A stretch of DNA of 64,000 nt, taken from the NCBI RefSeq assembly GCF_002563855.1, contig NZ_PDJQ01000001.1:1364001-1428000 (forward strand). The letters run 5' to 3'. The first letter of the stretch is position 1. Every line of letters begins with the position of its first letter. This stretch comes from Tepidiforma thermophila (GTDB lineage Bacteria; Chloroflexota; Dehalococcoidia; Tepidiformales; Tepidiformaceae). The notes below the pieces were generated by a model. That model saw nothing but the letters and a program-made list of their open reading frames with translations, searched no databases and was not told the origin of the DNA. A program made the translations under genes and the position numbers. Below are positions 1-64,000 of the stretch, piece by piece.

Positions 1-419
1 ATGCCTGTCCCGAGCGTCGCGTGGAGCAGGTGCCGCGTCCCTCGTCCCGCCCCAAACCGGTACTCCCCGAGCGCCGCCGCCGACGCGTCGTTCTCGATGT
101 ACGCCGGGATACCCAGCCGCTGCGCTACCGGCGTCGTCAGCACCACGTTCCGGAACCCCGCGATGTTCGGGGCGAAGATGACCTTCCCCTCGTTCGCGTT
201 GATCAGCCCCGCCGTCGCGATGCAGGCCGCCGCCGGCGCTGCACCTGACGCCTCCACGGTCCGCGCCAGCAGGTCCACCACCAGCTGAACGGCTTCCCCA
301 GGGCTTGCCTGCGGCGGTGTCGGGTGGTCCTCCCGGAACAGCACCTCGCCCCGCTCATCCACAATCGCCGCCCGCAGGTGCGTGCCTCCGAAATCCGCCG
401 CAAGCACTAGGCGCGTCAT
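1..419 (-). CDS. ROK-family sugar kinase (glucokinase-like), C-terminus outside window
   Basis: Reading leftward from the ATG at 419, the first 139 codons are open to the window edge, so only the N-terminal part is present. The protein opens with the ROK phosphate-binding loop (LAADFGGTHLRAAIVDERG, residues 5-23), and later has the catalytic region IENDASAAALGEYRFGAG, whose Asp is the expected general base, followed by a start of the second phosphate loop (LGTG). ROK kinases phosphorylate glucose, N-acetylglucosamine or related sugars with ATP in the cytoplasm. The zinc-binding Cys cluster, if present, would lie beyond the edge. Substrate cannot be told from this part. A TAGAGT box 6 nt upstream suggests a leaderless message. 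Confidence 0.85.
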   Translation of the reverse strand, partial: MTRLVLAADFGGTHLRAAIVDERGEVLFREDHPTPPQASPGEAVQLVVDLLARTVEASGAAPAAACIATAGLINANEGKVIFAPNIAGFRNVVLTTPVAQRLGIPAYIENDASAAALGEYRFGAGRGTRHLLHATLGTG

Positions 420-425
420 GCCCGC

Positions 426-431
426 ACTCTA
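426..431 (-). promoter_or_regulatory. -10 box, leaderless ROK kinase gene
   Basis: TAGAGT on the minus strand, with 6 nt between it and the ATG at 419. Transcription would begin at or beside the start codon. No Shine-Dalgarno sequence is visible in this gap. Confidence 0.5.
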
Positions 432-460
432 CCCCATCGCCCTCATTGACCGCATTTCGC

Positions 461-466
461 TACCCT
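461..466 (+). promoter_or_regulatory. -10 box, leaderless split-barrel gene
   Basis: TACCCT with a 6-nt gap to the ATG at 473; no Shine-Dalgarno sequence fits in the gap. This faces away from the similar box at 426-431, so a 53-bp gap serves two divergent genes. Confidence 0.45.
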
Positions 467-472
467 TCCGCC

Positions 473-913
473 ATGCCCGGCGCCCGCCTCGGCCCGCGCG
501 AGCGCGCCCTCCTCGCATCCGAACCGGTCGCCCGGCTCGCCACCATCAGCAGTGACGGCCGCCCGCACCTCGTCCCGGTCTGCTTCGCGCTGCTCGATGA
601 GCCGGCCGGGCACGTTCTCGCCATGTCCGTCGACGAAAAGCCGAAGCGCCCCGGCAGGCTCGCCCGCATCGCTAACCTCCGGCGCGACCCCCGCGCGGCC
701 CTCCTCGTCGACCGCTACGATGCCGACTGGTCGCGCCTCGCGTGGGTCCGCCTCGATGTCGACGCCGTCGTCCTCGAACGGGGTGACTGCTGGCCCGAAG
801 CGCTCGCGGCCCTCCGCGCGCGCTATCCGCAGTACCGCACGATGGACCTCGAGGCCCTGCCCCTCGTCCGGTTTGTCCCCGTTCGCATCGTCTCCTGGTT
901 CGCCTCCGGCTGA
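473..913 (+). CDS. PPOX-class (F420/FMN) split-barrel oxidoreductase, Rv0121-like
   Basis: A 146-residue split beta-barrel flavin/deazaflavin protein of the pyridoxamine-phosphate-oxidase superfamily. The N-terminal half (RLATISSDGRPHLVPVCFAL, about residues 21-40) is the usual first strand pair, and the family pattern K-R-x-G-R-L-A-R-I-x-N-L-R-R-D-P-R-A follows near residues 53-75. The layout fits the actinobacterial/Chloroflexota F420-dependent group of Mycobacterium Rv0121 (from memory of the family). The ATG at 473 was chosen over upstream starts because similarity begins there and a -10 box lies 6 nt before it. Substrate is unknown. Confidence 0.75.
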   Translation: MPGARLGPRERALLASEPVARLATISSDGRPHLVPVCFALLDEPAGHVLAMSVDEKPKRPGRLARIANLRRDPRAALLVDRYDADWSRLAWVRLDVDAVVLERGDCWPEALAALRARYPQYRTMDLEALPLVRFVPVRIVSWFASG

Positions 914-983
914 GCCCCGCAGGCGCCGTTCCCGAGCGCCCTGTTACGATCGCCGGGGCACGTTCGCCCGCGGAGGTTGTTCG

Positions 984-1457
984 ATGGTCCTGGAGTTCAC
1001 CATGCAGCGCATCGACGGCACGGAAGAGCCGCTCGAACGGTATCGCGGCAATGTCCTCATGCTCGTCAATGTCGCCAGCAAGTGCGGCCTCACCCCCCAG
1101 TACGCCGCCCTCCAGGCCATCTACGAACGCTACCGCGACCGCGGCTTCGAAATCCTCGGCTTCCCAGCCAACGACTTTATGGGCCAGGAGCCCGGCACCA
1201 ACGAGGAGATCGCCGCCTTCTGCGACCTCAACTACGGCGTCACCTTCCCCCTCTTCGCGAAGATCTCCGTCAAGGGCGAAGGCATGCACCCGCTCTACCG
1301 GGCTCTCACCTCGCTCCCCGCGCCGCTGGGCGGCGACGTCCTCTGGAACTTCCAGAAGTACCTCGTCGACCGCGACGGCAACGTCGTCGCGAAGTTCGAC
1401 CCGCGCACCCCGCCCGACGCGCCCGAGGTCATCGAAGCGATTGAGCAGCTCCTCTGA
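984..1457 (+). CDS. Thiol-type glutathione peroxidase
   Basis: Reduces hydrogen peroxide or lipid hydroperoxides in the cytoplasm; bacterial Cys forms usually take electrons from thioredoxin. The 157-residue length is typical. The peroxidatic Cys lies at residue 34 (NVASKCGLTPQY), a Gln follows in FPANDFMGQEPG, the resolving-Cys motif FCDLNYGVTFPLF is present and the third catalytic element is WNFQKYLVD. It is therefore a Cys enzyme, not a selenoprotein. The ATG at 984 has a good CGGAGG ribosome site at 971-976. A TACGAT box lies at about 944. The next gene converges on it 12 bp downstream. Confidence 0.9.
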   Translation: MVLEFTMQRIDGTEEPLERYRGNVLMLVNVASKCGLTPQYAALQAIYERYRDRGFEILGFPANDFMGQEPGTNEEIAAFCDLNYGVTFPLFAKISVKGEGMHPLYRALTSLPAPLGGDVLWNFQKYLVDRDGNVVAKFDPRTPPDAPEVIEAIEQLL

Positions 1458-1469
1458 GCGGGGCTGGTC

Positions 1470-2810
1470 TCAGACTTCCACGCCGTTCCTGAGGATGATC
1501 TGCGCGTACAGCTCCGCCGACTTCTTGGGGATCCGCGCCAGCGTCCGGTAGTCCGTGTACACGATGCCGAACCGCTTGCTGTAGCCGAACGCCCACTCGA
1601 AGTTGTCCATCAGCGACCACTGGTAGTAGGCCCGCACGTCGCAGCCGTCGGCAATCGCCCCGTGCAGCCCCGCCAGGAAGCCGCGCAGCAGCTCCTGTCG
1701 CGTGGTGTCGTCGATCACGCCGCTGGCGTCCGGCTCCGTGTTGTCGCAGACCCCGTTCTCGGTGATGGAGATCCGCGGCCGGTCGTACTCCCGCGAAACC
1801 CACCGCACGAACGCCCCGAGCGCATGGGGCGCCGCCTCATACCCCATCGGCAGGAGCGGCAGCCGCGGCGGCGCGTACGTGAACCCCACGCTGTTGTTCG
1901 CCGGCTGGATGAGCCCGCGCGAGTACAGGTTCACCCCGAGGAAGTCCGTCGGCGTCGCGATGACCTCCATGTCGCCCGGCTCAATCGGCAGCGGAACGCC
2001 CCGCTCGGCGAAATGCTTCACCACCGTCGCCGGGTACCCGCGCCCGAAGACCGGCCCGTGGAACAGCCGCGTGTCGAAGTCGCGCGCCCGCTCCACCGCT
2101 GCCGCAGTCTCGGGCGAGTCGTCCGCCGGTTCGTAGTACGTGTTGGCGTTCGTAATGCCGATCTCCCCGCGATACCCGCCCTCGCGGAAGACCCGCACCG
2201 CCTTCCCGTGCGCCAGCAGCGCGTGGTGAATCGCCCGCGCATACGCCCCGAGGTCCCGGATGCCCGGCGCCATCACACCCGTGCGGTGCCCCATCTCCGT
2301 GAACACAATCGGCTCGTTCAGCGTAATCCAGCGCGTCACCCGGTCGCCGAACCGGTCGAAGGCCGTCTTCGCGTACGCCGCGAACGCATCCGTCGTCTCC
2401 CGGTTCATCCACCCGCCGAGGTCCTGCAGCGCCTGCGGCAGGTCCCAGTGGTAGAGCGTGATCGCCGGCTCGATGTTCTTTTCGAGCAGGGCATCAATCA
2501 GCCGGTCGTAGAACGCCAGCCCCTGCTCATTCACCGCGCCCCGCCCGAACGGGTAAATCCGGGACCATGCCAGCGAGAACCGGTACGTCTGGATACCGAG
2601 GCTCGCCATCAGCTCGATGTCCTCGCGGTACCGGTGGTAGTGGTCGCACGCCACATCCCCCGTGTCGCCGTTCTGCACGCGCCCCGGCTGCCGGACGAAC
2701 GTGTCCCAGATCGTCACACCCCGGCCGTCCTCCCGGACGGCGCCTTCGATCTGGTACGCCGCCGTCGCGACGCCCCACTGGAAACCCTCAGGAAACGAGA
2801 GAAACGCCAT
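1470..2810 (-). CDS. GH1 beta-glucosidase
   Basis: Hydrolyses beta-glucosides or related beta-glycosides with retention of configuration. The 446-residue protein starts with the family N-terminus FPEGFQWGVATAAYQIEGA and shows the GH1 acid/base motif TLNEP and the nucleophile motif ISITENG. The C-terminal DNFEWAFGYSKRFGIVYTDY signature of the aglycone-side loop is also present. The ATG at 2810 follows a TAGAAT box by 7 nt, so a leaderless message is likely. No signal peptide is seen, so it is probably cytoplasmic. With the ROK kinase at the left edge it hints at use of imported disaccharides. Confidence 0.93.
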   Translation of the reverse strand: MAFLSFPEGFQWGVATAAYQIEGAVREDGRGVTIWDTFVRQPGRVQNGDTGDVACDHYHRYREDIELMASLGIQTYRFSLAWSRIYPFGRGAVNEQGLAFYDRLIDALLEKNIEPAITLYHWDLPQALQDLGGWMNRETTDAFAAYAKTAFDRFGDRVTRWITLNEPIVFTEMGHRTGVMAPGIRDLGAYARAIHHALLAHGKAVRVFREGGYRGEIGITNANTYYEPADDSPETAAAVERARDFDTRLFHGPVFGRGYPATVVKHFAERGVPLPIEPGDMEVIATPTDFLGVNLYSRGLIQPANNSVGFTYAPPRLPLLPMGYEAAPHALGAFVRWVSREYDRPRISITENGVCDNTEPDASGVIDDTTRQELLRGFLAGLHGAIADGCDVRAYYQWSLMDNFEWAFGYSKRFGIVYTDYRTLARIPKKSAELYAQIILRNGVEV

Positions 2811-2817
2811 TCGCCGG

Positions 2818-2823
2818 ATTCTA
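2818..2823 (-). promoter_or_regulatory. -10 box, leaderless beta-glucosidase gene
   Basis: TAGAAT on the minus strand, 7 nt before the ATG at 2810, with no ribosome-binding site between. Confidence 0.5.
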
Positions 2824-2926
2824 GCCGCGCCCTCCGCCGCAGGGAATACCGTCCGCCTCCCGTTTACGCGCCGCTCCCGCTCGCGTATCGTTCCCCGCGC
2901 ACAAACTATCCCGCGGAGTTGGCCCC

Positions 2927-3412
2927 GTGACACAGGAAAAGACGCCGCTCATCACCGATGAGATGCGCGCCCACGTCGGCAAGGAGTCCGAGCCCTTCAC
3001 CCTCGAGGTCGATAAAACCTCCATCCGCATGTTCGCCCGCGCCGTCGGCCACACCGACCCCATCTTCTACGACGAAGCCGCCGCCAAAGCCGCCGGCTAC
3101 CGCAGCCTCGTCGTGCCGCCGGGCTACCTCGGCACCCCCGTCTACAATCCGCGCGCCGGCGGCCGCCGCGGCTTCGACATCGGCCCCCAGCCGTCCCGCC
3201 CGCTCACCCGCGTCCTCAACGGCGGCACCGACATCGAGTACTTCGACGACATCTGCGCCGGCGACGTCCTGACCGCACGCTCCCACGTCGCTTCCTACGA
3301 AGAGCGAGAGGGCAGCATCGGCCAGATGCTCATCACGACCACCAAAACGGTCTACACCAACCAGGATGGCAAAGTCGTCGCCATCATGACCGGCACCAGC
3401 ATCCGCTACTAA
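2927..3412 (+). CDS. MaoC-like hydratase, N-terminal (FAS1-like) type
   Basis: A 161-residue hot-dog protein of the kind that forms one half of two-subunit (R)-specific enoyl-CoA hydratases. It has the sequence FARAVGHTDPIFYDEAAAKA near residues 34-53, the normal start of the MaoC N-domain, and LVVPPGYLGTPV after it. The active-site D-x4-H belongs to the C-type subunit, here the next gene 17 bp downstream. The GTG at 2927 follows a GCGGAG ribosome site. It is the first of three co-directional genes ending in a terminator at 4892. Confidence 0.8.
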   Translation: MTQEKTPLITDEMRAHVGKESEPFTLEVDKTSIRMFARAVGHTDPIFYDEAAAKAAGYRSLVVPPGYLGTPVYNPRAGGRRGFDIGPQPSRPLTRVLNGGTDIEYFDDICAGDVLTARSHVASYEEREGSIGQMLITTTKTVYTNQDGKVVAIMTGTSIRY

Positions 3413-3429
3413 CCCGGAGGGGCATCGCA

Positions 3430-3849
3430 ATGGCAGCGAAATGGGACGAAATCACGGAAGGCATGGCCATCCCCGAACTCAAGAAGAACTGCTCCACTCA
3501 GCAGCTCGTCCTCTGGGCAGCAGCCTCCGGGGACTTCTACCAGATTCACTACGATAAAGACTTCGCCAAGAGCACCGGCCTCAGCGACATCATCGTCCAC
3601 GGCGCACTCAAGCATGCCTTCCTCGGCCAGCTCCTCCACGACTGGCTCGGAGGCAACGGCAAGATCAAGCGCTTCGGCTGCAGCTACCGCGGCATGGACT
3701 ACCCGAACCAGGACATCCTCTGCAGGGGCATCGTCACCCGCAAATACGAAGAGAACGGCCAAAAGCTCGTCGACCTCGAGATCTGGACCGAAAACCCCGA
3801 GGGCAAGAAGACCACCCCCGGCTCAGCCACGGTCATCATCAACAGCTGA
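3430..3849 (+). CDS. MaoC-like dehydratase, catalytic hot-dog subunit
   Basis: A 139-residue single hot-dog domain. The hydratase pattern A-x-x-S-G-D-F-Y-x-I-H-x-D lies at residues 32-44, with the Asp and His expected to activate water for addition across a trans-2-enoyl-CoA double bond. A GGAGG ribosome site precedes the ATG. Together with the preceding half-hydratase and the following SDR it should form an enoyl-CoA hydratase/3-hydroxyacyl-CoA dehydrogenase route, as in steroid side-chain or (R)-specific beta-oxidation. The acyl chain used is unknown. Confidence 0.85.
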   Translation: MAAKWDEITEGMAIPELKKNCSTQQLVLWAAASGDFYQIHYDKDFAKSTGLSDIIVHGALKHAFLGQLLHDWLGGNGKIKRFGCSYRGMDYPNQDILCRGIVTRKYEENGQKLVDLEIWTENPEGKKTTPGSATVIINS

Positions 3850-3886
3850 CGGCGCCGCTGATTCCGCCGCAGAAGGAGCACAACCC

Positions 3887-4864
3887 ATGGGCAACCTCCT
3901 CGAGGGCAAAGTCATCGCCATGACCGGCGCCGGCCGCGGCATCGGCCGCGAGTGCGCCCTCCTCGCCGCCTCCGAAGGCGCCCGCGTCGTCGTCAACGAC
4001 CCCGGCGTCAATCCCGACGGCACCGGCCACGACGATGGGCCCGCCGCACAGGTCGTCGAGGAAATCAAAAAAATGGGCGGCGAAGCCGTCGCCAACTTCG
4101 CCGACGTCTCAACCATGGAGGGCGGGGAAAGCGTCATCCGCACCGCCCTGGATACCTGGGGCCGCCTCGACGGCCTCATCAACCTCGCCGCCATCCTCCG
4201 CGACCGTATGATCTTCAACCTCACCGAAGAAGAGTGGGACGACGTCATCCGCGTCGACCTCAAGGGCCACTTCACCACCATCAAGCCCGCCTCCGTCCTC
4301 ATGCGGCAGCAGCGCTACGGCCGCATCGTCAACTTCAGCTCGGTCTCCGGCCTGCAGGGCAACTCCGGCCAGGCGAACTACGGCGCCGCCAAGGCCGGCG
4401 TCGCCGGTCTCACCCGCGTCGCCGCCCGCGACCTCGGCCGCTACGGCGTCACCGTGAACTGCATCGCGCCCGGGGCCGCCACGCGGCTCACCGCCACCGT
4501 GCCCCAGAGCGCCCGCGAACTCCGCGCCCAGCGCGGCATCGCCGCCGCCGGAGGCCCGCCGCAGGCCGCCGCCAACCGCGCCGCCGAAGAAGCCGCCGCC
4601 ATGCGCACACCCGACATGGTCGCCCCGATGACCATCTACCTCCTCCTCGACGAGGCGTGGAACATCAACGGCCGCATCTTCCAGGTCGCCGGCGGGCATA
4701 TCGGCCTCCTCGCCGACCTCTATCCCCCCTTCCGCAACATCTACAAGCACGGCAAATGGACCCTCGATGAGCTCCGCATGCTCGTGCCTACCCAGCTTAT
4801 GGCCGGCATCGCCAACCCCGCTCCGCCCGCCGACGACATCAAAATCCCCGGCCGCGACTTCTAG
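3887..4864 (+). CDS. SDR-family 3-hydroxyacyl-CoA dehydrogenase-like protein
   Basis: An NAD(P)-dependent short-chain dehydrogenase of 325 residues. The cofactor loop TGAGRGIG is at residues 13-20, the catalytic Ser lies in NFSSVSGLQG, and Y-G-A-A-K supplies Tyr and Lys. The opening and overall length resemble the dehydrogenase part of peroxisomal multifunctional enzyme type 2, which works with MaoC-type hydratases; this matches the two upstream genes. The C-terminal extra (about 60 residues after the Rossmann fold) is typical of this group. AAGGAG lies 10 nt before the ATG. A strong terminator follows. Confidence 0.85.
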   Translation: MGNLLEGKVIAMTGAGRGIGRECALLAASEGARVVVNDPGVNPDGTGHDDGPAAQVVEEIKKMGGEAVANFADVSTMEGGESVIRTALDTWGRLDGLINLAAILRDRMIFNLTEEEWDDVIRVDLKGHFTTIKPASVLMRQQRYGRIVNFSSVSGLQGNSGQANYGAAKAGVAGLTRVAARDLGRYGVTVNCIAPGAATRLTATVPQSARELRAQRGIAAAGGPPQAAANRAAEEAAAMRTPDMVAPMTIYLLLDEAWNINGRIFQVAGGHIGLLADLYPPFRNIYKHGKWTLDELRMLVPTQLMAGIANPAPPADDIKIPGRDF

Positions 4865-4891
4865 CGGCAACCCCTTCCCGGGCCATCGAAC

Positions 4892-4917
4892 GGCCCGCCG
4901 GCACCTCCCGGCGGGCC
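4892..4917 (+). terminator. Intrinsic terminator of the MaoC-SDR operon
   Basis: A perfect 10-bp stem, GGCCCGCCGG and CCGGCGGGCC, with a 6-nt loop, followed by TCTTCTTCT. Confidence 0.85.
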
Positions 4918-4964
4918 TCTTCTTCTGTCGAGCACCTGCCGATACTCAGAGCAGGAACCCCAGC

Positions 4965-5933
4965 ATGACCAGCCGAGCCGCTCCGCCACCGGGCACGCCC
5001 CGCACGCTCCGCGTCCTCATCGTCGATGAGGACATCGCCCACATCCGCACCCTGCGGAAGCTCCTCGAGGCGTCGCCCCGCCTGGTGCCCCACGCTGCGC
5101 GCGACGTTGAGGAGGCCGGCCGCCTGCTCGACGGCGGCGCCTTCGACGTCGCGCTCGTCTCCGCCCGCCTCTGGCACGACCCGGCCGCACCCCTGGTCCG
5201 AGCCCTCCGCGAACGCCGGCCCGACGTCGCCGTCGTCCTCCTCCTCGACCAGGACCCCGCCCTCGAAGCCGTGCCCTCGCTCAAGCTCGGCGCCCACGAC
5301 TTCCTCACACTCAGCAGCCTCGATGAGGCCCAGCTCACCCTTCGCCTCGCCGTCGCCGTCGAAGAGAACCGCACCCTCCGCCGCCGCGACACCATGGTCC
5401 GCTGGCTCGAACGCGAAGCCCGCACCGACCACCTCACCGGCCTCTTCAACCGCCACGCCTTCGACGAGCGCCTCCGCGAGGAGTGCCGCGCACGCCGCGG
5501 CACCCGCGAGCCGGTCACCCTCATCCTCGCCGACCTTGTCGGCACCCGCGTCGTCAACCAGTCCCACGGCCACGACGCCGGCGACGACATGCTGCGCAGG
5601 GCCGCCGCCGCCATCCACCACTGCATCCGCGGCGGAGACTTCGCCGCCCGCATCGGCGGCGACGACTTCGGCATCATCCTCCCCGGCGCCGACCTCACCG
5701 TCGGCCGCCTCATCGCCCGCCGCATCGCCCAGGAGGTCGAGCGCCGCAACCTCGACGAATGGGCCGACCTCGTCCCCATCTCCCTCGCCTTCGGCGTCGC
5801 GACCGGCGTCGACTGCGATGCCGCCGACCTCTTCGCCGCCGCCGACCGGCAGCTCGCCGACCGGCCCCGCGGCGCAGCCGTGGTCTCGCTCCTCCGCCGC
5901 AACGGCGACAGCGACGGCCCCTCGGTCGCCTAG
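4965..5933 (+). CDS. Receiver-GGDEF protein with degenerate receiver
   Basis: A 322-residue protein with an N-terminal receiver-like fold (VLIVDEDIAHIRTLRKLL, residues 17-34) and a C-terminal diguanylate cyclase domain from about residue 148. The phosphoacceptor Asp position looks like Ser (ALVSARLW, Ser about 66), so phosphorylation is doubtful. The cyclase signature is GGDDF at 231-235, a conservative variant of GGDEF, and the usual FK after the first metal Asp (ADLVGTRVVN) is lost. Cyclic di-GMP synthesis is thus possible but not assured. Its stop codon shares CTAG with the convergent next gene. Confidence 0.8.
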   Translation: MTSRAAPPPGTPRTLRVLIVDEDIAHIRTLRKLLEASPRLVPHAARDVEEAGRLLDGGAFDVALVSARLWHDPAAPLVRALRERRPDVAVVLLLDQDPALEAVPSLKLGAHDFLTLSSLDEAQLTLRLAVAVEENRTLRRRDTMVRWLEREARTDHLTGLFNRHAFDERLREECRARRGTREPVTLILADLVGTRVVNQSHGHDAGDDMLRRAAAAIHHCIRGGDFAARIGGDDFGIILPGADLTVGRLIARRIAQEVERRNLDEWADLVPISLAFGVATGVDCDAADLFAAADRQLADRPRGAAVVSLLRRNGDSDGPSVA

Positions 5934-6817
5934 CCGGTCTCGCCGGCCAGCAGCGCCAGCGCCTCCACGATCGCCTGCGTACCGTCCCGCCCGCGTCCCC
6001 TCGCCTGCAGCATCTCGAACAGCTGCCGCACCAGCGCCGAACCCGGCAGCGGCGTGTGCGTCTCGTGCGCGGCGTCCAGCACCAGCCCCAGGTCCTTCTG
6101 CATCAGGTCCACCATAAACCCCGGCGCAAAGTCGCCCGCTACCGCCCGCGGACCCAGGTGCTGCAGCATCCACGAACCCGCCGCCCCCGCCGACACCACC
6201 TCGAGCATCTTCGCCGGGTCCACCCCTGAACGCCGGCACAGGCTGATCGCCTCCGCCATTGCCAGCAGGTTCAGGCCGCCCGCGACCTGGTTGCAGAGCT
6301 TGACCACCTGCCCGGCCCCCGGCGGCCCCACGTGCACAATCGTCTTGCCAATGGCCCGCAGCACCGGCAGCGCCCGCTCGAACGTCTCCGCATCCCCGCC
6401 AACCATGATCGCGAGCGTCCCCGCCTTTGCGCCCACATCGCCGCCCGAAACCGGCGCATCGAGCGCCGCAACGCCCCGCTCCGCCAGCTGTGCATGCACC
6501 TTCCGCGCCGTGGCCGGGGCGATGGTCGAGCAGTCGACGACGATGCTGCCCGGCGCCGCCCCGTCGATGACACCGCCCGGCCCGAGCACCACCGCCTCCA
6601 CATCGGCCGACGCCGTCACACAGGTGAACGTCAGCTCCGAGGCGGCGGCCACCTCCGCCGGCGACCCCGCGACGCGCGCCCCAGCAGCGGCCAGCGGCTC
6701 GGCCTTCGCCGCCGTCCGGTTCCAGACCGTCAGCTCGTAGCCGGCGGCCAGCAGGTTCGCCGCCATCGGGCCGCCCATAATCCCCAGTCCGATGAACCCC
6801 ACGCGCCGGATGGTCAT
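5930..6817 (-). CDS. 3-hydroxyisobutyrate dehydrogenase / tartronate semialdehyde reductase family
   Basis: A 295-residue NAD(P)-dependent beta-hydroxyacid dehydrogenase. The nucleotide loop GFIGLGIMGGPMAANLL opens the protein, the substrate loop is DAPVSGGDVGAKAGTL, and the catalytic Lys is in GAGQVVKLCNQ. Candidate substrates are 3-hydroxyisobutyrate, tartronate semialdehyde or succinic semialdehyde; sequence reading alone does not separate them. The ATG has a strong AGGAGGG site, in contrast with its leaderless neighbours. It converges with the GGDEF gene with a 4-bp overlap. Confidence 0.85.
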   Translation of the reverse strand: MTIRRVGFIGLGIMGGPMAANLLAAGYELTVWNRTAAKAEPLAAAGARVAGSPAEVAAASELTFTCVTASADVEAVVLGPGGVIDGAAPGSIVVDCSTIAPATARKVHAQLAERGVAALDAPVSGGDVGAKAGTLAIMVGGDAETFERALPVLRAIGKTIVHVGPPGAGQVVKLCNQVAGGLNLLAMAEAISLCRRSGVDPAKMLEVVSAGAAGSWMLQHLGPRAVAGDFAPGFMVDLMQKDLGLVLDAAHETHTPLPGSALVRQLFEMLQARGRGRDGTQAIVEALALLAGETG

Positions 6818-6883
6818 CCAGCCCTCCTCTGCCGGTGTGCTCCGCAGATCATGCCCCGGCCGGGCGAACGGCGCCTGCCTGCC

Positions 6884-7840
6884 TCAGCGCAGCGGAGCAT
6901 CCCACGGCAGCACCGACCGCCCCGGCTGGAGGATCGGCTTCACCACACCGTCGGCAATCACCGCCAGGATGTCGAACCCCGCGTAAAGTGTCGGGTCCAT
7001 GCCCCGCAGCGCCCACGAGAGCTTCTCATCCTCGGCGTACGTTGCCGGCCCCAGCACGACCAGCGCGCGCGCATCCGCACCCGTCGCCGGGGCCTCGTTC
7101 GCCGCCTTCACCAGCCGGCGCAGATTCCGCCGCAGCGACGCACTCCACGCGTCGTTCTCCGGCGCAGGGGTCCCCAGGATGCACGCCCCGCCGCCCCCGA
7201 GGTCGTTCGCCGTCCAGCAGTCCCGCGCCGGCACCACCACCGTGTCATCCACCTCCGGCTGCTGCGACGCCAGCACGATCCGGTCAAACAGCTCCTGCCG
7301 CTCTTCCTGCGAAGCCGGCAGCCGGAACAGCTCGTTCGAATTCAGCTGGAACGTCCCCGGCACGCGGTTCGTGAACTGCGCCCAGTGCCCGGCCAGCCCG
7401 CCCAGCGCCGTCACCACCGAGCCCGTTGTCGCCACCCGCCGCAGGTAGAGGTTCACCGGCCTGCAGAACTCCAGCCGGCCGTCATCCAGGCGCCTGGCCC
7501 CGTCGAGGCTCAGCACGAACTGCGAGAGCCCCGGCTCCTCGGTCGGGAAGCTGGCCCCCCGCGGCACCCAGACCGCCAGAGGCCGACCTTCCGCATCCAG
7601 CCGCCGCTCGAGCGCCGCCCGCGCCGCCTCCCACGCCACCGTCGCATCGGGCCCGAACGTGTTCACCACGGTCGTCCGCAGCGACCACCTCCGCCCGACG
7701 ACGACCGTCGCCGTCAGTGTGGTCCCGTCCGAACTGGCGTCCTCAACCGACGTGCTGCGCGCGTAGTGCGGACCGAACCAGCCGAGGAACAGCCGCAGCC
7801 CTGCCTCCGCCTGGTCTGCCGGGTAGCTTCGTTCGGCCAC
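6884..7840 (-). CDS. Conserved-looking protein of unknown function
   Basis: A 318-residue protein that I do not recognise. It has no signal peptide or membrane segment and is rich in Arg, Ala and Asp. The middle holds a run with two aromatic and Asn-rich patches (GHWAQFTNRVPGTFQLNSNE) and a Gly-rich turn (LGGGGACILG). Codon use matches neighbouring minus-strand genes, and it starts 12 bp after the L25 stop in the same direction, so it is probably co-transcribed with L25. No catalytic motif stands out. Confidence 0.6.
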   Translation of the reverse strand: MAERSYPADQAEAGLRLFLGWFGPHYARSTSVEDASSDGTTLTATVVVGRRWSLRTTVVNTFGPDATVAWEAARAALERRLDAEGRPLAVWVPRGASFPTEEPGLSQFVLSLDGARRLDDGRLEFCRPVNLYLRRVATTGSVVTALGGLAGHWAQFTNRVPGTFQLNSNELFRLPASQEERQELFDRIVLASQQPEVDDTVVVPARDCWTANDLGGGGACILGTPAPENDAWSASLRRNLRRLVKAANEAPATGADARALVVLGPATYAEDEKLSWALRGMDPTLYAGFDILAVIADGVVKPILQPGRSVLPWDAPLR

Positions 7841-7852
7841 AGCGCCCTGGGA

Positions 7853-8437
7853 TTAGCCGCCGCGCTGGCCGCGAATGCGCGGCTTCGCCACCGTCGCCAC
7901 CACCACCGAGGGGTCCGTCAGGATCTCGACGCCCGGCGGCGGCGTAATGTCGCCCACCGTCAGCACCGAGTCGAACCCCTTGAGCGGCGCGATGTCGACA
8001 GGGATCGTGTCCGGTATGTCGAGCGGGCGGCACCGCACCGACACGATTTCGATGCCCGGGAGGAGCGTCCCCGCAAGGTCGCGCACTGCCGGCGCCTCGC
8101 CGACAAGCCGCAGCGGCACGTTCGCCGTGATCGGCCGTTCCGGGTCAACCTGGAAGAAGTCGACATGGATCGGCTCGCCGGTCCCGTGCGCCCGCGCAAT
8201 CCCGCGCAGGATCACGTACCGCGGCTCCGTCTCGCCCGCCACCTTCAGCTCGATCATCGCCCGCAGCCCGGCCGACTTGATCGTCCGCGCAAACTGGCGC
8301 GCATCAATCTCGATCGCCCGCGACGGAATCGCCTTCCCGTACACATTCGCCGGCAGCCGGCCCTCGGCCCGGAGCTGCTTTACCTTCTTTCCGAGGACGG
8401 TGCGGGGCGCCGCCTCGATCGTGACGCGTTCAGCCAT
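7853..8437 (-). CDS. rplY: 50S ribosomal protein L25/Ctc
   Basis: Binds 5S rRNA in the large ribosomal subunit. At 194 residues it is the long CTC form with an N-terminal L25 domain (GKKVKQLRAEGRLPANVYGK, residues 15-34) and a C-terminal beta domain containing VPLRLVGEAPAVR and the IPVDIAPLKGFDSV segment. The ATG at 8437 was preferred over an ATG 16 codons earlier because L25 similarity begins there and GGAGAGGG precedes it at a proper distance. The free-standing 5S gene lies 6 kb away on the other strand. Confidence 0.92.
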   Translation of the reverse strand: MAERVTIEAAPRTVLGKKVKQLRAEGRLPANVYGKAIPSRAIEIDARQFARTIKSAGLRAMIELKVAGETEPRYVILRGIARAHGTGEPIHVDFFQVDPERPITANVPLRLVGEAPAVRDLAGTLLPGIEIVSVRCRPLDIPDTIPVDIAPLKGFDSVLTVGDITPPPGVEILTDPSVVVATVAKPRIRGQRGG

Positions 8438-8523
8438 GGCAATAACCCTCTCCGCCACGCTCCATACGTGGCGCAACAGCTCCAATCTAGCCGAGGGCTC
8501 GGCAGGGTCAAGCCTCCGCAGCC

Positions 8524-8555
8524 AAAAAGTCGAGCCAGCCGTTGACGGCTGGCTC
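8524..8555 (-). terminator. Intrinsic terminator of the ferredoxin gene
   Basis: On the minus strand a perfect 10-bp stem (GAGCCAGCCG and CGGCTGGCTC, 8532-8555) with a 4-nt loop is followed by GACTTTTTGG. It lies 31 bp after the ferredoxin stop and separates that gene from rplY. Confidence 0.85.
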
Positions 8556-8585
8556 CCTGCTTCGCGGTTGCCGCGGGGCTCCAGG

Positions 8586-8876
8586 TCAGGCCGGGGGCTT
8601 GAGCTCGTTCACCTTCGCGCGCGCCGCCGCCTTGTCGCTGTACCAGAGCACGTTGATCTCCTTGTACACCGCGCGGTCCGCCGGCACGTCATCCTCCGCA
8701 AAGATCGCCGTCACGGGGCAGGCAGGCTCGCATGCACCGCAGTCGATGCACTCGTCAGGGTTGATGTACAGCATCCGGTCCTCGCCTTCGTCGAAGTGGA
8801 TGCAGTCGACCGGGCAGACCTCGACGCATGCCTGGTCCTGGACGTCAATGCAGGGTTCCGTGATTACGTAGGCCAT
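8586..8876 (-). CDS. 7Fe ferredoxin ([3Fe-4S]/[4Fe-4S])
   Basis: A 96-residue soluble electron carrier. Cys residues lie at 9, 17, 21 and 25 and again at 43, 46, 49 and 53. The C-x7-C-x3-C-x3-C spacing of the first set is that of Azotobacter-type 7Fe ferredoxins, in which one cluster is [3Fe-4S]. A C-terminal helix region ([19 protein letters not shown]) follows, as in that family. An AGGAG site precedes the ATG. Single-gene unit with its own terminator. Likely partner enzymes are not adjacent. Confidence 0.92.
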
Positions 8877-9006
8877 TCGGGGCTCCTCTCCCGTCAGGGG
8901 TGCTGCGTTCCTGCCGCGTGGGCGTCTCGCATACTACTATTCGGCCCCGCCGTCTGTGAAGAAGAGCGGTCAACCCGGCATCCCGGCCATGACGACCTGC
9001 GCGGGA

Positions 9007-9693
9007 TTACTCCCGCATCCGCTCCCGGCGCGCATCGCGCACCGCGATCGGCTTCCCCGTCCGCAGGTCCACCGCATAGAACCGCCCGGCGCGCAGCTCC
9101 TCGATCAGCTCCCGCTCGTCCCGGATCTCCCGCTCAAAATACGTCGCGCACTTGCCAATGTCCGAGATCGCGTGGGAATCGGTCCCGCCCGTCCCCGGCA
9201 GGTGCATCATCTCGCACAGCCGCTGCGAGAACTCGTTCTCCTTGTCCGAACCCCGCCCGTTCATCTCCTCCAGCCCCTGCACGTACTGGTACGCCGGGTT
9301 CCGCGCGGCCTTCTCCAGCGCTGCACGGTACTCATCGTCGTTCCGCGAAAACCACGGCATCTGCCGCCGATACGGGTGCGCCGCAATCAGCGCCCCGTTC
9401 ACCTTCTCCACGTACGCCGCCAGCTCCCGCGACCGGTGCATCCCGAACACGTACTTATCAATGCCGAACGCCAGGATGTGCCCGTCGTCGGTCGAAATCT
9501 CCACCCCGGCGAGCACCAGGAAGTTGTGCTTCGCCCGCAGCTCCTCGATCGCCTTGTAGTCCCATACCGTGTCGTGCTCGGTGAAGACAATCGCGTCCAG
9601 CCCTGCCGCCTTCGCCCGGACAATCAGGTCGTCCGGGTTCAAAACGCTGTCGTGCGACCGCGGCCACGTGTGGCTGTGGATGTCGATGAGCAT
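9007..9693 (-). CDS. PHP-domain metal-dependent phosphoesterase
   Basis: A 228-residue PHP protein. Metal-binding motifs are visible: D-I-H-S-H at 4-8, FTEHDT near 37-42, AHPYRR in the middle and GTDSHAISD towards the end. The family includes histidinol phosphatase, 5'-3' exonucleases and 3',5'-nucleotide phosphatases (RNase AM/YciV-like); which one this is cannot be told. A TATAGT box lies 13 nt before the ATG. A second, unrelated PHP gene lies at 49.1 kb. Confidence 0.85.
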   Translation of the reverse strand: MLIDIHSHTWPRSHDSVLNPDDLIVRAKAAGLDAIVFTEHDTVWDYKAIEELRAKHNFLVLAGVEISTDDGHILAFGIDKYVFGMHRSRELAAYVEKVNGALIAAHPYRRQMPWFSRNDDEYRAALEKAARNPAYQYVQGLEEMNGRGSDKENEFSQRLCEMMHLPGTGGTDSHAISDIGKCATYFEREIRDERELIEELRAGRFYAVDLRTGKPIAVRDARRERMRE

Positions 9694-9828
9694 GGGGCTG
9701 CCCGGTACTATAGGGCCGCCTCACCGCCCCGGGCAACGCAAACGGCTGCACCTGCAGCCCGCACGCCAACCTGCCATGCCCCGCTCGCCGGAAACGATTC
9801 GTTCATCTCACCTCCCCATGCTGGCGTC

Positions 9829-9996
9829 ATGGAACGTACAACCGGCACCTGCCGTCACGAGTGGCGCTACCTCGTCGACGTCCGTGCCCGCGCCATCTGC
9901 ATCCGCGAATGCGCGCTCTGCGGCCGCCGCACCGTCATCCCGGTCGAGCTTGCCCCGCTCCCGGGCGAGGAGTCTCGCCTCCGCAGCTCCGCCTGA
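9829..9996 (+). CDS. Small putative zinc-ribbon protein
   Basis: A 55-residue open frame starting ATG at 9829. It has Cys8 and His10 (TCRHEWRYL) and then Cys24, Cys28 and Cys31 with the knuckle CALCGRR, so a small zinc site is plausible. Basic residues between the two halves would suit nucleic-acid contact. Similar short CxH...CxxC proteins are common in high-GC genomes. There is no clear ribosome site, so translation is uncertain. It ends 9 bp before the convergent DinB gene. Confidence 0.45.
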   Translation: MERTTGTCRHEWRYLVDVRARAICIRECALCGRRTVIPVELAPLPGEESRLRSSA

Positions 9997-10005
9997 CCGC
10001 CCGGC

Positions 10006-10575
10006 TCAGCCCAGGCCCTGCTGCCGCCGCGCCACCAGCTCGAGCCGCGCCCTCCGCTGGTTCGGCTCCCGCCCCTTGAAGTTCGGCTGGTAGTCGCTCT
10101 GCCGCCCGAGGATCTGCGCCGTGTGCTGCCGGTCGTGCCGGTAGAACGACCGCAGCCACTGCAGTACCGTCAGCGTCCCAAACATCGGGCTGGTCGCAAC
10201 GCGGTCGAAATCCTCCAGCCGCATCCCGTCGATCAGCCCCAGCGTGTATTGCCGCTCCAGCTCCAGCTGCCGCAGGAGGTCCGCCACGGTGTACCGGTTC
10301 GCCTCCTCGACCGGGATGGGCACCGTCTGCCACGGCACCTTCGAAAGGTCCGGGTTCTCCTCCCGCAGCGCAGCCCGTACCCAGGCGTCGTACGTCCGCT
10401 CCATCTCGCACAGGTGGGCGAGCTGCTCCAGCGCAGTCCACTGCTCCTCCCCCTCCGCATCGACCGGCACCCGGAGCGCATCCTCCGGGCTGAGCCCTTC
10501 CGCCACCCGGATCAGGCTCGCACGCTCCGCCGCCATCTTCGCCAGCAGCTCATCCACCTGCTCACGCGTCGCCAT
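10006..10575 (-). CDS. DinB-family four-helix protein
   Basis: A 189-residue DinB/YfiT-like four-helix-bundle protein. Expected metal-ligand His residues appear in WTALEQLAHLCEMERTY (His, first helix pair) and FYRHDRQHTAQI (two His near the end). Members act as thiol-dependent transferases or metal-dependent hydrolases, but most have unknown substrates. The ATG at 10575 has GGAGGG 9 nt before it; an ATG five codons earlier is possible. The start lies inside the small membrane-protein gene upstream, so the two are probably translated together. Confidence 0.8.
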   Translation of the reverse strand: MATREQVDELLAKMAAERASLIRVAEGLSPEDALRVPVDAEGEEQWTALEQLAHLCEMERTYDAWVRAALREENPDLSKVPWQTVPIPVEEANRYTVADLLRQLELERQYTLGLIDGMRLEDFDRVATSPMFGTLTVLQWLRSFYRHDRQHTAQILGRQSDYQPNFKGREPNQRRARLELVARRQQGLG

Positions 10576-10720
10576 GGTTGTTCCCTCCAATTGCCCGGCT
10601 CAGCCGCCGGATGCCCTGCCACACCGCGTAGGGAATTGCGGCAGCCAGGGCAATCACCCAGAGGAGCGCCCCGTACAGCCCTCCAAACACCAGGTCGGTC
10701 ACAATCTCGACCAGCGGCAT
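10562..10720 (-). CDS. Small single-span membrane protein overlapping DinB
   Basis: A 52-residue open frame from ATG 10720 to TGA 10562, too short for most gene finders. It encodes MPLVEIVTDLVFGG, then one strongly hydrophobic stretch (LYGALLWVIALAAAIPYAVW) and a basic tail (QGIRRLSRA), a positive-inside single-span protein. Its last 14 bases overlap the DinB start. A TAGAAT box sits 6 nt before the ATG, exactly as for other leaderless genes here, which supports it being the first gene of a two-gene unit. Function unknown. Confidence 0.55.
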   Translation of the reverse strand: MPLVEIVTDLVFGGLYGALLWVIALAAAIPYAVWQGIRRLSRAIGGNNHGDA

Positions 10721-10726
10721 GCCCCG

Positions 10727-10732
10727 ATTCTA
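10727..10732 (-). promoter_or_regulatory. -10 box, leaderless small membrane protein-DinB unit
   Basis: TAGAAT on the minus strand, 6 nt before the ATG at 10720; no ribosome site in between. Confidence 0.5.
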
Positions 10733-10774
10733 CGCAATCCCGCTCCCGCCGTTGGGCGAACGGAACACCCGTGC

Positions 10775-10780
10775 CACACT
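10775..10780 (+). promoter_or_regulatory. Possible -10 box, leaderless pth
   Basis: CACACT, with the key A and final T of a -10 hexamer, lies 6 nt before the pth ATG at 10787. Weaker than the other boxes of this type. Confidence 0.3.
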
Positions 10781-10786
10781 CCACCC

Positions 10787-11419
10787 ATGCCGTTCCGCAG
10801 GAGCCCCGCCGCGCCCGGACCGCGCTTCGCCGCCGACTGGCTCGTCGTCGGCCTCGGCAACCCCGGCGAAGAGTACGCCCGGACGCGCCATAACGTCGGC
10901 TTCTGGGTCATCAACCGCCTTGCAAAACGCGTCGGCACCCAGCCGAAGTCCGTCGGCTCTCTCCTCCACATCGGCGTCGGCACCCTGCAGGGCCAGCGGG
11001 TCGCCCTCGTCAAGCCCAAGACGTACATGAATGCCAGCGGCCGGGCCGTCGCCCAGGCGCTCCAGTGGACCGGCTGCACCCTCGCCCGCACCATCGTCGT
11101 CTACGACGAACTCGACCTCCCGGTCGGCCAGCTCCGCGTCCGTGCCGGCGGCGGCCACGGCGGCCACAACGGCCTCAAAAGCATCGCCCAGCACGCCGGC
11201 CTCGACTTCATCCGCGTCCGCATCGGCATCGGCCGCCCCACCGTCGACGGCGAGCCCTCCTGGGACCCCGACATCGTCGCTGACTGGGTCCTCTCGCCGC
11301 CCGCTCCCGCCGACCGCGAACTCCTCGAAGCTGCCGCCGACCGCGCCGCCGATGCCGTCGAAACCATCATCGCCTCCGGCGTCGAGGCTGCCGCAGCTGC
11401 CTTTAATCGCAAGGTCTGA
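10787..11419 (+). CDS. pth: Peptidyl-tRNA hydrolase
   Basis: Releases tRNA from prematurely dropped peptidyl-tRNA. The 210-residue protein has the family opening LVVGLGNPGEEYARTRHNVGF at about residues 18-38 with the catalytic His in TRHNVGF, the KPKTYMNASG motif, the Asp in VVYDELDLP and GGGHGGHNGLKSI. The N-terminal 16 residues before the conserved core are Pro/Arg-rich and not typical; an internal start is not obvious. It stands alone, facing away from the DinB unit. Confidence 0.95.
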   Translation: MPFRRSPAAPGPRFAADWLVVGLGNPGEEYARTRHNVGFWVINRLAKRVGTQPKSVGSLLHIGVGTLQGQRVALVKPKTYMNASGRAVAQALQWTGCTLARTIVVYDELDLPVGQLRVRAGGGHGGHNGLKSIAQHAGLDFIRVRIGIGRPTVDGEPSWDPDIVADWVLSPPAPADRELLEAAADRAADAVETIIASGVEAAAAAFNRKV

Positions 11420-11494
11420 CCCCGAGCCGCTCCCCGACCGCGACAAACGCTGTCGTCTTTCTGCCCGGGCCGCCACACCGGCGCCCGCTGCCGC

Positions 11495-11500
11495 TAGACT
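11495..11500 (+). promoter_or_regulatory. Possible -10 box of the sigma-like gene
   Basis: TAGACT, 9 nt before the GTG at 11510. A leaderless or nearly leaderless transcript is possible. Confidence 0.35.
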
Positions 11501-11509
11501 CCCTGCCGG

Positions 11510-12586
11510 GTGATTCCCGTGCCGGTCAGCTCACACGACGACACCCTCGAACGCGTCGCCACCATCTTTCCACCGCCGATGAGCGGCACCCTCCTCCCCT
11601 GCCTGCGGCTCGATACCACCATCTCCCCCGCGAACACACGGCCCAATGCCTACCGCGATGGGCTGGTCCTCGGCGACCTCCTCCCCTCGCCGGCCTCCCC
11701 CGACCCCGCCGCCCTCGCCGAGGCCCGTGCCGTGTCCGAAGCGGTCGACGAGGTCCTCGCAACCCTCGATGCCCGCGCCCGCGCTGTCATCGAGCTCCGC
11801 TTCGGCTTCGTCGGCCCCCCGCTGACCCTCGAGCAGATTGGCCGCCGCTTCGACCTCACCCGCGAGCGCATCCGCCAGATAGAGACAAAGGCCCTCAAGG
11901 CGATCGCTCCGAGGCTCGCCACCGCCCTGGGGATGCCCCTCCCCGTCAGGGCGACCGCCTCCCCGAACGGCGCCGGCCCCGGGCCAGGCACCCTGCCCCG
12001 GACTTCGCCCGCCCTGCACCATCCCGCTGCCGTGCCCGTGCCGGCCGCGGCCCCCTTTCCCCACACCAGCCCGCCGGTGGTGCCCGCCCCGGCGCAGGCA
12101 GCCCCGCCGCCCGCAGCTCCGCCCCTCCACCCCGAACCGCCGCGCCCGCTGGTCTCGCTGCGCCTGCCGCCCGCGCCGCGGCCCCCGGCAGCGCCGGTGC
12201 CGGCCTCCGCCGAGGACCGCCTCTTCGAGAGCCTCCTCCAGCCCTGGCAGCATGTCCCGCCTCCCCCGGCGCCGCGTCCGGGCGCTCGCAGCGCTCCGGC
12301 GCCGCCAGCCCCGGACGCGGCGCCCTCCGCGTCCCGCCCGGTCACCGCCCCTGCCGTGCCCGGTCTCCCCGCCGGCCTCCCGCTCGAAAGCTGGCTCGAA
12401 GACTGGCGGGAACGCGGCTTCACGGTCCTCGATGAGCGCACCCGTGGCGGCGGCATCTGGGTCCGCGACGCCGGCATGACCCTCGCCGCCGAAATCGAGC
12501 ACCTCCGCCGCGAAGGCACCTGGTTCCGCTTCGCCGAACACCGGCCCGCCGGCTTCTGGGGATGGTTGCTCAGCCCCGCATCCTGA
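11510..12586 (+). CDS. Sigma-70 region 4 protein lacking region 2, with a C-terminal globular module
   Basis: A 358-residue protein of three parts. Residues 31-70 resemble the region 3.2 linker of group 1/2 sigma factors (RLDTTISP...LGDLLPSPASP). Residues 75-137 are a good region 4 with the -35-binding helix-turn-helix (LTLEQIGRRFDLTRERIRQI). There is no region 2, so it cannot bind core polymerase and melt DNA as a normal sigma. A long Pro/Ala-rich linker follows (about 140-285), then a C-terminal module, residues 288-358, with the core RGFTVLDERTRGGGIWV. I recall this kind of module at the ends of some DNA helicases and region-4 proteins, but could not check it. Likely a DNA-binding regulator. 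GTG start. Confidence 0.7.
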   Translation: MIPVPVSSHDDTLERVATIFPPPMSGTLLPCLRLDTTISPANTRPNAYRDGLVLGDLLPSPASPDPAALAEARAVSEAVDEVLATLDARARAVIELRFGFVGPPLTLEQIGRRFDLTRERIRQIETKALKAIAPRLATALGMPLPVRATASPNGAGPGPGTLPRTSPALHHPAAVPVPAAAPFPHTSPPVVPAPAQAAPPPAAPPLHPEPPRPLVSLRLPPAPRPPAAPVPASAEDRLFESLLQPWQHVPPPPAPRPGARSAPAPPAPDAAPSASRPVTAPAVPGLPAGLPLESWLEDWRERGFTVLDERTRGGGIWVRDAGMTLAAEIEHLRREGTWFRFAEHRPAGFWGWLLSPAS

Positions 12587-12657
12587 CCTGGTCCCGGTTC
12601 GCACGGCCTAATCCCGCGGGGCAGCATCCCCACGCGCGCATTGTCAGTGTCCAAACT

Positions 12658-12670
12658 TAGAATCGTTCTA
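12658..12670 (+). promoter_or_regulatory. Palindrome over the -10/start of the ferritin-VIT1 gene
   Basis: TAGAA-TCG-TTCTA, a perfect 13-bp inverted repeat ending one base before the ATG at 12672. It includes a TAGAAT box 8 nt from the ATG, so a bound protein would cover promoter and start together. An iron regulator is a natural guess from the gene product, but the sequence alone does not show this. Confidence 0.4.
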
Positions 12671-12671
12671 T

Positions 12672-13802
12672 ATGACCGCCACGCCCGCTGACATCGAACG
12701 CTACCGACGTAATCTCCGCGACGAAGTCGATGGCATCGCGCTCTACCGCGCCCTTGCCGCGGCTGAGCGCGACCCCCACCTTCGCGAGGTCTTCCTCCGC
12801 CTCGCCGCCAGTGAGGAGCGCCACCGCGACCTCTGGGTCGCCAGGCTCCGCGAGGTCGGGGCCGAGGTTCCCGACTTCCGCCCCTCGTTCAGAGTCCGCA
12901 TCCTCGGCTGGCTCGCCCGCCGATTCGGCACCGCCGCCGTCAGCCCCATCGTCGCCCGCATGGAAAGCTCCGCCTACACCATGTACGACGACCAGCCCGA
13001 GGCCGTCGCCGCCGACCTCCCGCGTGACGAGCGCTCACACGCCCGCCTCTTCCGCGAGCTCGCCCGCTCCACCCGCAGCCGGCCCATCGACGTCGATATC
13101 GCAAGGCTCGAAGGCCGCCATCGCGCCGGCACCGGCAACGCCCTTCGCGCCGCGGTCCTCGGCGCCAACGACGGGCTCGTCTCCAACCTCTCACTCGTCA
13201 TGGGCGTCGCCGGCGCAAACCCCGGCCGAGACGTCGTCCTCCTTGCCGGTCTCTCCGGACTCCTGGCCGGCGCCCTCAGCATGGCCCTCGGCGAATGGAT
13301 CAGCGTACGCAGCTCCGCCGAAGCCTTCGCCCGCCAGCTCGAAATCGAGCGCGACGAGCTCACGCTCATGCCCGATGAAGAACTCGAGGAGCTCGTCCTC
13401 ATCTACCGCGCCAAAGGGCTCGACGAAGAAGAAGCGCGCGCCACAGCAAACCGGATTATGGCCAACCGCCAAAAAGCCCTCGATACCCTCGCCCGCGAAG
13501 AGCTCGGCATGTCGGAAGATGAGGCCGGGAACGCCTGGGTCGCTGCCATCACCTCATTCCTCACCTTCAGCGCCGGCGCAATCATCCCCGTCCTCCCGTG
13601 GCTCATCGTCGGCGGCGTCGTCGGCGTCGCGGCCAGCGCAATCGCCAGCGCCGTCGGCCTGTTCGGCGTGGGCGCTGCCATCACCCTCTATACCGGCCGC
13701 GGCATCCTCTTCTCCGGCGCGCGCATGCTCGGCTTCGGCCTCGCCGCCTCCGCCATCACCTTCGGCATCGGCAGGCTCATCGGCGTCAGCACCGGCATCT
13801 AG
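12672..13802 (+). CDS. Ferritin-like/VIT1 fusion membrane protein (MbfA-like iron exporter)
   Basis: A 376-residue protein with an N-terminal ferritin-like helical domain (residues 8-140; metal ligands likely Glu18, Glu48 and His51 in ASEERH) and a C-terminal VIT1/CCC1 transporter domain from about residue 155 (AAVLGANDGLVSNLSLVMGV). Five hydrophobic segments follow, two before and three after a charged cytosolic stretch rich in Glu that in VIT1 proteins binds metal (LMPDEELEELVLIYRAKGL). Relatives in alpha-proteobacteria (MbfA) export iron. No upstream ribosome site; the start is probably leaderless and overlaps a palindrome. Confidence 0.88.
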   Translation: MTATPADIERYRRNLRDEVDGIALYRALAAAERDPHLREVFLRLAASEERHRDLWVARLREVGAEVPDFRPSFRVRILGWLARRFGTAAVSPIVARMESSAYTMYDDQPEAVAADLPRDERSHARLFRELARSTRSRPIDVDIARLEGRHRAGTGNALRAAVLGANDGLVSNLSLVMGVAGANPGRDVVLLAGLSGLLAGALSMALGEWISVRSSAEAFARQLEIERDELTLMPDEELEELVLIYRAKGLDEEEARATANRIMANRQKALDTLAREELGMSEDEAGNAWVAAITSFLTFSAGAIIPVLPWLIVGGVVGVAASAIASAVGLFGVGAAITLYTGRGILFSGARMLGFGLAASAITFGIGRLIGVSTGI

Positions 13803-13809
13803 CCGCCCG

Positions 13810-14310
13810 TCAGTCGATGGCCAGGTCAAGCGTCAGGCGGCGGTCCGTCGTCCGGATGGCCACCAGCCGGTACGGAAGCGACCCGGCAGCCTCGTCCAGC
13901 CGCGCCTGCAGCGGGGGCTCGATGAGCGCCGCCACCGCCTCCGGCGCCGCCAGCCCCCCGAGCGAGGCGCCCGCCACATCGAGCCGCAGCCGCCCGTCTG
14001 CCACATTCGGGTCGAAGCTGATCGACCCCCGCGCGCCGATGCCCTGGCTCCCGATGGCAAAAGTGACCACAACGAGCCCCTCCTGCTGCACCTCCACCTC
14101 GACCACCGGCCGCGCACGCACACCCGGGAGGGTCGCAAGCTCCTGCGCAATGATCGCCGCCAGCGCCCGCTCGTCGAACGCCACGGCGATGTTGCCGCCC
14201 CCGGCCACGGCCTCGGTCTGTGCCTCGAAGTCCGGGTCGACCGTGAACCAGAGCACCACGCCGATTGCACCGGCCAGCGCGCCGAGTGCGAACGCAATCA
14301 GCACCCGCAT
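13810..14310 (-). CDS. Membrane-anchored protein of unknown function
   Basis: A 166-residue protein with an N-terminal membrane segment (VLIAFALGALAGAIGVVLWF, residues 3-22) and an exported domain of mixed beta/alpha character. The domain holds TLPGVRARPVVEVEVQQEGLV and ends ...TTDRRLTLDLAID. It resembles the many small secreted DUF domains of Chloroflexota in layout only; I do not recognise the family. The ATG at 14310 was chosen because upstream codons would run back through the 5S rRNA gene. It is convergent with the VIT1 gene, 7 bp apart. Confidence 0.55.
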   Translation of the reverse strand: MRVLIAFALGALAGAIGVVLWFTVDPDFEAQTEAVAGGGNIAVAFDERALAAIIAQELATLPGVRARPVVEVEVQQEGLVVVTFAIGSQGIGARGSISFDPNVADGRLRLDVAGASLGGLAAPEAVAALIEPPLQARLDEAAGSLPYRLVAIRTTDRRLTLDLAID

Positions 14311-14354
14311 GCCGGGGAGCGTGCCCCCTCTCCGCCCTTCCCGCAACCGGCGAC

Positions 14355-14384
14355 TTGCACGATCCGGCCGGCCCCGCCCATAAT
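14355..14384 (+). promoter_or_regulatory. Promoter of the 5S rRNA gene
   Basis: TTGCAC (14355-14360), an 18-nt spacer and CATAAT (14379-14384). The expected start, 7-8 nt further on, falls on the mature 5' end of the 5S rRNA. Confidence 0.7.
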
Positions 14385-14391
14385 CATGGCA

Positions 14392-14508
14392 TCTGGTGGC
14401 TAGAGCGAGGTGGACCCACCCGTTCCCATCCCGAACACGGAAGTGAAACGCCTCAGCGCTGACGATACTGCCCGGGCAACCGGGTGGGAAAATAGGCCGC
14501 CGCCGGGT
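14392..14508 (+). rRNA. rrf: 5S ribosomal RNA
   Basis: About 117 nt. The universal loop B-C segment CCCATCCCGAACACGGAAGT lies near 14418-14437. Helix I forms between CTGGTGGC at 14393-14400 and GCCGCCGG at 14499-14506, closing the molecule. No 16S or 23S sequence is nearby, and the gene has its own promoter and terminator, so it is transcribed apart from the other rRNA genes. Confidence 0.93.
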
Positions 14509-14516
14509 ACTTTTCG

Positions 14517-14537
14517 AAGCCGCCGCAAGGCGGTTTT
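14517..14537 (+). terminator. Intrinsic terminator of 5S rRNA
   Basis: An 8-bp stem (14517-14524 with 14529-14536, one G-U pair) capped by a GCAA tetraloop, its 3' arm ending in TTT. A TTTT run also precedes it directly after the 5S gene. Confidence 0.75.
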
Positions 14538-14673
14538 CGCATCTCTGGGCCGCCAACGGCTGAGCGGAGCCGCCCGCGCCAGGTAACCCGCCTCCACCTC
14601 ACGGCGTTCTCCTCAATAGTCCCCGCCCCGCGCGGGGCCCGCGCGGTCGATTCCCTCCACGGATCCGCCGCGA

Positions 14674-14679
14674 TACAAT
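14674..14679 (+). promoter_or_regulatory. -10 box of rpsA
   Basis: TACAAT, about 77 nt before the rpsA TTG. No convincing -35 hexamer is seen 17-18 nt upstream. The rest of 14538-14755 shows no gene. Confidence 0.45.
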
Positions 14680-14755
14680 CCAAACTGAGATCCCTCACTT
14701 CACCCCGGCGCGTACACCCAGCAGATGGGATACGTGCCCCCAGACGGAGCCGCAC

Positions 14756-16402
14756 TTGTCAGCAGATACCGCCCAGCCCACCACCCCCCCTGAAGCCGAA
14801 ATGGACATGGGGGCCCTCCTCGACCTCGAAGCCGCCCAGTCCGGGGGCGGCCAGCTTCGCCGTGGCGAAATTATCGAGGGCATGGTGATGGGCGCCTCGC
14901 CCGATGGCCTGATCGTCGATGTCGGCACCAAGATGGAGGCCGTCATCCCCCACAACGAAATGCTGTCTCTTGGCATCGACGGCGCCAGCCGCCTCAAAAC
15001 CGGCGACACCGTCCGTGTCATGGTCCTCCAGCCCTCCACCGCCGAAGGCCACGCCATCGTCTCCCTCGACCGCGCCCGTGGCGAAGAGGGCTGGGAAACC
15101 CTCCAGAAGCGGTTCGAATCCGGCGAAATCTTCGAAGCCCAGGTCACCGGTCACAACCGCGGAGGCCTCCTCGTCAACGTCGACGGCGTCAACGCCTTCG
15201 TCCCGCTCTCGCAGGTCGAATCCGTCCGCCGCGATGACCCCGACGCCGCCAACCAGCTCGCCAGCCTCGTCGGCCAGGTCATCAAGCTCAAGGTCGTCGA
15301 ACTCAACCGCAAGCGGAACCGCGTCATCCTCTCCGAGCGCGCCGCCATGGCCGAAATCCGCAAGGAGCAAAAGGACCGCGTCCTGGAGGAGCTCGAAGAG
15401 GGCCAGATCCGCACCGGCCGCGTCTCCTCCATCACCGACTTTGGCGTCTTCATCGACCTCGGCGGCGCCGACGGCCTCGCCCACATGACCGAGCTCACCT
15501 GGGAGCGCGGCAAGAAAGCAAAAGACCTCTTCCAGGTCGGCGACGAAGTCCAGGCCTACGTCCTCAAGGTCGACCGCGAGAACAAAAAGATCTCGCTCTC
15601 GCTCAAGCGCGCCCAGCCCGAGCGCTGGGACACGACCGTCGACCGGCTCGTCATCGGCCAGATCCTCATCGGCCGCGTCACGAAGCTCATGCCCTTCGGC
15701 GCCTTCGTCCGCCTGGAAGGCCCGGTCGAAGGGCTCATTCACATCTCCGAGCTCTCCAACCGGCGCATCCAGCACCCGAAGGAAGTCGTCAAGGAAGGCG
15801 ACGTTGTGCCGGTCAAGCTGGTCCGCATCGAAAAGGACCGCCACCGCCTTGGCCTGAGCCTCCGCCAGGCCCGCAGCGATGCCGAAGCCATGGGCTTCGT
15901 CTTCGACGCCAACGGCTCCGTCATCGATTACCCCGACGACGTGCGCGAGCAGTTCGGCCTCCCGCCGCGCGACACCTCTGCCCAGCCCGCCCGGCGCGAG
16001 CCGCGCACCGCGCAGGAGGCCATCGAACAGGCCGTTGCCCGCGACCCCGAGCCGATGTCAGCCTTCGCCGCTGCCTTCGCGCAGGCCCTCGAAAACGCCG
16101 AGGCCGGCAACGGCATCGCCGAGACGGTCGCCCAGGTCGCCGGCCTCGCGCCGAAAGATGAGACCCCGGCTCCAGCCGAGGCGTCCGCCCCTGCCCCGGC
16201 AGCCGCCGAAGAGGCGGCCGAAGCGGCACCCCCTGCCGAGGCCCAGGCGGCCGCTGACTCCGGGGCCGGCGACACCGAAACTCGGGTTTCCACCGGGGAG
16301 ACGTCCCCCGATCAAATGCCGCACAATAATGATGAGGGGTCGGAAACGGCCCCCGCCGAAGCACCAGCCGCAACAGAGGAGGAAACTGCTGACGGCTCCT
16401 AG
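14756..16402 (+). CDS. rpsA: 30S ribosomal protein S1
   Basis: A 548-residue mRNA-binding ribosomal protein with four S1 (OB-fold) repeats at about residues 39-106, 122-192, 209-282 and 298-372; the third has the classic FGVFIDLGGADGLAHMTEL core. Four repeats are usual for many Gram-positive and Chloroflexota S1 proteins, against six in E. coli. The last 150 residues are a low-complexity acidic tail rich in Ala, Pro and Glu. Translation starts at a TTG (14756) with a GGAG site 7 nt before. clpC follows in the same direction after 38 bp. Confidence 0.95.
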   Translation: MSADTAQPTTPPEAEMDMGALLDLEAAQSGGGQLRRGEIIEGMVMGASPDGLIVDVGTKMEAVIPHNEMLSLGIDGASRLKTGDTVRVMVLQPSTAEGHAIVSLDRARGEEGWETLQKRFESGEIFEAQVTGHNRGGLLVNVDGVNAFVPLSQVESVRRDDPDAANQLASLVGQVIKLKVVELNRKRNRVILSERAAMAEIRKEQKDRVLEELEEGQIRTGRVSSITDFGVFIDLGGADGLAHMTELTWERGKKAKDLFQVGDEVQAYVLKVDRENKKISLSLKRAQPERWDTTVDRLVIGQILIGRVTKLMPFGAFVRLEGPVEGLIHISELSNRRIQHPKEVVKEGDVVPVKLVRIEKDRHRLGLSLRQARSDAEAMGFVFDANGSVIDYPDDVREQFGLPPRDTSAQPARREPRTAQEAIEQAVARDPEPMSAFAAAFAQALENAEAGNGIAETVAQVAGLAPKDETPAPAEASAPAPAAAEEAAEAAPPAEAQAAADSGAGDTETRVSTGETSPDQMPHNNDEGSETAPAEAPAATEEETADGS

Positions 16403-16440
16403 ACGTTCTTTGGGCGCACCCAGGGGAAGGGAGTACACCT

Positions 16441-18918
16441 ATGGCCGATCGGTTTGACAAATTCACAGAACGGGCGCGGCGCGTCCTGACCCTCGCCCAG
16501 GAAGAAGCACACCGCTTCAACCACAACTACATCGGCACCGAACACATCCTCCTGGGACTCGTCCGCGAAGGCGACGGTGTCGCAGCCAAGGTCCTCGCCA
16601 ACCTCGGCGTCGAGCTCAACAAAGTCCGCTCTGCCGTCGAGTTCATCATCGGCCGCGGCGACCGCACCGTCCTCGGCGAAATCGGGCTTACCCCGCGCGC
16701 AAAAAAGGTCATCGAGCTCGCCGTCGATGAGGCGCGCCGCCTCAACCACAGCTACATCGGCACCGAACACCTGCTCCTCGGCCTCGTCCGCGAGGGCGAA
16801 GGCATCGCCGCCGGCGTCCTCGAAAGCCTCGGCGTCAACCTCGAGCGCGTTCGCGCCGAAACCACCCGCATACTCAGCCAGAGCGCGCCCCAGGCCGCGA
16901 CCTCCGGCGCAGGCGCCCGCCAGGCCAGCCGCACTCCCACCGTCGACCAGCTCGGCATCGACCTGACCGCTGCCGCCCGCAACGGCCAGCTCGACCCCGT
17001 CATCGGCCGCTCCAACGAACTCGAGCGCGTCGTCCAGATCCTCTCCCGCCGGACCAAGAACAACCCGGTCCTCATCGGCGAGCCCGGCGTCGGCAAGACC
17101 GCCATCGCCGAGCTCCTCGCCCAGCGGATCGTCTCCGGCGATGTCCCCGAGACGCTCCAGAACAAGCGCCTCCTCACCCTCGATATCGGCTCCCTCGTCG
17201 CCGGCACCAAGTACCGCGGCGAGTTCGAAGAGCGCCTCAAGAAGGTCATCGAGGAGATCAAGGCCGCCGGCAACTGCATCCTCTTCATCGATGAGCTCCA
17301 CATGCTCGTCGGCGCCGGAGCTGCCGAAGGCGCCGTCGATGCCGCCAACATCCTCAAGCCGTCGCTCGCACGCGGCGAGCTCCAGTGCATCGGCGCCACC
17401 ACCCTCGACGAATACCGCAAGCACATCGAGCGCGATGCCGCCCTCGAGCGCCGCTTCCAGCCGGTCATGGTCGAAGAACCGACCGTCGAAGAAGCCATCG
17501 AAATCCTCAAGGGCATCCGCCCGCGCTACGAAGAGCACCACAAGCTCAAAATCAGCGACGCTGCCCTCGTGGCCGCCGCCGAGCTCTCGGCCCGCTACGT
17601 CAGCGATCGCTACCTGCCCGACAAGGCGATCGACCTCATCGATGAGGCCGCCAGCCGCGTCCGCATCCGCCGCGCAGCCACGCCGCCATCCCTCAAAGAA
17701 GCGATGAAGGGCCTCGAAAGCCTCCGCCGCGAAAAGGAGCAGGCGATCGCTGCCCAGCAGTACGAGTACGCCGCCGAGCTCCGCGACCGCGAAGTGAAGC
17801 TCCAGGACAAAATCCGCGAGATGGGCGAGTGGGAGGAGGGCGACGCCGGCATCGCGACCCCCGTCGTTACCGACGAGGACGTCGCCGAAGTCGTCTCGAT
17901 GTGGACCGGCATCCCGGTCGCCCGCATCGCCAGCGAAGAAAGCGCCCGCCTCCTCCGCATGGAGGAAGCCCTCCGCAGCCGCGTCATCGGCCAGGACGAA
18001 GCGATCGAAACCATCGCCCGCGCCGTCCGCCGCGCCCGCGCCGGCCTCAAAGACCCGCGCCGCCCAATCGGCGTCTTCCTCTTCTGCGGCCCCACCGGCG
18101 TCGGCAAGACGGAGCTCGCCCGCGCCCTCGCCGAGTTCATGTTCGGCTCGCAGGACAACATGATTAAGCTCGACATGAGCGAGTTCAGCGAGAAGCACAC
18201 CGTCTCGCGGCTCGTCGGCGCGCCCCCCGGCTACGTCGGCTACGACGACGGCGGCCAGCTCACGGACACCGTCCGCCGCAAGAGCTACTGCCTCGTTCTC
18301 CTCGACGAAATCGAAAAGGCGCACCCCGAAGTCTTCAACCTGCTCCTGCAAATCTTCGATGAGGGCCGCCTCTCCGACGCCAAGGGGCGGAAGGTCGACT
18401 TCCGCAACACCATCATCATCATGACCTCCAACGTCGGGTCCGACCTCATCAAGAAGGACACCTCCCTCGGCTTCGCGACCACCACCGATGAGGTCAAGAC
18501 CCACGAAGAGCGCTACCAGCGCATGAAGGAGAAGGTCCTCACCGAGCTGAAGAACGTCTTCAAGCCCGAGTTCCTCAACCGCATCGACAGCACGGTCGTC
18601 TTCCGCTCCCTCACGAAGGAAGACATCCGGAAGATCGTCGACAACGAACTCAAGAAGGTCGAGAAGACGCTCAATCAGAAGGGTGTCCGCCTCGAAGTTA
18701 CCGAGGCCGGCAAAGACTGGCTCGGCGAAAAGGGCTACGACCCGGTCTTCGGTGCCCGGCCGCTCCGCCGCGTCATCCAGGACAACATCGAAGACCGCCT
18801 CAGCGAGATGCTCCTCGCTGGCGACTTCGGCACCGGCGACAGGGTCAAGGTCGACCGCAACCCCGATGCGGACGAACTCACCATCGAAACCGTCCGCGAA
18901 CCCCAGCCCGTCGGCTAA
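16441..18918 (+). CDS. clpC: ClpC-type AAA+ unfoldase
   Basis: An 825-residue Hsp100 chaperone that unfolds proteins for ClpP. Two Clp N repeats fill residues 1-145, the first AAA+ domain has Walker A GEPGVGKT near 213-220, a UVR-type coiled segment ([20 protein letters not shown]) sits in the middle domain, and the second AAA+ domain has GPTGVGKT near 550-557 and [15 protein letters not shown] as Walker B. Full length and intact. GGGGAAGGGAG precedes the ATG. Its residues 588-797 are repeated without amino-acid change in the fragment at 21.35-22.06 kb. Confidence 0.96.
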
Positions 18919-18942
18919 CCCCCGGCGGTCAACACACCCAAC

Positions 18943-18973
18943 ACGAGGGGCCGGTGCAAACCGCGCCCCTCGT
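18943..18973 (+). terminator. Intrinsic terminator after clpC
   Basis: A 9-bp stem ACGAGGGGC/GCCCCTCGT extended inward by CGGT/ACCG around a GCAA loop with one bulged base. T-rich sequence (TCGTATGTCTGTTTCT) follows. Confidence 0.8.
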
Positions 18974-19010
18974 TCGTATGTCTGTTTCTCCGCCACGTAA
19001 AGGAAGCCCC

Positions 19011-19062
19011 TTGACAGTTAGTCTTCAATGAGCCAGACTGCCGCCAATTTCATCCTGATGAA
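19011..19062 (+). promoter_or_regulatory. Promoter and palindrome before cassette A
   Basis: A consensus TTGACA at 19011-19016, then 17 nt, then CAGACT (19034-19039), a weak -10. A perfect inverted repeat TTCATC-CT-GATGAA lies at 19049-19062, near the expected start point and just before the first gene, where it could be an operator. Confidence 0.45.
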
Positions 19063-19070
19063 GTGGCGTT

Positions 19071-19760
19071 ATGCGGGTAACATCATTGCTTGCTGTCGTG
19101 ACATTGGCGATCGCGTTCTCAGTCATGCTTACCGCGCTGGCTGCGGCGGACGGCCCCCGCGGCTGGTCTGACGAGGTGCCGGGCCCGGAGCGCGGGCCGT
19201 CGGGACAGACCGGACAACTGACCTGGCTAGAGAATCCGGCGAGGCCGTACGCGGGAGGGGCAGAACAGGTCGGGCCGTATCGGCTGCTGCCTCCGGGCAC
19301 TCTCTACATTGAGCGGACCTATCCTGGTGACACCGGCGCGCGAGACTTTGCGGAGACTTCGTCGCCGGACGTCCTTCGTCGCTCTGCGCTCTATTTCGAG
19401 CCGCTCCCAGGGTTTTCCGTTTCAAGCGAGCGAGGAACCGTCCGCGACGGGCAGGTCATCGGGATTGATTCCTACTGGAAAAATGATGCCGGTGATGCGC
19501 TCATCGTCTCTTCCGCTGCCGTCCCAGACTGGATGTTGCCGCTCGATGTCTACCTCTATCCCACGGACAGCCCCCTGGAAGTTTTCACCACCACCATCGC
19601 TGGCCGACCGGCTATCGTTGAACAACCCTCGGCTGGCCCTGCCCCCAACGTTGGTTACGTTCGCGTATGGCTGGAAGGCCAGGAGATCGTTCTACGGTCG
19701 CCTTCCATGGGTCAAGACAGGCTCATTGACCTGGCTGCCAGGCTTGTCGGAGGTGAGTAG
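19071..19760 (+). CDS. Exported protein of unknown function, cassette A gene 1
   Basis: A 229-residue protein with an N-terminal signal peptide (hydrophobic LLAVVTLAIAFSVMLTALAAA, cleavage likely near residue 26). Residues 165-229 follow a pattern (IAGRPAIVEQ..., YVRVWLEGQEIVLRS, then a helix LIDLAARLVGG) that matches the end of the gene at 22330 (INGFPAAIGHP, VLVYAGGVLTVVRT, IAIASGVV). Such strand-strand-helix ends also occur in DUF4367-type exported modules; this is a resemblance by eye only. Codon choice is less C-ending than in neighbouring genes. The stop at 19758-19760 is one base before the next ATG. Confidence 0.65.
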   Translation: MRVTSLLAVVTLAIAFSVMLTALAAADGPRGWSDEVPGPERGPSGQTGQLTWLENPARPYAGGAEQVGPYRLLPPGTLYIERTYPGDTGARDFAETSSPDVLRRSALYFEPLPGFSVSSERGTVRDGQVIGIDSYWKNDAGDALIVSSAAVPDWMLPLDVYLYPTDSPLEVFTTTIAGRPAIVEQPSAGPAPNVGYVRVWLEGQEIVLRSPSMGQDRLIDLAARLVGGE

Positions 19761-19761
19761 C

Positions 19762-20451
19762 ATGCCCACCAGTCTTTATCCCCGGCTGGCAACGGGCATT
19801 GCCCTCATGCTGCTGGCCGTGGCATCGGCGGTCGCGCTCCCCAGCCCTGCTAACGCGGCAAGCGGAGACATTCGTGTGATCGTGGGAATGGCCACAACCG
19901 AGGCCACCCTCACGTACCATCCGCACGCTTGCGGAACCGCGTATTGGCACTGTGATGAAGGAAATCACCCGAACAATACCGCGTTAGACCTGACGAACAC
20001 CACCGGCGCAACCGGGGGCGCAGCAGTCTACTTCCAGTCCTACACCCGGTCAGGCTACGCCTATGGCGTCATTACCAATCACCAATACGGGACCAGTGCC
20101 TGTCCCGGGGCGGACGTGGCGCTGTGGGTCCCGTATCCCGATTCCTCTGTCGGGACTTGGATTGGCTACGTGAATTTCGTTCAGGTCAATGTTAGCCAAA
20201 CTTTCGGCACTGGCTTCTACGTAAGCGGCGGAGGTTGGACTATCCAACCAATCGGTTCAGTCGTGTCGGGCCCGGGAACCGGCAATTGCAACTCCACTGG
20301 AAGCCATTTGCACCAGAGCGGCACGCACAATGCGCCCTTCTTGTGGACCAACTGGGCGGTTGATGCCGACGATGATCCCTCGGTTCCGGGCGTGCAGATA
20401 AACCCGACGGGTGACTCGTCCCAAAACTGGTTGCACTGGATCACCTACTGA
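19762..20451 (+). CDS. Exported LasA/M23-like protein, cassette A gene 2
   Basis: A 229-residue protein with a signal peptide ending near ANAA (residue 33). It carries the metal-site pattern of LasA-type M23 endopeptidases: His63 and Asp76 (spacing 13, as between LasA His23 and Asp36) in the segment ending NNTALDLTN, and H-L-H at 182-184 in NSTGSHLHQSG. The middle His of active enzymes (LasA His81) is not seen; GYVNF stands in its place, so cleavage activity is uncertain. GGAGGTGA overlaps the end of gene 1, so the two are translationally coupled. Likely acts outside the membrane on peptidoglycan or peptides. Confidence 0.65.
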   Translation: MPTSLYPRLATGIALMLLAVASAVALPSPANAASGDIRVIVGMATTEATLTYHPHACGTAYWHCDEGNHPNNTALDLTNTTGATGGAAVYFQSYTRSGYAYGVITNHQYGTSACPGADVALWVPYPDSSVGTWIGYVNFVQVNVSQTFGTGFYVSGGGWTIQPIGSVVSGPGTGNCNSTGSHLHQSGTHNAPFLWTNWAVDADDDPSVPGVQINPTGDSSQNWLHWITY

Positions 20452-20879
20452 TGGCTCATGCCCGCATTCTCGTCCTGATCGCCATCCTGACCGTCGCCGT
20501 TCCGGTCCTCGCCGCCTGCGGCGGTGGTGGGAGCCGCGACACCGCGCCAGCACCGCCGTCCGAAACCACTGCCAGCGTCACCCCCGCCGCGTCGCCTTCC
20601 TCGAACGGCAGCACCACCACGCTCCCGCCCGGCGTGCAGAGCGGAATCGAAGCCTTCGTTCATGACCAGGGCGGCGTCTACATCGGCGAATGCCCCGGGG
20701 AATGGAAGCCGCGCGGCGACACCCCTGAGTGGTGCCACACCCGCGAGTCGGACCAGGGCCAGCGCTTCGAGGTGAACGTCGGCGTGGCCGGGAGCGACTA
20801 CATCTTCCACCTCGTGTTCGAGAAGGACACGTCCGGAAACTGGCAGCTCATCTCGTCGGAGCAGGCCGGGAACACCTAG
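20451..20879 (+). CDS. Small lipoprotein, cassette A gene 3
   Basis: A 142-residue protein with a lipoprotein signal peptide; the lipobox is LAAC with Cys23. A Thr/Ser/Pro-rich linker (residues 27-60) leads to a compact domain with two Cys (GECPGEW and EWCHTRE) that could form a disulfide, ending LVFEKDTSGNWQLIS. The start shares one base with the previous stop (TGATG). Codon use is closer to the native C-ending pattern than that of the two genes before it. No counterpart exists in cassette B. Function unknown. Confidence 0.65.
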   Translation: MAHARILVLIAILTVAVPVLAACGGGGSRDTAPAPPSETTASVTPAASPSSNGSTTTLPPGVQSGIEAFVHDQGGVYIGECPGEWKPRGDTPEWCHTRESDQGQRFEVNVGVAGSDYIFHLVFEKDTSGNWQLISSEQAGNT

Positions 20880-21351
20880 GCCAGCCAGTGCTGCTCGTCG
20901 CCTACATCCTCGTTCCCCGCGCTCTTCATGCGCTGGAACCGCGACATGCGCTCGGCGCGTCGCCTGTTGCAACCCTCTAGCTGGAATGCCAACAATGGCT
21001 CACCAACATGAAAGAAGGTCGCATGCCCTGCTCGTCCCCGAAAACTCCCTTATCACCCCGGGTCCCGAGTCCGTCCGCGAACTCGCCATCCGCATGGCGC
21101 GCCTGACCATCAAGGCGATGTAGCCCGACGACGAGATGCGCTCGGCCCTGCGCTCCGCCTACGCCTGCAACGCCGACTCCCTCACCGCCGCCGGCCACGT
21201 CGTCGCCCTTGAGTTCGCGACGATCGCCGCAGCCAACGCCTACTGGCGCTACCGCGAAGCCGCGCCTACTCCCCGGTTTCCGCAGCCAACTCGGCGGCCT
21301 GTAGCAGGGTGCGGCCGGTGGGCTGGAGGTCGAGGCGGGTGCAGTGGAGAG
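20880..21351. other. Degraded stretch between cassette A and the clpC fragment
   Basis: No intact gene of convincing quality. It holds a plus-strand frame broken by an amber codon (20995-21300), a minus-strand tail that looks like the end of a lost gene (reading ...RRAERMSRFQRMKSAGNEDV... and stopping at 20876-20878) and a second minus-strand tail at 21266-21352. The pieces have native-like C-rich codons, as expected for decayed chromosomal genes rather than foreign DNA. Confidence 0.5.
20995..21300 (+). pseudogene. Short reading frame interrupted by an in-frame amber
   Basis: From ATG 20995 the frame reads 42 codons (including PESVRELAIRMARLTIKAM) to TAG at 21121-21123 and then goes on in the same frame with coding-like codons (PDDEMRSALRSAYACNADSL). 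Both halves look like one small helical protein of about 100 residues cut by a nonsense mutation. I do not recognise the family. The downstream half could also be re-started at ATG 21136. Confidence 0.35.
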
Positions 21352-21352
21352 C
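21266..21352 (-). pseudogene. Possible PIN-domain (VapC-like) C-terminal remnant
   Basis: On the minus strand, ending with TAG at 21266-21268, about 28 codons read CTRLDLQPTGRTLLQAAELA plus a short tail. The motif recalls the region before the last catalytic Asp of PIN-domain toxins, but the part that would hold the Asp residues is missing or replaced by clpC sequence. Very short, so the assignment is weak. Confidence 0.2.
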
Positions 21353-22064
21353 CGTCTCGCGGCTCGTCGGCGCGCCCCCCGGCTACGTCGGCTACGACGA
21401 CGGCGGCCAGCTCACCGATACCGTCCGCCGCAAGAGCTACTGCCTCGTCCTCCTCGACGAAATCGAAAAGGCGCACCCCGAAGTCTTCAACCTGCTCCTG
21501 CAAATCTTCGATGAGGGCCGCCTCTCCGATGCCAAAGGGCGGAAGGTCGACTTCCGCAACACCATCATCATCATGACCTCCAACGTCGGGTCCGACCTCA
21601 TCAAGAAGGACACCTCCCTCGGCTTCGCAACGACCACCGATGAGGTCAAGACCCACGAAGAGCGCTACCAGCGCATGAAGGAGAAGGTCCTCACCGAGCT
21701 GAAGAACGTCTTCAAGCCCGAGTTCCTCAACCGCATCGACAGCACCGTCGTCTTCCGCTCCCTCACCAAGGAAGACATCCGGAAGATCGTCGACAACGAA
21801 CTCAAGAAGGTCGAGAAGACGCTCAATCAGAAGGGTGTCCGCCTCGAAGTTACCGAGGCCGGCAAAGACTGGCTCGGCGAAAAGGGTTACGACCCGGTCT
21901 TCGGTGCCCGGCCGCTCCGCCGCGTCATCCAGGACAACATCGAAGACCGCCTCAGCGAGATGCTCCTCGCCGGCGAGTTCACCAGCGGCGATATCGTCCG
22001 CATCGATGCCCAGGACGGCCAGCTCAAGATCGAGCCTGTGCGCGAACCCGCTCCGGTGGCATAA
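21352..22064 (+). pseudogene. Duplicated 3' part of clpC
   Basis: From 21352 the sequence repeats clpC from 18200 onward, offset 3152 bp, for about 625 bp. I count roughly a dozen base changes, all synonymous, so residues 588-797 of ClpC are identical in both copies. After the shared LLAG(D/E)F the ends diverge sharply, although both finish with a ClpC-like tail ending REP-P-V. The copy lacks the second Walker A but keeps Walker B, sensor 1 and the GARPLRR sensor 2 region. An open frame from GTG 21309 would add 14 unrelated residues. Whether it is translated is unknown; a good terminator follows. Confidence 0.85.
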
Positions 22065-22090
22065 ACCGCCCAGGGCGCCAGCGCTCCTGC

Positions 22091-22121
22091 GGGGGCGTCA
22101 CGCCGACTGCGTGACGCCCCC
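22091..22121 (+). terminator. Intrinsic terminator after the clpC fragment
   Basis: A perfect 12-bp stem, GGGGGCGTCACG with CGTGACGCCCCC, 7-nt loop, followed by TTTCTGTTG. This is among the strongest hairpins in the window, though it serves only a fragment. Confidence 0.88.
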
Positions 22122-22253
22122 TTTCTGTTGCCTCGAATACCGGCGTGGCGGCGGCCCAGTCCCCAGGAATCCGAACATGCCGTCCGGGGTCCCCGAAGGT
22201 CTTTCGGTTCCTTTTCCGGGTCATGGCTGCTAGACAGAACGCCCGTGACACGG

Positions 22254-22272
22254 TACCCTCTGAGCGTCAGAG
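22254..22272 (+). promoter_or_regulatory. -10 box and overlapping palindrome before cassette B
   Basis: TACCCT at 22254-22259, overlapped by the perfect inverted repeat CTCTGA-GCG-TCAGAG at 22258-22272, which would lie on the start point. Possible operator. It does not share sequence with the palindrome before cassette A. Confidence 0.35.
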
Positions 22273-22329
22273 CGCTACGTGAGCCCCCCGCAGCTACGCT
22301 CCGCTGGGGGTGAGGGGGAGGCGTCGATA

Positions 22330-23085
22330 TTGCGGCGAGGTCGAAATGGTCTTCTGCTGGGCGCAACGCTGCTGGCGGTTGCAACACTTGCTTTCTGGGT
22401 AGGGCGGGTGCTTGGTGAGCGCGAACCTGCGACCGCCGGCCCGCCCGCTCTCCCAGCAGGTATCGAGAACGCAACCCCCGCGCCGGGGGAAACCCCCGAC
22501 CCCACGCGTCCCGAGCTTCTGATCAAATGGGTAAATCAGGACGCGAAGCTCCCCCGATTCGACCAGCGCATCAACGGAATAGAGGTTGGCCCGACCGTGC
22601 AGCGGCGGGGCGGGCCTTGTGAGACTCAACGCCCCCCGGTCCAGGTTGACTTTGACCAGTCTCGGGGAACCCGCGTGGAAATCTCGCCCCGGTTCCTGCC
22701 TGCCGGGGCAACGATCAGGTCAACACTCGCGATTATGTGCGGCCAGGAAGTGGCTTTTGCCGAGGTAGTCTACGCACTCCCGGTGGCCGACGATCTCAAT
22801 GAGCGGTTGGCTCGCGGTGAATCGTACTGGGACATCCCGAGGGGCGGAACCATCCAGATAATGCGGTTCATCGGCGAGCCCGCAGAGGCGTCGAGCATCG
22901 CCGCTGCGCGCTGGCAAGCCGGCTCGATTAACGGCTTTCCAGCAGCTATTGGCCACCCAATCCTGGACGAAGGGCTGGGCGACGCCGAGGTGCTGGTATA
23001 CGCCGGCGGTGTGCTCACGGTGGTACGTACCGGGAATCTCAGCATCGATACCGCCATAGCCATCGCTTCCGGGGTCGTTCAATGA
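22330..23085 (+). CDS. Membrane-anchored protein of unknown function, cassette B gene 1
   Basis: A 251-residue protein with an N-terminal anchor (LLLGATLLAVATLAFWVGRVLG) and an exported part of about 220 residues with a Pro-rich linker. Its last 60 residues match the strand-strand-helix end of the cassette A protein at 19071 in layout. I chose the TTG at 22330 because GGGGGAGG lies 8 nt before it; a GTG at 22279 in the same frame has no good ribosome site and would add 17 polar residues. G exceeds C on this strand, the reverse of the window trend. The stop overlaps the next ATG (ATGA). Confidence 0.65.
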   Translation: MRRGRNGLLLGATLLAVATLAFWVGRVLGEREPATAGPPALPAGIENATPAPGETPDPTRPELLIKWVNQDAKLPRFDQRINGIEVGPTVQRRGGPCETQRPPVQVDFDQSRGTRVEISPRFLPAGATIRSTLAIMCGQEVAFAEVVYALPVADDLNERLARGESYWDIPRGGTIQIMRFIGEPAEASSIAAARWQAGSINGFPAAIGHPILDEGLGDAEVLVYAGGVLTVVRTGNLSIDTAIAIASGVVQ

Positions 23086-23726
23086 CTGCAGGTTCCACAA
23101 TTCGCGTTTCCTGCTTTGTAGCGGTAATGATAATTTCGTTCTCGTTGGGGTTCGGGACCGCCCCCGGCCGGATTTCCGCAGCGACGCTTACCGTCGCGCG
23201 GGTGAACCCGGGTCCTGCGAGCCTCAACGGGTACATCACTTGCCTCTGGCATGGGACCTCGTCCCCGTGTGGAACCGCTGGGGACCTTCAAGCGCTCGAT
23301 TGGTCCAACTCGTCCGCCGTGCACTTCCGGACATGGGCGTTCCGGGGCGCCGGGACCGGCACTGCCTACTACGCCACCAAGTCCATCAACAACTCGGCAT
23401 GTCTCCGCGTGCGCGTCCGCCTTGAATACCCAATCGGCACCTGGCGAGGGGACGAGCTCTACACACACACGTCGCTCTTTGGCACGGACGGCTATACCTA
23501 TGCGATCACCGGCAGCACTTCCTACCAGTACACTTCCCACACGATAGGCACTTCAGTTGCACCGTACCCCAACGGAGACCTGAGCACCTGCACGTCCAGC
23601 GGGATCCACCTGCATCAGGGAGCCGATGGCGCTTCTCGGAATACCGGAACGTACTCCTCCACCGGGAGCTACAGCGACATCTCCGCGAACTCTCGTTGGC
23701 AGCACGAGTGGTCCTGGTACAACTAA
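23082..23726 (+). CDS. Exported LasA/M23-like protein, cassette B gene 2
   Basis: A 214-residue protein with a signal peptide (hydrophobic VSCFVAVMIISFSLGFG, cleavage probably near residue 33). The M23/LasA metal pattern is present: His57, Asp73 in LQALDWSN, a middle His129 in ELYTHTSLFG and H-L-H at 176-178 in SSGIHLHQG. It therefore has all the residues one would want for an active zinc endopeptidase, unlike its cassette A relative, which lacks the middle His. Several Cys pairs suggest disulfides. Four-base overlap with gene 1. Likely target: peptidoglycan cross-bridges or Gly-rich peptides (by family). Confidence 0.68.
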   Translation: MTAGSTIRVSCFVAVMIISFSLGFGTAPGRISAATLTVARVNPGPASLNGYITCLWHGTSSPCGTAGDLQALDWSNSSAVHFRTWAFRGAGTGTAYYATKSINNSACLRVRVRLEYPIGTWRGDELYTHTSLFGTDGYTYAITGSTSYQYTSHTIGTSVAPYPNGDLSTCTSSGIHLHQGADGASRNTGTYSSTGSYSDISANSRWQHEWSWYN

Positions 23727-24076
23727 CCGGCCCCCCGGCTCGATGCGAAAGCGCTCTGCGGAGCCCCGCTGTCTGGCTGGTCCATGCGAAAAGTCGAGCC
23801 GCGGGCTACACACCTGGTCCCCTTGCCGGGCTGGACAAAACGCCGCGGACGCGGCATCCTCTGGTCGTCCGAACGCCATGTGAACCCCCGCAGAACACGT
23901 CCGCCTGTGGGTAGGGCGCCTGTTTGGTTCAGCCGAAGCCGTTGACGCCATCTCCCCGAGCGCCGTACGATGGTAGCCGGCTTCCTATGCCCATCGCATC
24001 CCCCAGTCCCTTCGCGCCGCGGCTTTGCGCCGCACTGTGCCATTCGCCCCATCAGTCCTGAAGGAGTTGCCACAGG
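23727..24076. other. Intergenic region before rpoB
   Basis: 350 bp without a gene. The right third has the rpoB promoter, a leader of about 100 nt with a small hairpin (GCGGC-TTTGC-GCCGC, 24019-24033) and the AAGGAG ribosome site. In the left two thirds I see only short GC hairpins such as GCCGC-GGAC-GCGGC (near 23843) and no clear terminator for the cassette B genes. Confidence 0.5.
23942..23971 (+). promoter_or_regulatory. rpoBC promoter
   Basis: TTGACG (23942-23947), 18-nt spacer, TACGAT (23966-23971). Start expected near 23978, giving a leader of about 100 nt. No L10/L12 genes precede rpoB here, so the operon has its own promoter. Confidence 0.7.
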
Positions 24077-32390
<8,314 letters not shown>

Positions 32391-32429
32391 ACCGGCTCTC
32401 CACAGGCCGGCACAACCCACCACAACCGA

Positions 32430-32453
32430 GGGCGGGGCCATTCGGCCCCGCCC
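32430..32453. terminator. Bidirectional terminator between rpoC and the radical SAM gene
   Basis: A perfect 10-bp stem GGGCGGGGCC/GGCCCCGCCC with an ATTC loop, between two convergent genes. The T-tract is weak on both sides, so efficiency is uncertain. Confidence 0.65.
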
Positions 32454-32478
32454 CCGGTCATCCTGCCCGGGCAGCCGG

Positions 32479-34389
32479 CTACACCAGCTCCAGCAGCTCC
32501 CCTTCGTACTTCCGCGCGCCGCGGCGCAGCTCCGCCAGCTTCCCCACCTTCACCACGCAATCCGCAACGCCCTTCTCCCCACGCAGCGCATCGAAGTTCT
32601 GCATACCGCAGACGTTGCACGCACCGTGGTGGCAGTCGCCCACCGTCTTCGTCGAATGCACCGCCAGCCACTGCCCCCGCAGGTACGCCTTCGTCACCCC
32701 GCAGTCGATATGGTCCCAGGGCAGCGGCTCGCGCGTATCCCACTCCCGGTGCGCGAACCACGCCGGGTCCACCCCCACGGCCGCAAACGCCGCCTGCCAG
32801 GTTTCGAAGCTGAAATGCTCGCTCCACGCGTCGAACTTCGCGCCCCGGCGCCATGCCTCGTAGACCGCCTCCGAGACCCGCCGGTCGCCCCGCGAGAGCA
32901 CCGCCTCAATAAAGCTGTCCCGCGGGTCGTTCCAGCTGAACTCCACCCCGGCAGCCCGGCAGCCGTCCTTCAACAGGAAGTGCTTCGGCTCCAGCTCTTC
33001 GGCCGTATCCTGCCGCGCCCACTGGAACGGCGTATGCGGTTTCGGCACGAGGTTGCTCGTGCTCACCCGCACCCGCGCGCGCCCGCCGACGTACTTCTTC
33101 CCGATCGCCTTCACCTGCTTCCCCAGCTCCACAATCCCCGCCACGTCCTCCATCGTCTCCGTCGGCAGGCCGACCATGAAGTACATCTTGATGCCCGTCC
33201 AGCCCCGCTGGAACGCGTTCTCAGCGGCGCCCAGCAGGTCCGCATCGCTCACGAGCTTGTTGATCGCGTTCCGCAGCCGCTGCGAACCCGCCTCAGGGGC
33301 CAGCGTCAGGGTGTGCTTCTTGCCCTTCGCAATCGCGTTCGCCACATCGACCGAGAACGTATCGACCCGCGTGCTGGGCAGGCTCACCTTCAGGTTCGGG
33401 AACCGCTCAGTGAGCATCTGCACCATCGGCACAATCTCGCTGTGGTCCGTCGTGCTCAGCGAAAGGAGCGACAGCTCGTCGTACCCGGTGTTCGCCATCA
33501 GGTCTGCCGCCGCCTGCACTACCTCCTCTGGCGAGCGCTCCCGCGTCGGCCGGTAGATCATCCCTGCCTGGCAGAAGCGGCAGCCCTGCGTACAGCCCCG
33601 CTGGATCTCGACCGCGGCCCGGTCGTGCACCGTCTGCAGGAACGGCACAATCGGCTTCACCAGCGGCGGTGGCAGCTTCTCCACAATCCGCCGGCGGATC
33701 ACCCGCGGCGCCTCGGGCACCAACGGCTCCAGCGCCAGGAAATGCCCGGCGTCGTCATACCGCGCTTCGTAAAACGCCGGCACGTACACGCCGGGGACCC
33801 GCAAGAGGTCGCGCAGCCGCTGTTCCCGCGGTGTCCCCTCCCGCTTCCAGGTCCGCACGAGGTCCGCCAGCTCCACCACCACCTCTTCACCTTCGCCGAT
33901 CACGAACGCATCGATGAACAGCGCCATCGGCTCCGGGTTAAACGCCCCGCTGCCGCCCGCGATGACGATCGGGTCCTCGTCCGTCCGCTCCCGCGCAAGC
34001 ACGGGGATCCCCGCGAGGTCCAGCATGTTCAGCACGTTCGTGTACGTCATCTCGTACTGGAACGTGAACCCCACCAGGTCGAACTCGCGCAGCGGATGCC
34101 GCGTCTCGAGGCTCCAGAGCGGAACCCCCTCGCGCCGCATCTCCGCCTCCATATCGTCCCATGGCGCGAAGACCCGCTCGCAGACGACATCCTCAATCCG
34201 GTTCAGGATGTCGTACAGGATGCCGAGCCCCATGTTCGACATCCCGATGTCGTACGCATCAGGGTAGGCCAGCGCAATCCGGACCTTCGCTGCCTCCCAG
34301 TCTTTCACCACGCTGTTCCACTCCCCGCCCGTGTAGCGCGAGGGCTTCGAAACCCGGGCGAGCAGTCCGTCGATCGCAACCGTCGGCAT
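32479..34389 (-). CDS. B12-binding-type radical SAM protein (TIGR03960-like)
   Basis: A 636-residue radical S-adenosylmethionine protein. An N-terminal cobalamin-binding-like domain (ALAYPDAYDIGMSNMGLGIL) precedes the [4Fe-4S] motif C-x3-C-x2-C in RGCTQGCRFCQAG and the SAM-binding barrel (VSLPSTRVDTFS, TLAPEAGSQRLR). A C-terminal extension holds CHHGACNVCG, a further metal-like Cys cluster. This matches the TIGR03960 family, commonly fused to or adjacent to a TIGR03936 protein; here that partner part is absent. Substrate unknown. ATG 34389 has AAGGAGG. Confidence 0.85.
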   Translation of the reverse strand: MPTVAIDGLLARVSKPSRYTGGEWNSVVKDWEAAKVRIALAYPDAYDIGMSNMGLGILYDILNRIEDVVCERVFAPWDDMEAEMRREGVPLWSLETRHPLREFDLVGFTFQYEMTYTNVLNMLDLAGIPVLARERTDEDPIVIAGGSGAFNPEPMALFIDAFVIGEGEEVVVELADLVRTWKREGTPREQRLRDLLRVPGVYVPAFYEARYDDAGHFLALEPLVPEAPRVIRRRIVEKLPPPLVKPIVPFLQTVHDRAAVEIQRGCTQGCRFCQAGMIYRPTRERSPEEVVQAAADLMANTGYDELSLLSLSTTDHSEIVPMVQMLTERFPNLKVSLPSTRVDTFSVDVANAIAKGKKHTLTLAPEAGSQRLRNAINKLVSDADLLGAAENAFQRGWTGIKMYFMVGLPTETMEDVAGIVELGKQVKAIGKKYVGGRARVRVSTSNLVPKPHTPFQWARQDTAEELEPKHFLLKDGCRAAGVEFSWNDPRDSFIEAVLSRGDRRVSEAVYEAWRRGAKFDAWSEHFSFETWQAAFAAVGVDPAWFAHREWDTREPLPWDHIDCGVTKAYLRGQWLAVHSTKTVGDCHHGACNVCGMQNFDALRGEKGVADCVVKVGKLAELRRGARKYEGELLELV

Positions 34390-34514
34390 CAGCAATTCCT
34401 CCTTGCAGTGGGTGAGATGCACCGCAGGCAAGATCCCATCGTAGCAGCCGGCGCCTCCCTTCCATAGCTCACCCCCGGCTGACCGCGGACCGGAGGTCGG
34501 CGATACTCAAGGGC

Positions 34515-35189
34515 ATGCCAACGGATGCCGTCATCGTCGCCGCCGGCGCCTCCACCCGCTTCGGCGGCGCCGACAAGCTCACCAGCGAGCTCGCCGGGCG
34601 GCCCCTCATCGGCTGGTCGCTCGCTGCATTCGAAGCCGTCCGCGGCCTCGGCTGCCTCGTCATCGTCGCTGCACCCGGCCGCGAAGCCGAATTCGAGCAC
34701 CTCGCACGCACCTGGTGCTCCCGCGCCTGCTTCCGCGTGGTACCGGGCGGCGCCCGCCGCCGCGACAGCGTCGAGGCCGGCCTCCGCGCCTGTTCAACCC
34801 GCTACGTCGCCATCCACGACGGCGCCCGTCCGCTGGTGACGCCCGCGCTCATCGAGCGAACCATCGAGGCCGCGCAGGGGCTCCCGGGCGCCATCGCCGC
34901 AATCCCCGTCACCGACACCATCAAAGAGGTCCGTGGCGGCCGCATCGTCGGCCACCCCGACCGCTCCCTCCTCTGGGCCGCCCAGACGCCGCAGGTCGTC
35001 CTTCGCCAGGCCTGGCTCGACGCAGCCGCTATGTCCGATAACGACGAGACCGACGACGCCGCCATGCTCAGCCGCCTCGGCCTCGCATGCGCCGTCGTCG
35101 AAGGCTCCTACGACAACCTCAAGGTCACCCGCCCGCTCGACCTCGAAATTGCCGCCCGCCTCCTCGCTGACCGGGAGGCTGCCCGGTGA
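34515..35189 (+). CDS. ispD: 2-C-methyl-D-erythritol 4-phosphate cytidylyltransferase
   Basis: Third step of the non-mevalonate isoprenoid pathway: joins CTP and methylerythritol 4-phosphate. The 224-residue protein starts with the nucleotide loop VIVAAGASTRFGGADK, then has HDGARPLVT and the VTDTIKEV substrate loop. ispF follows with a 4-bp overlap, so the two pathway genes are coupled. A GATACT box lies 7 nt before the ATG, which again suggests a leaderless start. Confidence 0.95.
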   Translation: MPTDAVIVAAGASTRFGGADKLTSELAGRPLIGWSLAAFEAVRGLGCLVIVAAPGREAEFEHLARTWCSRACFRVVPGGARRRDSVEAGLRACSTRYVAIHDGARPLVTPALIERTIEAAQGLPGAIAAIPVTDTIKEVRGGRIVGHPDRSLLWAAQTPQVVLRQAWLDAAAMSDNDETDDAAMLSRLGLACAVVEGSYDNLKVTRPLDLEIAARLLADREAAR

Positions 35190-35662
35190 ACATCCGCGTC
35201 GGCATCGGCGAAGACCTCCACCCCGTCGACGACGGCCGCACGCTCGTCCTCGGCGGCGTCATCATCGAAGAGGGCCCCGGCCTGCGCGGCCACTCCGATG
35301 CCGATGTCCTCCTCCACGCCATCACCGACGCGATCCTCGGCGCCGCCGCCCTCGGCGACATCGGCGGCTACTTCCCCCCGAGCGACCCCCGCTACGCCCA
35401 TGCCGATAGCGCCGATTTCCTCCGCACCGCCCTCCGTTTCGCACGCGAGGCCGGCTGGGAGCTCGGCAATATCGACGCCACAATCCGCGCCGAGCGCCCC
35501 CGGCTCGCCCCCTACATCCCCCACATCCGCGCCCGGATTGCCGAGATCGCCGGCATCGAAATCGGCGCCGTCAGCGTCAAAGCCAAGTCCGGCGAAGGGC
35601 TCGATGCCGTCGGCCGCGGCGAGGCCATGGCTGCCGTCGCCGTCGTCCTCCTTCACCGGTAA
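35186..35662 (+). CDS. ispF: 2-C-methyl-D-erythritol 2,4-cyclodiphosphate synthase
   Basis: Fifth step of the same pathway: cyclises CDP-methylerythritol 2-phosphate with release of CMP. At 158 residues it has normal length. Zinc ligands are Asp9 and His11 in GIGEDLHPV and the His of GHSDADVLLHA; SVKAKSGEGLD and the C-terminal helix are conserved. GTG start (35186) overlapping the ispD stop, with GGGAGG upstream. The usual Phe in D-x-H-x-F is Val here, a mild change. Confidence 0.95.
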   Translation: MNIRVGIGEDLHPVDDGRTLVLGGVIIEEGPGLRGHSDADVLLHAITDAILGAAALGDIGGYFPPSDPRYAHADSADFLRTALRFAREAGWELGNIDATIRAERPRLAPYIPHIRARIAEIAGIEIGAVSVKAKSGEGLDAVGRGEAMAAVAVVLLHR

Positions 35663-35709
35663 CGAACGGAAACGCCCGCGCTCCTCGTGCCCGTAGCCCC
35701 GCCCGGGGA

Positions 35710-35715
35710 TAGGCT
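35710..35715 (+). promoter_or_regulatory. -10 box of the surface-sugar operon
   Basis: TAGGCT, 6 nt before the GTG at 35722; no ribosome site in the gap, so the operon mRNA probably starts at the GTG. Confidence 0.4.
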
Positions 35716-35721
35716 GAAACC

Positions 35722-36315
35722 GTGGGCAAACGCCTGTTCGATGTCACTCTCGTGCTCGTCACCGCCCCACTCTGGGTCCCCGTCATGCTCCTCGCCGCCC
35801 TCCTCCTTGCCATCGACCTTGGCGGCAATCCCTTCTTCCTCCAGCAGCGCATCGGCCTCCACGGCAGGCCGTTCACCATGTACAAGCTCCGCACCATGCG
35901 CCACGCCCGTCCCGGCAAAGAAGACCGCTACGTCATCGACGACTTCCGCACCTTCGTCTTCTCTCCCCCGGATAAACCCAATCCCCGCATCACCCGGCTC
36001 GGCGCCTTCCTCCGGAAAACCTCGATCGATGAGCTCCCGAACCTCTTCAACGTGCTTAAGGGCGAGATGAGCCTCGTCGGCCCCCGCCCCGAAATCCCCG
36101 AAATCGTCGCCCAGTACCCGGCCCACTACCACCGCCGCCACGAGGTCCTCCCCGGCATCGCCGGGCTCGCTCAGCTTAACGGCCGATCAGATTTGACCTA
36201 TGACGAAACGATTACCTACGATCTCGCCTACGTGGATAACCACTCCCTCCGCGGCGATATCGCCATCCTGCTGAAGACGCTCCTCGCAGTTCTCAAGGGG
36301 AGCGGCGCCCGATGA
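35722..36315 (+). CDS. Phosphoglycosyl transferase (initiating sugar transferase)
   Basis: Moves a sugar-phosphate from a UDP-sugar to undecaprenyl phosphate at the inner membrane, the first step in building a surface glycan. The 197-residue small (PglC/WcaJ catalytic domain) form has one re-entrant hydrophobic N-terminus (residues 8-30), the FTMYKLRTM motif, TSIDELPNLFNVLKGEMSLV with the catalytic Asp-Glu, and GPRPEIP. First gene of a run of six coupled genes. GTG start. Confidence 0.92.
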   Translation: MGKRLFDVTLVLVTAPLWVPVMLLAALLLAIDLGGNPFFLQQRIGLHGRPFTMYKLRTMRHARPGKEDRYVIDDFRTFVFSPPDKPNPRITRLGAFLRKTSIDELPNLFNVLKGEMSLVGPRPEIPEIVAQYPAHYHRRHEVLPGIAGLAQLNGRSDLTYDETITYDLAYVDNHSLRGDIAILLKTLLAVLKGSGAR

Positions 36316-38216
36316 ACCGCCACGCCGGTCCCCTCTCCGCCATCCGCCGTCTCGCTCCCGGCGACCCGCTCGCCACCCTCCTCGCCATCGCCCTCGATGT
36401 CCTCGTCGTCGGTGCTGCCCTCGCCTGCGCCATGCTCCTCCGCTTCGACGCCGAGGTGCCCCGCCGCAACGCCGAGTTCGTCGTCCGCGTCTTCCCCCTC
36501 ATCGCCGGCGCCTACGTCCTCGGCAACTATGTCTTCGGCGTCTACCGCACCGTCTGGGCCTACGGCAGCATCGGCGACATCATCGGCCTCTTCCGGCCTG
36601 TCCTGCTCGTCACGCTCCTCCTCTTCGGCATCAATTTCTGGCTCGAAGAGCGCCTCCTCCCCCTCTCCGTCATCCTCATCACCGGCGCCCTCGTCTTCCC
36701 GGGCATGGCCGTCGTCAAGATGCGGACCCGCCTGCTGGTCCGCCTCCCGTGGGTCGATACCGGTGAACGCCGCCTCCTCATCGTCGGCGCCGGTCATACC
36801 GGCCAGCTCCTCGCCCGCGAACTGCAGGCCAACCCGTCGCTCCCCTACCAGCCCGTCGGCTTCGTCGACGACGACGAAAAGCTCCTCCACCACCGCATCC
36901 ACGGCCTCAAGGTCCACGGCACCATCGCCGAACTCGAGCACGTCCTCGAGCGCATGGATGCCGAAATCGTCGCCATCGCCCTCGAGCGGCCCAGCGGCCA
37001 GCTCGTCCGTCAGATTGTCGGCACCTGCCAGCGGCTCAACATCCCGGTCCGCATGGTCCCCGGTGTCGATAACTGGGTCCTCGGCCACGGCCATGACACC
37101 CTCCGCGAAATCACCCTCGACGACCTCCTCGGCCGCGAACCGGTCCAGGTCGACTTCGCTGCCTGCAGCCAGTCCGTCCGCGACCGCGTCGTCCTCGTCA
37201 CCGGCGCCGCCGGCTCCATCGGCTCCGAGCTCTGCCGCCAGGTGCTTACCTTTCGCCCCCGCGAACTCCACCTCCTGGATAACAACGAAACCGGCCTGCA
37301 CGACCTCTCCCTCGAGCTCGCCGGCGTCTCGCCCGAGACCGCGATTCGCCTTTGGGTCGCCAGCGTCACCGACGAGCCCCGGGTCCGCGACATCTTCGCC
37401 CGCACCCGCCCCAACCTCGTCTACCATGCCGCCGCCCTCAAGCACGTCCCGCTCATGGAGGAGCACCCCGCCGAGGCCTTCCGCGTCAACGTGCTCGGCA
37501 CCCTCTACTGCGCCAGCGCCGCCCGCGAATTCCAGGTCGGCACCTTCGTCCTCATCTCCACCGACAAGGCCGTCCGCCCCAGCAGCGTCATGGGCGCCAC
37601 CAAGCGGATCGCCGAGCTCCTCGTCATCGCCCTCGCCCGCGAATCCGCACACACCCGCTTCGCCGCCGTCCGCTTCGGCAACGTCATGGGCTCCCGCGGC
37701 TCCGTCGTCCCCACCTTCATGAAGCAGATCGAGCGCGGCGGCCCCGTCACCGTCATGCACCCCGAGATGCAGCGCTACTTCATCTCCATCCCCGAGGCCG
37801 TCTCCCTCGTCATCCAGGCCGGCACATTCGGCGGTCGCGGCGATATCTACATGCTCGACATGGGCGAGGAAATCAACATCCTCGAACTCGCCGAGCGCAT
37901 GATCCGCCTCCGCGGGCTCCGTCCCGGTGAAGATATCGAAGTTGTCTTCACCGGCCCGCGCCCCGGCGAAAAGCTCCGCGAAGAACTCGTCGCCGACTTC
38001 GAACACCTCCAGCCCACCTCGCACCCCAAAGTGATGCGCCTCACCGCGAACGTCGACGTCACCGAACGCGAAATCCTGCGCCTCATCGACGAAATCCGGC
38101 AGGTCATGTGGAACGACCCCGAGGAGGTCCGCCGCCGCATCCACCTCGTCGCCCGCCGTTTCTCCCGCGAAGACGCCGCCGCCGACGCCCCTGAAAGCGA
38201 GGCCCTCCCCTCGTGA
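36312..38216 (+). CDS. CapD/FlaA1-type nucleotide-sugar 4,6-dehydratase, membrane form
   Basis: A 634-residue protein with four N-terminal membrane spans (about residues 18-115), a CoA-binding-like Rossmann domain (LLIVGAGHTGQLLAREL near 155) and a C-terminal SDR dehydratase domain (LVTGAAGSIGSELCRQV; STDKAVRPSSVMGATKRIAE). In this family Met replaces the SDR Tyr (M-G-A-T-K), as seen here. WbpM-like members convert UDP-GlcNAc to the 4-keto-6-deoxy sugar. ATGA overlap with the transferase gene. Confidence 0.92.
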   Translation: MNRHAGPLSAIRRLAPGDPLATLLAIALDVLVVGAALACAMLLRFDAEVPRRNAEFVVRVFPLIAGAYVLGNYVFGVYRTVWAYGSIGDIIGLFRPVLLVTLLLFGINFWLEERLLPLSVILITGALVFPGMAVVKMRTRLLVRLPWVDTGERRLLIVGAGHTGQLLARELQANPSLPYQPVGFVDDDEKLLHHRIHGLKVHGTIAELEHVLERMDAEIVAIALERPSGQLVRQIVGTCQRLNIPVRMVPGVDNWVLGHGHDTLREITLDDLLGREPVQVDFAACSQSVRDRVVLVTGAAGSIGSELCRQVLTFRPRELHLLDNNETGLHDLSLELAGVSPETAIRLWVASVTDEPRVRDIFARTRPNLVYHAAALKHVPLMEEHPAEAFRVNVLGTLYCASAAREFQVGTFVLISTDKAVRPSSVMGATKRIAELLVIALARESAHTRFAAVRFGNVMGSRGSVVPTFMKQIERGGPVTVMHPEMQRYFISIPEAVSLVIQAGTFGGRGDIYMLDMGEEINILELAERMIRLRGLRPGEDIEVVFTGPRPGEKLREELVADFEHLQPTSHPKVMRLTANVDVTEREILRLIDEIRQVMWNDPEEVRRRIHLVARRFSREDAAADAPESEALPS

Positions 38217-38821
38217 GCGAGCCGCGTGTCCACCCCACCGCGGACGTCTCCCCCGCCGCCACGGTCGGCCCCGGGGCCAGCATCTGGCACCACGCCCAGG
38301 TCCGCGAACGTGCGGTCATCGGCCCCGGCTGCATCATCGGCAAAGGCGTCTACATCGGCGCCGATGTCACCGTCGGCGCCAACTGCAAAATCCAGAACTA
38401 CGCCTGCGTCTACGAAGGCAACACCCTCGAAGACGGCGTCTTCATCGGCCCCGAAGTCGTCCTCACCAACGACCGCTATCCGCGCGCCATCAACCCCGAC
38501 GGCACCCTCAAAGGCGCCGCAGACTGGGAACTCTCCGGCTCCCGCATTTGCTACGGCGCGGCCATCGGCGCCCGCTCCGTTGTCCTCCCCGGCCTGGTCA
38601 TCGGACGCTGGGCGCTCGTCGCAGCAGGCTCCGTCGTCACCCGCAGCGTCCCCGATTTTGCCCTTGTCGCCGGGAACCCCGCCCGCCAGGTCGGCTGGGC
38701 CTGCGTTTGCGCCCGCCCCCTCGGCGCCGACCTCGCCTGCCCCGCCTGCGGGCGCCGCTACCGCCTCGCCAGCGAATCGCCCGCTATCCTCGAACCAGCC
38801 CCCGGCCCGGAGTCCCCATGA
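38213..38821 (+). CDS. Left-handed beta-helix N-acetyltransferase (WbpD-like)
   Basis: A 202-residue hexapeptide-repeat acyltransferase. Repeats such as ATVGPGASIWHHAQV and IGKGVYIGADVTVG build the beta helix; NYACVYEGNTLEDGVFIGP is the WbpD-type active region. WbpD acetylates the 3-amino group of UDP-GlcNAc(3NH2)A. The last 35 residues add an odd Cys pair set, CVC and CPACGRRY, which looks like a small zinc ribbon. GTG start overlapping the previous stop. Confidence 0.88.
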   Translation: MSEPRVHPTADVSPAATVGPGASIWHHAQVRERAVIGPGCIIGKGVYIGADVTVGANCKIQNYACVYEGNTLEDGVFIGPEVVLTNDRYPRAINPDGTLKGAADWELSGSRICYGAAIGARSVVLPGLVIGRWALVAAGSVVTRSVPDFALVAGNPARQVGWACVCARPLGADLACPACGRRYRLASESPAILEPAPGPESP

Positions 38822-39912
38822 CGACCGTCCCCCGCCCGTTCATCCCCGTCGCCCGCCCCTTCATCGGCGAAGCCGAGAAGCGTGCCGTCCTGGAGGTGCT
38901 CGATTCCGGCCAGCTCGCCGCTGGCCCCCGCGTCGAAGCCTTCGAGCGCGCCTTCGCGGACTATATCGGCGCCCGCCACGCCATCGCCGTCAACTCCGGC
39001 ACCGCTGCCCTGGTCGTCGCCCTCCAGGCGCACGGCGTCGGCCCCGGCGACGAGGTCATCACCACCCCCTTCAGCTTCATCGCTACTGCGACCAGCATCA
39101 TCGCCAGCGGCGCTACCCCTGTCTTCGTCGATATCGACCCCTTCGACCTCAACCTCGACCCCGAGAAGGTCGAAGACGCCATCACCGAGCGGACGAAGGC
39201 CATCCTGCCTGTCCACCTCTACGGCCACCCGGCGCGGATCAGCGAACTCGCAGAGCTCGCAGAGGACTTCTCCCTCGCACTCATCGAAGACGCCGCCCAG
39301 GCGCACGGCGCCGAACACGCCGGCCGCCGCGTCGGCACCTTCGGTACCGGCTGCTTCAGCTTCTACCCCACCAAAAATATGACCACCGGCGAAGGCGGCA
39401 TGATCACCACCAACGACGACGAAATCGCCCGCCGCGCCCGTCTCATCCGCAACCACGGCCAGGAGGTCCGCTACCGGCACGACCTCTTCGGTCTCAACTG
39501 GCGCATGCAGGATCTCAACGCCGCCATTGGGCTCGCCCAGCTTGAGCAGCTCGAGGGCTGGACCCGTGCCCGCATCGCCAACGCCGAGCGCCTCAGCAGC
39601 CTCATCCGCGGTTTCGAAACCCCCCGCGTCCGCGACGGCGACCGCCACGTCTTCCACCAGTACACCATCCGCGTCCCCCGCGACCGCGACCAGCTCCAGC
39701 AGCAGCTCCAGGAGGCCGGCATCGGCACTGCCATCCACTACCCGGTGCCCATCCACCAGCAGCCGATCATCCGCGAGCTTGGCCTCGGCGAGGGCGCCTT
39801 CCCCGTCGCTGAGGCAGCCGCCGCCCAGGTCCTCTCCCTTCCCGTCCATCCCGGGCTCCAGCCCGAGGACGTCGAATTCATCGCGGCCACCCTCAACCGC
39901 CTCCACGGCTGA
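38818..39912 (+). CDS. DegT/DnrJ/EryC1 sugar aminotransferase (WbpE-like)
   Basis: A 364-residue PLP enzyme that moves an amino group from glutamate to a keto sugar nucleotide. VNSGTAALVVALQAHGVGPGD and the PLP Lys region FYPTKNMTTGEGG are typical; the Asp pair IEDAAQAHGA binds the cofactor ring. With the neighbouring WbpD- and WbpB-like genes the likely substrate is UDP-3-keto-GlcNAcA. ATGA overlap with the upstream gene. Ends 53 bp before the next. Confidence 0.92.
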   Translation: MTTVPRPFIPVARPFIGEAEKRAVLEVLDSGQLAAGPRVEAFERAFADYIGARHAIAVNSGTAALVVALQAHGVGPGDEVITTPFSFIATATSIIASGATPVFVDIDPFDLNLDPEKVEDAITERTKAILPVHLYGHPARISELAELAEDFSLALIEDAAQAHGAEHAGRRVGTFGTGCFSFYPTKNMTTGEGGMITTNDDEIARRARLIRNHGQEVRYRHDLFGLNWRMQDLNAAIGLAQLEQLEGWTRARIANAERLSSLIRGFETPRVRDGDRHVFHQYTIRVPRDRDQLQQQLQEAGIGTAIHYPVPIHQQPIIRELGLGEGAFPVAEAAAAQVLSLPVHPGLQPEDVEFIAATLNRLHG

Positions 39913-39952
39913 TACCGGCAGACCTGCCCGTGCACCTCTGTCCGCGGCGCGG

Positions 39953-39958
39953 TACCCT
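39953..39958 (+). promoter_or_regulatory. Possible internal -10 box
   Basis: TACCCT, 7 nt before the GTG at 39966, at the only wide gap (53 bp) inside the sugar operon. It could give a separate leaderless mRNA for the two dehydrogenase genes. Confidence 0.35.
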
Positions 39959-39965
39959 CGAACCC

Positions 39966-40979
39966 GTGAGCCGCACCCTCCGCGCAGCCGTCATTGGGCT
40001 CGGGTCCATGGGCGCCAACCATGTCCGCGTCCTCGCCGATACCCCCGGCGTTGAGCTGGTCGCCGTTGCCGACCCCGATGCCGAACGAGTCCGCAAGGCC
40101 GTCCAGGGCCGCCCCATTCCCGGGTTCGAATCCACCGCCGCACTGCTGGCCGAAACCCGCCCCGACTTCGTCTGCGTCGTCGTCCCCACTGGCCTCCACG
40201 AAGAGGTCGCCATGGCCTGCATCGAAGCCGGCGCCCACGTCCTCGTCGAAAAGCCCATCGCGGCGACGCTCGCCGCCGCCCGCCGCCTCGCCGACGCCGC
40301 CGAGCGCGCCGGCGTCCTCCTCACCGTCGGCCACATCGAACGCTTCAATCCCGCCGTCCGCGAACTCAAGCGCCGCCTCGACGAAGGCCAGGGCGGCCGC
40401 GTCCTCCAGGTCCGCGCCCGCCGCGTCGGCCCCTTCCCCCACCGCATCCGCGACGTCGGCGTCATCCACGACCTCGGCCCGCACGACATCGACATCATGC
40501 GCTACCTCCTCGACGACGAGGTCGAGCGCGTCTACGCCGAGTCCCGCTCCCACATCGCTACCGGCAACGAAGACCTCTTCGCCGGCATGCTCCGCTTCCG
40601 CGGCGGCGCGATGGGCCTCCTCGATATCAACTGGCTCACCCCCACCAAAGAACGCTCGCTCACCGTCCTCTGCGAGCGCGGCATGTTCACCGTCGATTAC
40701 GCCGCCCAGGTGCTCTGCTTCTACGAAAACTACGCCGCCGCCGCCCGCGAAGGCGTCTACGCCTCCGTCACCGAAGGCCCGATGACCCGCTACCCGATCA
40801 ACAACCGCGAGCCCCTCCGCGTCGAACTCGAGGTCTTCCGCGACGCCATCCTCGCCGGCGGCCCGCCCCCGGTGCCCGCGAGCGCCGGCATCGCCGCCCT
40901 TGCCGTCGCCGAGGCGCTCGTCCGCTCCGGCGAGACCGGCCTGCCGGTCAGCCTCGATGAGGTCGCTACCCTCCCATGA
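39966..40979 (+). CDS. Gfo/Idh/MocA sugar-nucleotide 3-dehydrogenase (WbpB/WlbA-like)
   Basis: A 337-residue NAD-dependent oxidoreductase. The Rossmann loop AAVIGLGSMGANHVRVL opens it, the EKP motif is in VLVEKPIAAT and GHIERFNPAVRELK and VIHDLGPHDIDIM are hallmarks of the UDP-GlcNAcA 3-dehydrogenase group. It would oxidise carbon 3 ahead of the aminotransferase. GTG 39966 was preferred over GTG 39930 since similarity begins with SRTLRAAVIG and a -10 box lies just upstream. Overlaps the next ATG by 4 bp. Confidence 0.87.
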   Translation: MSRTLRAAVIGLGSMGANHVRVLADTPGVELVAVADPDAERVRKAVQGRPIPGFESTAALLAETRPDFVCVVVPTGLHEEVAMACIEAGAHVLVEKPIAATLAAARRLADAAERAGVLLTVGHIERFNPAVRELKRRLDEGQGGRVLQVRARRVGPFPHRIRDVGVIHDLGPHDIDIMRYLLDDEVERVYAESRSHIATGNEDLFAGMLRFRGGAMGLLDINWLTPTKERSLTVLCERGMFTVDYAAQVLCFYENYAAAAREGVYASVTEGPMTRYPINNREPLRVELEVFRDAILAGGPPPVPASAGIAALAVAEALVRSGETGLPVSLDEVATLP

Positions 40980-42253
40980 ACGTCGCCGTCGTCGGCATCG
41001 GCCGCATCGGCCTCCCCCTCGCCGTCACCATCGCCTCCCGCGGCCATCGCGTCACCGGCTGCGATATCGATGCTGCCCACGTCGAACGGGTCAACCGCGC
41101 CGAAAACCCCCTCCCCGACGAAGCCGGCCTCCGCGAACTCCTCGCCCGGACCATCGCCGACCGCTCCTTCCGCGCTACGACCGACACCGCCGCCGGCGTC
41201 GCCGACGCCGACGTAGTTCTCTTCGCCGTTCGCGTCGATGTCGACGCCGACGGCCGCGCCGACCTCTCCCACCTCCTCGCCGCCGTCGACACCGCAGCCC
41301 CTGCCCTCCGGCCCGGCGCCCTCTGCATCTTCGACACCACCCTGCCCGTCGGCACCACCCGGCGCATCCTCGCGCCCCGCCTCGAAGCCGGCGGCCGACG
41401 GCTCGGCCAGGACCTCCACGTCGCCTTCTCCCCCGAGCGCCTGCTCATGGGCCGTGTGATCGAGGACCTCACGAAGTACCCGAAGGTCGTGGGCGGCGTC
41501 GACCCCGAAGGCGGCCGGCTCGCCGCTGAGTTCTATCGCCAGACCTTCGGCGGCGAGGTCCTCCTCCTCTCCAGCGCCGAAGCCGCCGAGCTTTCCAAGC
41601 TCGCCGAGGGCGCCTACCGCGACCTCAACATCGCCCTCGCAAACGAACTCGCCATGGTCGCCGATGTCCACGGCCTCGATATCGCCGAAGTCATCCGCGC
41701 GGCCAACTCCCAGCCCTACTCCCACATCCACGTCCCCGGCACCGGCGTCGGCGGCCACTGCATCCCCGTCTACCCCCGCTTCCTCATGCAGGGCGAAGGC
41801 CCCTCCGCCCTCTCTGCCCTCGGCCGCGCCGTCAACGACGCCATGCCCGGCTACGTCGTCCGCCGGCTCGCCGCACTCCTCGGCGGACTCGAAGGCCGCC
41901 GCGTGCTCGTGCTCGGCCTCACCTTCCGGCCCGATGTCGCCGTCACGTTCCACACCAACGCCGTCGACCTCCGCCGGGAGCTCGAAGCACTCGGCGCCGC
42001 CGTCGAAGGCCACGACCCGCTGCTGTCCCCCGAGGGCATCGCCTCGCTCGGTTTCCGGCGCGCCGCCGAACCGCTCCGCGGCTACGACGCCGCTATCGTC
42101 CACAGCTACCACCGCGCCTACGCCGGCCTCGAATGGGCCCAGGTCGCACCCGTCATCGTCGACGCCCGCAACGCCCTCGACCGCTCCGCCATCGAGGCCG
42201 CGGGTGTCCGCTATCTCGGCGTTGGTCGCCCGCCCACGCCGGCTGCCCGCTAA
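40976..42253 (+). CDS. UDP-N-acetylhexosamine 6-dehydrogenase (WbpA-like)
   Basis: A 425-residue nucleotide-sugar dehydrogenase that oxidises the C6 alcohol of UDP-GlcNAc (or ManNAc) to the acid in two NAD-dependent steps. The Rossmann loop is VVGIGRIGLPLAVTIA, the catalytic Cys is in GTGVGGHCIPVYP, and TLPVGTTRRI and AFSPERLLMG are the usual substrate segments. Last gene of the operon, though it is the first step of the pathway. Convergent stop with the next gene shares CTAA. Confidence 0.92.
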   Translation: MNVAVVGIGRIGLPLAVTIASRGHRVTGCDIDAAHVERVNRAENPLPDEAGLRELLARTIADRSFRATTDTAAGVADADVVLFAVRVDVDADGRADLSHLLAAVDTAAPALRPGALCIFDTTLPVGTTRRILAPRLEAGGRRLGQDLHVAFSPERLLMGRVIEDLTKYPKVVGGVDPEGGRLAAEFYRQTFGGEVLLLSSAEAAELSKLAEGAYRDLNIALANELAMVADVHGLDIAEVIRAANSQPYSHIHVPGTGVGGHCIPVYPRFLMQGEGPSALSALGRAVNDAMPGYVVRRLAALLGGLEGRRVLVLGLTFRPDVAVTFHTNAVDLRRELEALGAAVEGHDPLLSPEGIASLGFRRAAEPLRGYDAAIVHSYHRAYAGLEWAQVAPVIVDARNALDRSAIEAAGVRYLGVGRPPTPAAR

Positions 42254-43428
42254 CCCCCGCCCAGCCGCTCCGTCGCCGCATCCAGCCCGGCCCGGATGTC
42301 GGCCTTGAATCCCTGCTCCCGCAGCAGCTTGCCAAGCGCATTGAGCAGCAGGAGCACATTCCCCGGCGTCGAGCTTTCGCCCATCAGCCCGATACGCCAC
42401 ACCCGGCCCTTCAGCTCCCCGAGCCCTCCGCCAATTTCGATGCCGTGCCGGTGGAGCAGCGCACCCCGCACCGCCGTGTCCTCCACCCCCTCCGGGATGC
42501 GCACCGTTGTCAGCACCGGCAGCCGGTAGCCCGCCTGCGCGTGCAGCGTGAGCCCCATCGCCTCCAGCCCGGCCTGCAGCGCCCGCCCGTTCCGCTCATG
42601 CCGGGCCCAGCGCGTCTCCAGCCCTTCCTCGAGTACGAGCGACAGCGCCTCGTGCAGTGCGTAAACCATCGAAATCGGCGCTGTGTGGTGGTACACGCGC
42701 CGCTCGTCCCAGTACGCCTCCAGCAGCTGCAGGTCCAGGTACCACGTATTGCACGGCGTCTCCCGGCGGCGCACCGCATCCCACGCCCGCGGCGACAGCG
42801 TGAGCGGCGCTACCCCCGGCGGCGCGCTCAGGCACTTCTGCGTCCCCGAGTACACCGCATCAGCGCCCCACGCGTCGACCCGCACCGGCATCCCCCCCAG
42901 CGACGTCACGCAGTCCACCAGCAGCAGCGCACCGTGCTCCCGGGCGATCCGCGCGAACGGCTCGACCGGCGTCTCCGCCCCCGTCGATGTCTCTGCATGG
43001 ACAATGGCCAGCAGTTTCACCCCGCCCGCCGCACGCACCGCAGCCTCCACCACGGCCGCATCAACCGGCTGGCCCCAGGGCGATTGCACCCGCGTCACCT
43101 CGCCCCCGGCCCGCTCGGCCATCTGCGCAATCCGCTCCCCGAAGTACCCGCAGATGCCGACTACCACCCGGTCGCCCGGCTCCACGAGATTCATCACCGC
43201 GGCTTCCATCCCGCTGGTGCCGGTTCCCGGCGTCGCAATTGTGACCTCGTTCTCCGTCTGGAGCACCTCCCGCAGCATCGCCCGGCACCCGTCCATCACG
43301 CGGAGAAAATCCGGGTCGAGGTGGCCGAGCAGCGGCCGCGTCATCGCTGCCAGCACCCGCGGGTGCGCCCCGCTCGGGCCCGGGCCCATCAGAATGCGAG
43401 TCGGTGGAGTGAAGGTTGTCATCGGCAT
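42250..43428 (-). CDS. Class V aminotransferase, alanine-glyoxylate/serine type
   Basis: A 392-residue PLP enzyme. The N-terminal ILMGPGPSGAHPRVLAAM and the Lys region DAVYSGTQKCLSAPPGVAPL are characteristic of alanine:glyoxylate, serine:glyoxylate and serine:pyruvate aminotransferases; the cofactor Asp is in LLLVDCVTSLGG. Possible roles are photorespiration-like glyoxylate detoxification or glycine/serine supply. ATG 43428 (or ATG 43422, two codons on) follows a TAGGAT box by 7 nt. Confidence 0.9.
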   Translation of the reverse strand: MPMTTFTPPTRILMGPGPSGAHPRVLAAMTRPLLGHLDPDFLRVMDGCRAMLREVLQTENEVTIATPGTGTSGMEAAVMNLVEPGDRVVVGICGYFGERIAQMAERAGGEVTRVQSPWGQPVDAAVVEAAVRAAGGVKLLAIVHAETSTGAETPVEPFARIAREHGALLLVDCVTSLGGMPVRVDAWGADAVYSGTQKCLSAPPGVAPLTLSPRAWDAVRRRETPCNTWYLDLQLLEAYWDERRVYHHTAPISMVYALHEALSLVLEEGLETRWARHERNGRALQAGLEAMGLTLHAQAGYRLPVLTTVRIPEGVEDTAVRGALLHRHGIEIGGGLGELKGRVWRIGLMGESSTPGNVLLLLNALGKLLREQGFKADIRAGLDAATERLGGG

Positions 43429-43435
43429 GCGCCTG

Positions 43436-43441
43436 ATCCTA
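43436..43441 (-). promoter_or_regulatory. -10 box, leaderless aminotransferase gene
   Basis: TAGGAT on the minus strand, 7 nt before the ATG at 43428. Confidence 0.45.
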
Positions 43442-43533
43442 CCCGCTGCCCGCCGCAGCCGCTCCGAGGCAGCCCACAGCCCGTTTTTCGACACGCGTGT
43501 ACAATCGTGTCACCACATCCACGAGGTTGTTCC

Positions 43534-44718
43534 ATGGACTTCCGAGACACGCCGGAAGAGGCCGCGTTCCGCGCCGAAGTTCGCAAATTCATCGAAGAAG
43601 AAGGCCACAAGGCGCGCATCCGCGACGACGACGGCGAACGCGCCTTCTTTGGCGGCAGCAAGGAATGGACGAAGGCCCTCGCTGCCCGCGGCTGGGTCGC
43701 ACCTGCCTGGCCGAAGGAGTACGGCGGTGCCGGCCTCTCCGTCATGCAGCAGTTCATCTTCAACTGGGAGCTCGCCGAAGCCCGCCTCCCCCGCCCCGGC
43801 GGCATCGCCGTCGGCTTTGCCGGCCCCACCCTCATCGTCCACGGCACCGAAGAACAGAAAAAGAAGTACCTCCCCGGCATCCTCAGCGGCGAAGACATCT
43901 GGTGCCAGGGCTACTCCGAACCCGGCGCAGGCTCCGACCTCGCCGCACTCCAGACCCGCGCAGTCCGCGACGGTGACGACTACATCATCAACGGGCAGAA
44001 GATCTGGACGTCCGGCGGCCACCTCGCCAAATACATGATCCTCCTGGCCCGCACCGACCCCGATGCCCCCAAGCACCGCGGAATCACCTACTTCATCGTC
44101 GATATGAAGAGCCCGGGCATCACCGTCCGCCCGCTCGTCAACCTCGCCTACACCCACGAGTTCAACGAAGTCTTCTTCGAAGACGTTCGCGTCCCCCGCG
44201 AGAACATCATCGGCGAGGAGAACCGCGGCTGGTACCTCGCCCAGACCACCCTCTCCTTCGAGCGCTCCAACATCGGCGGCTCGGTCGGCGCCCGTCAGGC
44301 CGTCGAAGACCTCATCAAGTTCGCCCGCGAAAACACGACCAACGGGCAGAGCACCCTCGCGCACAACCCGGCTATCCGCCACGAGCTGGTCGAGCGCTAC
44401 GTCGAGGCCGGCGTCGCCCAGATGATGAGCTTCAAGATCGTCTCCATCCAGGCGAAGGAAGGCGTCGCCCCCGGCCACGAAGCCGCAGTCGCCAAGCTCT
44501 ACGGCACCGAACTGAACCAGCGCATCTACCGCACCGGCATGAAGGTCCTCGGCCTCTACGGCCAGCTCGATGCCAAGACCGATGGTCCGAAGCCCCCGCT
44601 GCGCGGCCGCATCAAGTACATGTACCTCCGCTCCGTCGCCAACACCATCGAAGGCGGCACCAGCGAAATCCAGCGGAACATCATCGCCACCCGCGGCCTC
44701 GGGCTCCCGCGCGGCTGA
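43534..44718 (+). CDS. Acyl-CoA dehydrogenase
   Basis: A 394-residue FAD enzyme of the acyl-CoA dehydrogenase superfamily that introduces the 2,3 double bond. CQGYSEPGAGSDLAALQTRA (flavin/substrate loop), GQKIWTSGGH and the C-terminal NTIEGGTSEIQRNIIA signature are present. Its sequence style (long N-terminal helix with FFGGSKEWTKAL) is that of the group including FadE-like steroid-side-chain enzymes. A TACAAT box lies at 43500-43505. Followed by a strong terminator. Confidence 0.92.
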   Translation: MDFRDTPEEAAFRAEVRKFIEEEGHKARIRDDDGERAFFGGSKEWTKALAARGWVAPAWPKEYGGAGLSVMQQFIFNWELAEARLPRPGGIAVGFAGPTLIVHGTEEQKKKYLPGILSGEDIWCQGYSEPGAGSDLAALQTRAVRDGDDYIINGQKIWTSGGHLAKYMILLARTDPDAPKHRGITYFIVDMKSPGITVRPLVNLAYTHEFNEVFFEDVRVPRENIIGEENRGWYLAQTTLSFERSNIGGSVGARQAVEDLIKFARENTTNGQSTLAHNPAIRHELVERYVEAGVAQMMSFKIVSIQAKEGVAPGHEAAVAKLYGTELNQRIYRTGMKVLGLYGQLDAKTDGPKPPLRGRIKYMYLRSVANTIEGGTSEIQRNIIATRGLGLPRG

Positions 44719-44741
44719 CCCGCCCACCAGCAAAACGCTGC

Positions 44742-44772
44742 GACGGCCGTCCTGCGCAACAGGGCGGCCGTC
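44742..44772 (+). terminator. Intrinsic terminator after acyl-CoA dehydrogenase
   Basis: A 13-bp stem including one G-U pair (arms 44742-44754 and 44760-44772), CGCAA loop, then ATTCTTCTCTCTTCT. Confidence 0.88.
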
Positions 44773-44827
44773 ATTCTTCTCTCTTCTCTGGCCACGGCGA
44801 ACCGGCCAGGGCCATGCGCCCGCCGGC

Positions 44828-46237
44828 CTACCTTCCCCCGGCCGTCGGCGGTCCCGGGCTCCCGCCGGGCCCCGGTCCTCCCGGGCCGCTCCCCGCCCCC
44901 CGCTCGCGGTTGTTCGCCAGCATCATCGCAACCAGCCAGCTGAACACCGCCGCCAAAGCCAGCAGCACCGCCAGCCCGAGAATGATCAGCAGCCCACGGT
45001 CGATCCCGGAGTCCCCGCCCGTGCCGCCGCCGGCCTGGGCCGGCGCCTTCGTCGGGGCGGCAGTCGGCTGCGCCTGCTGCGGTCGCTGCGTCGGCGCGGC
45101 AGTGGGAGCGGCCGTCGGCGCCGAGCGCGGCGCCAGCCCATACGCCGCGCGGAACGCGTCCTCGAACTGCTGCATCGTCAGCCCGTACACCCGCTCGATC
45201 GCCTGGTCGTACCGCACCCCGCCTTTGATCGTCCGCATCAGCTCTGCAAACTTCCCCGGCCCCTCGCGGTCGACCAGGAACTTCACCATGAAGTACGCCT
45301 GGCCGTAAAACACCCCCACCAGCTGCGGGTTGCTGGTCGGCACCACCATCTGGTTGAACGGGATCAGCCGGTCGGCCCGCACCGCCGCCCGGAACGCCCC
45401 TTCGTAATCCCCGGGCGATGACTGCGCGTACACTGCCGCGCCCTCGTCCAGCCACGCCGGCAGTTTCGCCAGCGCACCCTGCCCCGCGATGTCGTTCAGG
45501 ATGTGCCCCAGCTCGTGCCGCAGCGTGTCCGTCCGGTCGGTCGAGCCGCACGGCACCGGGATCATCAGGAGGATATCGTTCGTCACCTTCGTGCCGCAGG
45601 TCGTCACCGCCGCATCGAATCGTCCGCCCGTGCCCGGCCGCGCCGGGTCCATCTCCGCCTCGTTCGCGAACAGGATCACCTTCACCGGCAGCGTCGTCAG
45701 CGTAATTCCGTACAGCTGCCGCCCGATCCGCTCGTACGTGTCCGCTCCGGCGTTCAGGTATGCGCGTGCCAGCGTCTCCCGGTCGCCGTGGTAGTACACC
45801 ACCATGAAGTCGTTCGCCACCGACTGCCACTGGCGGTCCGGCGGCAGGTACAGGAATTGCCGCTCCTCGCTGCGCGTCACCTGCCCGTCCGCCGTTTGAA
45901 CCTCCCACGAATAGGTGAACTCCGAACCGACGGGGATGTAACTCTGCCCCGAGTTCACCTGGAGCACCACTTCGGCGGTCACCGTCTTCCCCCGCTCCAG
46001 GCTGTCCGGCTTCCCGAGGGCCAGGGTCCCCCGGCCTTTGATCGCGTACGACAGCGTCGCGTCGGTGATATCAACGTCCGCCCGTGCCGTCACCCGGAAC
46101 GTCAGCGTCCGCGGATAGCCGTTCTCCACCGTCATCGATTCGATCACTGCAGCTGAAGCCGCTCCCCGCGGCGGCAGCCCGGCGGCCGCCGCCAGCACAA
46201 GCAGCGCCGCCGTCGCAGCCAGCGCCCCGCGCCTCAT
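44828..46237 (-). CDS. Exported membrane-anchored HExxH peptidase (MA superfamily)
   Basis: A 469-residue protein with a signal peptide (residues 1-29), a beta-rich domain, then a gluzincin core: His241, Glu242 and His245 in RHELGHIL and Glu265 in PAWLDEGAAVY. A Pro/Thr/Ala-rich linker (about 375-405) leads to one C-terminal membrane span (LLIILGLAVLLALAAVFSWL) and a Gly/Pro tail, so the catalytic part faces outward. It fits the peptidase_MA_2-like group; substrate unknown. Its start overlaps the prfB stop by 4 bp. Confidence 0.82.
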   Translation of the reverse strand: MRRGALAATAALLVLAAAAGLPPRGAASAAVIESMTVENGYPRTLTFRVTARADVDITDATLSYAIKGRGTLALGKPDSLERGKTVTAEVVLQVNSGQSYIPVGSEFTYSWEVQTADGQVTRSEERQFLYLPPDRQWQSVANDFMVVYYHGDRETLARAYLNAGADTYERIGRQLYGITLTTLPVKVILFANEAEMDPARPGTGGRFDAAVTTCGTKVTNDILLMIPVPCGSTDRTDTLRHELGHILNDIAGQGALAKLPAWLDEGAAVYAQSSPGDYEGAFRAAVRADRLIPFNQMVVPTSNPQLVGVFYGQAYFMVKFLVDREGPGKFAELMRTIKGGVRYDQAIERVYGLTMQQFEDAFRAAYGLAPRSAPTAAPTAAPTQRPQQAQPTAAPTKAPAQAGGGTGGDSGIDRGLLIILGLAVLLALAAVFSWLVAMMLANNRERGAGSGPGGPGPGGSPGPPTAGGR

Positions 46238-47341
46238 GCCACCTCCTGCCCGACCTGCGACCGCAGATACGCCTCGATGAACGGGTCGATTTCGCCATCG
46301 AGCACGGCCGTCGTATCCGTCGTTTCGTACCCCGTCCGCAGGTCCTTCACCAGCTTATACGGATGGAGCACGTAGTTGCGGACCTGGCTCCCGAACGAAA
46401 CGTCAACGTGCTCGCCCTTCAGCCGCGCCTTTTCCTCTTCTTGCCGGTTCAGCTCCAGCTCGAGCAGGCGCGCCTCCAGCACCTTCATCGCGCTCTCCTT
46501 GTTTTGCGCTTGCGACCGCTCGTTCTGGCACGTCACCACAATCCCCGTCGGGATATGCGTGATGCGCACCGCCGTCGAGTTCTTCTGCACGTTCTGGCCG
46601 CCGGCTCCGCTCGAGCGGAAGACGTCAATCTTCAGGTCGTCAGGGTTAATCTCGATTTCGCCAACCTCGTCCACCTCCGGCATCACCTCGACCTTCGCAA
46701 AGCTGGTCTGCCGCGTCGCCGCTGAGTTGAACGGCGAAAGCCGCACCAGCCGGTGGACGCCGCGCTCGCTCTTCAGGTAGCCGTAGGCGTACGGCCCGCG
46801 AACTTCGATCGTCGCGCTCTTAATGCCAGCCTCTTCGCCCTCCGTCAGGTCGAGAATCTCGGTCTCAAACCCCTTCCGCTCAGCCCAGCGCAGGTACATC
46901 CGCAGCAGCATCTCGGCCCAGTCCTGCGAATCGGTCCCGCCTGCGCCGGCGTGCACCGCCAGGATGGCGTTCCGCATGTCGTACGGCCCGGAGAGCTGCA
47001 GCTGAAACTCGAGCCGCCGGAGCTCCGCCTCGATGGCGTCGAGCTCGTGCCGCACCTCCTCGGCCGTCTGCTCGTCGTCCTCCGCTGCAGCCAGTTCAAG
47101 CAGCTCACCCGCCTCACGGGCGCGCCGCTCCAGCCCGCGCCATGTCTCCACCCGATCACGCCGGGCCGCCAGCTCCTGCATCACCTTCCGCGCAGCCGCT
47201 GCGTCGTCCCAAAAGCCGGGTGCGAAGGTCTGCTGTTCGAGTTCTGCTACGCGAGCTTCATCCCTGGCGATGTCAAAGACGCACCAGGAGGTCAGAGATC
47301 CGGTCCGAGAGCTCGCGCGCGCGTGCCTGCAGTTCGTTCAT
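46234..47341 (-). CDS. prfB: Peptide chain release factor 2, with programmed +1 frameshift
   Basis: Recognises UGA and UAA and releases the peptide. Translation starts at ATG 47341 (GGAGG upstream), reads 22 codons to CTT-TGA-C and must shift +1 at the TGA (47275-47273) to continue for 346 codons, giving 368 residues, normal for RF2. The tripeptide-like SPF in GVHRLVRLSPF and the catalytic GGQ in RSSGAGGQNVQK are both present, which separates it from RF1. Followed by the peptidase gene with overlapping start; preceded by pgsA 44 bp upstream. Confidence 0.97.
47272..47278 (-). other. prfB frameshift site CTT-TGA-C
   Basis: The classic slippery CTT followed by in-frame TGA and C. GGTG lies three bases before CTT, where the internal Shine-Dalgarno element should act; it matches the GGTG part of AAGGAGGTGA, weaker than the AGGGGG of E. 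coli. Confidence 0.9.
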
Positions 47342-47385
47342 GCCTCCATCCTCGCACGCCGCCCCGCGACGATCGAGCCGAACGC

Positions 47386-47976
47386 TCAGCCGCGCTCGTC
47401 CCGGAACGCCCGCGCCAGCATCCACGCTCGCTGCAGCGCTGTCAGGTTCGAAAGCACGGCAAGGACCGCTACCGCAGCCGTCAGCCAGCCCAGCACGAGC
47501 CCCAGCCCCAGCACTGCCACGCGCTCCTGCCGGCGGAACAGGCCCTCCCGCATGGGGACGCCGGCCACCTCCGCCCGCGCCCGCAGGTAACTCACCGATA
47601 CGCTCCCAAGGAGCGCCGCAAAGCAGGCTGCCGTCTGCCACTGCTCACCGCGTTCCGAGAAGTACCACGCGCAGGCCGCCAGCACCACCGCCTCGCTCGC
47701 CCGGTCGAGCACCGCATCGAACACCGCCCCGAACGGGCTCGCCTTCCCCGTCGCCCGCGCCACCGCCCCGTCCACCAGGTCCAGCGCCGAAAACAGCAGG
47801 TAGACCAGCCCCGCGGCCAGCAGCTCCCCCCGCGCAACCAGTATCGCCGCAGCGACGTTCCCCCCGGCGCCCGCCAGCGAAATCATGTTCGGGGTAATCC
47901 CGAGCCCTCCGACCGAGCGGCCGATTACATCCTGCACGCCCTTCGGGAGCCGCGTCGGCAGTAGCGTCACGCCCAT
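47386..47976 (-). CDS. CDP-alcohol phosphatidyltransferase (PIP-synthase/PgsA-like)
   Basis: A 196-residue integral membrane enzyme. The family motif D-x2-D-G-x2-A-R-x8-G-x3-D-x3-D is complete (starting DLVDGAVAR). Five or six hydrophobic helices surround it. Next to a PimA-like glycosyltransferase and LpxL-like acyltransferases the likely product is phosphatidylinositol phosphate or a related lipid; phosphatidylglycerol phosphate is the alternative. ATG 47976 overlaps the stop of the upstream gene by one base (TGATG). Confidence 0.87.
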   Translation of the reverse strand: MGVTLLPTRLPKGVQDVIGRSVGGLGITPNMISLAGAGGNVAAAILVARGELLAAGLVYLLFSALDLVDGAVARATGKASPFGAVFDAVLDRASEAVVLAACAWYFSERGEQWQTAACFAALLGSVSVSYLRARAEVAGVPMREGLFRRQERVAVLGLGLVLGWLTAAVAVLAVLSNLTALQRAWMLARAFRDERG

Positions 47977-49130
47977 CAGCGGCCCGACCCTGCCAGCGCA
48001 GCCCGCCGCGCCCGCGTCTCCGCCACCTGCTGCCGCTCGTAGAGCAGCCGCTCGTAGTACGACATCACCCGGTGGGCGACGTTGTCCCAGCTGTAGTGCC
48101 GCGCCAGCTCCCGACCCCGCGCGCCGAACGTCTCCCGCAGCCCCGGGTTCCGCAGCAGCCGGAGCACCGCGGCCGCGATGGCGTCCGGGTCCTTCGGGCG
48201 TACCAGCAGTCCCTCCACCTCGTTCGTCATCACACCGGCGAACCCCTCGATGTTGCTCGCCACCACTGCGTCGCCGGCCGCCAGCGCCTCCAGCAGCACA
48301 TACCCCTGGCTCTCGTTCCCCGTGTTGGGCGCGCAGAAAACCGTCGAGCTCTTGTGGTAGCGGGGCAGGTCCGCGTACGGCACGTTCGGCCGGAACACGA
48401 CGTCTGGGAACGGCGCCATCACCCGCTCGTACCGCGAAAAATCGCCCGCCCCGACCACAATCAGCCGTGTGTTCGGCTCCTGCTGCCGGATCCGCAGATA
48501 CGCCTTCAGCAGGTACTTGAGCCCCTTCCGCTTCTCCGGCCGCCCCACGAACAGGATGTTCTTCCGGCCGTCCATAAACTCCGGGAACGGCTCCGCCGGC
48601 CCGGCGAAGTGCTCGTAATCGATCCCGTTCGGGATGATGTTGAAGTACCCCGGGAAGTACCGGCTCACCAGCTTCGCCGCCGCCGGCGAAACCGCAATCT
48701 TCCCCTCGATTTTCCGGAACCACCGCCGCGTCAGCGGCGTCGTGTACCCGTAGAACCGATTGCCGCCCTCCTTCGCCGCATGGAACGTGCCCACAGTCAC
48801 CGCGTGCGAGTGCCGCAAGAAGTAGTACGGAAGCAGCGGCATGAGCGGCTCATGCAGGTGCACCACATCGAACCGGTGCTCCTGCAGCACCCGCTTCACC
48901 TCTGGCGACTTCCATGCAAACGTGATCCGCGCAACGGAACCGCTGACCCGCATCGAAAACGGCCGCCCCATCACGTGGACCTCGTCCCGTACCCGCTCCG
49001 CGTCGGAGGCTGGCGCGAAGATCACCACCTCGTGTCCCCACGAACGGAACGACGCCGCAAGGTGCCGGATATGCGTCTTTACCCCGCCCTCGACGCACCA
49101 GTCATACGGGCTCACCAGCGCAATCTTCAC
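47976..49130 (-). CDS. GT4 glycosyltransferase, PimA-like
   Basis: A 384-residue GT-B enzyme. KIALVSPYDWCVEGGVKTHI is the acceptor-side glycine-rich loop of PimA-like proteins; the donor side has LFVGRPEKRKGLKYLL and the E-x7-E motif in NESQGYVLLEALAAG. In actinobacteria PimA adds mannose from GDP-Man to phosphatidylinositol. The neighbours (pgsA-like and acyltransferases) make that role plausible here but not proven. GTG 49130 chosen for similarity and a 4-bp overlap with the PHP gene. Confidence 0.88.
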   Translation of the reverse strand: MKIALVSPYDWCVEGGVKTHIRHLAASFRSWGHEVVIFAPASDAERVRDEVHVMGRPFSMRVSGSVARITFAWKSPEVKRVLQEHRFDVVHLHEPLMPLLPYYFLRHSHAVTVGTFHAAKEGGNRFYGYTTPLTRRWFRKIEGKIAVSPAAAKLVSRYFPGYFNIIPNGIDYEHFAGPAEPFPEFMDGRKNILFVGRPEKRKGLKYLLKAYLRIRQQEPNTRLIVVGAGDFSRYERVMAPFPDVVFRPNVPYADLPRYHKSSTVFCAPNTGNESQGYVLLEALAAGDAVVASNIEGFAGVMTNEVEGLLVRPKDPDAIAAAVLRLLRNPGLRETFGARGRELARHYSWDNVAHRVMSYYERLLYERQQVAETRARRAALAGSGR

Positions 49131-49849
49131 CGGCGCCCTCCCAGCATCCGCACCACCTTGCGCGGCGTCGCCGTATAGCCCCACGCCAGCCCGAGCGCCA
49201 GCCGCCCGGCAGGCACCGCCGGTGGCGGACGCATCACCGCCCGCGTCTCTCCTGCCGCGATCGCCTGCCGCAGCTCCTCAGCCGTCCGCCCGGCAAATTC
49301 CGTCCACGCGCTGCCTACGTGCTCGAGGTGGTGCGCATCCGAGCTCCCCGTCGCCGGCAAACGCCACAGCTCCGCATTCAGCCGGGCAGCCTTCGCCCCT
49401 GTCCGCACGCCTGCCGGGCTCGGGTTCGCCAGCTCAATCGCATCAAAGTGCACCCCTGCTTCGCCCCGCGCCCACAGGCTGTCGAGCGTCCGCCGGCCGA
49501 CCGACCGCGTCAGCCAGCTCAGCGGATGCGGCGCAATGGCGATACCGCCCGCGTCATGGATCATCGCGAGCGTCGATTCTACCCCCCGGAAGCTTGGCAG
49601 GTCCCGCTCCACAAAGAGCGCCAGCACATGGCCCTGCAGCGTCGTAATCTCCGCACCCGGGATGACCTCGAACCGGTAGCCCCGCCGGGCGGCCAGCTCG
49701 CGCGCCCGCAGGCCGCCGCGGACGTCCTCGTGGTCTGTCACGGCAATGACATCGAGGTCCGTCGCATGCTCGACCCACTCCAGCAGCTGCTCGATCGACG
49801 CGAAGCCGTCGCTGACACGGGAGTGCAGGTGGAGGTCAGCCTTCCCCAC
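49127..49849 (-). CDS. PHP-domain phosphoesterase
   Basis: A 240-residue protein with the metal motifs KADLHLHSRVSDG (residues 3-15), AVTDHEDVRG, PGAEITTLQGHVLAL, APHPLSW and TGSSDAHHLEHVG. Similar stand-alone PHP proteins hydrolyse nucleotides or small phosphate esters. Placed inside a phospholipid-glycosylation run, it may dephosphorylate an intermediate such as a PI-phosphate; this is only a guess from position. GTG 49849 has GGAGGGTG upstream and overlaps the acyltransferase end by 14 bp. Confidence 0.82.
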   Translation of the reverse strand: MGKADLHLHSRVSDGFASIEQLLEWVEHATDLDVIAVTDHEDVRGGLRARELAARRGYRFEVIPGAEITTLQGHVLALFVERDLPSFRGVESTLAMIHDAGGIAIAPHPLSWLTRSVGRRTLDSLWARGEAGVHFDAIELANPSPAGVRTGAKAARLNAELWRLPATGSSDAHHLEHVGSAWTEFAGRTAEELRQAIAAGETRAVMRPPPAVPAGRLALGLAWGYTATPRKVVRMLGGRR

Positions 49850-50711
49850 AGGCGTGCACCCTCCAAAAGTCTTCCAGCACGGCCCACTGGCCCGGGTCGC
49901 GCCGCAGGTGCCGCTCCAGCAGGCCCGCAAACCGCTCCGCCGCTTCCCGGATGTCGGCCTCCGCGTCGCTGGTCTCCGCCACCCGGAACGGCTCCTCGAC
50001 GTCGATACGGAACTGATCCCCGCGCTTCCGGCTCGAAAAAATCGGAAGAACAATCGCGCCGGTCCTCCGCGCAAGCTCCCACGGCCCACGCGGCAGCTTC
50101 ACCGGCCGCTCGAACAGCCGAACACAGACCCCCGTGTGCTGGATATCGCGGTCGCCCATCACCCCTACCACTCCCCCGTTCCGCAGCGTTTCGATGCAGG
50201 CCCGCACACCCCCGAAACCCGCCTCGAGAAACGTCCCCCCGGCTGAAGACCGCAGCTTCAACATATACTCCGCCCAGTCCCGCGGCTCCAGCCGCTCCAC
50301 CAGCGCGACGAACGACCGCCCCCGGTACGTCAGCGCCTGGATCGCCAGCTCGGCGTTTCCCGTATGTGCGCTGACGAGCAGCACCGGCTCGCCGCTCCGC
50401 AGCAGTTCCAGCCGCTGCCCGTGAAAAATCTCCAGGTGCTCCGCTTCAAACCGCGACATATCCCGGTGCGGCAGGGTCGCCAGGTCGAGGAAGTAGGCCT
50501 GCACATGCGTCAGCGCCCGCCGGGCCTCCCGCCGCGCCCGCCGCGGGTCCCCGTCGCAGAGCGGCAGCATGTTCCGGATGACCCTCCGTCGCGTCGCAGG
50601 GCTCGCGTGCCACACTGCCCACCCAACCACCGGCGCAAGCGGATAGGCGACTCCCGGTACTCTCCCGGCAGTCTGCGCCGCCACGCGCATCATCAGCGCC
50701 CTCAGGCTCAC
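49836..50711 (-). CDS. LpxL/HtrB-family lipid acyltransferase (PatA-like), second copy
   Basis: A 291-residue membrane-associated acyltransferase. The catalytic H-x4-E is in SAHTGNAELAIQ, GVMGDRDIQHTG is the second block and VLPIFSSRKRGDQFRI the third. The family acylates lipid A in Gram-negatives and PI-mannosides (PatA) in actinobacteria; no lipid A genes are near. The GTG at 50711 overlaps the preceding stop by 4 bp. Confidence 0.87.
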   Translation of the reverse strand: MSLRALMMRVAAQTAGRVPGVAYPLAPVVGWAVWHASPATRRRVIRNMLPLCDGDPRRARREARRALTHVQAYFLDLATLPHRDMSRFEAEHLEIFHGQRLELLRSGEPVLLVSAHTGNAELAIQALTYRGRSFVALVERLEPRDWAEYMLKLRSSAGGTFLEAGFGGVRACIETLRNGGVVGVMGDRDIQHTGVCVRLFERPVKLPRGPWELARRTGAIVLPIFSSRKRGDQFRIDVEEPFRVAETSDAEADIREAAERFAGLLERHLRRDPGQWAVLEDFWRVHACGEG

Positions 50712-51661
50712 GCCCCCGTCGCTCCTGCCGCGGCTTCGCGCCGCCAGAACGCACGGAACATGTACCACTGCTCCGGCCGCTCCCGGATGAACGACTCATG
50801 CACCCGCATCACCTGCTGCGTCAGCGCCCGGACGCACTCCGGCCGCGCCTCATCGCAGGGGACGATTGAAAAGTCGCCCACGACTTCCATCCGCTCCCCG
50901 TTCGCGTCCAGCCGCCGGAATGCAACCGGCACGAGCGCTGCCCCCGTCGCCAGCGCCAGCCGAGCCGGGCCCGCGGGCACCTCCACCGTCTCGCCGAAGA
51001 ACTCCACCTCCACCCCTTCACCCGGCACCGGCCGGTCGATGAGCAGCGCCAAAAGCCCGTTCCGCTTCAGCACGCGCACCATCGACGGCCCCGCCCGCTC
51101 CGCCCGGATCACCTGCATGCCCAGCCGCTCCCGCGTCCCAAGCACCAGCGCGTCGAGCCGCGGGTCGCCGAAACCCTCGGCCACGACCGTAAGCGGGTAG
51201 CCCCTCGACGCCGCGAAGGCCGCCCCGGCGTCCCAGTTACCATAATGCATGCAGACGATGACAGCTCCCCGTCCGCGCTCCAGCAGCCGGTCGAGCGCCG
51301 CAAAGGCCCGTTCCCCCTCAACCCGCGGAAGCCGCGCGGCCCCGTTTCCCAGCCGCATGAAGTCGACCAGGTAACGGAAATACGCGGCCAGCGATGCCCG
51401 CGCTACCCGGTCGACCAGCCCGCCCTCGGCCGTGCCGAGCACCCGGGCAAAATTTCCCCGCATCGCCCGCCGGCCCCGCGGCCAGAGCCAGTACGCAGCG
51501 TGGCCCAGCCCGCTGGCAATCCGGTATGCCGCAGGCGCCGGCGTCCGCCCAATCGTCGCCTGTGCCGCCCGCCAGCCCCAGTACTGCAGCGCACCCCCAC
51601 CTGGCCGCGCCACCCGCTGCGGAAGCTCACGCGCACGTTCCGTCCCCGGTGAAATTCCCAT
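50708..51661 (-). CDS. LpxL/HtrB-family lipid acyltransferase (PatA-like), first copy
   Basis: A 317-residue relative of the next gene, with H-x4-D in CMHYGNWDAGAAF, LLALLIDRPVPGEGVEVEFFG and VPVAFRRLDANGERMEVVG. The two copies share layout but are well diverged, so they probably acylate different positions. It begins a minus-strand run of at least seven coupled genes reaching 44828. ATG 51661 follows TACACT by 7 nt, consistent with a leaderless operon start. Confidence 0.87.
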   Translation of the reverse strand: MGISPGTERARELPQRVARPGGGALQYWGWRAAQATIGRTPAPAAYRIASGLGHAAYWLWPRGRRAMRGNFARVLGTAEGGLVDRVARASLAAYFRYLVDFMRLGNGAARLPRVEGERAFAALDRLLERGRGAVIVCMHYGNWDAGAAFAASRGYPLTVVAEGFGDPRLDALVLGTRERLGMQVIRAERAGPSMVRVLKRNGLLALLIDRPVPGEGVEVEFFGETVEVPAGPARLALATGAALVPVAFRRLDANGERMEVVGDFSIVPCDEARPECVRALTQQVMRVHESFIRERPEQWYMFRAFWRREAAAGATGA

Positions 51662-51668
51662 CAATTCC

Positions 51669-51674
51669 AGTGTA
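51669..51674 (-). promoter_or_regulatory. -10 box of the acyltransferase-prfB run
   Basis: TACACT on the minus strand, 7 nt before the ATG at 51661. It shares a 49-bp gap with the opposite-facing box at 51699. Confidence 0.5.
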
Positions 51675-51698
51675 CCCGGGCTGCACGAACACTCCCGG

Positions 51699-51704
51699 TA
51701 CAAT
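51699..51704 (+). promoter_or_regulatory. -10 box, leaderless enoyl-CoA hydratase gene
   Basis: TACAAT, 6 nt before the ATG at 51711. Confidence 0.5.
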
Positions 51705-51710
51705 CCGCCC

Positions 51711-52553
51711 ATGGAGCTAAAAGTCACCCGCTTCGAGGTCGATGGTCCCGTCGCGACCATCACCCTCAGCCGCCCCGAACGGCTCAACGCCTGGACCGGG
51801 CGGATGCACACCGAGTACCGCTGGTGCCTTGCGCAGGCCGACGCCGATCCTGCCGTCCGGGTCATCGTCGTCACCGGCGCCGGCCGCGGATTCTGCGCAG
51901 GCGCCGATGCCCGCGCCCTCGAAGGACACGTCGAGAAAGGCGGCTACGACCCCGGCACCCCGCCCGACATCCCGCGGCCCGGATTCGGCGTCCACCCCGA
52001 GTTCGACCACGACTTCGCCTATCACTTCGGCCTCGCGAAGCCCACGATCGCGGCCATCAACGGCCCCGCCGCAGGCGTCGGCCTCGTCCTCGCCTGCTTC
52101 TGCGATATCCGCTTCGCCGCCGCCGGCGCGAAGTTGACCACCGCCCACGGGAAGCTCGGCCTCCCCGCCGAATACGGCCTCTCCTGGCTGCTGCCGCGCC
52201 TCATCGGCCTGGCCCCCGCGATGGAGCTCCTCCTCTCCAGCCGCATTTTCCTCGCCGAAGAGGCGGAGCGGCTCGGGCTCGTCCATCGCGTCCTCCCGCC
52301 GGATGAGCTCCTCCCCGCGGCCTACGAGTACGCCCGCACGCTCGCGCGCACCGTGGCCCCCTCCTCCTTGCGCGAAACCCGCCGCCAGGTCTACCTCGAT
52401 CTCCACCGCGGCATTGGCCCTGCCGTCACCGAAGCCCGGCGCCTCCTCAACGAACTGACCGCCGGCCCCGACTTCCGCGAGGGCGTCGCTGCCCTCCTCG
52501 AAAAGCGCGACCCCCGCTTCTGGAGTCCGCCGGACAGGGATCCCGGCGGCTGA
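51711..52553 (+). CDS. Enoyl-CoA hydratase/isomerase family protein
   Basis: A 280-residue crotonase-fold protein. The oxyanion-hole segments are GAGRGFCAGADARALEGH and AAINGPAAGVGLVLACFCDI; the Glu of GKLGLPAEYGLSWLLPR is in the usual catalytic place. An insertion of about 25 residues after the first segment (GGYDPGTPPDIPRP) is seen in a subset of the family. Hydratase, isomerase or hydrolase activity cannot be separated. Single gene, faces the acyltransferase run. Confidence 0.88.
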   Translation: MELKVTRFEVDGPVATITLSRPERLNAWTGRMHTEYRWCLAQADADPAVRVIVVTGAGRGFCAGADARALEGHVEKGGYDPGTPPDIPRPGFGVHPEFDHDFAYHFGLAKPTIAAINGPAAGVGLVLACFCDIRFAAAGAKLTTAHGKLGLPAEYGLSWLLPRLIGLAPAMELLLSSRIFLAEEAERLGLVHRVLPPDELLPAAYEYARTLARTVAPSSLRETRRQVYLDLHRGIGPAVTEARRLLNELTAGPDFREGVAALLEKRDPRFWSPPDRDPGG

Positions 52554-52581
52554 TCACCGCCCCGCATGGGCCGCCGTGCGG

Positions 52582-53757
52582 CTATTCGGCCGCACACTGG
52601 GCCGCGAGCGAGCTGATCGCCGTAATGCGCCGCCCCTGCTGCACCTCGTCGAGGAACCCGTCGGTGCAGTAGCCGACCGAAATCCCGGTCGCGGGGTCGC
52701 ACCACCCAATCTGGCCGCCGGCACCGCCGTGCCCGAACGCCCGCGGTGACGCCGTCCGCCCAAACCCCCGCAGGTGCATGAAGCCGTCGTCCCCGGCGAC
52801 CACCACCGTCAGCGCTCGGTTTACGGGGTAATCGAGGATCGGCACCCGGTGGTGCTCCTTCGTCCGGACGACGGTCGCCCATTCGATGGTCTCCGGCTTC
52901 AGCACCCGCCTCCCGCTCGGCCCCACGCCGCCATTCACCAGCGCCTGGTAGAACAGCGCCAGCTGCGCCGCTCCGCCGATCCCGCCGCCGCCCGGCACCC
53001 CGACCGCCCGCACCTCCGGCCGGTTGAACTGGAGGATCGCCTCCGGCGTCACCTCGCCCCAGCCGCCCGGCGGCGGCGTCGGCGGGATGAGATGCCGCAC
53101 GTCAGCCACCCGCCGGTTTTCCTCCGCCGGCAGGCCGATATACAGCTCCTCCACGCCCGCCGGCTCGAGGACCCGTTCACGGATATACGCCCGGAAGTCC
53201 TTCGCCGTCCGCCGCTCGATAATCTCTGCAAGCACCCAGTGCGCGCTCGTCGCGTGGTACTCAAACCGCGTGCCCGGCTCCCAGTTCAGCCGCCAGCTCG
53301 CAAACCGCTGCAGCCGCCGCTCGCGGTCATCCCAGTCGAGCGGCGAAAACGGCGCGTACGGAAATCCTGCAACGTGGAGCATCACCTGCTCCACCGTGAT
53401 CTGGTCCTTTCCGTTCGTGCCGAACTCCGGAATGATTGCTGCCACCCGCTCCTCAATCCGGAGCTGCCCGTCCTCGCAGAGCGCCCACGTCGCGGCCCCG
53501 ACAATCGCCTTCGTGCAGCTGAAGATGGTGTAGAGCGTGTCGCTGGTCGCCGGCACCTCCTCCTCGCGCCCCTCGTGCCGCACGGTGCCGAACGTCCGGA
53601 CGCCCGCCAGCCGGCCCTCCCGCGCCACGGCAACCTGCGCGCTCTTCAGAGTGCCGTCGTCGACGTCCCGTTTCGCCCGCGCGAACACCGCCTCCAGCTT
53701 CTCACTGTCGATGCCCACGTCCTCCGGCCTCGCCGCGAGGTACTGCTCCAGCGCCAT
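52582..53757 (-). CDS. Serine hydrolase, class C beta-lactamase fold
   Basis: A 391-residue esterase/peptidase of the penicillin-binding type. The nucleophile motif S-x-x-K is Ser80 to Lys83 (FSCTKAIVGAATW), the Tyr motif is in FEYHATSAHW and the third motif is HGGAGGQIGW. No signal peptide, so it is probably a cytoplasmic esterase or amidase and not a resistance beta-lactamase. ATG 53757 has GGAGGGT upstream; similarity begins there. Confidence 0.88.
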   Translation of the reverse strand: MALEQYLAARPEDVGIDSEKLEAVFARAKRDVDDGTLKSAQVAVAREGRLAGVRTFGTVRHEGREEEVPATSDTLYTIFSCTKAIVGAATWALCEDGQLRIEERVAAIIPEFGTNGKDQITVEQVMLHVAGFPYAPFSPLDWDDRERRLQRFASWRLNWEPGTRFEYHATSAHWVLAEIIERRTAKDFRAYIRERVLEPAGVEELYIGLPAEENRRVADVRHLIPPTPPPGGWGEVTPEAILQFNRPEVRAVGVPGGGGIGGAAQLALFYQALVNGGVGPSGRRVLKPETIEWATVVRTKEHHRVPILDYPVNRALTVVVAGDDGFMHLRGFGRTASPRAFGHGGAGGQIGWCDPATGISVGYCTDGFLDEVQQGRRITAISSLAAQCAAE

Positions 53758-53855
53758 CGTCAGACCCTCCTGCACCCGTCTGGCCGCTGAGCTTACCCCC
53801 GCTGCCGGCTCCCCGCGAGCCGCCCCCGGGCGGCGCACCGGTACAATGGCGCCAG

Positions 53856-53931
53856 GCCCCCGTAGCTCAGAGGACAGAGCAGACGCCTTCTAAGCGTTTG
53901 GCCGCAGGTTCGAATCCTGCCGGGGGCGCCA
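53856..53931 (+). tRNA. tRNA-Arg (TCT)
   Basis: 76 nt with CCA encoded. Acceptor GCCCCCG pairs with CGGGGGC; the anticodon loop is CTTCTAA, anticodon TCT; the T arm is GCAGG-TTCGAAT-CCTGC. A TACAAT box lies at 53842-53847. It reads the rare AGA codon of this C/G-rich genome. Confidence 0.93.
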
Positions 53932-53976
53932 CCCCTCCCGTACACTTCCCCAATCCCGCTCCCCGGTTGCCAGCCC

Positions 53977-54981
53977 ATGCAGATTTCGCCGTCCGTCCGC
54001 GCGGTTCTCGTCCCCGACGACAATCCGATGCACCCCGAATTCACCTGCATCTACCTCGTCGGCGCACCCGGCCGGCAGGCCCTCACAATCGACTCCGGCG
54101 AAGCCATCGACCGCTACCGCTGGTTCCTCAAGGGCTACCTCGCCGCCGTCGAACGCGAGGAAATCGCCATCGCTGCCATCACCCACCACCACGCAGACCA
54201 CTCCGGCAACCTCAAGTGGGCGAAGGAGGAGCTTGGCGCGCAGGTCGCCATTCCCGCAAACGGCCGCCCGTTGCTCAAAGGCCGCATCCCCCGCGACGTC
54301 CAGGCCCTCCGCGACGGCGACATCATCGACCTCGACGGCGGCGTCCGCGTGCAGGTCCTCGCGACCCCGGGCCACTCCGTCGATTCCCTCTGCTACTACA
54401 TCGAAGAAGAAGGCGTCCTCTTCACCGGCGACACGCTCCTCGGCAGCTCCACCACCACCGTCTGGGACCTTGCCAGCTATCGCCGCACCCTCCGGCGCCT
54501 CCTCGAACTGCCGAACCTCCGCGTCATCTGCCCCGGCCACGGCCGCATCGTCCGCGACCCCCGCGAGCGCCTCCAGATGTACATCGACCACCGCGACATG
54601 CGCGAACGCCAGATCCTCCAGGTGCTCGAAGGCGGCGGCGCCCTCTCCAGCTGGGACATCATGCTCCAGCTCTACCCCGATATCGACCCGCGGCTGCGGC
54701 GCGCCGCCGACAACAACGTCCGCGCCCACCTCAAACAGCTCGCCGAGGAGGGCCGCATCCGCGAGTATCCCGGCATCCCCCGCCGTCCGCCGTCCCCTCG
54801 CGCCATCCAGCGCGCCGAAGAGCACGCGCGCCAGCGCGACCTCCTCATCGCCAAAGCCCGCAAACTCGAGACGCAAAAGCGTCGCGAAGAGCTCCGCAGG
54901 CAGGAGAACCCCCCGACCGCGGAGTGGAAAGAACCCCCGCGCTACGAACTCATCGGCACCGCCGCCGACGCCGCCCGCTAG
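53977..54981 (+). CDS. Metallo-beta-lactamase-fold hydrolase (LACTB2-like)
   Basis: A 334-residue MBL protein. The metal motif HHHADHSGN, then TPGHSVDSLCYY, FTGDTLLGSSTT and CPGHG supply the ligands. A helical C-terminal part (ILQVLEGG, LKQLAEEGRI) is the winged-helix-like extension typical of LACTB2-type proteins, which include a mitochondrial endoribonuclease. The tail is rich in Arg and Glu. Substrate unknown. Ends sharing CTAG with the convergent gene. Confidence 0.85.
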   Translation: MQISPSVRAVLVPDDNPMHPEFTCIYLVGAPGRQALTIDSGEAIDRYRWFLKGYLAAVEREEIAIAAITHHHADHSGNLKWAKEELGAQVAIPANGRPLLKGRIPRDVQALRDGDIIDLDGGVRVQVLATPGHSVDSLCYYIEEEGVLFTGDTLLGSSTTTVWDLASYRRTLRRLLELPNLRVICPGHGRIVRDPRERLQMYIDHRDMRERQILQVLEGGGALSSWDIMLQLYPDIDPRLRRAADNNVRAHLKQLAEEGRIREYPGIPRRPPSPRAIQRAEEHARQRDLLIAKARKLETQKRREELRRQENPPTAEWKEPPRYELIGTAADAAR

Positions 54982-56198
54982 GGCGTCGGCCCCGGCGTCG
55001 AACTCCTCGTCGGAGTTGTCGACGCGTTCCGTCCGGGCTCACCCGCTGCGCCGCCGCCGGGCCCCGGCGTCCGCAGCTCCGATGAGGTGGCTCCCGGGGT
55101 CCCCGTCCTGGGAGGGGTCGCCGTGCGCGTCGGAGTCGCTGTGGGGGTCGGCGTGCGCGTCGAAGTCGCCGTGGGCGTCGGCGTCGGTGTCAGGAGCCGC
55201 ACGTCCGGGGGCGGTGGGTTGCGCGGGTCGAGCACAAGAACAGGCGTCGTGACGAAAATGAGCTGAATCCGCTTGCCCGTCCGCTGGGCGAGGTACGCCT
55301 GGATCGTCTCCGCATCGGTGATGGTCGGCTCCCGGTCAACCTGCGCCTCCACCCGCACACGTACGCTCCCATCGTCCCCGGACGATCGCGACACCTTCTC
55401 TACAGAGCCTGACGGGAAAAGGTTCACGACAGCCTCTCGCGCCGCTGCGGTTAGGTGGTCCTCTTCCCTCGCCTCTTGGACTGCCCGCGTCGTCAGAACC
55501 GCAAGCGTCACACCAAGGACGACCACCGGGACCGCGCCAACCACCAAACGGGGCCCGGGATGCGTCGGGGTCTTGTGCCGGACCCCGCTCAGCAAAAACA
55601 CGACAGCAGCCGCCGTCAGGATTGCGCTCAGGTTCGTGGCGAAGAGCAGCATCGCGCCGCCCCAGACGCCCCGGTCGCCCAGCGAAAGTCCGATGCCGAT
55701 CGTGCATAGCGGCGGCATGAGAGCCGTCGCGATCGCCACCCCGGGAAGTGCCTCCGCTGCACGCATCCGCACCAGGCTGTAGGCGCCGATGGCACCCCCG
55801 GCCAGCGCGATGCCAAGGTCCAGCGGATTCGGCCGCGTCCGCGCCTGTACTTCGCCCGGAATGGTCTCCAGGACGGCAAATGGAGAAGCGCGCAGCAGCT
55901 CGGCAATGACATACGACAGCACGATCGCTGCCACCACTCCCTCCCCCAGGGCCCACAGCGGCGGAAGCGGCTCCTTCCGGGCCCCGCCCAGCAAAGCCAG
56001 GCCGAGCGCCATAATCGGCCCCAGCAGCGGCGCAACCAGCATCGAGCCAATCACCACCGCCGGCGAATCCGCAATCAGCCCCAGCGTCGCAATCACACAC
56101 GAGAACCAGACCAAAAGCCGGAAGCGCAGGTCCGGCCGCGCCGCGCGGAAAATCTCGGCACGCAGTCGGCCTTTCGGAAGAACGGTGTGGTTCGGCAC
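54978..56198 (-). CDS. DUF389 membrane protein with Thr-Pro repeat tail
   Basis: A 406-residue protein with six or more hydrophobic spans over residues 30-225 and the DUF389 hallmarks VVIGSMLVAPLLGPIMALGL and GVAIATALMPPLCTIGIGLS. After the last span comes a soluble domain (about 230-320) and then a 70-residue tail of TPTPTA-type repeats, which would suit a stretch outside the cell. DUF389 proteins have no settled function. GTG start at 56198; ribosome site unclear. Confidence 0.87.
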   Translation of the reverse strand: MPNHTVLPKGRLRAEIFRAARPDLRFRLLVWFSCVIATLGLIADSPAVVIGSMLVAPLLGPIMALGLALLGGARKEPLPPLWALGEGVVAAIVLSYVIAELLRASPFAVLETIPGEVQARTRPNPLDLGIALAGGAIGAYSLVRMRAAEALPGVAIATALMPPLCTIGIGLSLGDRGVWGGAMLLFATNLSAILTAAAVVFLLSGVRHKTPTHPGPRLVVGAVPVVVLGVTLAVLTTRAVQEAREEDHLTAAAREAVVNLFPSGSVEKVSRSSGDDGSVRVRVEAQVDREPTITDAETIQAYLAQRTGKRIQLIFVTTPVLVLDPRNPPPPDVRLLTPTPTPTATSTRTPTPTATPTRTATPPRTGTPGATSSELRTPGPGGGAAGEPGRNASTTPTRSSTPGPTP

Positions 56199-56320
56199 AG
56201 ACTGGAGTTTCCCCGATCACGCCCCTTCGGTCGCCCCGCTGCCCCCTGCTCCCCGGCGCCCGCCCGGCCGATACCTCCCGGTAGCAACCCCACGAACATC
56301 CCCCAGGGGGCGGCCCCGCC

Positions 56321-56905
56321 ATGCTCAAAGGCGAACGCACCATCCTCCGGCCCATGCGCCGCGAATACCTCGAACGGCTGCTCGATTTCCATAACGATGT
56401 CGAACTCCAGCTCCTCGGCGGCGAAGATGTGCCCGTCCCGCTCACCCCCGAGCACCTCGCCGAGCGCTTCGAAGCCCTCTACGCCGGCCAGTCGCCGCGC
56501 CCCTCGTGGTTCGCCATCGAAGTCCAGGGCGGCAAGATCATCGGACACTGCATGCTGCGGAACATCGACGAGGCTGCCCGCACCGCCGAACTCCGCATCA
56601 CCATCGGCGACCGCGACTACATCAACCGCAAGTACGGCCGCGACGTTGTCCGGCTTCTCCTCAAATACGCCTTCCGCCTCCGCAACCTCCGCAAGATCTG
56701 GCTCGCTGTACCGGCGTCAAACGAACGAGCCCGCCGCTGCTTCGAAGCCGCCGGGTTCGCCGTCGAAGGCTGCCAGCGGGCCCACACCTGGGTCGATGGA
56801 CGGTACGATGACCGCATCCTGATGGCCGCCTTCCGCGAACCGCCCGCGGAACCCGCGCCGCCAGCTCCCGAGGAGCCCGCCGCCCATGCCCCGGATGACG
56901 CCTGA
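56321..56905 (+). CDS. GNAT-family N-acetyltransferase
   Basis: A 194-residue acetyl-CoA-dependent transferase of the RimJ/RimL-like group. LRPMRREYLERLLDFHND opens the fold, ELRITIGDRDYINRKYGRDVV contains the acetyl-CoA loop, and WLAVPASNERARRCFEAAGF is the conserved last motif. An acidic Pro/Ala-rich tail ends it. Acceptor unknown (protein N-terminus, sugar amine or drug). Its last 20 bp overlap the next gene. Confidence 0.88.
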   Translation: MLKGERTILRPMRREYLERLLDFHNDVELQLLGGEDVPVPLTPEHLAERFEALYAGQSPRPSWFAIEVQGGKIIGHCMLRNIDEAARTAELRITIGDRDYINRKYGRDVVRLLLKYAFRLRNLRKIWLAVPASNERARRCFEAAGFAVEGCQRAHTWVDGRYDDRILMAAFREPPAEPAPPAPEEPAAHAPDDA

Positions 56906-57380
56906 AACCCTCGCCGAATTCCTCCAGCTGCCGACCGTCGGCGTCATCGCCACCCTCCGCCGCGACGGCATGCCGTATACCGTCCCCGTCTGGTGGCTCC
57001 ACCGCGACGATGGCATCTGGATCACCGGCACCTACAACCGCGTCTGGTGCAAGCACCTCCTGCGCGACTCCCGCGCCTCCCTCTGCATCGAATCCGGTCC
57101 CCCGCTTACCGGCCATGTCGAATTCGACGGCCGCGTCACCCCGTTCGAACTCCCGGAGTTCGACATCTGGCCCATCTCCCGGCTCCTCGTTGAGAAGTAC
57201 ATCGGCCGCGGCGACCCCGCCAACGCCCCCGCAGTCGAAGCCTTCTTTGCCAACATGCAAACCGAGCCCCGGCTTCTCTTCCGCCTCCAGCCCGAAGTCA
57301 CCCGCGCCATCGATATGCGTGTCTATCGCGGCAAACGCGCCGATCGCGAGTTCCAGCAGCAGCGCACCGCCGGTGCCTGA
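56886..57380 (+). CDS. PPOX-class split-barrel protein
   Basis: A 164-residue pyridoxamine-phosphate-oxidase-like protein: LPTVGVIATLRRDGMPYTVPVWWLH is the usual first half, and WCKHLLRDSRASLCIE and FDGRVTPFE continue the barrel. It may bind FMN, F420 or heme. Second of three such proteins in the window and the only one tied to an acetyltransferase by overlapping genes. ATG lies 20 bp inside the upstream gene. Confidence 0.8.
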   Translation: MPRMTPETLAEFLQLPTVGVIATLRRDGMPYTVPVWWLHRDDGIWITGTYNRVWCKHLLRDSRASLCIESGPPLTGHVEFDGRVTPFELPEFDIWPISRLLVEKYIGRGDPANAPAVEAFFANMQTEPRLLFRLQPEVTRAIDMRVYRGKRADREFQQQRTAGA

Positions 57381-57471
57381 ACACCGGACGCCCCCCGGTT
57401 CACTTCCTCCCGCCCCTCGGGTACGATCAGGGAACCCTGGAGTAACGCCGCAATCCCGGCACCGGAGAAGC

Positions 57472-58920
57472 ATGGCCAACGACGTCGCCCGCCGCCTCGC
57501 CATCAGCGTTCAGCCCGTTCCGAAGCAGGACCCCGAAGAACGCAAGCGCAACTTCGAGGAAACCTACCTCGGGTTCGACCTGAACGCCGCACGCATCGAG
57601 GCCTCGCGCTGCATCCAGTGCCCCTCCGCGCCCTGCCAGGAAGCCTGCCCGGTCCACAACGACATCCCCGGCGCCCTCGCCCTCATCGAAGCCGGCGACA
57701 TCCTCGGCGCTGCCGATAAATTCCGCGAAACCTCCAACCTCCCCGAGATGTGCGGGCGCCTCTGCCCGCAGGAAAAGCTCTGCGAGGGCGCCTGCGTCGT
57801 CGGCTTCGCCATCCGGCCCGATGGCCGCCAGGAGCCGCCGGTCACCATCGGCAAACTCGAAGCCTTCTGCACCGACTACCAGCGCCAGCAGCTCGGCGGT
57901 TACCCCATGCCCCGCTACATGCCCGAGCCCACCGGCTTCAAGGTCGCCGTCATCGGCTCCGGCCCCGCCGGCCTCGCCGTCGCCGAGCAGCTCGCCGATA
58001 AAGGCCACAGCGTCACTGTCTACGAATACTGGCCCGAGCCCGGCGGCGTCCTCGTCTACGGCATCCCCAACTTCAAAATGCGCAAGAACATCGTCGACGA
58101 GTACATCGCCCACCTCGAAGCCATGGGCGTCCGGTTCATCTGCAACACCTACGTCGGCCGCGATATCACCATCGACGAACTCTTCCAGCAGGGCTTCCAC
58201 GCCGTCTTCATCGGCACCGGCGCCGGCGTCGGCAACGAAATGGGCATCGAAGGCGAAGACCTCGAGGGCGTCTACTCCGCAACCGAGTTCCTCGTCCGCG
58301 GCAACCTCGCCCCCGAAATGCTCCCCGAGCGCCTCCGCACCCCCCTGCCGAAGCTAAATGACGTCGTCGTCATCGGCGGCGGCGATACCTCCATGGACTG
58401 CGTCCGCACCGCCGTCCGCCTCGGCGCCCAGAACGTCACCTGCGTCTACCGCCGCACCGAAGCCGAAATGCTCGGCCGCGAGGAGGAGCGCAAGAACGCC
58501 CGCGAAGAAGGCGTCCGCTTCGAAATGCTCACCCTGCCTACCCGCATCCTCGGCGATGAACACGGCCGTGTCCGCGCCGTGGAATGCCAGCGCATGCAGC
58601 TCGGCGAACCGGACGAGACCGGCCGCCGCCGGCCCATCCCTGTCCCCGGCAGCGAATTCGTCATCCCCGCCGACGCCGTCGTCATCGCCATCGGCTACGG
58701 TGCCGACCCCGTCGTCCCGCAGACCACCTCCGGCATCCGGACCGACCGAAAGGCCCTTATCCAGGTCGACGAGAAAGGCCGCACCACCCGGCCCGGCGTC
58801 TTCGCCGGCGGCGACAACGTCAACGGCGCTGACCTCGTCGTCACCGCACTCGCCGACGGGCGCCGTGCCGCCGAAGCCATCCACGAATACCTGATGACCC
58901 TCCCGGCCCCCCGCCGCTAG
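57472..58920 (+). CDS. GltD-like NAD(P)H-dependent FAD/Fe-S oxidoreductase
   Basis: A 482-residue protein of the glutamate-synthase small-subunit family. The N-terminal double Cys cluster (CIQCPSAPCQEACPVHNDIP and later CGRLCPQEKLCEGACV) binds two [4Fe-4S] centres; VAVIGSGPAGLAVAEQL binds FAD and VVIGGGDTSMDCVRTA binds NADPH. Without a large subunit nearby it could serve other electron acceptors, as NfnB or SudA do. GGAGAAG precedes the ATG and TACGAT lies at 57422. Confidence 0.88.
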   Translation: MANDVARRLAISVQPVPKQDPEERKRNFEETYLGFDLNAARIEASRCIQCPSAPCQEACPVHNDIPGALALIEAGDILGAADKFRETSNLPEMCGRLCPQEKLCEGACVVGFAIRPDGRQEPPVTIGKLEAFCTDYQRQQLGGYPMPRYMPEPTGFKVAVIGSGPAGLAVAEQLADKGHSVTVYEYWPEPGGVLVYGIPNFKMRKNIVDEYIAHLEAMGVRFICNTYVGRDITIDELFQQGFHAVFIGTGAGVGNEMGIEGEDLEGVYSATEFLVRGNLAPEMLPERLRTPLPKLNDVVVIGGGDTSMDCVRTAVRLGAQNVTCVYRRTEAEMLGREEERKNAREEGVRFEMLTLPTRILGDEHGRVRAVECQRMQLGEPDETGRRRPIPVPGSEFVIPADAVVIAIGYGADPVVPQTTSGIRTDRKALIQVDEKGRTTRPGVFAGGDNVNGADLVVTALADGRRAAEAIHEYLMTLPAPRR

Positions 58921-58971
58921 CCCCTCCACGAATTACACACCGTTTACAAACGCTCCCTGTTTGGGATTGGC

Positions 58972-59008
58972 GCCCCGTTCGATCTCTCTCAATGAGACCC
59001 AACGGGGC
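58972..59008 (+). promoter_or_regulatory. Two-tier hairpin just before the degenerate-GGDEF start
   Basis: GCCCCGTT (58972-58979) pairs with AACGGGGC (59001-59008); the loop contains a second small stem TCTC-AAT-GAGA. The outer stem ends 5 nt before the ATG at 59014 and no free ribosome site is visible, so the structure could limit initiation. It could equally be a terminator for the preceding gene, although no T-tract follows. Confidence 0.35.
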
Positions 59009-59013
59009 CGCCC

Positions 59014-59832
59014 ATGAATAAACCGCCCGTCCTCAACGCCTTCCTCCTGCCGCCAGCCGAGCAGTCCGCCCTCGGCTCCGTCGAAACCCCCCTCGCCGTC
59101 CGGCTGCTCCGCCCCGCCACGTTCGCAGTCTGGCTCCTCGTCTTCTGCGTCCAGGCACAAACCGTCATCGCCCGCGGCGGCGGCACGAACTGGTTCGTGC
59201 TCGGCTTCACCACCCTCCTCTTCATCGTCGTCCACCTCCAGTTCTGGTACGAAGAATCCGAACAGGGGCGCCGCTTCCACCGCGCAATCGACCGCCTCCG
59301 CGGCCGCATCTACGAAGACGAGGTCACCGGCCTGCCCAACAGCCGCCACTTCGTCTTCGAACTCCGCCGCCAGATGATGCGCTCCGTCCGCAACGGCCGC
59401 GGCTTCTCCCTCGCCCTCACCGATATCACCGGCTTCGAAACCCTGAAAAACCCCGAAGAGCGGTTCCTGCCCGCTGTCGCCCGGGCGCTCCGCCACGCCG
59501 TCGGCGAAGGCGACTTCGTCGCCCACCTCCAGGGCCCGATCTTCGCCGCTATCATCGCCGACGACCGCATCGCCACGACCGCCATGAAGGCCGATGCGCT
59601 CCTCCCGGCCCTCGCCGCCTGCATCCCCAACGACCACGCCACCCGGCTGACGCCCGTCGTCTCGCTCACCGGCTACGAAGGCGAGCTCGAAGTCCGCGAC
59701 TTCCTCCGCCGTGCCCAGCGCGACCTCGTCGCGGCGCGCAACCACGAGCCCGGCGCCAGCCTCGCCGTCGCCGTGCGCGCCCGACCACAGCACCCCGCTC
59801 CCGCTGAGAACTCCCGCTCCGCCGTCGCCTGA
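59014..59832 (+). CDS. Membrane protein with degenerate GGDEF domain
   Basis: A 272-residue protein. Two hydrophobic spans (about residues 35-50 and 60-73) precede a domain that starts like a diguanylate cyclase (YEDEVTGLPNSRHFVFEL) and has the helix LPAVARALRHAVGEGDFVAH, but the signature GGDEF is replaced by QGPIF. The metal Asp site is in LALTDITGFETL. It is very unlikely to make cyclic di-GMP; a sensory or binding role is possible. Confidence 0.72.
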   Translation: MNKPPVLNAFLLPPAEQSALGSVETPLAVRLLRPATFAVWLLVFCVQAQTVIARGGGTNWFVLGFTTLLFIVVHLQFWYEESEQGRRFHRAIDRLRGRIYEDEVTGLPNSRHFVFELRRQMMRSVRNGRGFSLALTDITGFETLKNPEERFLPAVARALRHAVGEGDFVAHLQGPIFAAIIADDRIATTAMKADALLPALAACIPNDHATRLTPVVSLTGYEGELEVRDFLRRAQRDLVAARNHEPGASLAVAVRARPQHPAPAENSRSAVA

Positions 59833-59858
59833 CCGACCCTTCGTACCCTGACGAAAAA

Positions 59859-59884
59859 CGCCCCGCCGGGACTCCCGCGGGGCG
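59859..59884 (-). terminator. Terminator of tRNA-Gly
   Basis: CGCCCCGC/GCGGGGCG outer stem with an inner GGG-ACT-CCC; on the minus strand it is followed by TTTTTCGT. It lies 16 bp past the tRNA 3' end and may also stop plus-strand reading from the gene before it. Confidence 0.85.
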
Positions 59885-59900
59885 CCGTCGTTCACCGTTC

Positions 59901-59974
59901 TGGAGCGGATGGCGGGAATCGAACCCGCGTCTCAACCTTGGGAAGGTCGCGTTCTGCCATTGAACCACACCCGC
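59901..59974 (-). tRNA. tRNA-Gly (CCC)
   Basis: 74 nt with CCA encoded. Acceptor GCGGGTG pairs with CATCCGC (one G-U); the anticodon loop is TTCCCAA, anticodon CCC; the T loop is GTTCGATTC. TATCCT at about 59987-59992 on the minus strand may be its -10 box. Confidence 0.93.
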
Positions 59975-60025
59975 CCGCTTCGCCTGTAGGATAGCACCTC
60001 GCACCACTCCAGACGAGGCCCCTCC

Positions 60026-60526
60026 ATGCCCATCCCGAAGGAACTCGCACTCACCCCCGAAGAGCTCGACGAGCTCATGCTCACCACCTGGAACATGCGC
60101 ATCGCCACCATCGGCCCGGGCACCCGCATCAACCTCACCCCGCTCTGGTTCGGCTGGGCCGGCGGCAAAATCTACACCTACTGCCGCGGCCAGAAGGTCG
60201 AAAACCTCCGCCGCAACCCCACCTGCACCGTCCTCGTCGACCGCAACGAGCGGTTCCCCGAACTCCAGGGCGCCATGTTCCAGGGCACGGGCCGCGTCCT
60301 CGAAGACGCCGCCGCAGAGGCCGCCGACCCCCACCTTGAAGAGGTCCGCTGGCAAATGGGCAAAAAGTACGCCGGCGGCCACGGCGAACCCGCCGAGCCC
60401 CGCCGGAACGACGCCACCGCCCGCGGCCGCAACTGGCGCTGGGTCGTCGTCACCCCCGAGCGCGTGGTCACCTGGGACAACTTCAAACTGCCCAACCTCC
60501 GCCGCAGCCGCGAAACCGGCGCTTGA
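60026..60526 (+). CDS. PPOX-class split-barrel protein (FDOR type)
   Basis: A 166-residue flavin/F420-binding protein: WNMRIATIGPGTRINLTPLW and KIYTYCRGQKVENLRRNPTC are the core, with the phosphate-binding K-x-x-N-L-R-R-N-P motif. The C-terminal part WRWVVVTPERVVTWDNFKL is usual for the FDOR-B-like groups. Third member of the superfamily in the window. A TAGGAT box lies at about 59987, sharing space with the tRNA promoter. Substrate unknown. Confidence 0.82.
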   Translation: MPIPKELALTPEELDELMLTTWNMRIATIGPGTRINLTPLWFGWAGGKIYTYCRGQKVENLRRNPTCTVLVDRNERFPELQGAMFQGTGRVLEDAAAEAADPHLEEVRWQMGKKYAGGHGEPAEPRRNDATARGRNWRWVVVTPERVVTWDNFKLPNLRRSRETGA

Positions 60527-60566
60527 CAGGCCCGTATACTGGGAATCATCCGGCAAGGAGGTCCCA

Positions 60567-61007
60567 ATGTACGGCTTCGTCAGCAGTGTCCTCGCCGAGA
60601 AGGGCCGCCACGTCTACACCGTCGAACGGTCCGCCACCGTCGCCGAGGCCGTCCGCCAGATGAACGAAAAGGGCATCGGCGCCCTCCTCGTTGTCGAAGG
60701 CGAACGGCCCGTCGGCATCTTCACCGAACGCGACGTCCTCCGCAGGGTCGTCGACGCCGGCCGCGACCCTGCCCTCACCCGCGTCGCCGAGGTCATGACC
60801 CGCGACCCCGTAACCATCTCCCCTGAGTGGCACGTGGAGGAGGCCATGCAGCTCATGACGGGCCGCCGGTTCCGCCACCTGCCCGTCATCGAAGATGGCC
60901 GCCTCGTCGGCATGATCTCCATCGGCGACCTCCTCCGCTGGGTCACCATCCACCAGGAAGACCACATCCGGGCGATGACCGACTACATCACCGGCCGTCT
61001 CAGCTGA
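60567..61007 (+). CDS. Two-CBS-domain protein
   Basis: A 146-residue protein made of two CBS domains (residues about 8-70 and 80-140) with GIGALLVVEGERPVGIFTERD and HLPVIEDGRLVGMISIGDLL as their cores. Such stand-alone proteins bind AMP, ATP or related ligands and regulate other enzymes. AAGGAGG precedes the ATG; TTGACA at 60523-60528 with AATCAT 16 nt on is a possible promoter. Partner unknown. Confidence 0.9.
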   Translation: MYGFVSSVLAEKGRHVYTVERSATVAEAVRQMNEKGIGALLVVEGERPVGIFTERDVLRRVVDAGRDPALTRVAEVMTRDPVTISPEWHVEEAMQLMTGRRFRHLPVIEDGRLVGMISIGDLLRWVTIHQEDHIRAMTDYITGRLS

Positions 61008-61022
61008 TCGGCCGGCCCCCGG

Positions 61023-61811
61023 TCACCGCCCCTTGAAGACGGGCTCCCGCCGTTCGACAAAGCTCAGGGCGCCCTCCCGGTGGTCCTCCGTGGTGAAGAG
61101 GTAGGCGAGCGCGTTCCCGATGAACTCGCCCATCTCATCCATCGTGGCGTGGCGCGAGCGCCGCAGCCCTTCCTTCATGTAGCGCATCGCGATCGGCGGG
61201 TTCGCCGCAATTCTCCTCGCCAGGCCCATTGCCGCCGGCAGGAGCTCCTCGTGGGGAACCACCCGCGACACCAGCCCGATCGCCAGCGCCTCCTGCGCGC
61301 TGATTACGTCCCCGGTAAACAGCAGCTCCGCCGCCTTCGAGGGCCCGACAAGCTGCGGCAACCGCCACAGCCCGCCGAGGTCGGCCACGAGGCCCCGCTT
61401 GATGAACAGCTCCCCGAACTTCGCCTGCTCCGACGCAATCCGGATATCCGCGAACAGCGCCAGGTCCATCCCCCAGCCGACCGCCGGGCCGTTCACGGCC
61501 GCAATTACCGGCTTGTCGCACTCGAGGATGGCCGCGGCCGCCGGCGTCGGGCGGGGCTTCACTTCGCGCAACCGGGTCACCGTCTCCTCGCGCTGCTCGC
61601 CCAGCATGATCTGCTTCACATCGTCGCCCGAGCAGAACGCCCGCCCTGCGCCCGTCAGCACGATGCACCAGGCGTCCGGGTCGCGGTGCAGCTCTCGGAA
61701 CGTCTGCTCCAGCTCGGCATACATCTGCCGGTTGAGCGCGTTCATCACCTCCGGCCGGTTCAGCGTCACCACCGCGACCCGCCCGTCCCGTTCCACCACG
61801 ATGTGGTCCAT
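61023..61811 (-). CDS. Enoyl-CoA hydratase/isomerase family protein
   Basis: A 262-residue crotonase-fold protein. GAGRAFCSGDDVKQIM and AAVNGPAVGWGMDLALFADI form the oxyanion hole; GLVADLGGLWRLPQLVG has Asp at the usual catalytic Glu position, as in isomerases and naphthoyl-type enzymes. ATG 61811 with GGAGGTG upstream. It follows a ThDP enzyme gene by 32 bp, in the same direction, so the two may work on the same acyl-CoA route. Confidence 0.9.
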   Translation of the reverse strand: MDHIVVERDGRVAVVTLNRPEVMNALNRQMYAELEQTFRELHRDPDAWCIVLTGAGRAFCSGDDVKQIMLGEQREETVTRLREVKPRPTPAAAAILECDKPVIAAVNGPAVGWGMDLALFADIRIASEQAKFGELFIKRGLVADLGGLWRLPQLVGPSKAAELLFTGDVISAQEALAIGLVSRVVPHEELLPAAMGLARRIAANPPIAMRYMKEGLRRSRHATMDEMGEFIGNALAYLFTTEDHREGALSFVERREPVFKGR

Positions 61812-61843
61812 ACTGCCCACCTCCCTGCCGGTGCCCGGCAGGC

Positions 61844-63490
61844 TTACTTGAACTCGTATCCGCCCTTCACCCCCGCGGGCTCCGGGTCCATGATCACGTT
61901 CACGCACGCCGGCTTCCCGCTGGCGAATGCCCGCTCGATCGCGGCCTTGATCTGCTCCGGGTGTTCCACGAACTCCCCGTGGCCGCCGAGGCCCTCCACC
62001 ACCTTGTCGTAGCGCGCATTGTCCCCCAGTACTGTCGCCGGGGTGCGGCCCTCCCCGTACTGCGCCTTCTGCCCGACATAAATCTGGTGCCAGCACCGGT
62101 CGTTCCCAACCACCGAAACGATCGGCATCTTAAACCGCACAAACGTGTCGAAATCGAACCCGTTCAGCCCAAAGGTGCCGTCGCCGTTCACCATCAGCAC
62201 CTTCTTCTCCGGCGCCGCAACTGCCGCCGCCATGCAGAACCCGGTCCCGACCCCGAGCGTTCCGAACGGGCCCGGGTCCATCCACTGCCCCGGGTTGTTG
62301 ATCGGCAGCACGCTCGCCGCAAGCGCCACAATGTCGCCCCCGTCCCCTACCACGATCGTGTCGTCATCCACGAACTCCGCAATCTCCTTGCACAGCCGGA
62401 GCGGGTGAATCGGCACCGCATCGGAGTTCATGAAGTACGACCGCTGCTCATCGGCCTGGTTCTCGAGCCCCCGCAGGTACGTCATCCACTCCTTGTGCTC
62501 CGCCTTCCCAATTTCCGACGTAAGCTGGAGGAGCGCCTGCCGGATGTTCGCTTCGATACCGATCGTGAAGTCCCGGTTCCGCCCGATATCCCGCGGATCG
62601 ATGTCAATCTGGATGACCTTTGCCGCAGGGTTCCACGCCGGCGGCCGCCCGTACTTCAGCCGGAAGTCGATCGGCGTCCCGAGGATGACGATGACGTCCG
62701 CCTGTGCGAAGGCCGGCTTGCGCGACAGCGAAAAGAAGTTCGGGTTGTCCTGCCGCAGCGTGCCGCGCCCCATCGCGTTCGTGTAGACCGGCACATCCGC
62801 GGCCCGCGCGAACTCCGCCAGCTCACGGTGCGCCCGGTGCCAGAACACCCCTGAGCCGGCCATGACCATCGGCTTCTCCGCCTCCCGGATCAGCTGCGCC
62901 GCCTGCTTGATGAGCTCCGGGTCGCCCATGATCTCGCCGGTCACCCGGTAGTTCCGCGGCCACTCCAGCGAATCTTCATCCACCCGCCCGAACAGCACGT
63001 CCGAAGGCACCTGCAGGAACGTCGGCCCGTACCTGCCCGTCATCGCCTCACGGAACGCCATCGCCATGTAGTACGGGAGCCGCCGCGTCTCGTAGACCGT
63101 CTGCGCCCACTTCGTGATCGGCTTCATCACATCGAGCAGCTCAATGTCCTGCAGCGAACCCATGTCGTATTGCCGAAGCGGCGACCGCCCGCCGATCACC
63201 ACCATCGGGCTCGACGCCTGGTAGGCGTTCGCTACTGCTGTCACAACGTCAGTGACACCAGGCCCGGCCGTCACCACCGCGACGCCCGGCTTGAACGTGA
63301 TCCGCGAATAGCCGTCCGCCGCATGCCCGGCCGACTGCTCATGCCGCGTATCGATGATGCCGATGTCGTTGTTCAGGCAGCCCTCGTAGATGTTCTGGAC
63401 GTGCCCCCCGGAGAGCGTGAAGATGTGGCTCACGCCCTCCTGCTTGATCATCCGGGCGATAATCTCGCCCCCATCGATCATGTTCCCCAT
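61844..63490 (-). CDS. Thiamine diphosphate-dependent decarboxylase/lyase (acetolactate synthase or oxalyl-CoA decarboxylase type)
   Basis: A 548-residue ThDP enzyme with the normal three domains. The catalytic Glu is Glu51 in DTRHEQSAGHAADGYSR, the central domain has ILGTPIDFRLKYG, and the ThDP-binding motif starts NGDGTFGLNGFDFDT. Its overall pattern (FTLSGGHVQNIYEG; no regulatory-subunit gene nearby) is closer to 2-hydroxyacyl-CoA lyase/oxalyl-CoA decarboxylase or catabolic acetolactate-synthase-like proteins than to biosynthetic IlvB. Next to enoyl-CoA hydratase and a hydrolase, an acyl-CoA substrate is likely. ATG 63490. Confidence 0.85.
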   Translation of the reverse strand: MGNMIDGGEIIARMIKQEGVSHIFTLSGGHVQNIYEGCLNNDIGIIDTRHEQSAGHAADGYSRITFKPGVAVVTAGPGVTDVVTAVANAYQASSPMVVIGGRSPLRQYDMGSLQDIELLDVMKPITKWAQTVYETRRLPYYMAMAFREAMTGRYGPTFLQVPSDVLFGRVDEDSLEWPRNYRVTGEIMGDPELIKQAAQLIREAEKPMVMAGSGVFWHRAHRELAEFARAADVPVYTNAMGRGTLRQDNPNFFSLSRKPAFAQADVIVILGTPIDFRLKYGRPPAWNPAAKVIQIDIDPRDIGRNRDFTIGIEANIRQALLQLTSEIGKAEHKEWMTYLRGLENQADEQRSYFMNSDAVPIHPLRLCKEIAEFVDDDTIVVGDGGDIVALAASVLPINNPGQWMDPGPFGTLGVGTGFCMAAAVAAPEKKVLMVNGDGTFGLNGFDFDTFVRFKMPIVSVVGNDRCWHQIYVGQKAQYGEGRTPATVLGDNARYDKVVEGLGGHGEFVEHPEQIKAAIERAFASGKPACVNVIMDPEPAGVKGGYEFK

Positions 63491-63559
63491 GGCGAACTCC
63501 AGTGCCGGTATGCAGTGCTCGCGAGTATACGCATCGGCACCGCAGGCCGCTGCCGCCGC

Positions 63560-64000
63560 TCACAGCTTCGCAACCATCCACTCTTCCGCAAGCCGCACCA
63601 CGTCGGGCCCAATCTCGAAGTGCCCGCCGGGGAGCCACTGCAGGTCCTTCTCCCCCGGCAGCGCCGCATAGAGCGCCTCGGTCCGCTCCCGCGGAATCAG
63701 CTCGTCGGCGGTCTTCCCAATGACTCGCACCGCGACGCCCCCGAGCCGCGCCACGTCGGAATCCGGCCCGGCCGCACTCCCCGCGAGCCCGCCCTCGCCC
63801 ACCAGGCAGAACGCAGCCGCCCGAAAGCGACCGCTCCGCGCCACGGCCGCAATCCCGATCATGCTCCCCAGCGAGTAGCCCACATATCCCAGCCGCCCCG
63901 TATCAATCGGCAGCACGCCCGGCAGCAGCTCGAGCATCCGCCCAACTTCCGCAGCAAATTGCGCACGAAACGCCTCATACCGCTCCGGCTGGCGGAAGAG
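63560..64000 (-). CDS. Alpha/beta hydrolase (dienelactone hydrolase-like), N-terminus outside window
   Basis: The frame is open from the right edge. The visible 146 residues have the nucleophile elbow GYSLGS, the acid in TADELIPRERTEAL and the His in LPGGHFEIGP, in the right order and spacing. The C-terminal half looks like the dienelactone-hydrolase/BAAT type. It starts the minus-strand group with the ThDP enzyme 69 bp downstream. Substrate unknown. Confidence 0.82.
   Translation of the reverse strand, partial: LFRQPERYEAFRAQFAAEVGRMLELLPGVLPIDTGRLGYVGYSLGSMIGIAAVARSGRFRAAAFCLVGEGGLAGSAAGPDSDVARLGGVAVRVIGKTADELIPRERTEALYAALPGEKDLQWLPGGHFEIGPDVVRLAEEWMVAKL

Follow-up and report, generated by a model that had tools for sequence, protein, structure and literature searches.

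Five coupled genes on the minus strand of the genome of Tepidiforma thermophila, a hot-spring member of the Chloroflexota, at positions 47386-51661 of the window (the whole 64,000-nucleotide stretch of DNA that was analysed), probably direct the synthesis of acylated phosphatidylinositol (PI) glycosides of the mycobacterial PI-mannoside kind, as judged from the sequences of their products. The original prediction had suggested glycosylated, multi-acylated phospholipids in this organism, and we found support for it in the matches of the encoded proteins to mycobacterial enzymes, the retained inositol-phosphate residues, the conservation of the operon and the presence of the inositol-phosphate synthase INO1. 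PI-mannosides count as a hallmark of Actinobacteria. Bacterial inositol lipids were once thought to be largely limited to Actinobacteria and Spirochaetes, with Bacteroidetes added later, according to the consulted sections of PMC9246714.

That the five minus-strand genes are coupled was confirmed by the sequence, the translations and the Pfam profiles used for the family calls; with gene starts picked by eye, each neighbouring pair overlaps by 1-14 bases.

Phosphatidyltransferase and glycosyltransferase

The gene at 47386-47976 (minus strand) encodes a CDP-alcohol phosphatidyltransferase of 196 amino acids (CDP-OH_P_transf, 8.9e-13), a predicted phosphatidylinositol phosphate (PIP) synthase-type enzyme (PIPS) whose assignment is supported by profiles, structures and residues. 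Its best NCBIfam model is PIPSynth (120.1 bits), followed by archaetidylinositol phosphate synthase (117.6 bits), and its PDB matches are headed by the PIP synthase 6h53 (6e-19). Because the curated PIPSynth cut-off of 170 bits is not reached, we file the protein as PIPS-like and not as a named equivalog; this cut-off is passed in 1 of 197 Dehalococcoidia genomes. The window PIPS keeps D68, D71, D89, D93, R94, S132, R155 and R195 (M. tuberculosis PgsA1 numbering), and all eight residues of the CDP-AP signature D..DG..AR..G...D...D are present in it and in 111/111 relatives. At the inositol-phosphate site, R94 and R155 are each found in 111/111 Chloroflexota PIPS proteins, S132 in 109/111 and R195 in 109/111 (two gaps). 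The residues binding inositol phosphate are those named in the consulted parts of PMC4634129 and PMC6506517. A second CDP-alcohol enzyme of the Tepidiforma genome, of the archaetidylinositol type, has the same inositol-phosphate residues, and they therefore do not single out PIP synthase.

The adjoining gene (47976-49130, minus strand) encodes a PimA-type GT4 glycosyltransferase of 384 amino acids (Glycos_transf_1, 3.5e-31). Its best solved match is PimA (4n9w, 3.8e-54; next structure 3.2e-16), and a profile built from 11 orthologues matched PimA at 1.6e-86, with the runner-up at 2.6e-39. The predicted place of the GT4 in the PimA clade was upheld by a tree in which a split with support 100 separates 116 sequences, including the window GT4 and a single actinobacterial PimA reference, from eight other GT4s; within the 116-member side, the place of PimA has support of 62 and lower. 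The contrast set includes MshA, sucrose-phosphate-synthase-like proteins and other GT4s, while PimB' and six GT4s from the same genome (L010-L015, similarity too low) were left out. An earlier midpoint-rooted tree with very divergent paralogues placed a long-branch GT4 of the same genome beside PimA with support 0.03 and was discarded. In the alignment of the 11 orthologues H117, R197, K202, E273 and E281 are invariant; we take the GT4 catalytic motifs to be the His after the TF motif, the R/K of GR..RKG and E-x7-E. The genome encodes a second PimA-like GT4 (C1:515961-517055, 50% identical), a candidate second mannosyltransferase.

INO1 and distribution of the operon

The original prediction called for a search for inositol-phosphate synthase, and INO1 is indeed present in the Tepidiforma genome. 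It is of the long type, is not linked to the operon and is closest to chain 7nwr (8.7e-171), presumably a Bacteroides enzyme. In comparison, the operon-type INO1 of one Dehalococcoidia member matched the inositol-3-phosphate synthase 1gr0 (9.2e-143), which we take to be the M. tuberculosis enzyme. With PF01658, which detected the Corynebacterium control, INO1 was found in 188/197 Dehalococcoidia genomes; the count for Chloroflexota is 225/251. An apparent lack of INO1 from most of the class with PF07994 alone (22/197) was an artefact: this model did not detect the Corynebacterium control, and therefore misses mycobacterial-type INO1. Likewise, tblastn with the long Tepidiforma INO1, a query that misses the mycobacterial type, gave INO1 in just 1/43 loci. 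All 14 Tepidiformaceae genomes have some INO1, of the long type in 10; both genomes examined of the four without it (L088 and L089) have a short INO1 inside the operon.

We compared 76 Dehalococcoidia loci with PIPS, drawn from the GT4 and PIPS lists, the last 60 being chosen after the INO1 list was known; 58 of them have INO1 upstream in the same orientation (57 of the mycobacterial type and one of the long type). The long-type case, L134 (30 bits in the profile count), is inside the operon, as is a long-type INO1 outside Dehalococcoidia (L219). The GT4 and PIPS genes adjoin in 71/76 loci, and the arrangement is thus not due to chance. The full form, INO1-PatA-PatA2-PHP-PimA-PIPS, was found in 14 loci, and INO1-GT4-PIPS without acyltransferases or PHP in 27; where both acyltransferases and PHP are missing, as in many operons of the class, the product would be unacylated. 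Versions of the operon occur throughout Dehalococcoidia and beyond it. The doubled acyltransferase and the PHP gene had been regarded as additions; they are not peculiar to this organism and recur in many Chloroflexota operons. What is unusual in Tepidiforma is that INO1 lies outside the operon.

Acyltransferases and PHP protein

The first two genes of the operon encode PatA-type acyltransferases: acyltransferase 1 (50708-51661, minus strand, 317 amino acids; Lip_A_acyltrans, 1.7e-34) and acyltransferase 2 (49836-50711, minus strand, 291 amino acids; Lip_A_acyltrans, 2e-24). Both are filed as PatA-like because their scores against the NCBIfam PI-mannoside acyltransferase model (173 and 103 bits, respectively) are below the cut-off of 209 bits. 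PatA (5oce) is the best PDB match of acyltransferase 1 (3.4e-26), and PatA is the sole type of PDB match of acyltransferase 2 at an E value of 0.001 (2.7e-13). The two proteins share 26% identity and fall on separate sides of the acyltransferase tree, acyltransferase 1 together with mycobacterial PatA; on these comparisons they are old, separate paralogues. Both carry the H-x4-D/E motif, whose His is present in 110/110 PatA-type sequences and whose acidic position is kept in 44/44 first paralogues, 38/44 second paralogues (the others having S, F etc.) and 22/22 single acyltransferases. In PatA, the Glu of AERD is the acidic partner; at the position of that Glu, 110/110 sequences have Asp instead.

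Between the acyltransferase and GT4 genes lies a gene for a PHP-family metal-dependent phosphoesterase of 240 amino acids (49127-49849, minus strand; PHP_C, 5.6e-14). The PHP domain itself scored 24.9 bits, slightly below the cut-off of 26.4. In 12 aligned orthologues, the HxH, TDH, GxE, PHP and SDAH segments, with the metal ligands, do not vary. A model of the protein (pLDDT 87) has PHP phosphoesterases as best folds (Z 19.7). The shared fold shows no substrate. No PIP phosphatase is named among the fold matches listed, which excludes nothing. The PHP gene occurs in 36/76 Dehalococcoidia loci with PIPS. Among loci of the class with the GT4 and at least 4 kb upstream, it was found in 27/28 with any acyltransferase and in 4/33 without. 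This link to the acyltransferases rather than to PIPS weakens the idea of a PIP phosphatase, and we regard the PHP protein as a possible, if doubtful, candidate for that activity.

Alternative explanations

The sugar is not fixed by the GT4 sequence, and the Tepidiforma genome has GalU- and RmlA-type nucleotide-sugar synthases and, judged by eye, a GlgC-like one, so that the PI might bear glucose, GlcNAc or another hexose and the product be a PI-hexoside and not a PI-mannoside. We consider this improbable, however, as PimA is by far the best solved relative of the GT4 and another Tepidiforma gene has the Rv type of mannose-1-phosphate guanylyltransferase as its best family (242.6 bits, cut-off 440). 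We infer that the hexose is most likely mannose, and the product a PI-mannoside in preference to another PI-hexoside.

The phosphatidyltransferase might instead be the phosphatidylglycerophosphate (PGP) synthase of the cell, and the operon product a glycosylated phosphatidylglycerol (PG). Bacteria usually make PG, and PF01066 finds just one CDP-alcohol phosphatidyltransferase in 117/197 Dehalococcoidia genomes, although two of these 117 yield a further one with a second model. Still, we hold this to be very improbable, because the inositol-phosphate residues are kept, INO1 lies upstream in 58/76 loci, and PgpA, a usual PGP phosphatase, occurs in only 4/197 genomes of the class and was not found in the other 193. 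The original prediction likewise stood when set against a grouping with PGP synthase: PIPSynth is the best model, and there is no PGP synthase model among the seven NCBIfam matches at an E value of 0.001. In the eight genomes compared, the sole CDP-alcohol phosphatidyltransferase is the operon PIPS; genomes with this single enzyme would lack a PG synthase of that family. PI is reported with PG and DPG in Dictyobacter, another member of Chloroflexota (consulted parts of PMC12453558), and an absence of PG is therefore not phylum-wide.

An inositol-phosphate cytidylyltransferase-like gene from C1:721254 onward in the Tepidiforma genome (best family IPCT/DIPPS, 103.6 bits) adjoins the gene of the second CDP-alcohol enzyme described above, an inositol-type phosphotransferase (archaetidylinositol phosphate synthase, 108.1 bits; DIPPS, 93 bits), and INO1 could also feed di-inositol phosphate. 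It is most unlikely that INO1 mainly serves di-myo-inositol phosphate, a heat-protecting solute, with the operon a relic or acting on another substrate, as the reading frames of all five operon genes are open, their motifs are kept and INO1 is usually inside the PIPS operon across Dehalococcoidia.

Proposed pathway and comparison with known systems

For acylated PI-mannosides as the product, we infer the order of reactions, the sugar, the acyl positions and the role of the PHP protein as follows. The unlinked INO1 would convert glucose 6-phosphate to inositol phosphate, which PIP synthase would couple to CDP-diacylglycerol or its diol-based counterpart. The phosphate would next be stripped off by a phosphatase, for which the PHP protein is a possible candidate, to give PI, and the PimA-type GT4 would attach the hexose from, most likely, GDP-mannose. 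Acyltransferase 1 would then acylate the sugar, as PatA does, and acyltransferase 2 may put on a second acyl chain.

PI-mannosides and acyl-mannosides were reportedly described in Thermomicrobia, another Chloroflexota class, by Lagutin et al. in 2015 in Lipids, many of the PI-mannosides being said to carry a long-chain diol replacing glycerol. To our knowledge, no gene set has been tied to these lipids. In the open-licence literature we found nothing on PI mannosides in Thermomicrobia or Chloroflexota or on Tepidiforma polar lipids, and, among the papers listed, no description of this Chloroflexota operon; in PMC10284905, a paper on Tepidiforma, the main text has no words starting with 'lipid' or 'inositol'.

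The mycobacterial and corynebacterial PIM operon (Rv2614c-Rv2609c) likewise holds a PIP synthase, a PatA-type acyltransferase (Rv2611c) and PimA together, and PgsA, acyltransferase and PimA are consecutive in M. tuberculosis in the consulted part of PMC3229680; our comparison covers these three of the six ORFs listed there. As in the mycobacterial system, the substrate residues are conserved, and INO1 is of the mycobacterial type in most class loci examined; unlike the six ORFs, many Chloroflexota operons add INO1, a second PatA paralogue and PHP. The Bacteroides thetaiotaomicron cluster BT_1522-BT_1526 also has INO1 and PIPS and works through a PIP intermediate, but, in the sections of PMC9246714 consulted, no GT4 or acyltransferase is mentioned for it. 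Its PIP phosphatase, BT_1525, is described there as PgpA-like, in contrast to the lack of detectable PgpA in nearly all Dehalococcoidia genomes.

Membrane chemistry of the PI-mannoside type has probably long existed in a second phylum, Chloroflexota. A broader reading, which we put forward tentatively and think rather unlikely to hold in all its parts, is that acylated PI-mannosides are an ancestral Chloroflexota membrane and envelope lipid made via INO1-PatA-PatA2-PHP-PimA-PIPS; that in much of Dehalococcoidia, including small, complete Dehalococcoides- and Dehalogenimonas-like genomes, PI would be the sole phosphatidyl head group from CDP-diacylglycerol, with PG absent; that PatA2 would be the acyltransferase for the second acyl chain; and that PHP would be a new kind of phosphatase for the pathway. 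In mycobacteria, we know of no enzymes assigned to the second PIM acylation or to the removal of phosphate from PIP, and the operon offers PatA2 and PHP, respectively, as candidates. A Chloroflexota-wide PI-mannoside operon, if true, would mean that the trait has a greater age, or has been transferred more frequently, than has been assumed; unusual membranes would then be expected in organohalide-respiring bacteria and in those of hot springs.

Identity of the operon genes

Inside the 2,743,337-base single-contig genome of Tepidiforma thermophila, the window (G000:C1:1364001-1428000) carries five minus-strand genes in a row at 47386-51661, each overlapping the next, so that the coupling claimed in the original prediction is visible in the sequence and its translations. 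The best NCBIfam family of both acyltransferases (AT) was PI-mannoside acyltransferase and that of the phosphatidyltransferase was PIP synthase, in each case below the curated cut-off. When compared with the PDB, the GT4 matched PimA at 3.8e-54 (next best 3.2e-16), and the top match of the phosphatidyltransferase was PIP synthase 6h53 of M. tuberculosis. PatA was matched by acyltransferase 1 at 3.4e-26, against just 2.8e-06 for a lipid A lauroyl acyltransferase, and gave the sole matches of acyltransferase 2. The proposal of a PI-mannoside-type gene set outside actinobacteria stands, on better support than could have been known when it was made.

The operon GT4 shares 98% identity with a GT4 from a Tepidiforma metagenome assembly and 92% with that of Tepidiforma flava. 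The public Tepidiforma assembly KatS3mg062 holds several copies of this GT4 on separate contigs (L022, L023, L034, and L036; 92-98% identity to the window's), which suggests a strain mixture. Directly downstream of the operon on the minus strand lies prfB, encoding release factor 2 (47273-47341, on to 46234); read by eye, it apparently keeps the classic programmed frameshift, with ATG at 47341, in-frame CTT TGA at codons 22-23 and the main frame after, an ordinary feature.

According to passages in PMC4634129 and PMC6506517, R155 and R195 of PIP synthase (PIPS) bind the phosphate of inositol phosphate, S132 helps in this, and R94 is conserved among inositol-phosphate-using enzymes. When 111 Chloroflexota sequences were aligned, the window's PIPS had all four residues, and R94 and R155 occurred in 111 and S132 and R195 in 109 (the last with two gaps). 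Because the second CDP-alcohol enzyme of the same genome shares them, these residues alone do not tell a PIP synthase from its inositol-enzyme relatives.

Phylogeny of the GT4 and possible GDP-mannose supply

In a tree of 124 sequences, 115 from Chloroflexota (including the window's GT4 and a paralogue, L003) and M. smegmatis PimA formed one side of a split with support 100. The other side held six further Tepidiforma GT4s together with MshA and an enzyme resembling sucrose-phosphate synthase, so that the window's enzyme falls on the PimA side, as predicted. Support for the place of PimA inside its 116-sequence side was 62 and 34, and the tree therefore does not separate transfer from old inheritance. 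A second PimA-like GT4, encoded away from the operon on the minus strand (L020:6941-8242, G000:C1:515940-517241; 50% identity to the operon GT4), is a candidate for a second sugar transfer. The best family of a 337-aa protein (C1:1328003 onward) was the Rv-type mannose-1-phosphate guanylyltransferase, at 242.6 bits (cut-off 440), and in the PDB its second, third and fourth best matches are mannose-1-phosphate guanylyltransferases.

Inositol supply and apparent exchange of INO1 types

The inositol-phosphate synthase (INO1) that the predicted pathway calls for is present as a single 506-aa protein (L018:12447-13967, G000:C1:828446-829966), unlinked to the operon and ~580 kb from it. It is of the long type, closest to 7nwr (8.7e-171) and barely similar to the mycobacterial 1gr0 (2.9e-4). 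Its N-terminal carph-isopro domain (NF046037, 65.9 bits; cut-off 38) weakly resembles Cro (3bd1, 3.8e-4), and judged by sequence the enzyme may bind DNA and regulate itself.

Among the 197 genomes of the class Dehalococcoidia, PF01658 detected INO1 in 188 and PF07994 in 22; the latter misses the mycobacterial (short) type and was silent on a Corynebacterium control. A mycobacterial-type INO1 from locus L098 matched 1gr0 at 9.2e-143. All 14 genomes of the window's family, its own included, have some INO1, with the long type in 10 and absent in 4. A short INO1 stands first in the operon in the two of these four that we read (L088 and L089), and none was found within the operon in the five long-INO1 relatives whose operon was read (L084-L087 and L090); in a further relative, L101, the operon was absent at the fetched place. 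It looks like one INO1 type was replaced by another in this family, which fits an operon with a continuing need for inositol phosphate. At loci L134 and L219, the cluster itself contains a long INO1, upstream of the GT4 and sharing ~78-80% identity with the Tepidiforma protein; the long type may thus have joined the operon first and been parted from it later, or have joined it independently.

Conservation in the class and phylum

We compared 80 class loci, 20 from the GT4 list (including 8 of the window's family) and 60 from the PIPS list, the latter mostly one or two per family and picked after the INO1 list was known. PIPS was present in 76, to which the following counts refer: the GT4 adjoins PIPS in 71, and INO1 lies upstream on the same strand in 58 (57 mycobacterial type, 1 long type). 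The commonest patterns were INO1-GT4-PIPS (27), INO1-AT-AT-PHP-GT4-PIPS (14) and INO1-AT-PHP-GT4-PIPS (8). Three of the four excluded loci read INO1-AT-AT-PHP-GT4, and their genomes have a PIPS match at another place. Since several loci stop at contig edges, true absences may be fewer.

Of 251 genomes across the phylum, 225 have INO1 and 250 gave a GT4 match (31 class genomes are among these samples), the best GT4 E-value in some families being only ~1e-20, like ordinary GT4s. In a non-random sample of 39 loci outside the class, chosen partly for a GT4 close to INO1, the cluster INO1 was of mycobacterial type in 24 and long in 1 (L219), and PIPS can lie at either cluster end.

Acyltransferases and the PHP protein

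An acyltransferase tree was built from loci holding two AT genes, the window, 22 single ATs and PatA. The best dividing split (support 0.952) placed 44/44 second genes on one side and 44/44 first genes on the other, so the doubling is old; PatA fell on the first-gene side and 13 of the 22 single ATs on the second-gene side. The H-x4-D/E motif occurs in both window proteins, in 44/44 first genes and in 38/44 second genes. The two enzymes probably have different targets. To our knowledge, no mycobacterial enzyme is assigned to the second acylation, which makes the second paralogue a natural candidate. Rv2611c acylates mannose in mycobacteria, as stated in a passage of PMC3229680.

The PHP protein keeps the metal-binding segments of its family, and its model (pLDDT 87) matches PHP phosphoesterases with Z scores of 19.7 (2.6 A, 192 residues) and 19.4. 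The pathway would require one phosphatase, converting PIP to PI. The Bacteroides PIP phosphatase is described as PgpA-like in PMC9246714; a search for PgpA came up empty in 193 of the 197 class genomes. We nevertheless consider it rather unlikely that PHP is the PIP phosphatase, because it accompanies the acyltransferases and not PIPS: among loci that include a GT4 and extend 4 kb or more upstream, PHP was present in 27/28 with AT and 4/33 without in the class, and in 16/28 and 0/7, respectively, outside it.

CDP-alcohol enzymes and head groups

PF01066, the CDP-alcohol phosphatidyltransferase family, was positive in 14/14 control genomes. It gave one match in 117 class genomes, two in 61, more in 11 and none in 8 (one of which, G176, is 95% complete), counts that are lower bounds, as 2 of the 117 (G077 and G169) have another enzyme that the PIP-synthase model detects. 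By position, the operon PIPS is the sole match in eight genomes that belong to one family (G013, G049, G068, G098, G124, G135, G146, and G189), and such genomes would be without a PG synthase of the known family. Tepidiforma has two CDP-alcohol enzymes, the second itself inositol-type and encoded beside an inositol-phosphate-cytidylyltransferase-like gene (L017:701-2046, G000:C1:721254-722599). Such a pair makes di-myo-inositol phosphate in hyperthermophiles.

PI-mannosides reportedly occur in Thermomicrobia, in which case the chemistry is not wholly new in the phylum; PI is reported from Dictyobacter in a passage of PMC12453558. Within the literature searched, several points appear to be new: the operon and how widely it is spread, the exchange of INO1 types, the combination of PHP with an old second acyltransferase, and the prediction of a single head group.
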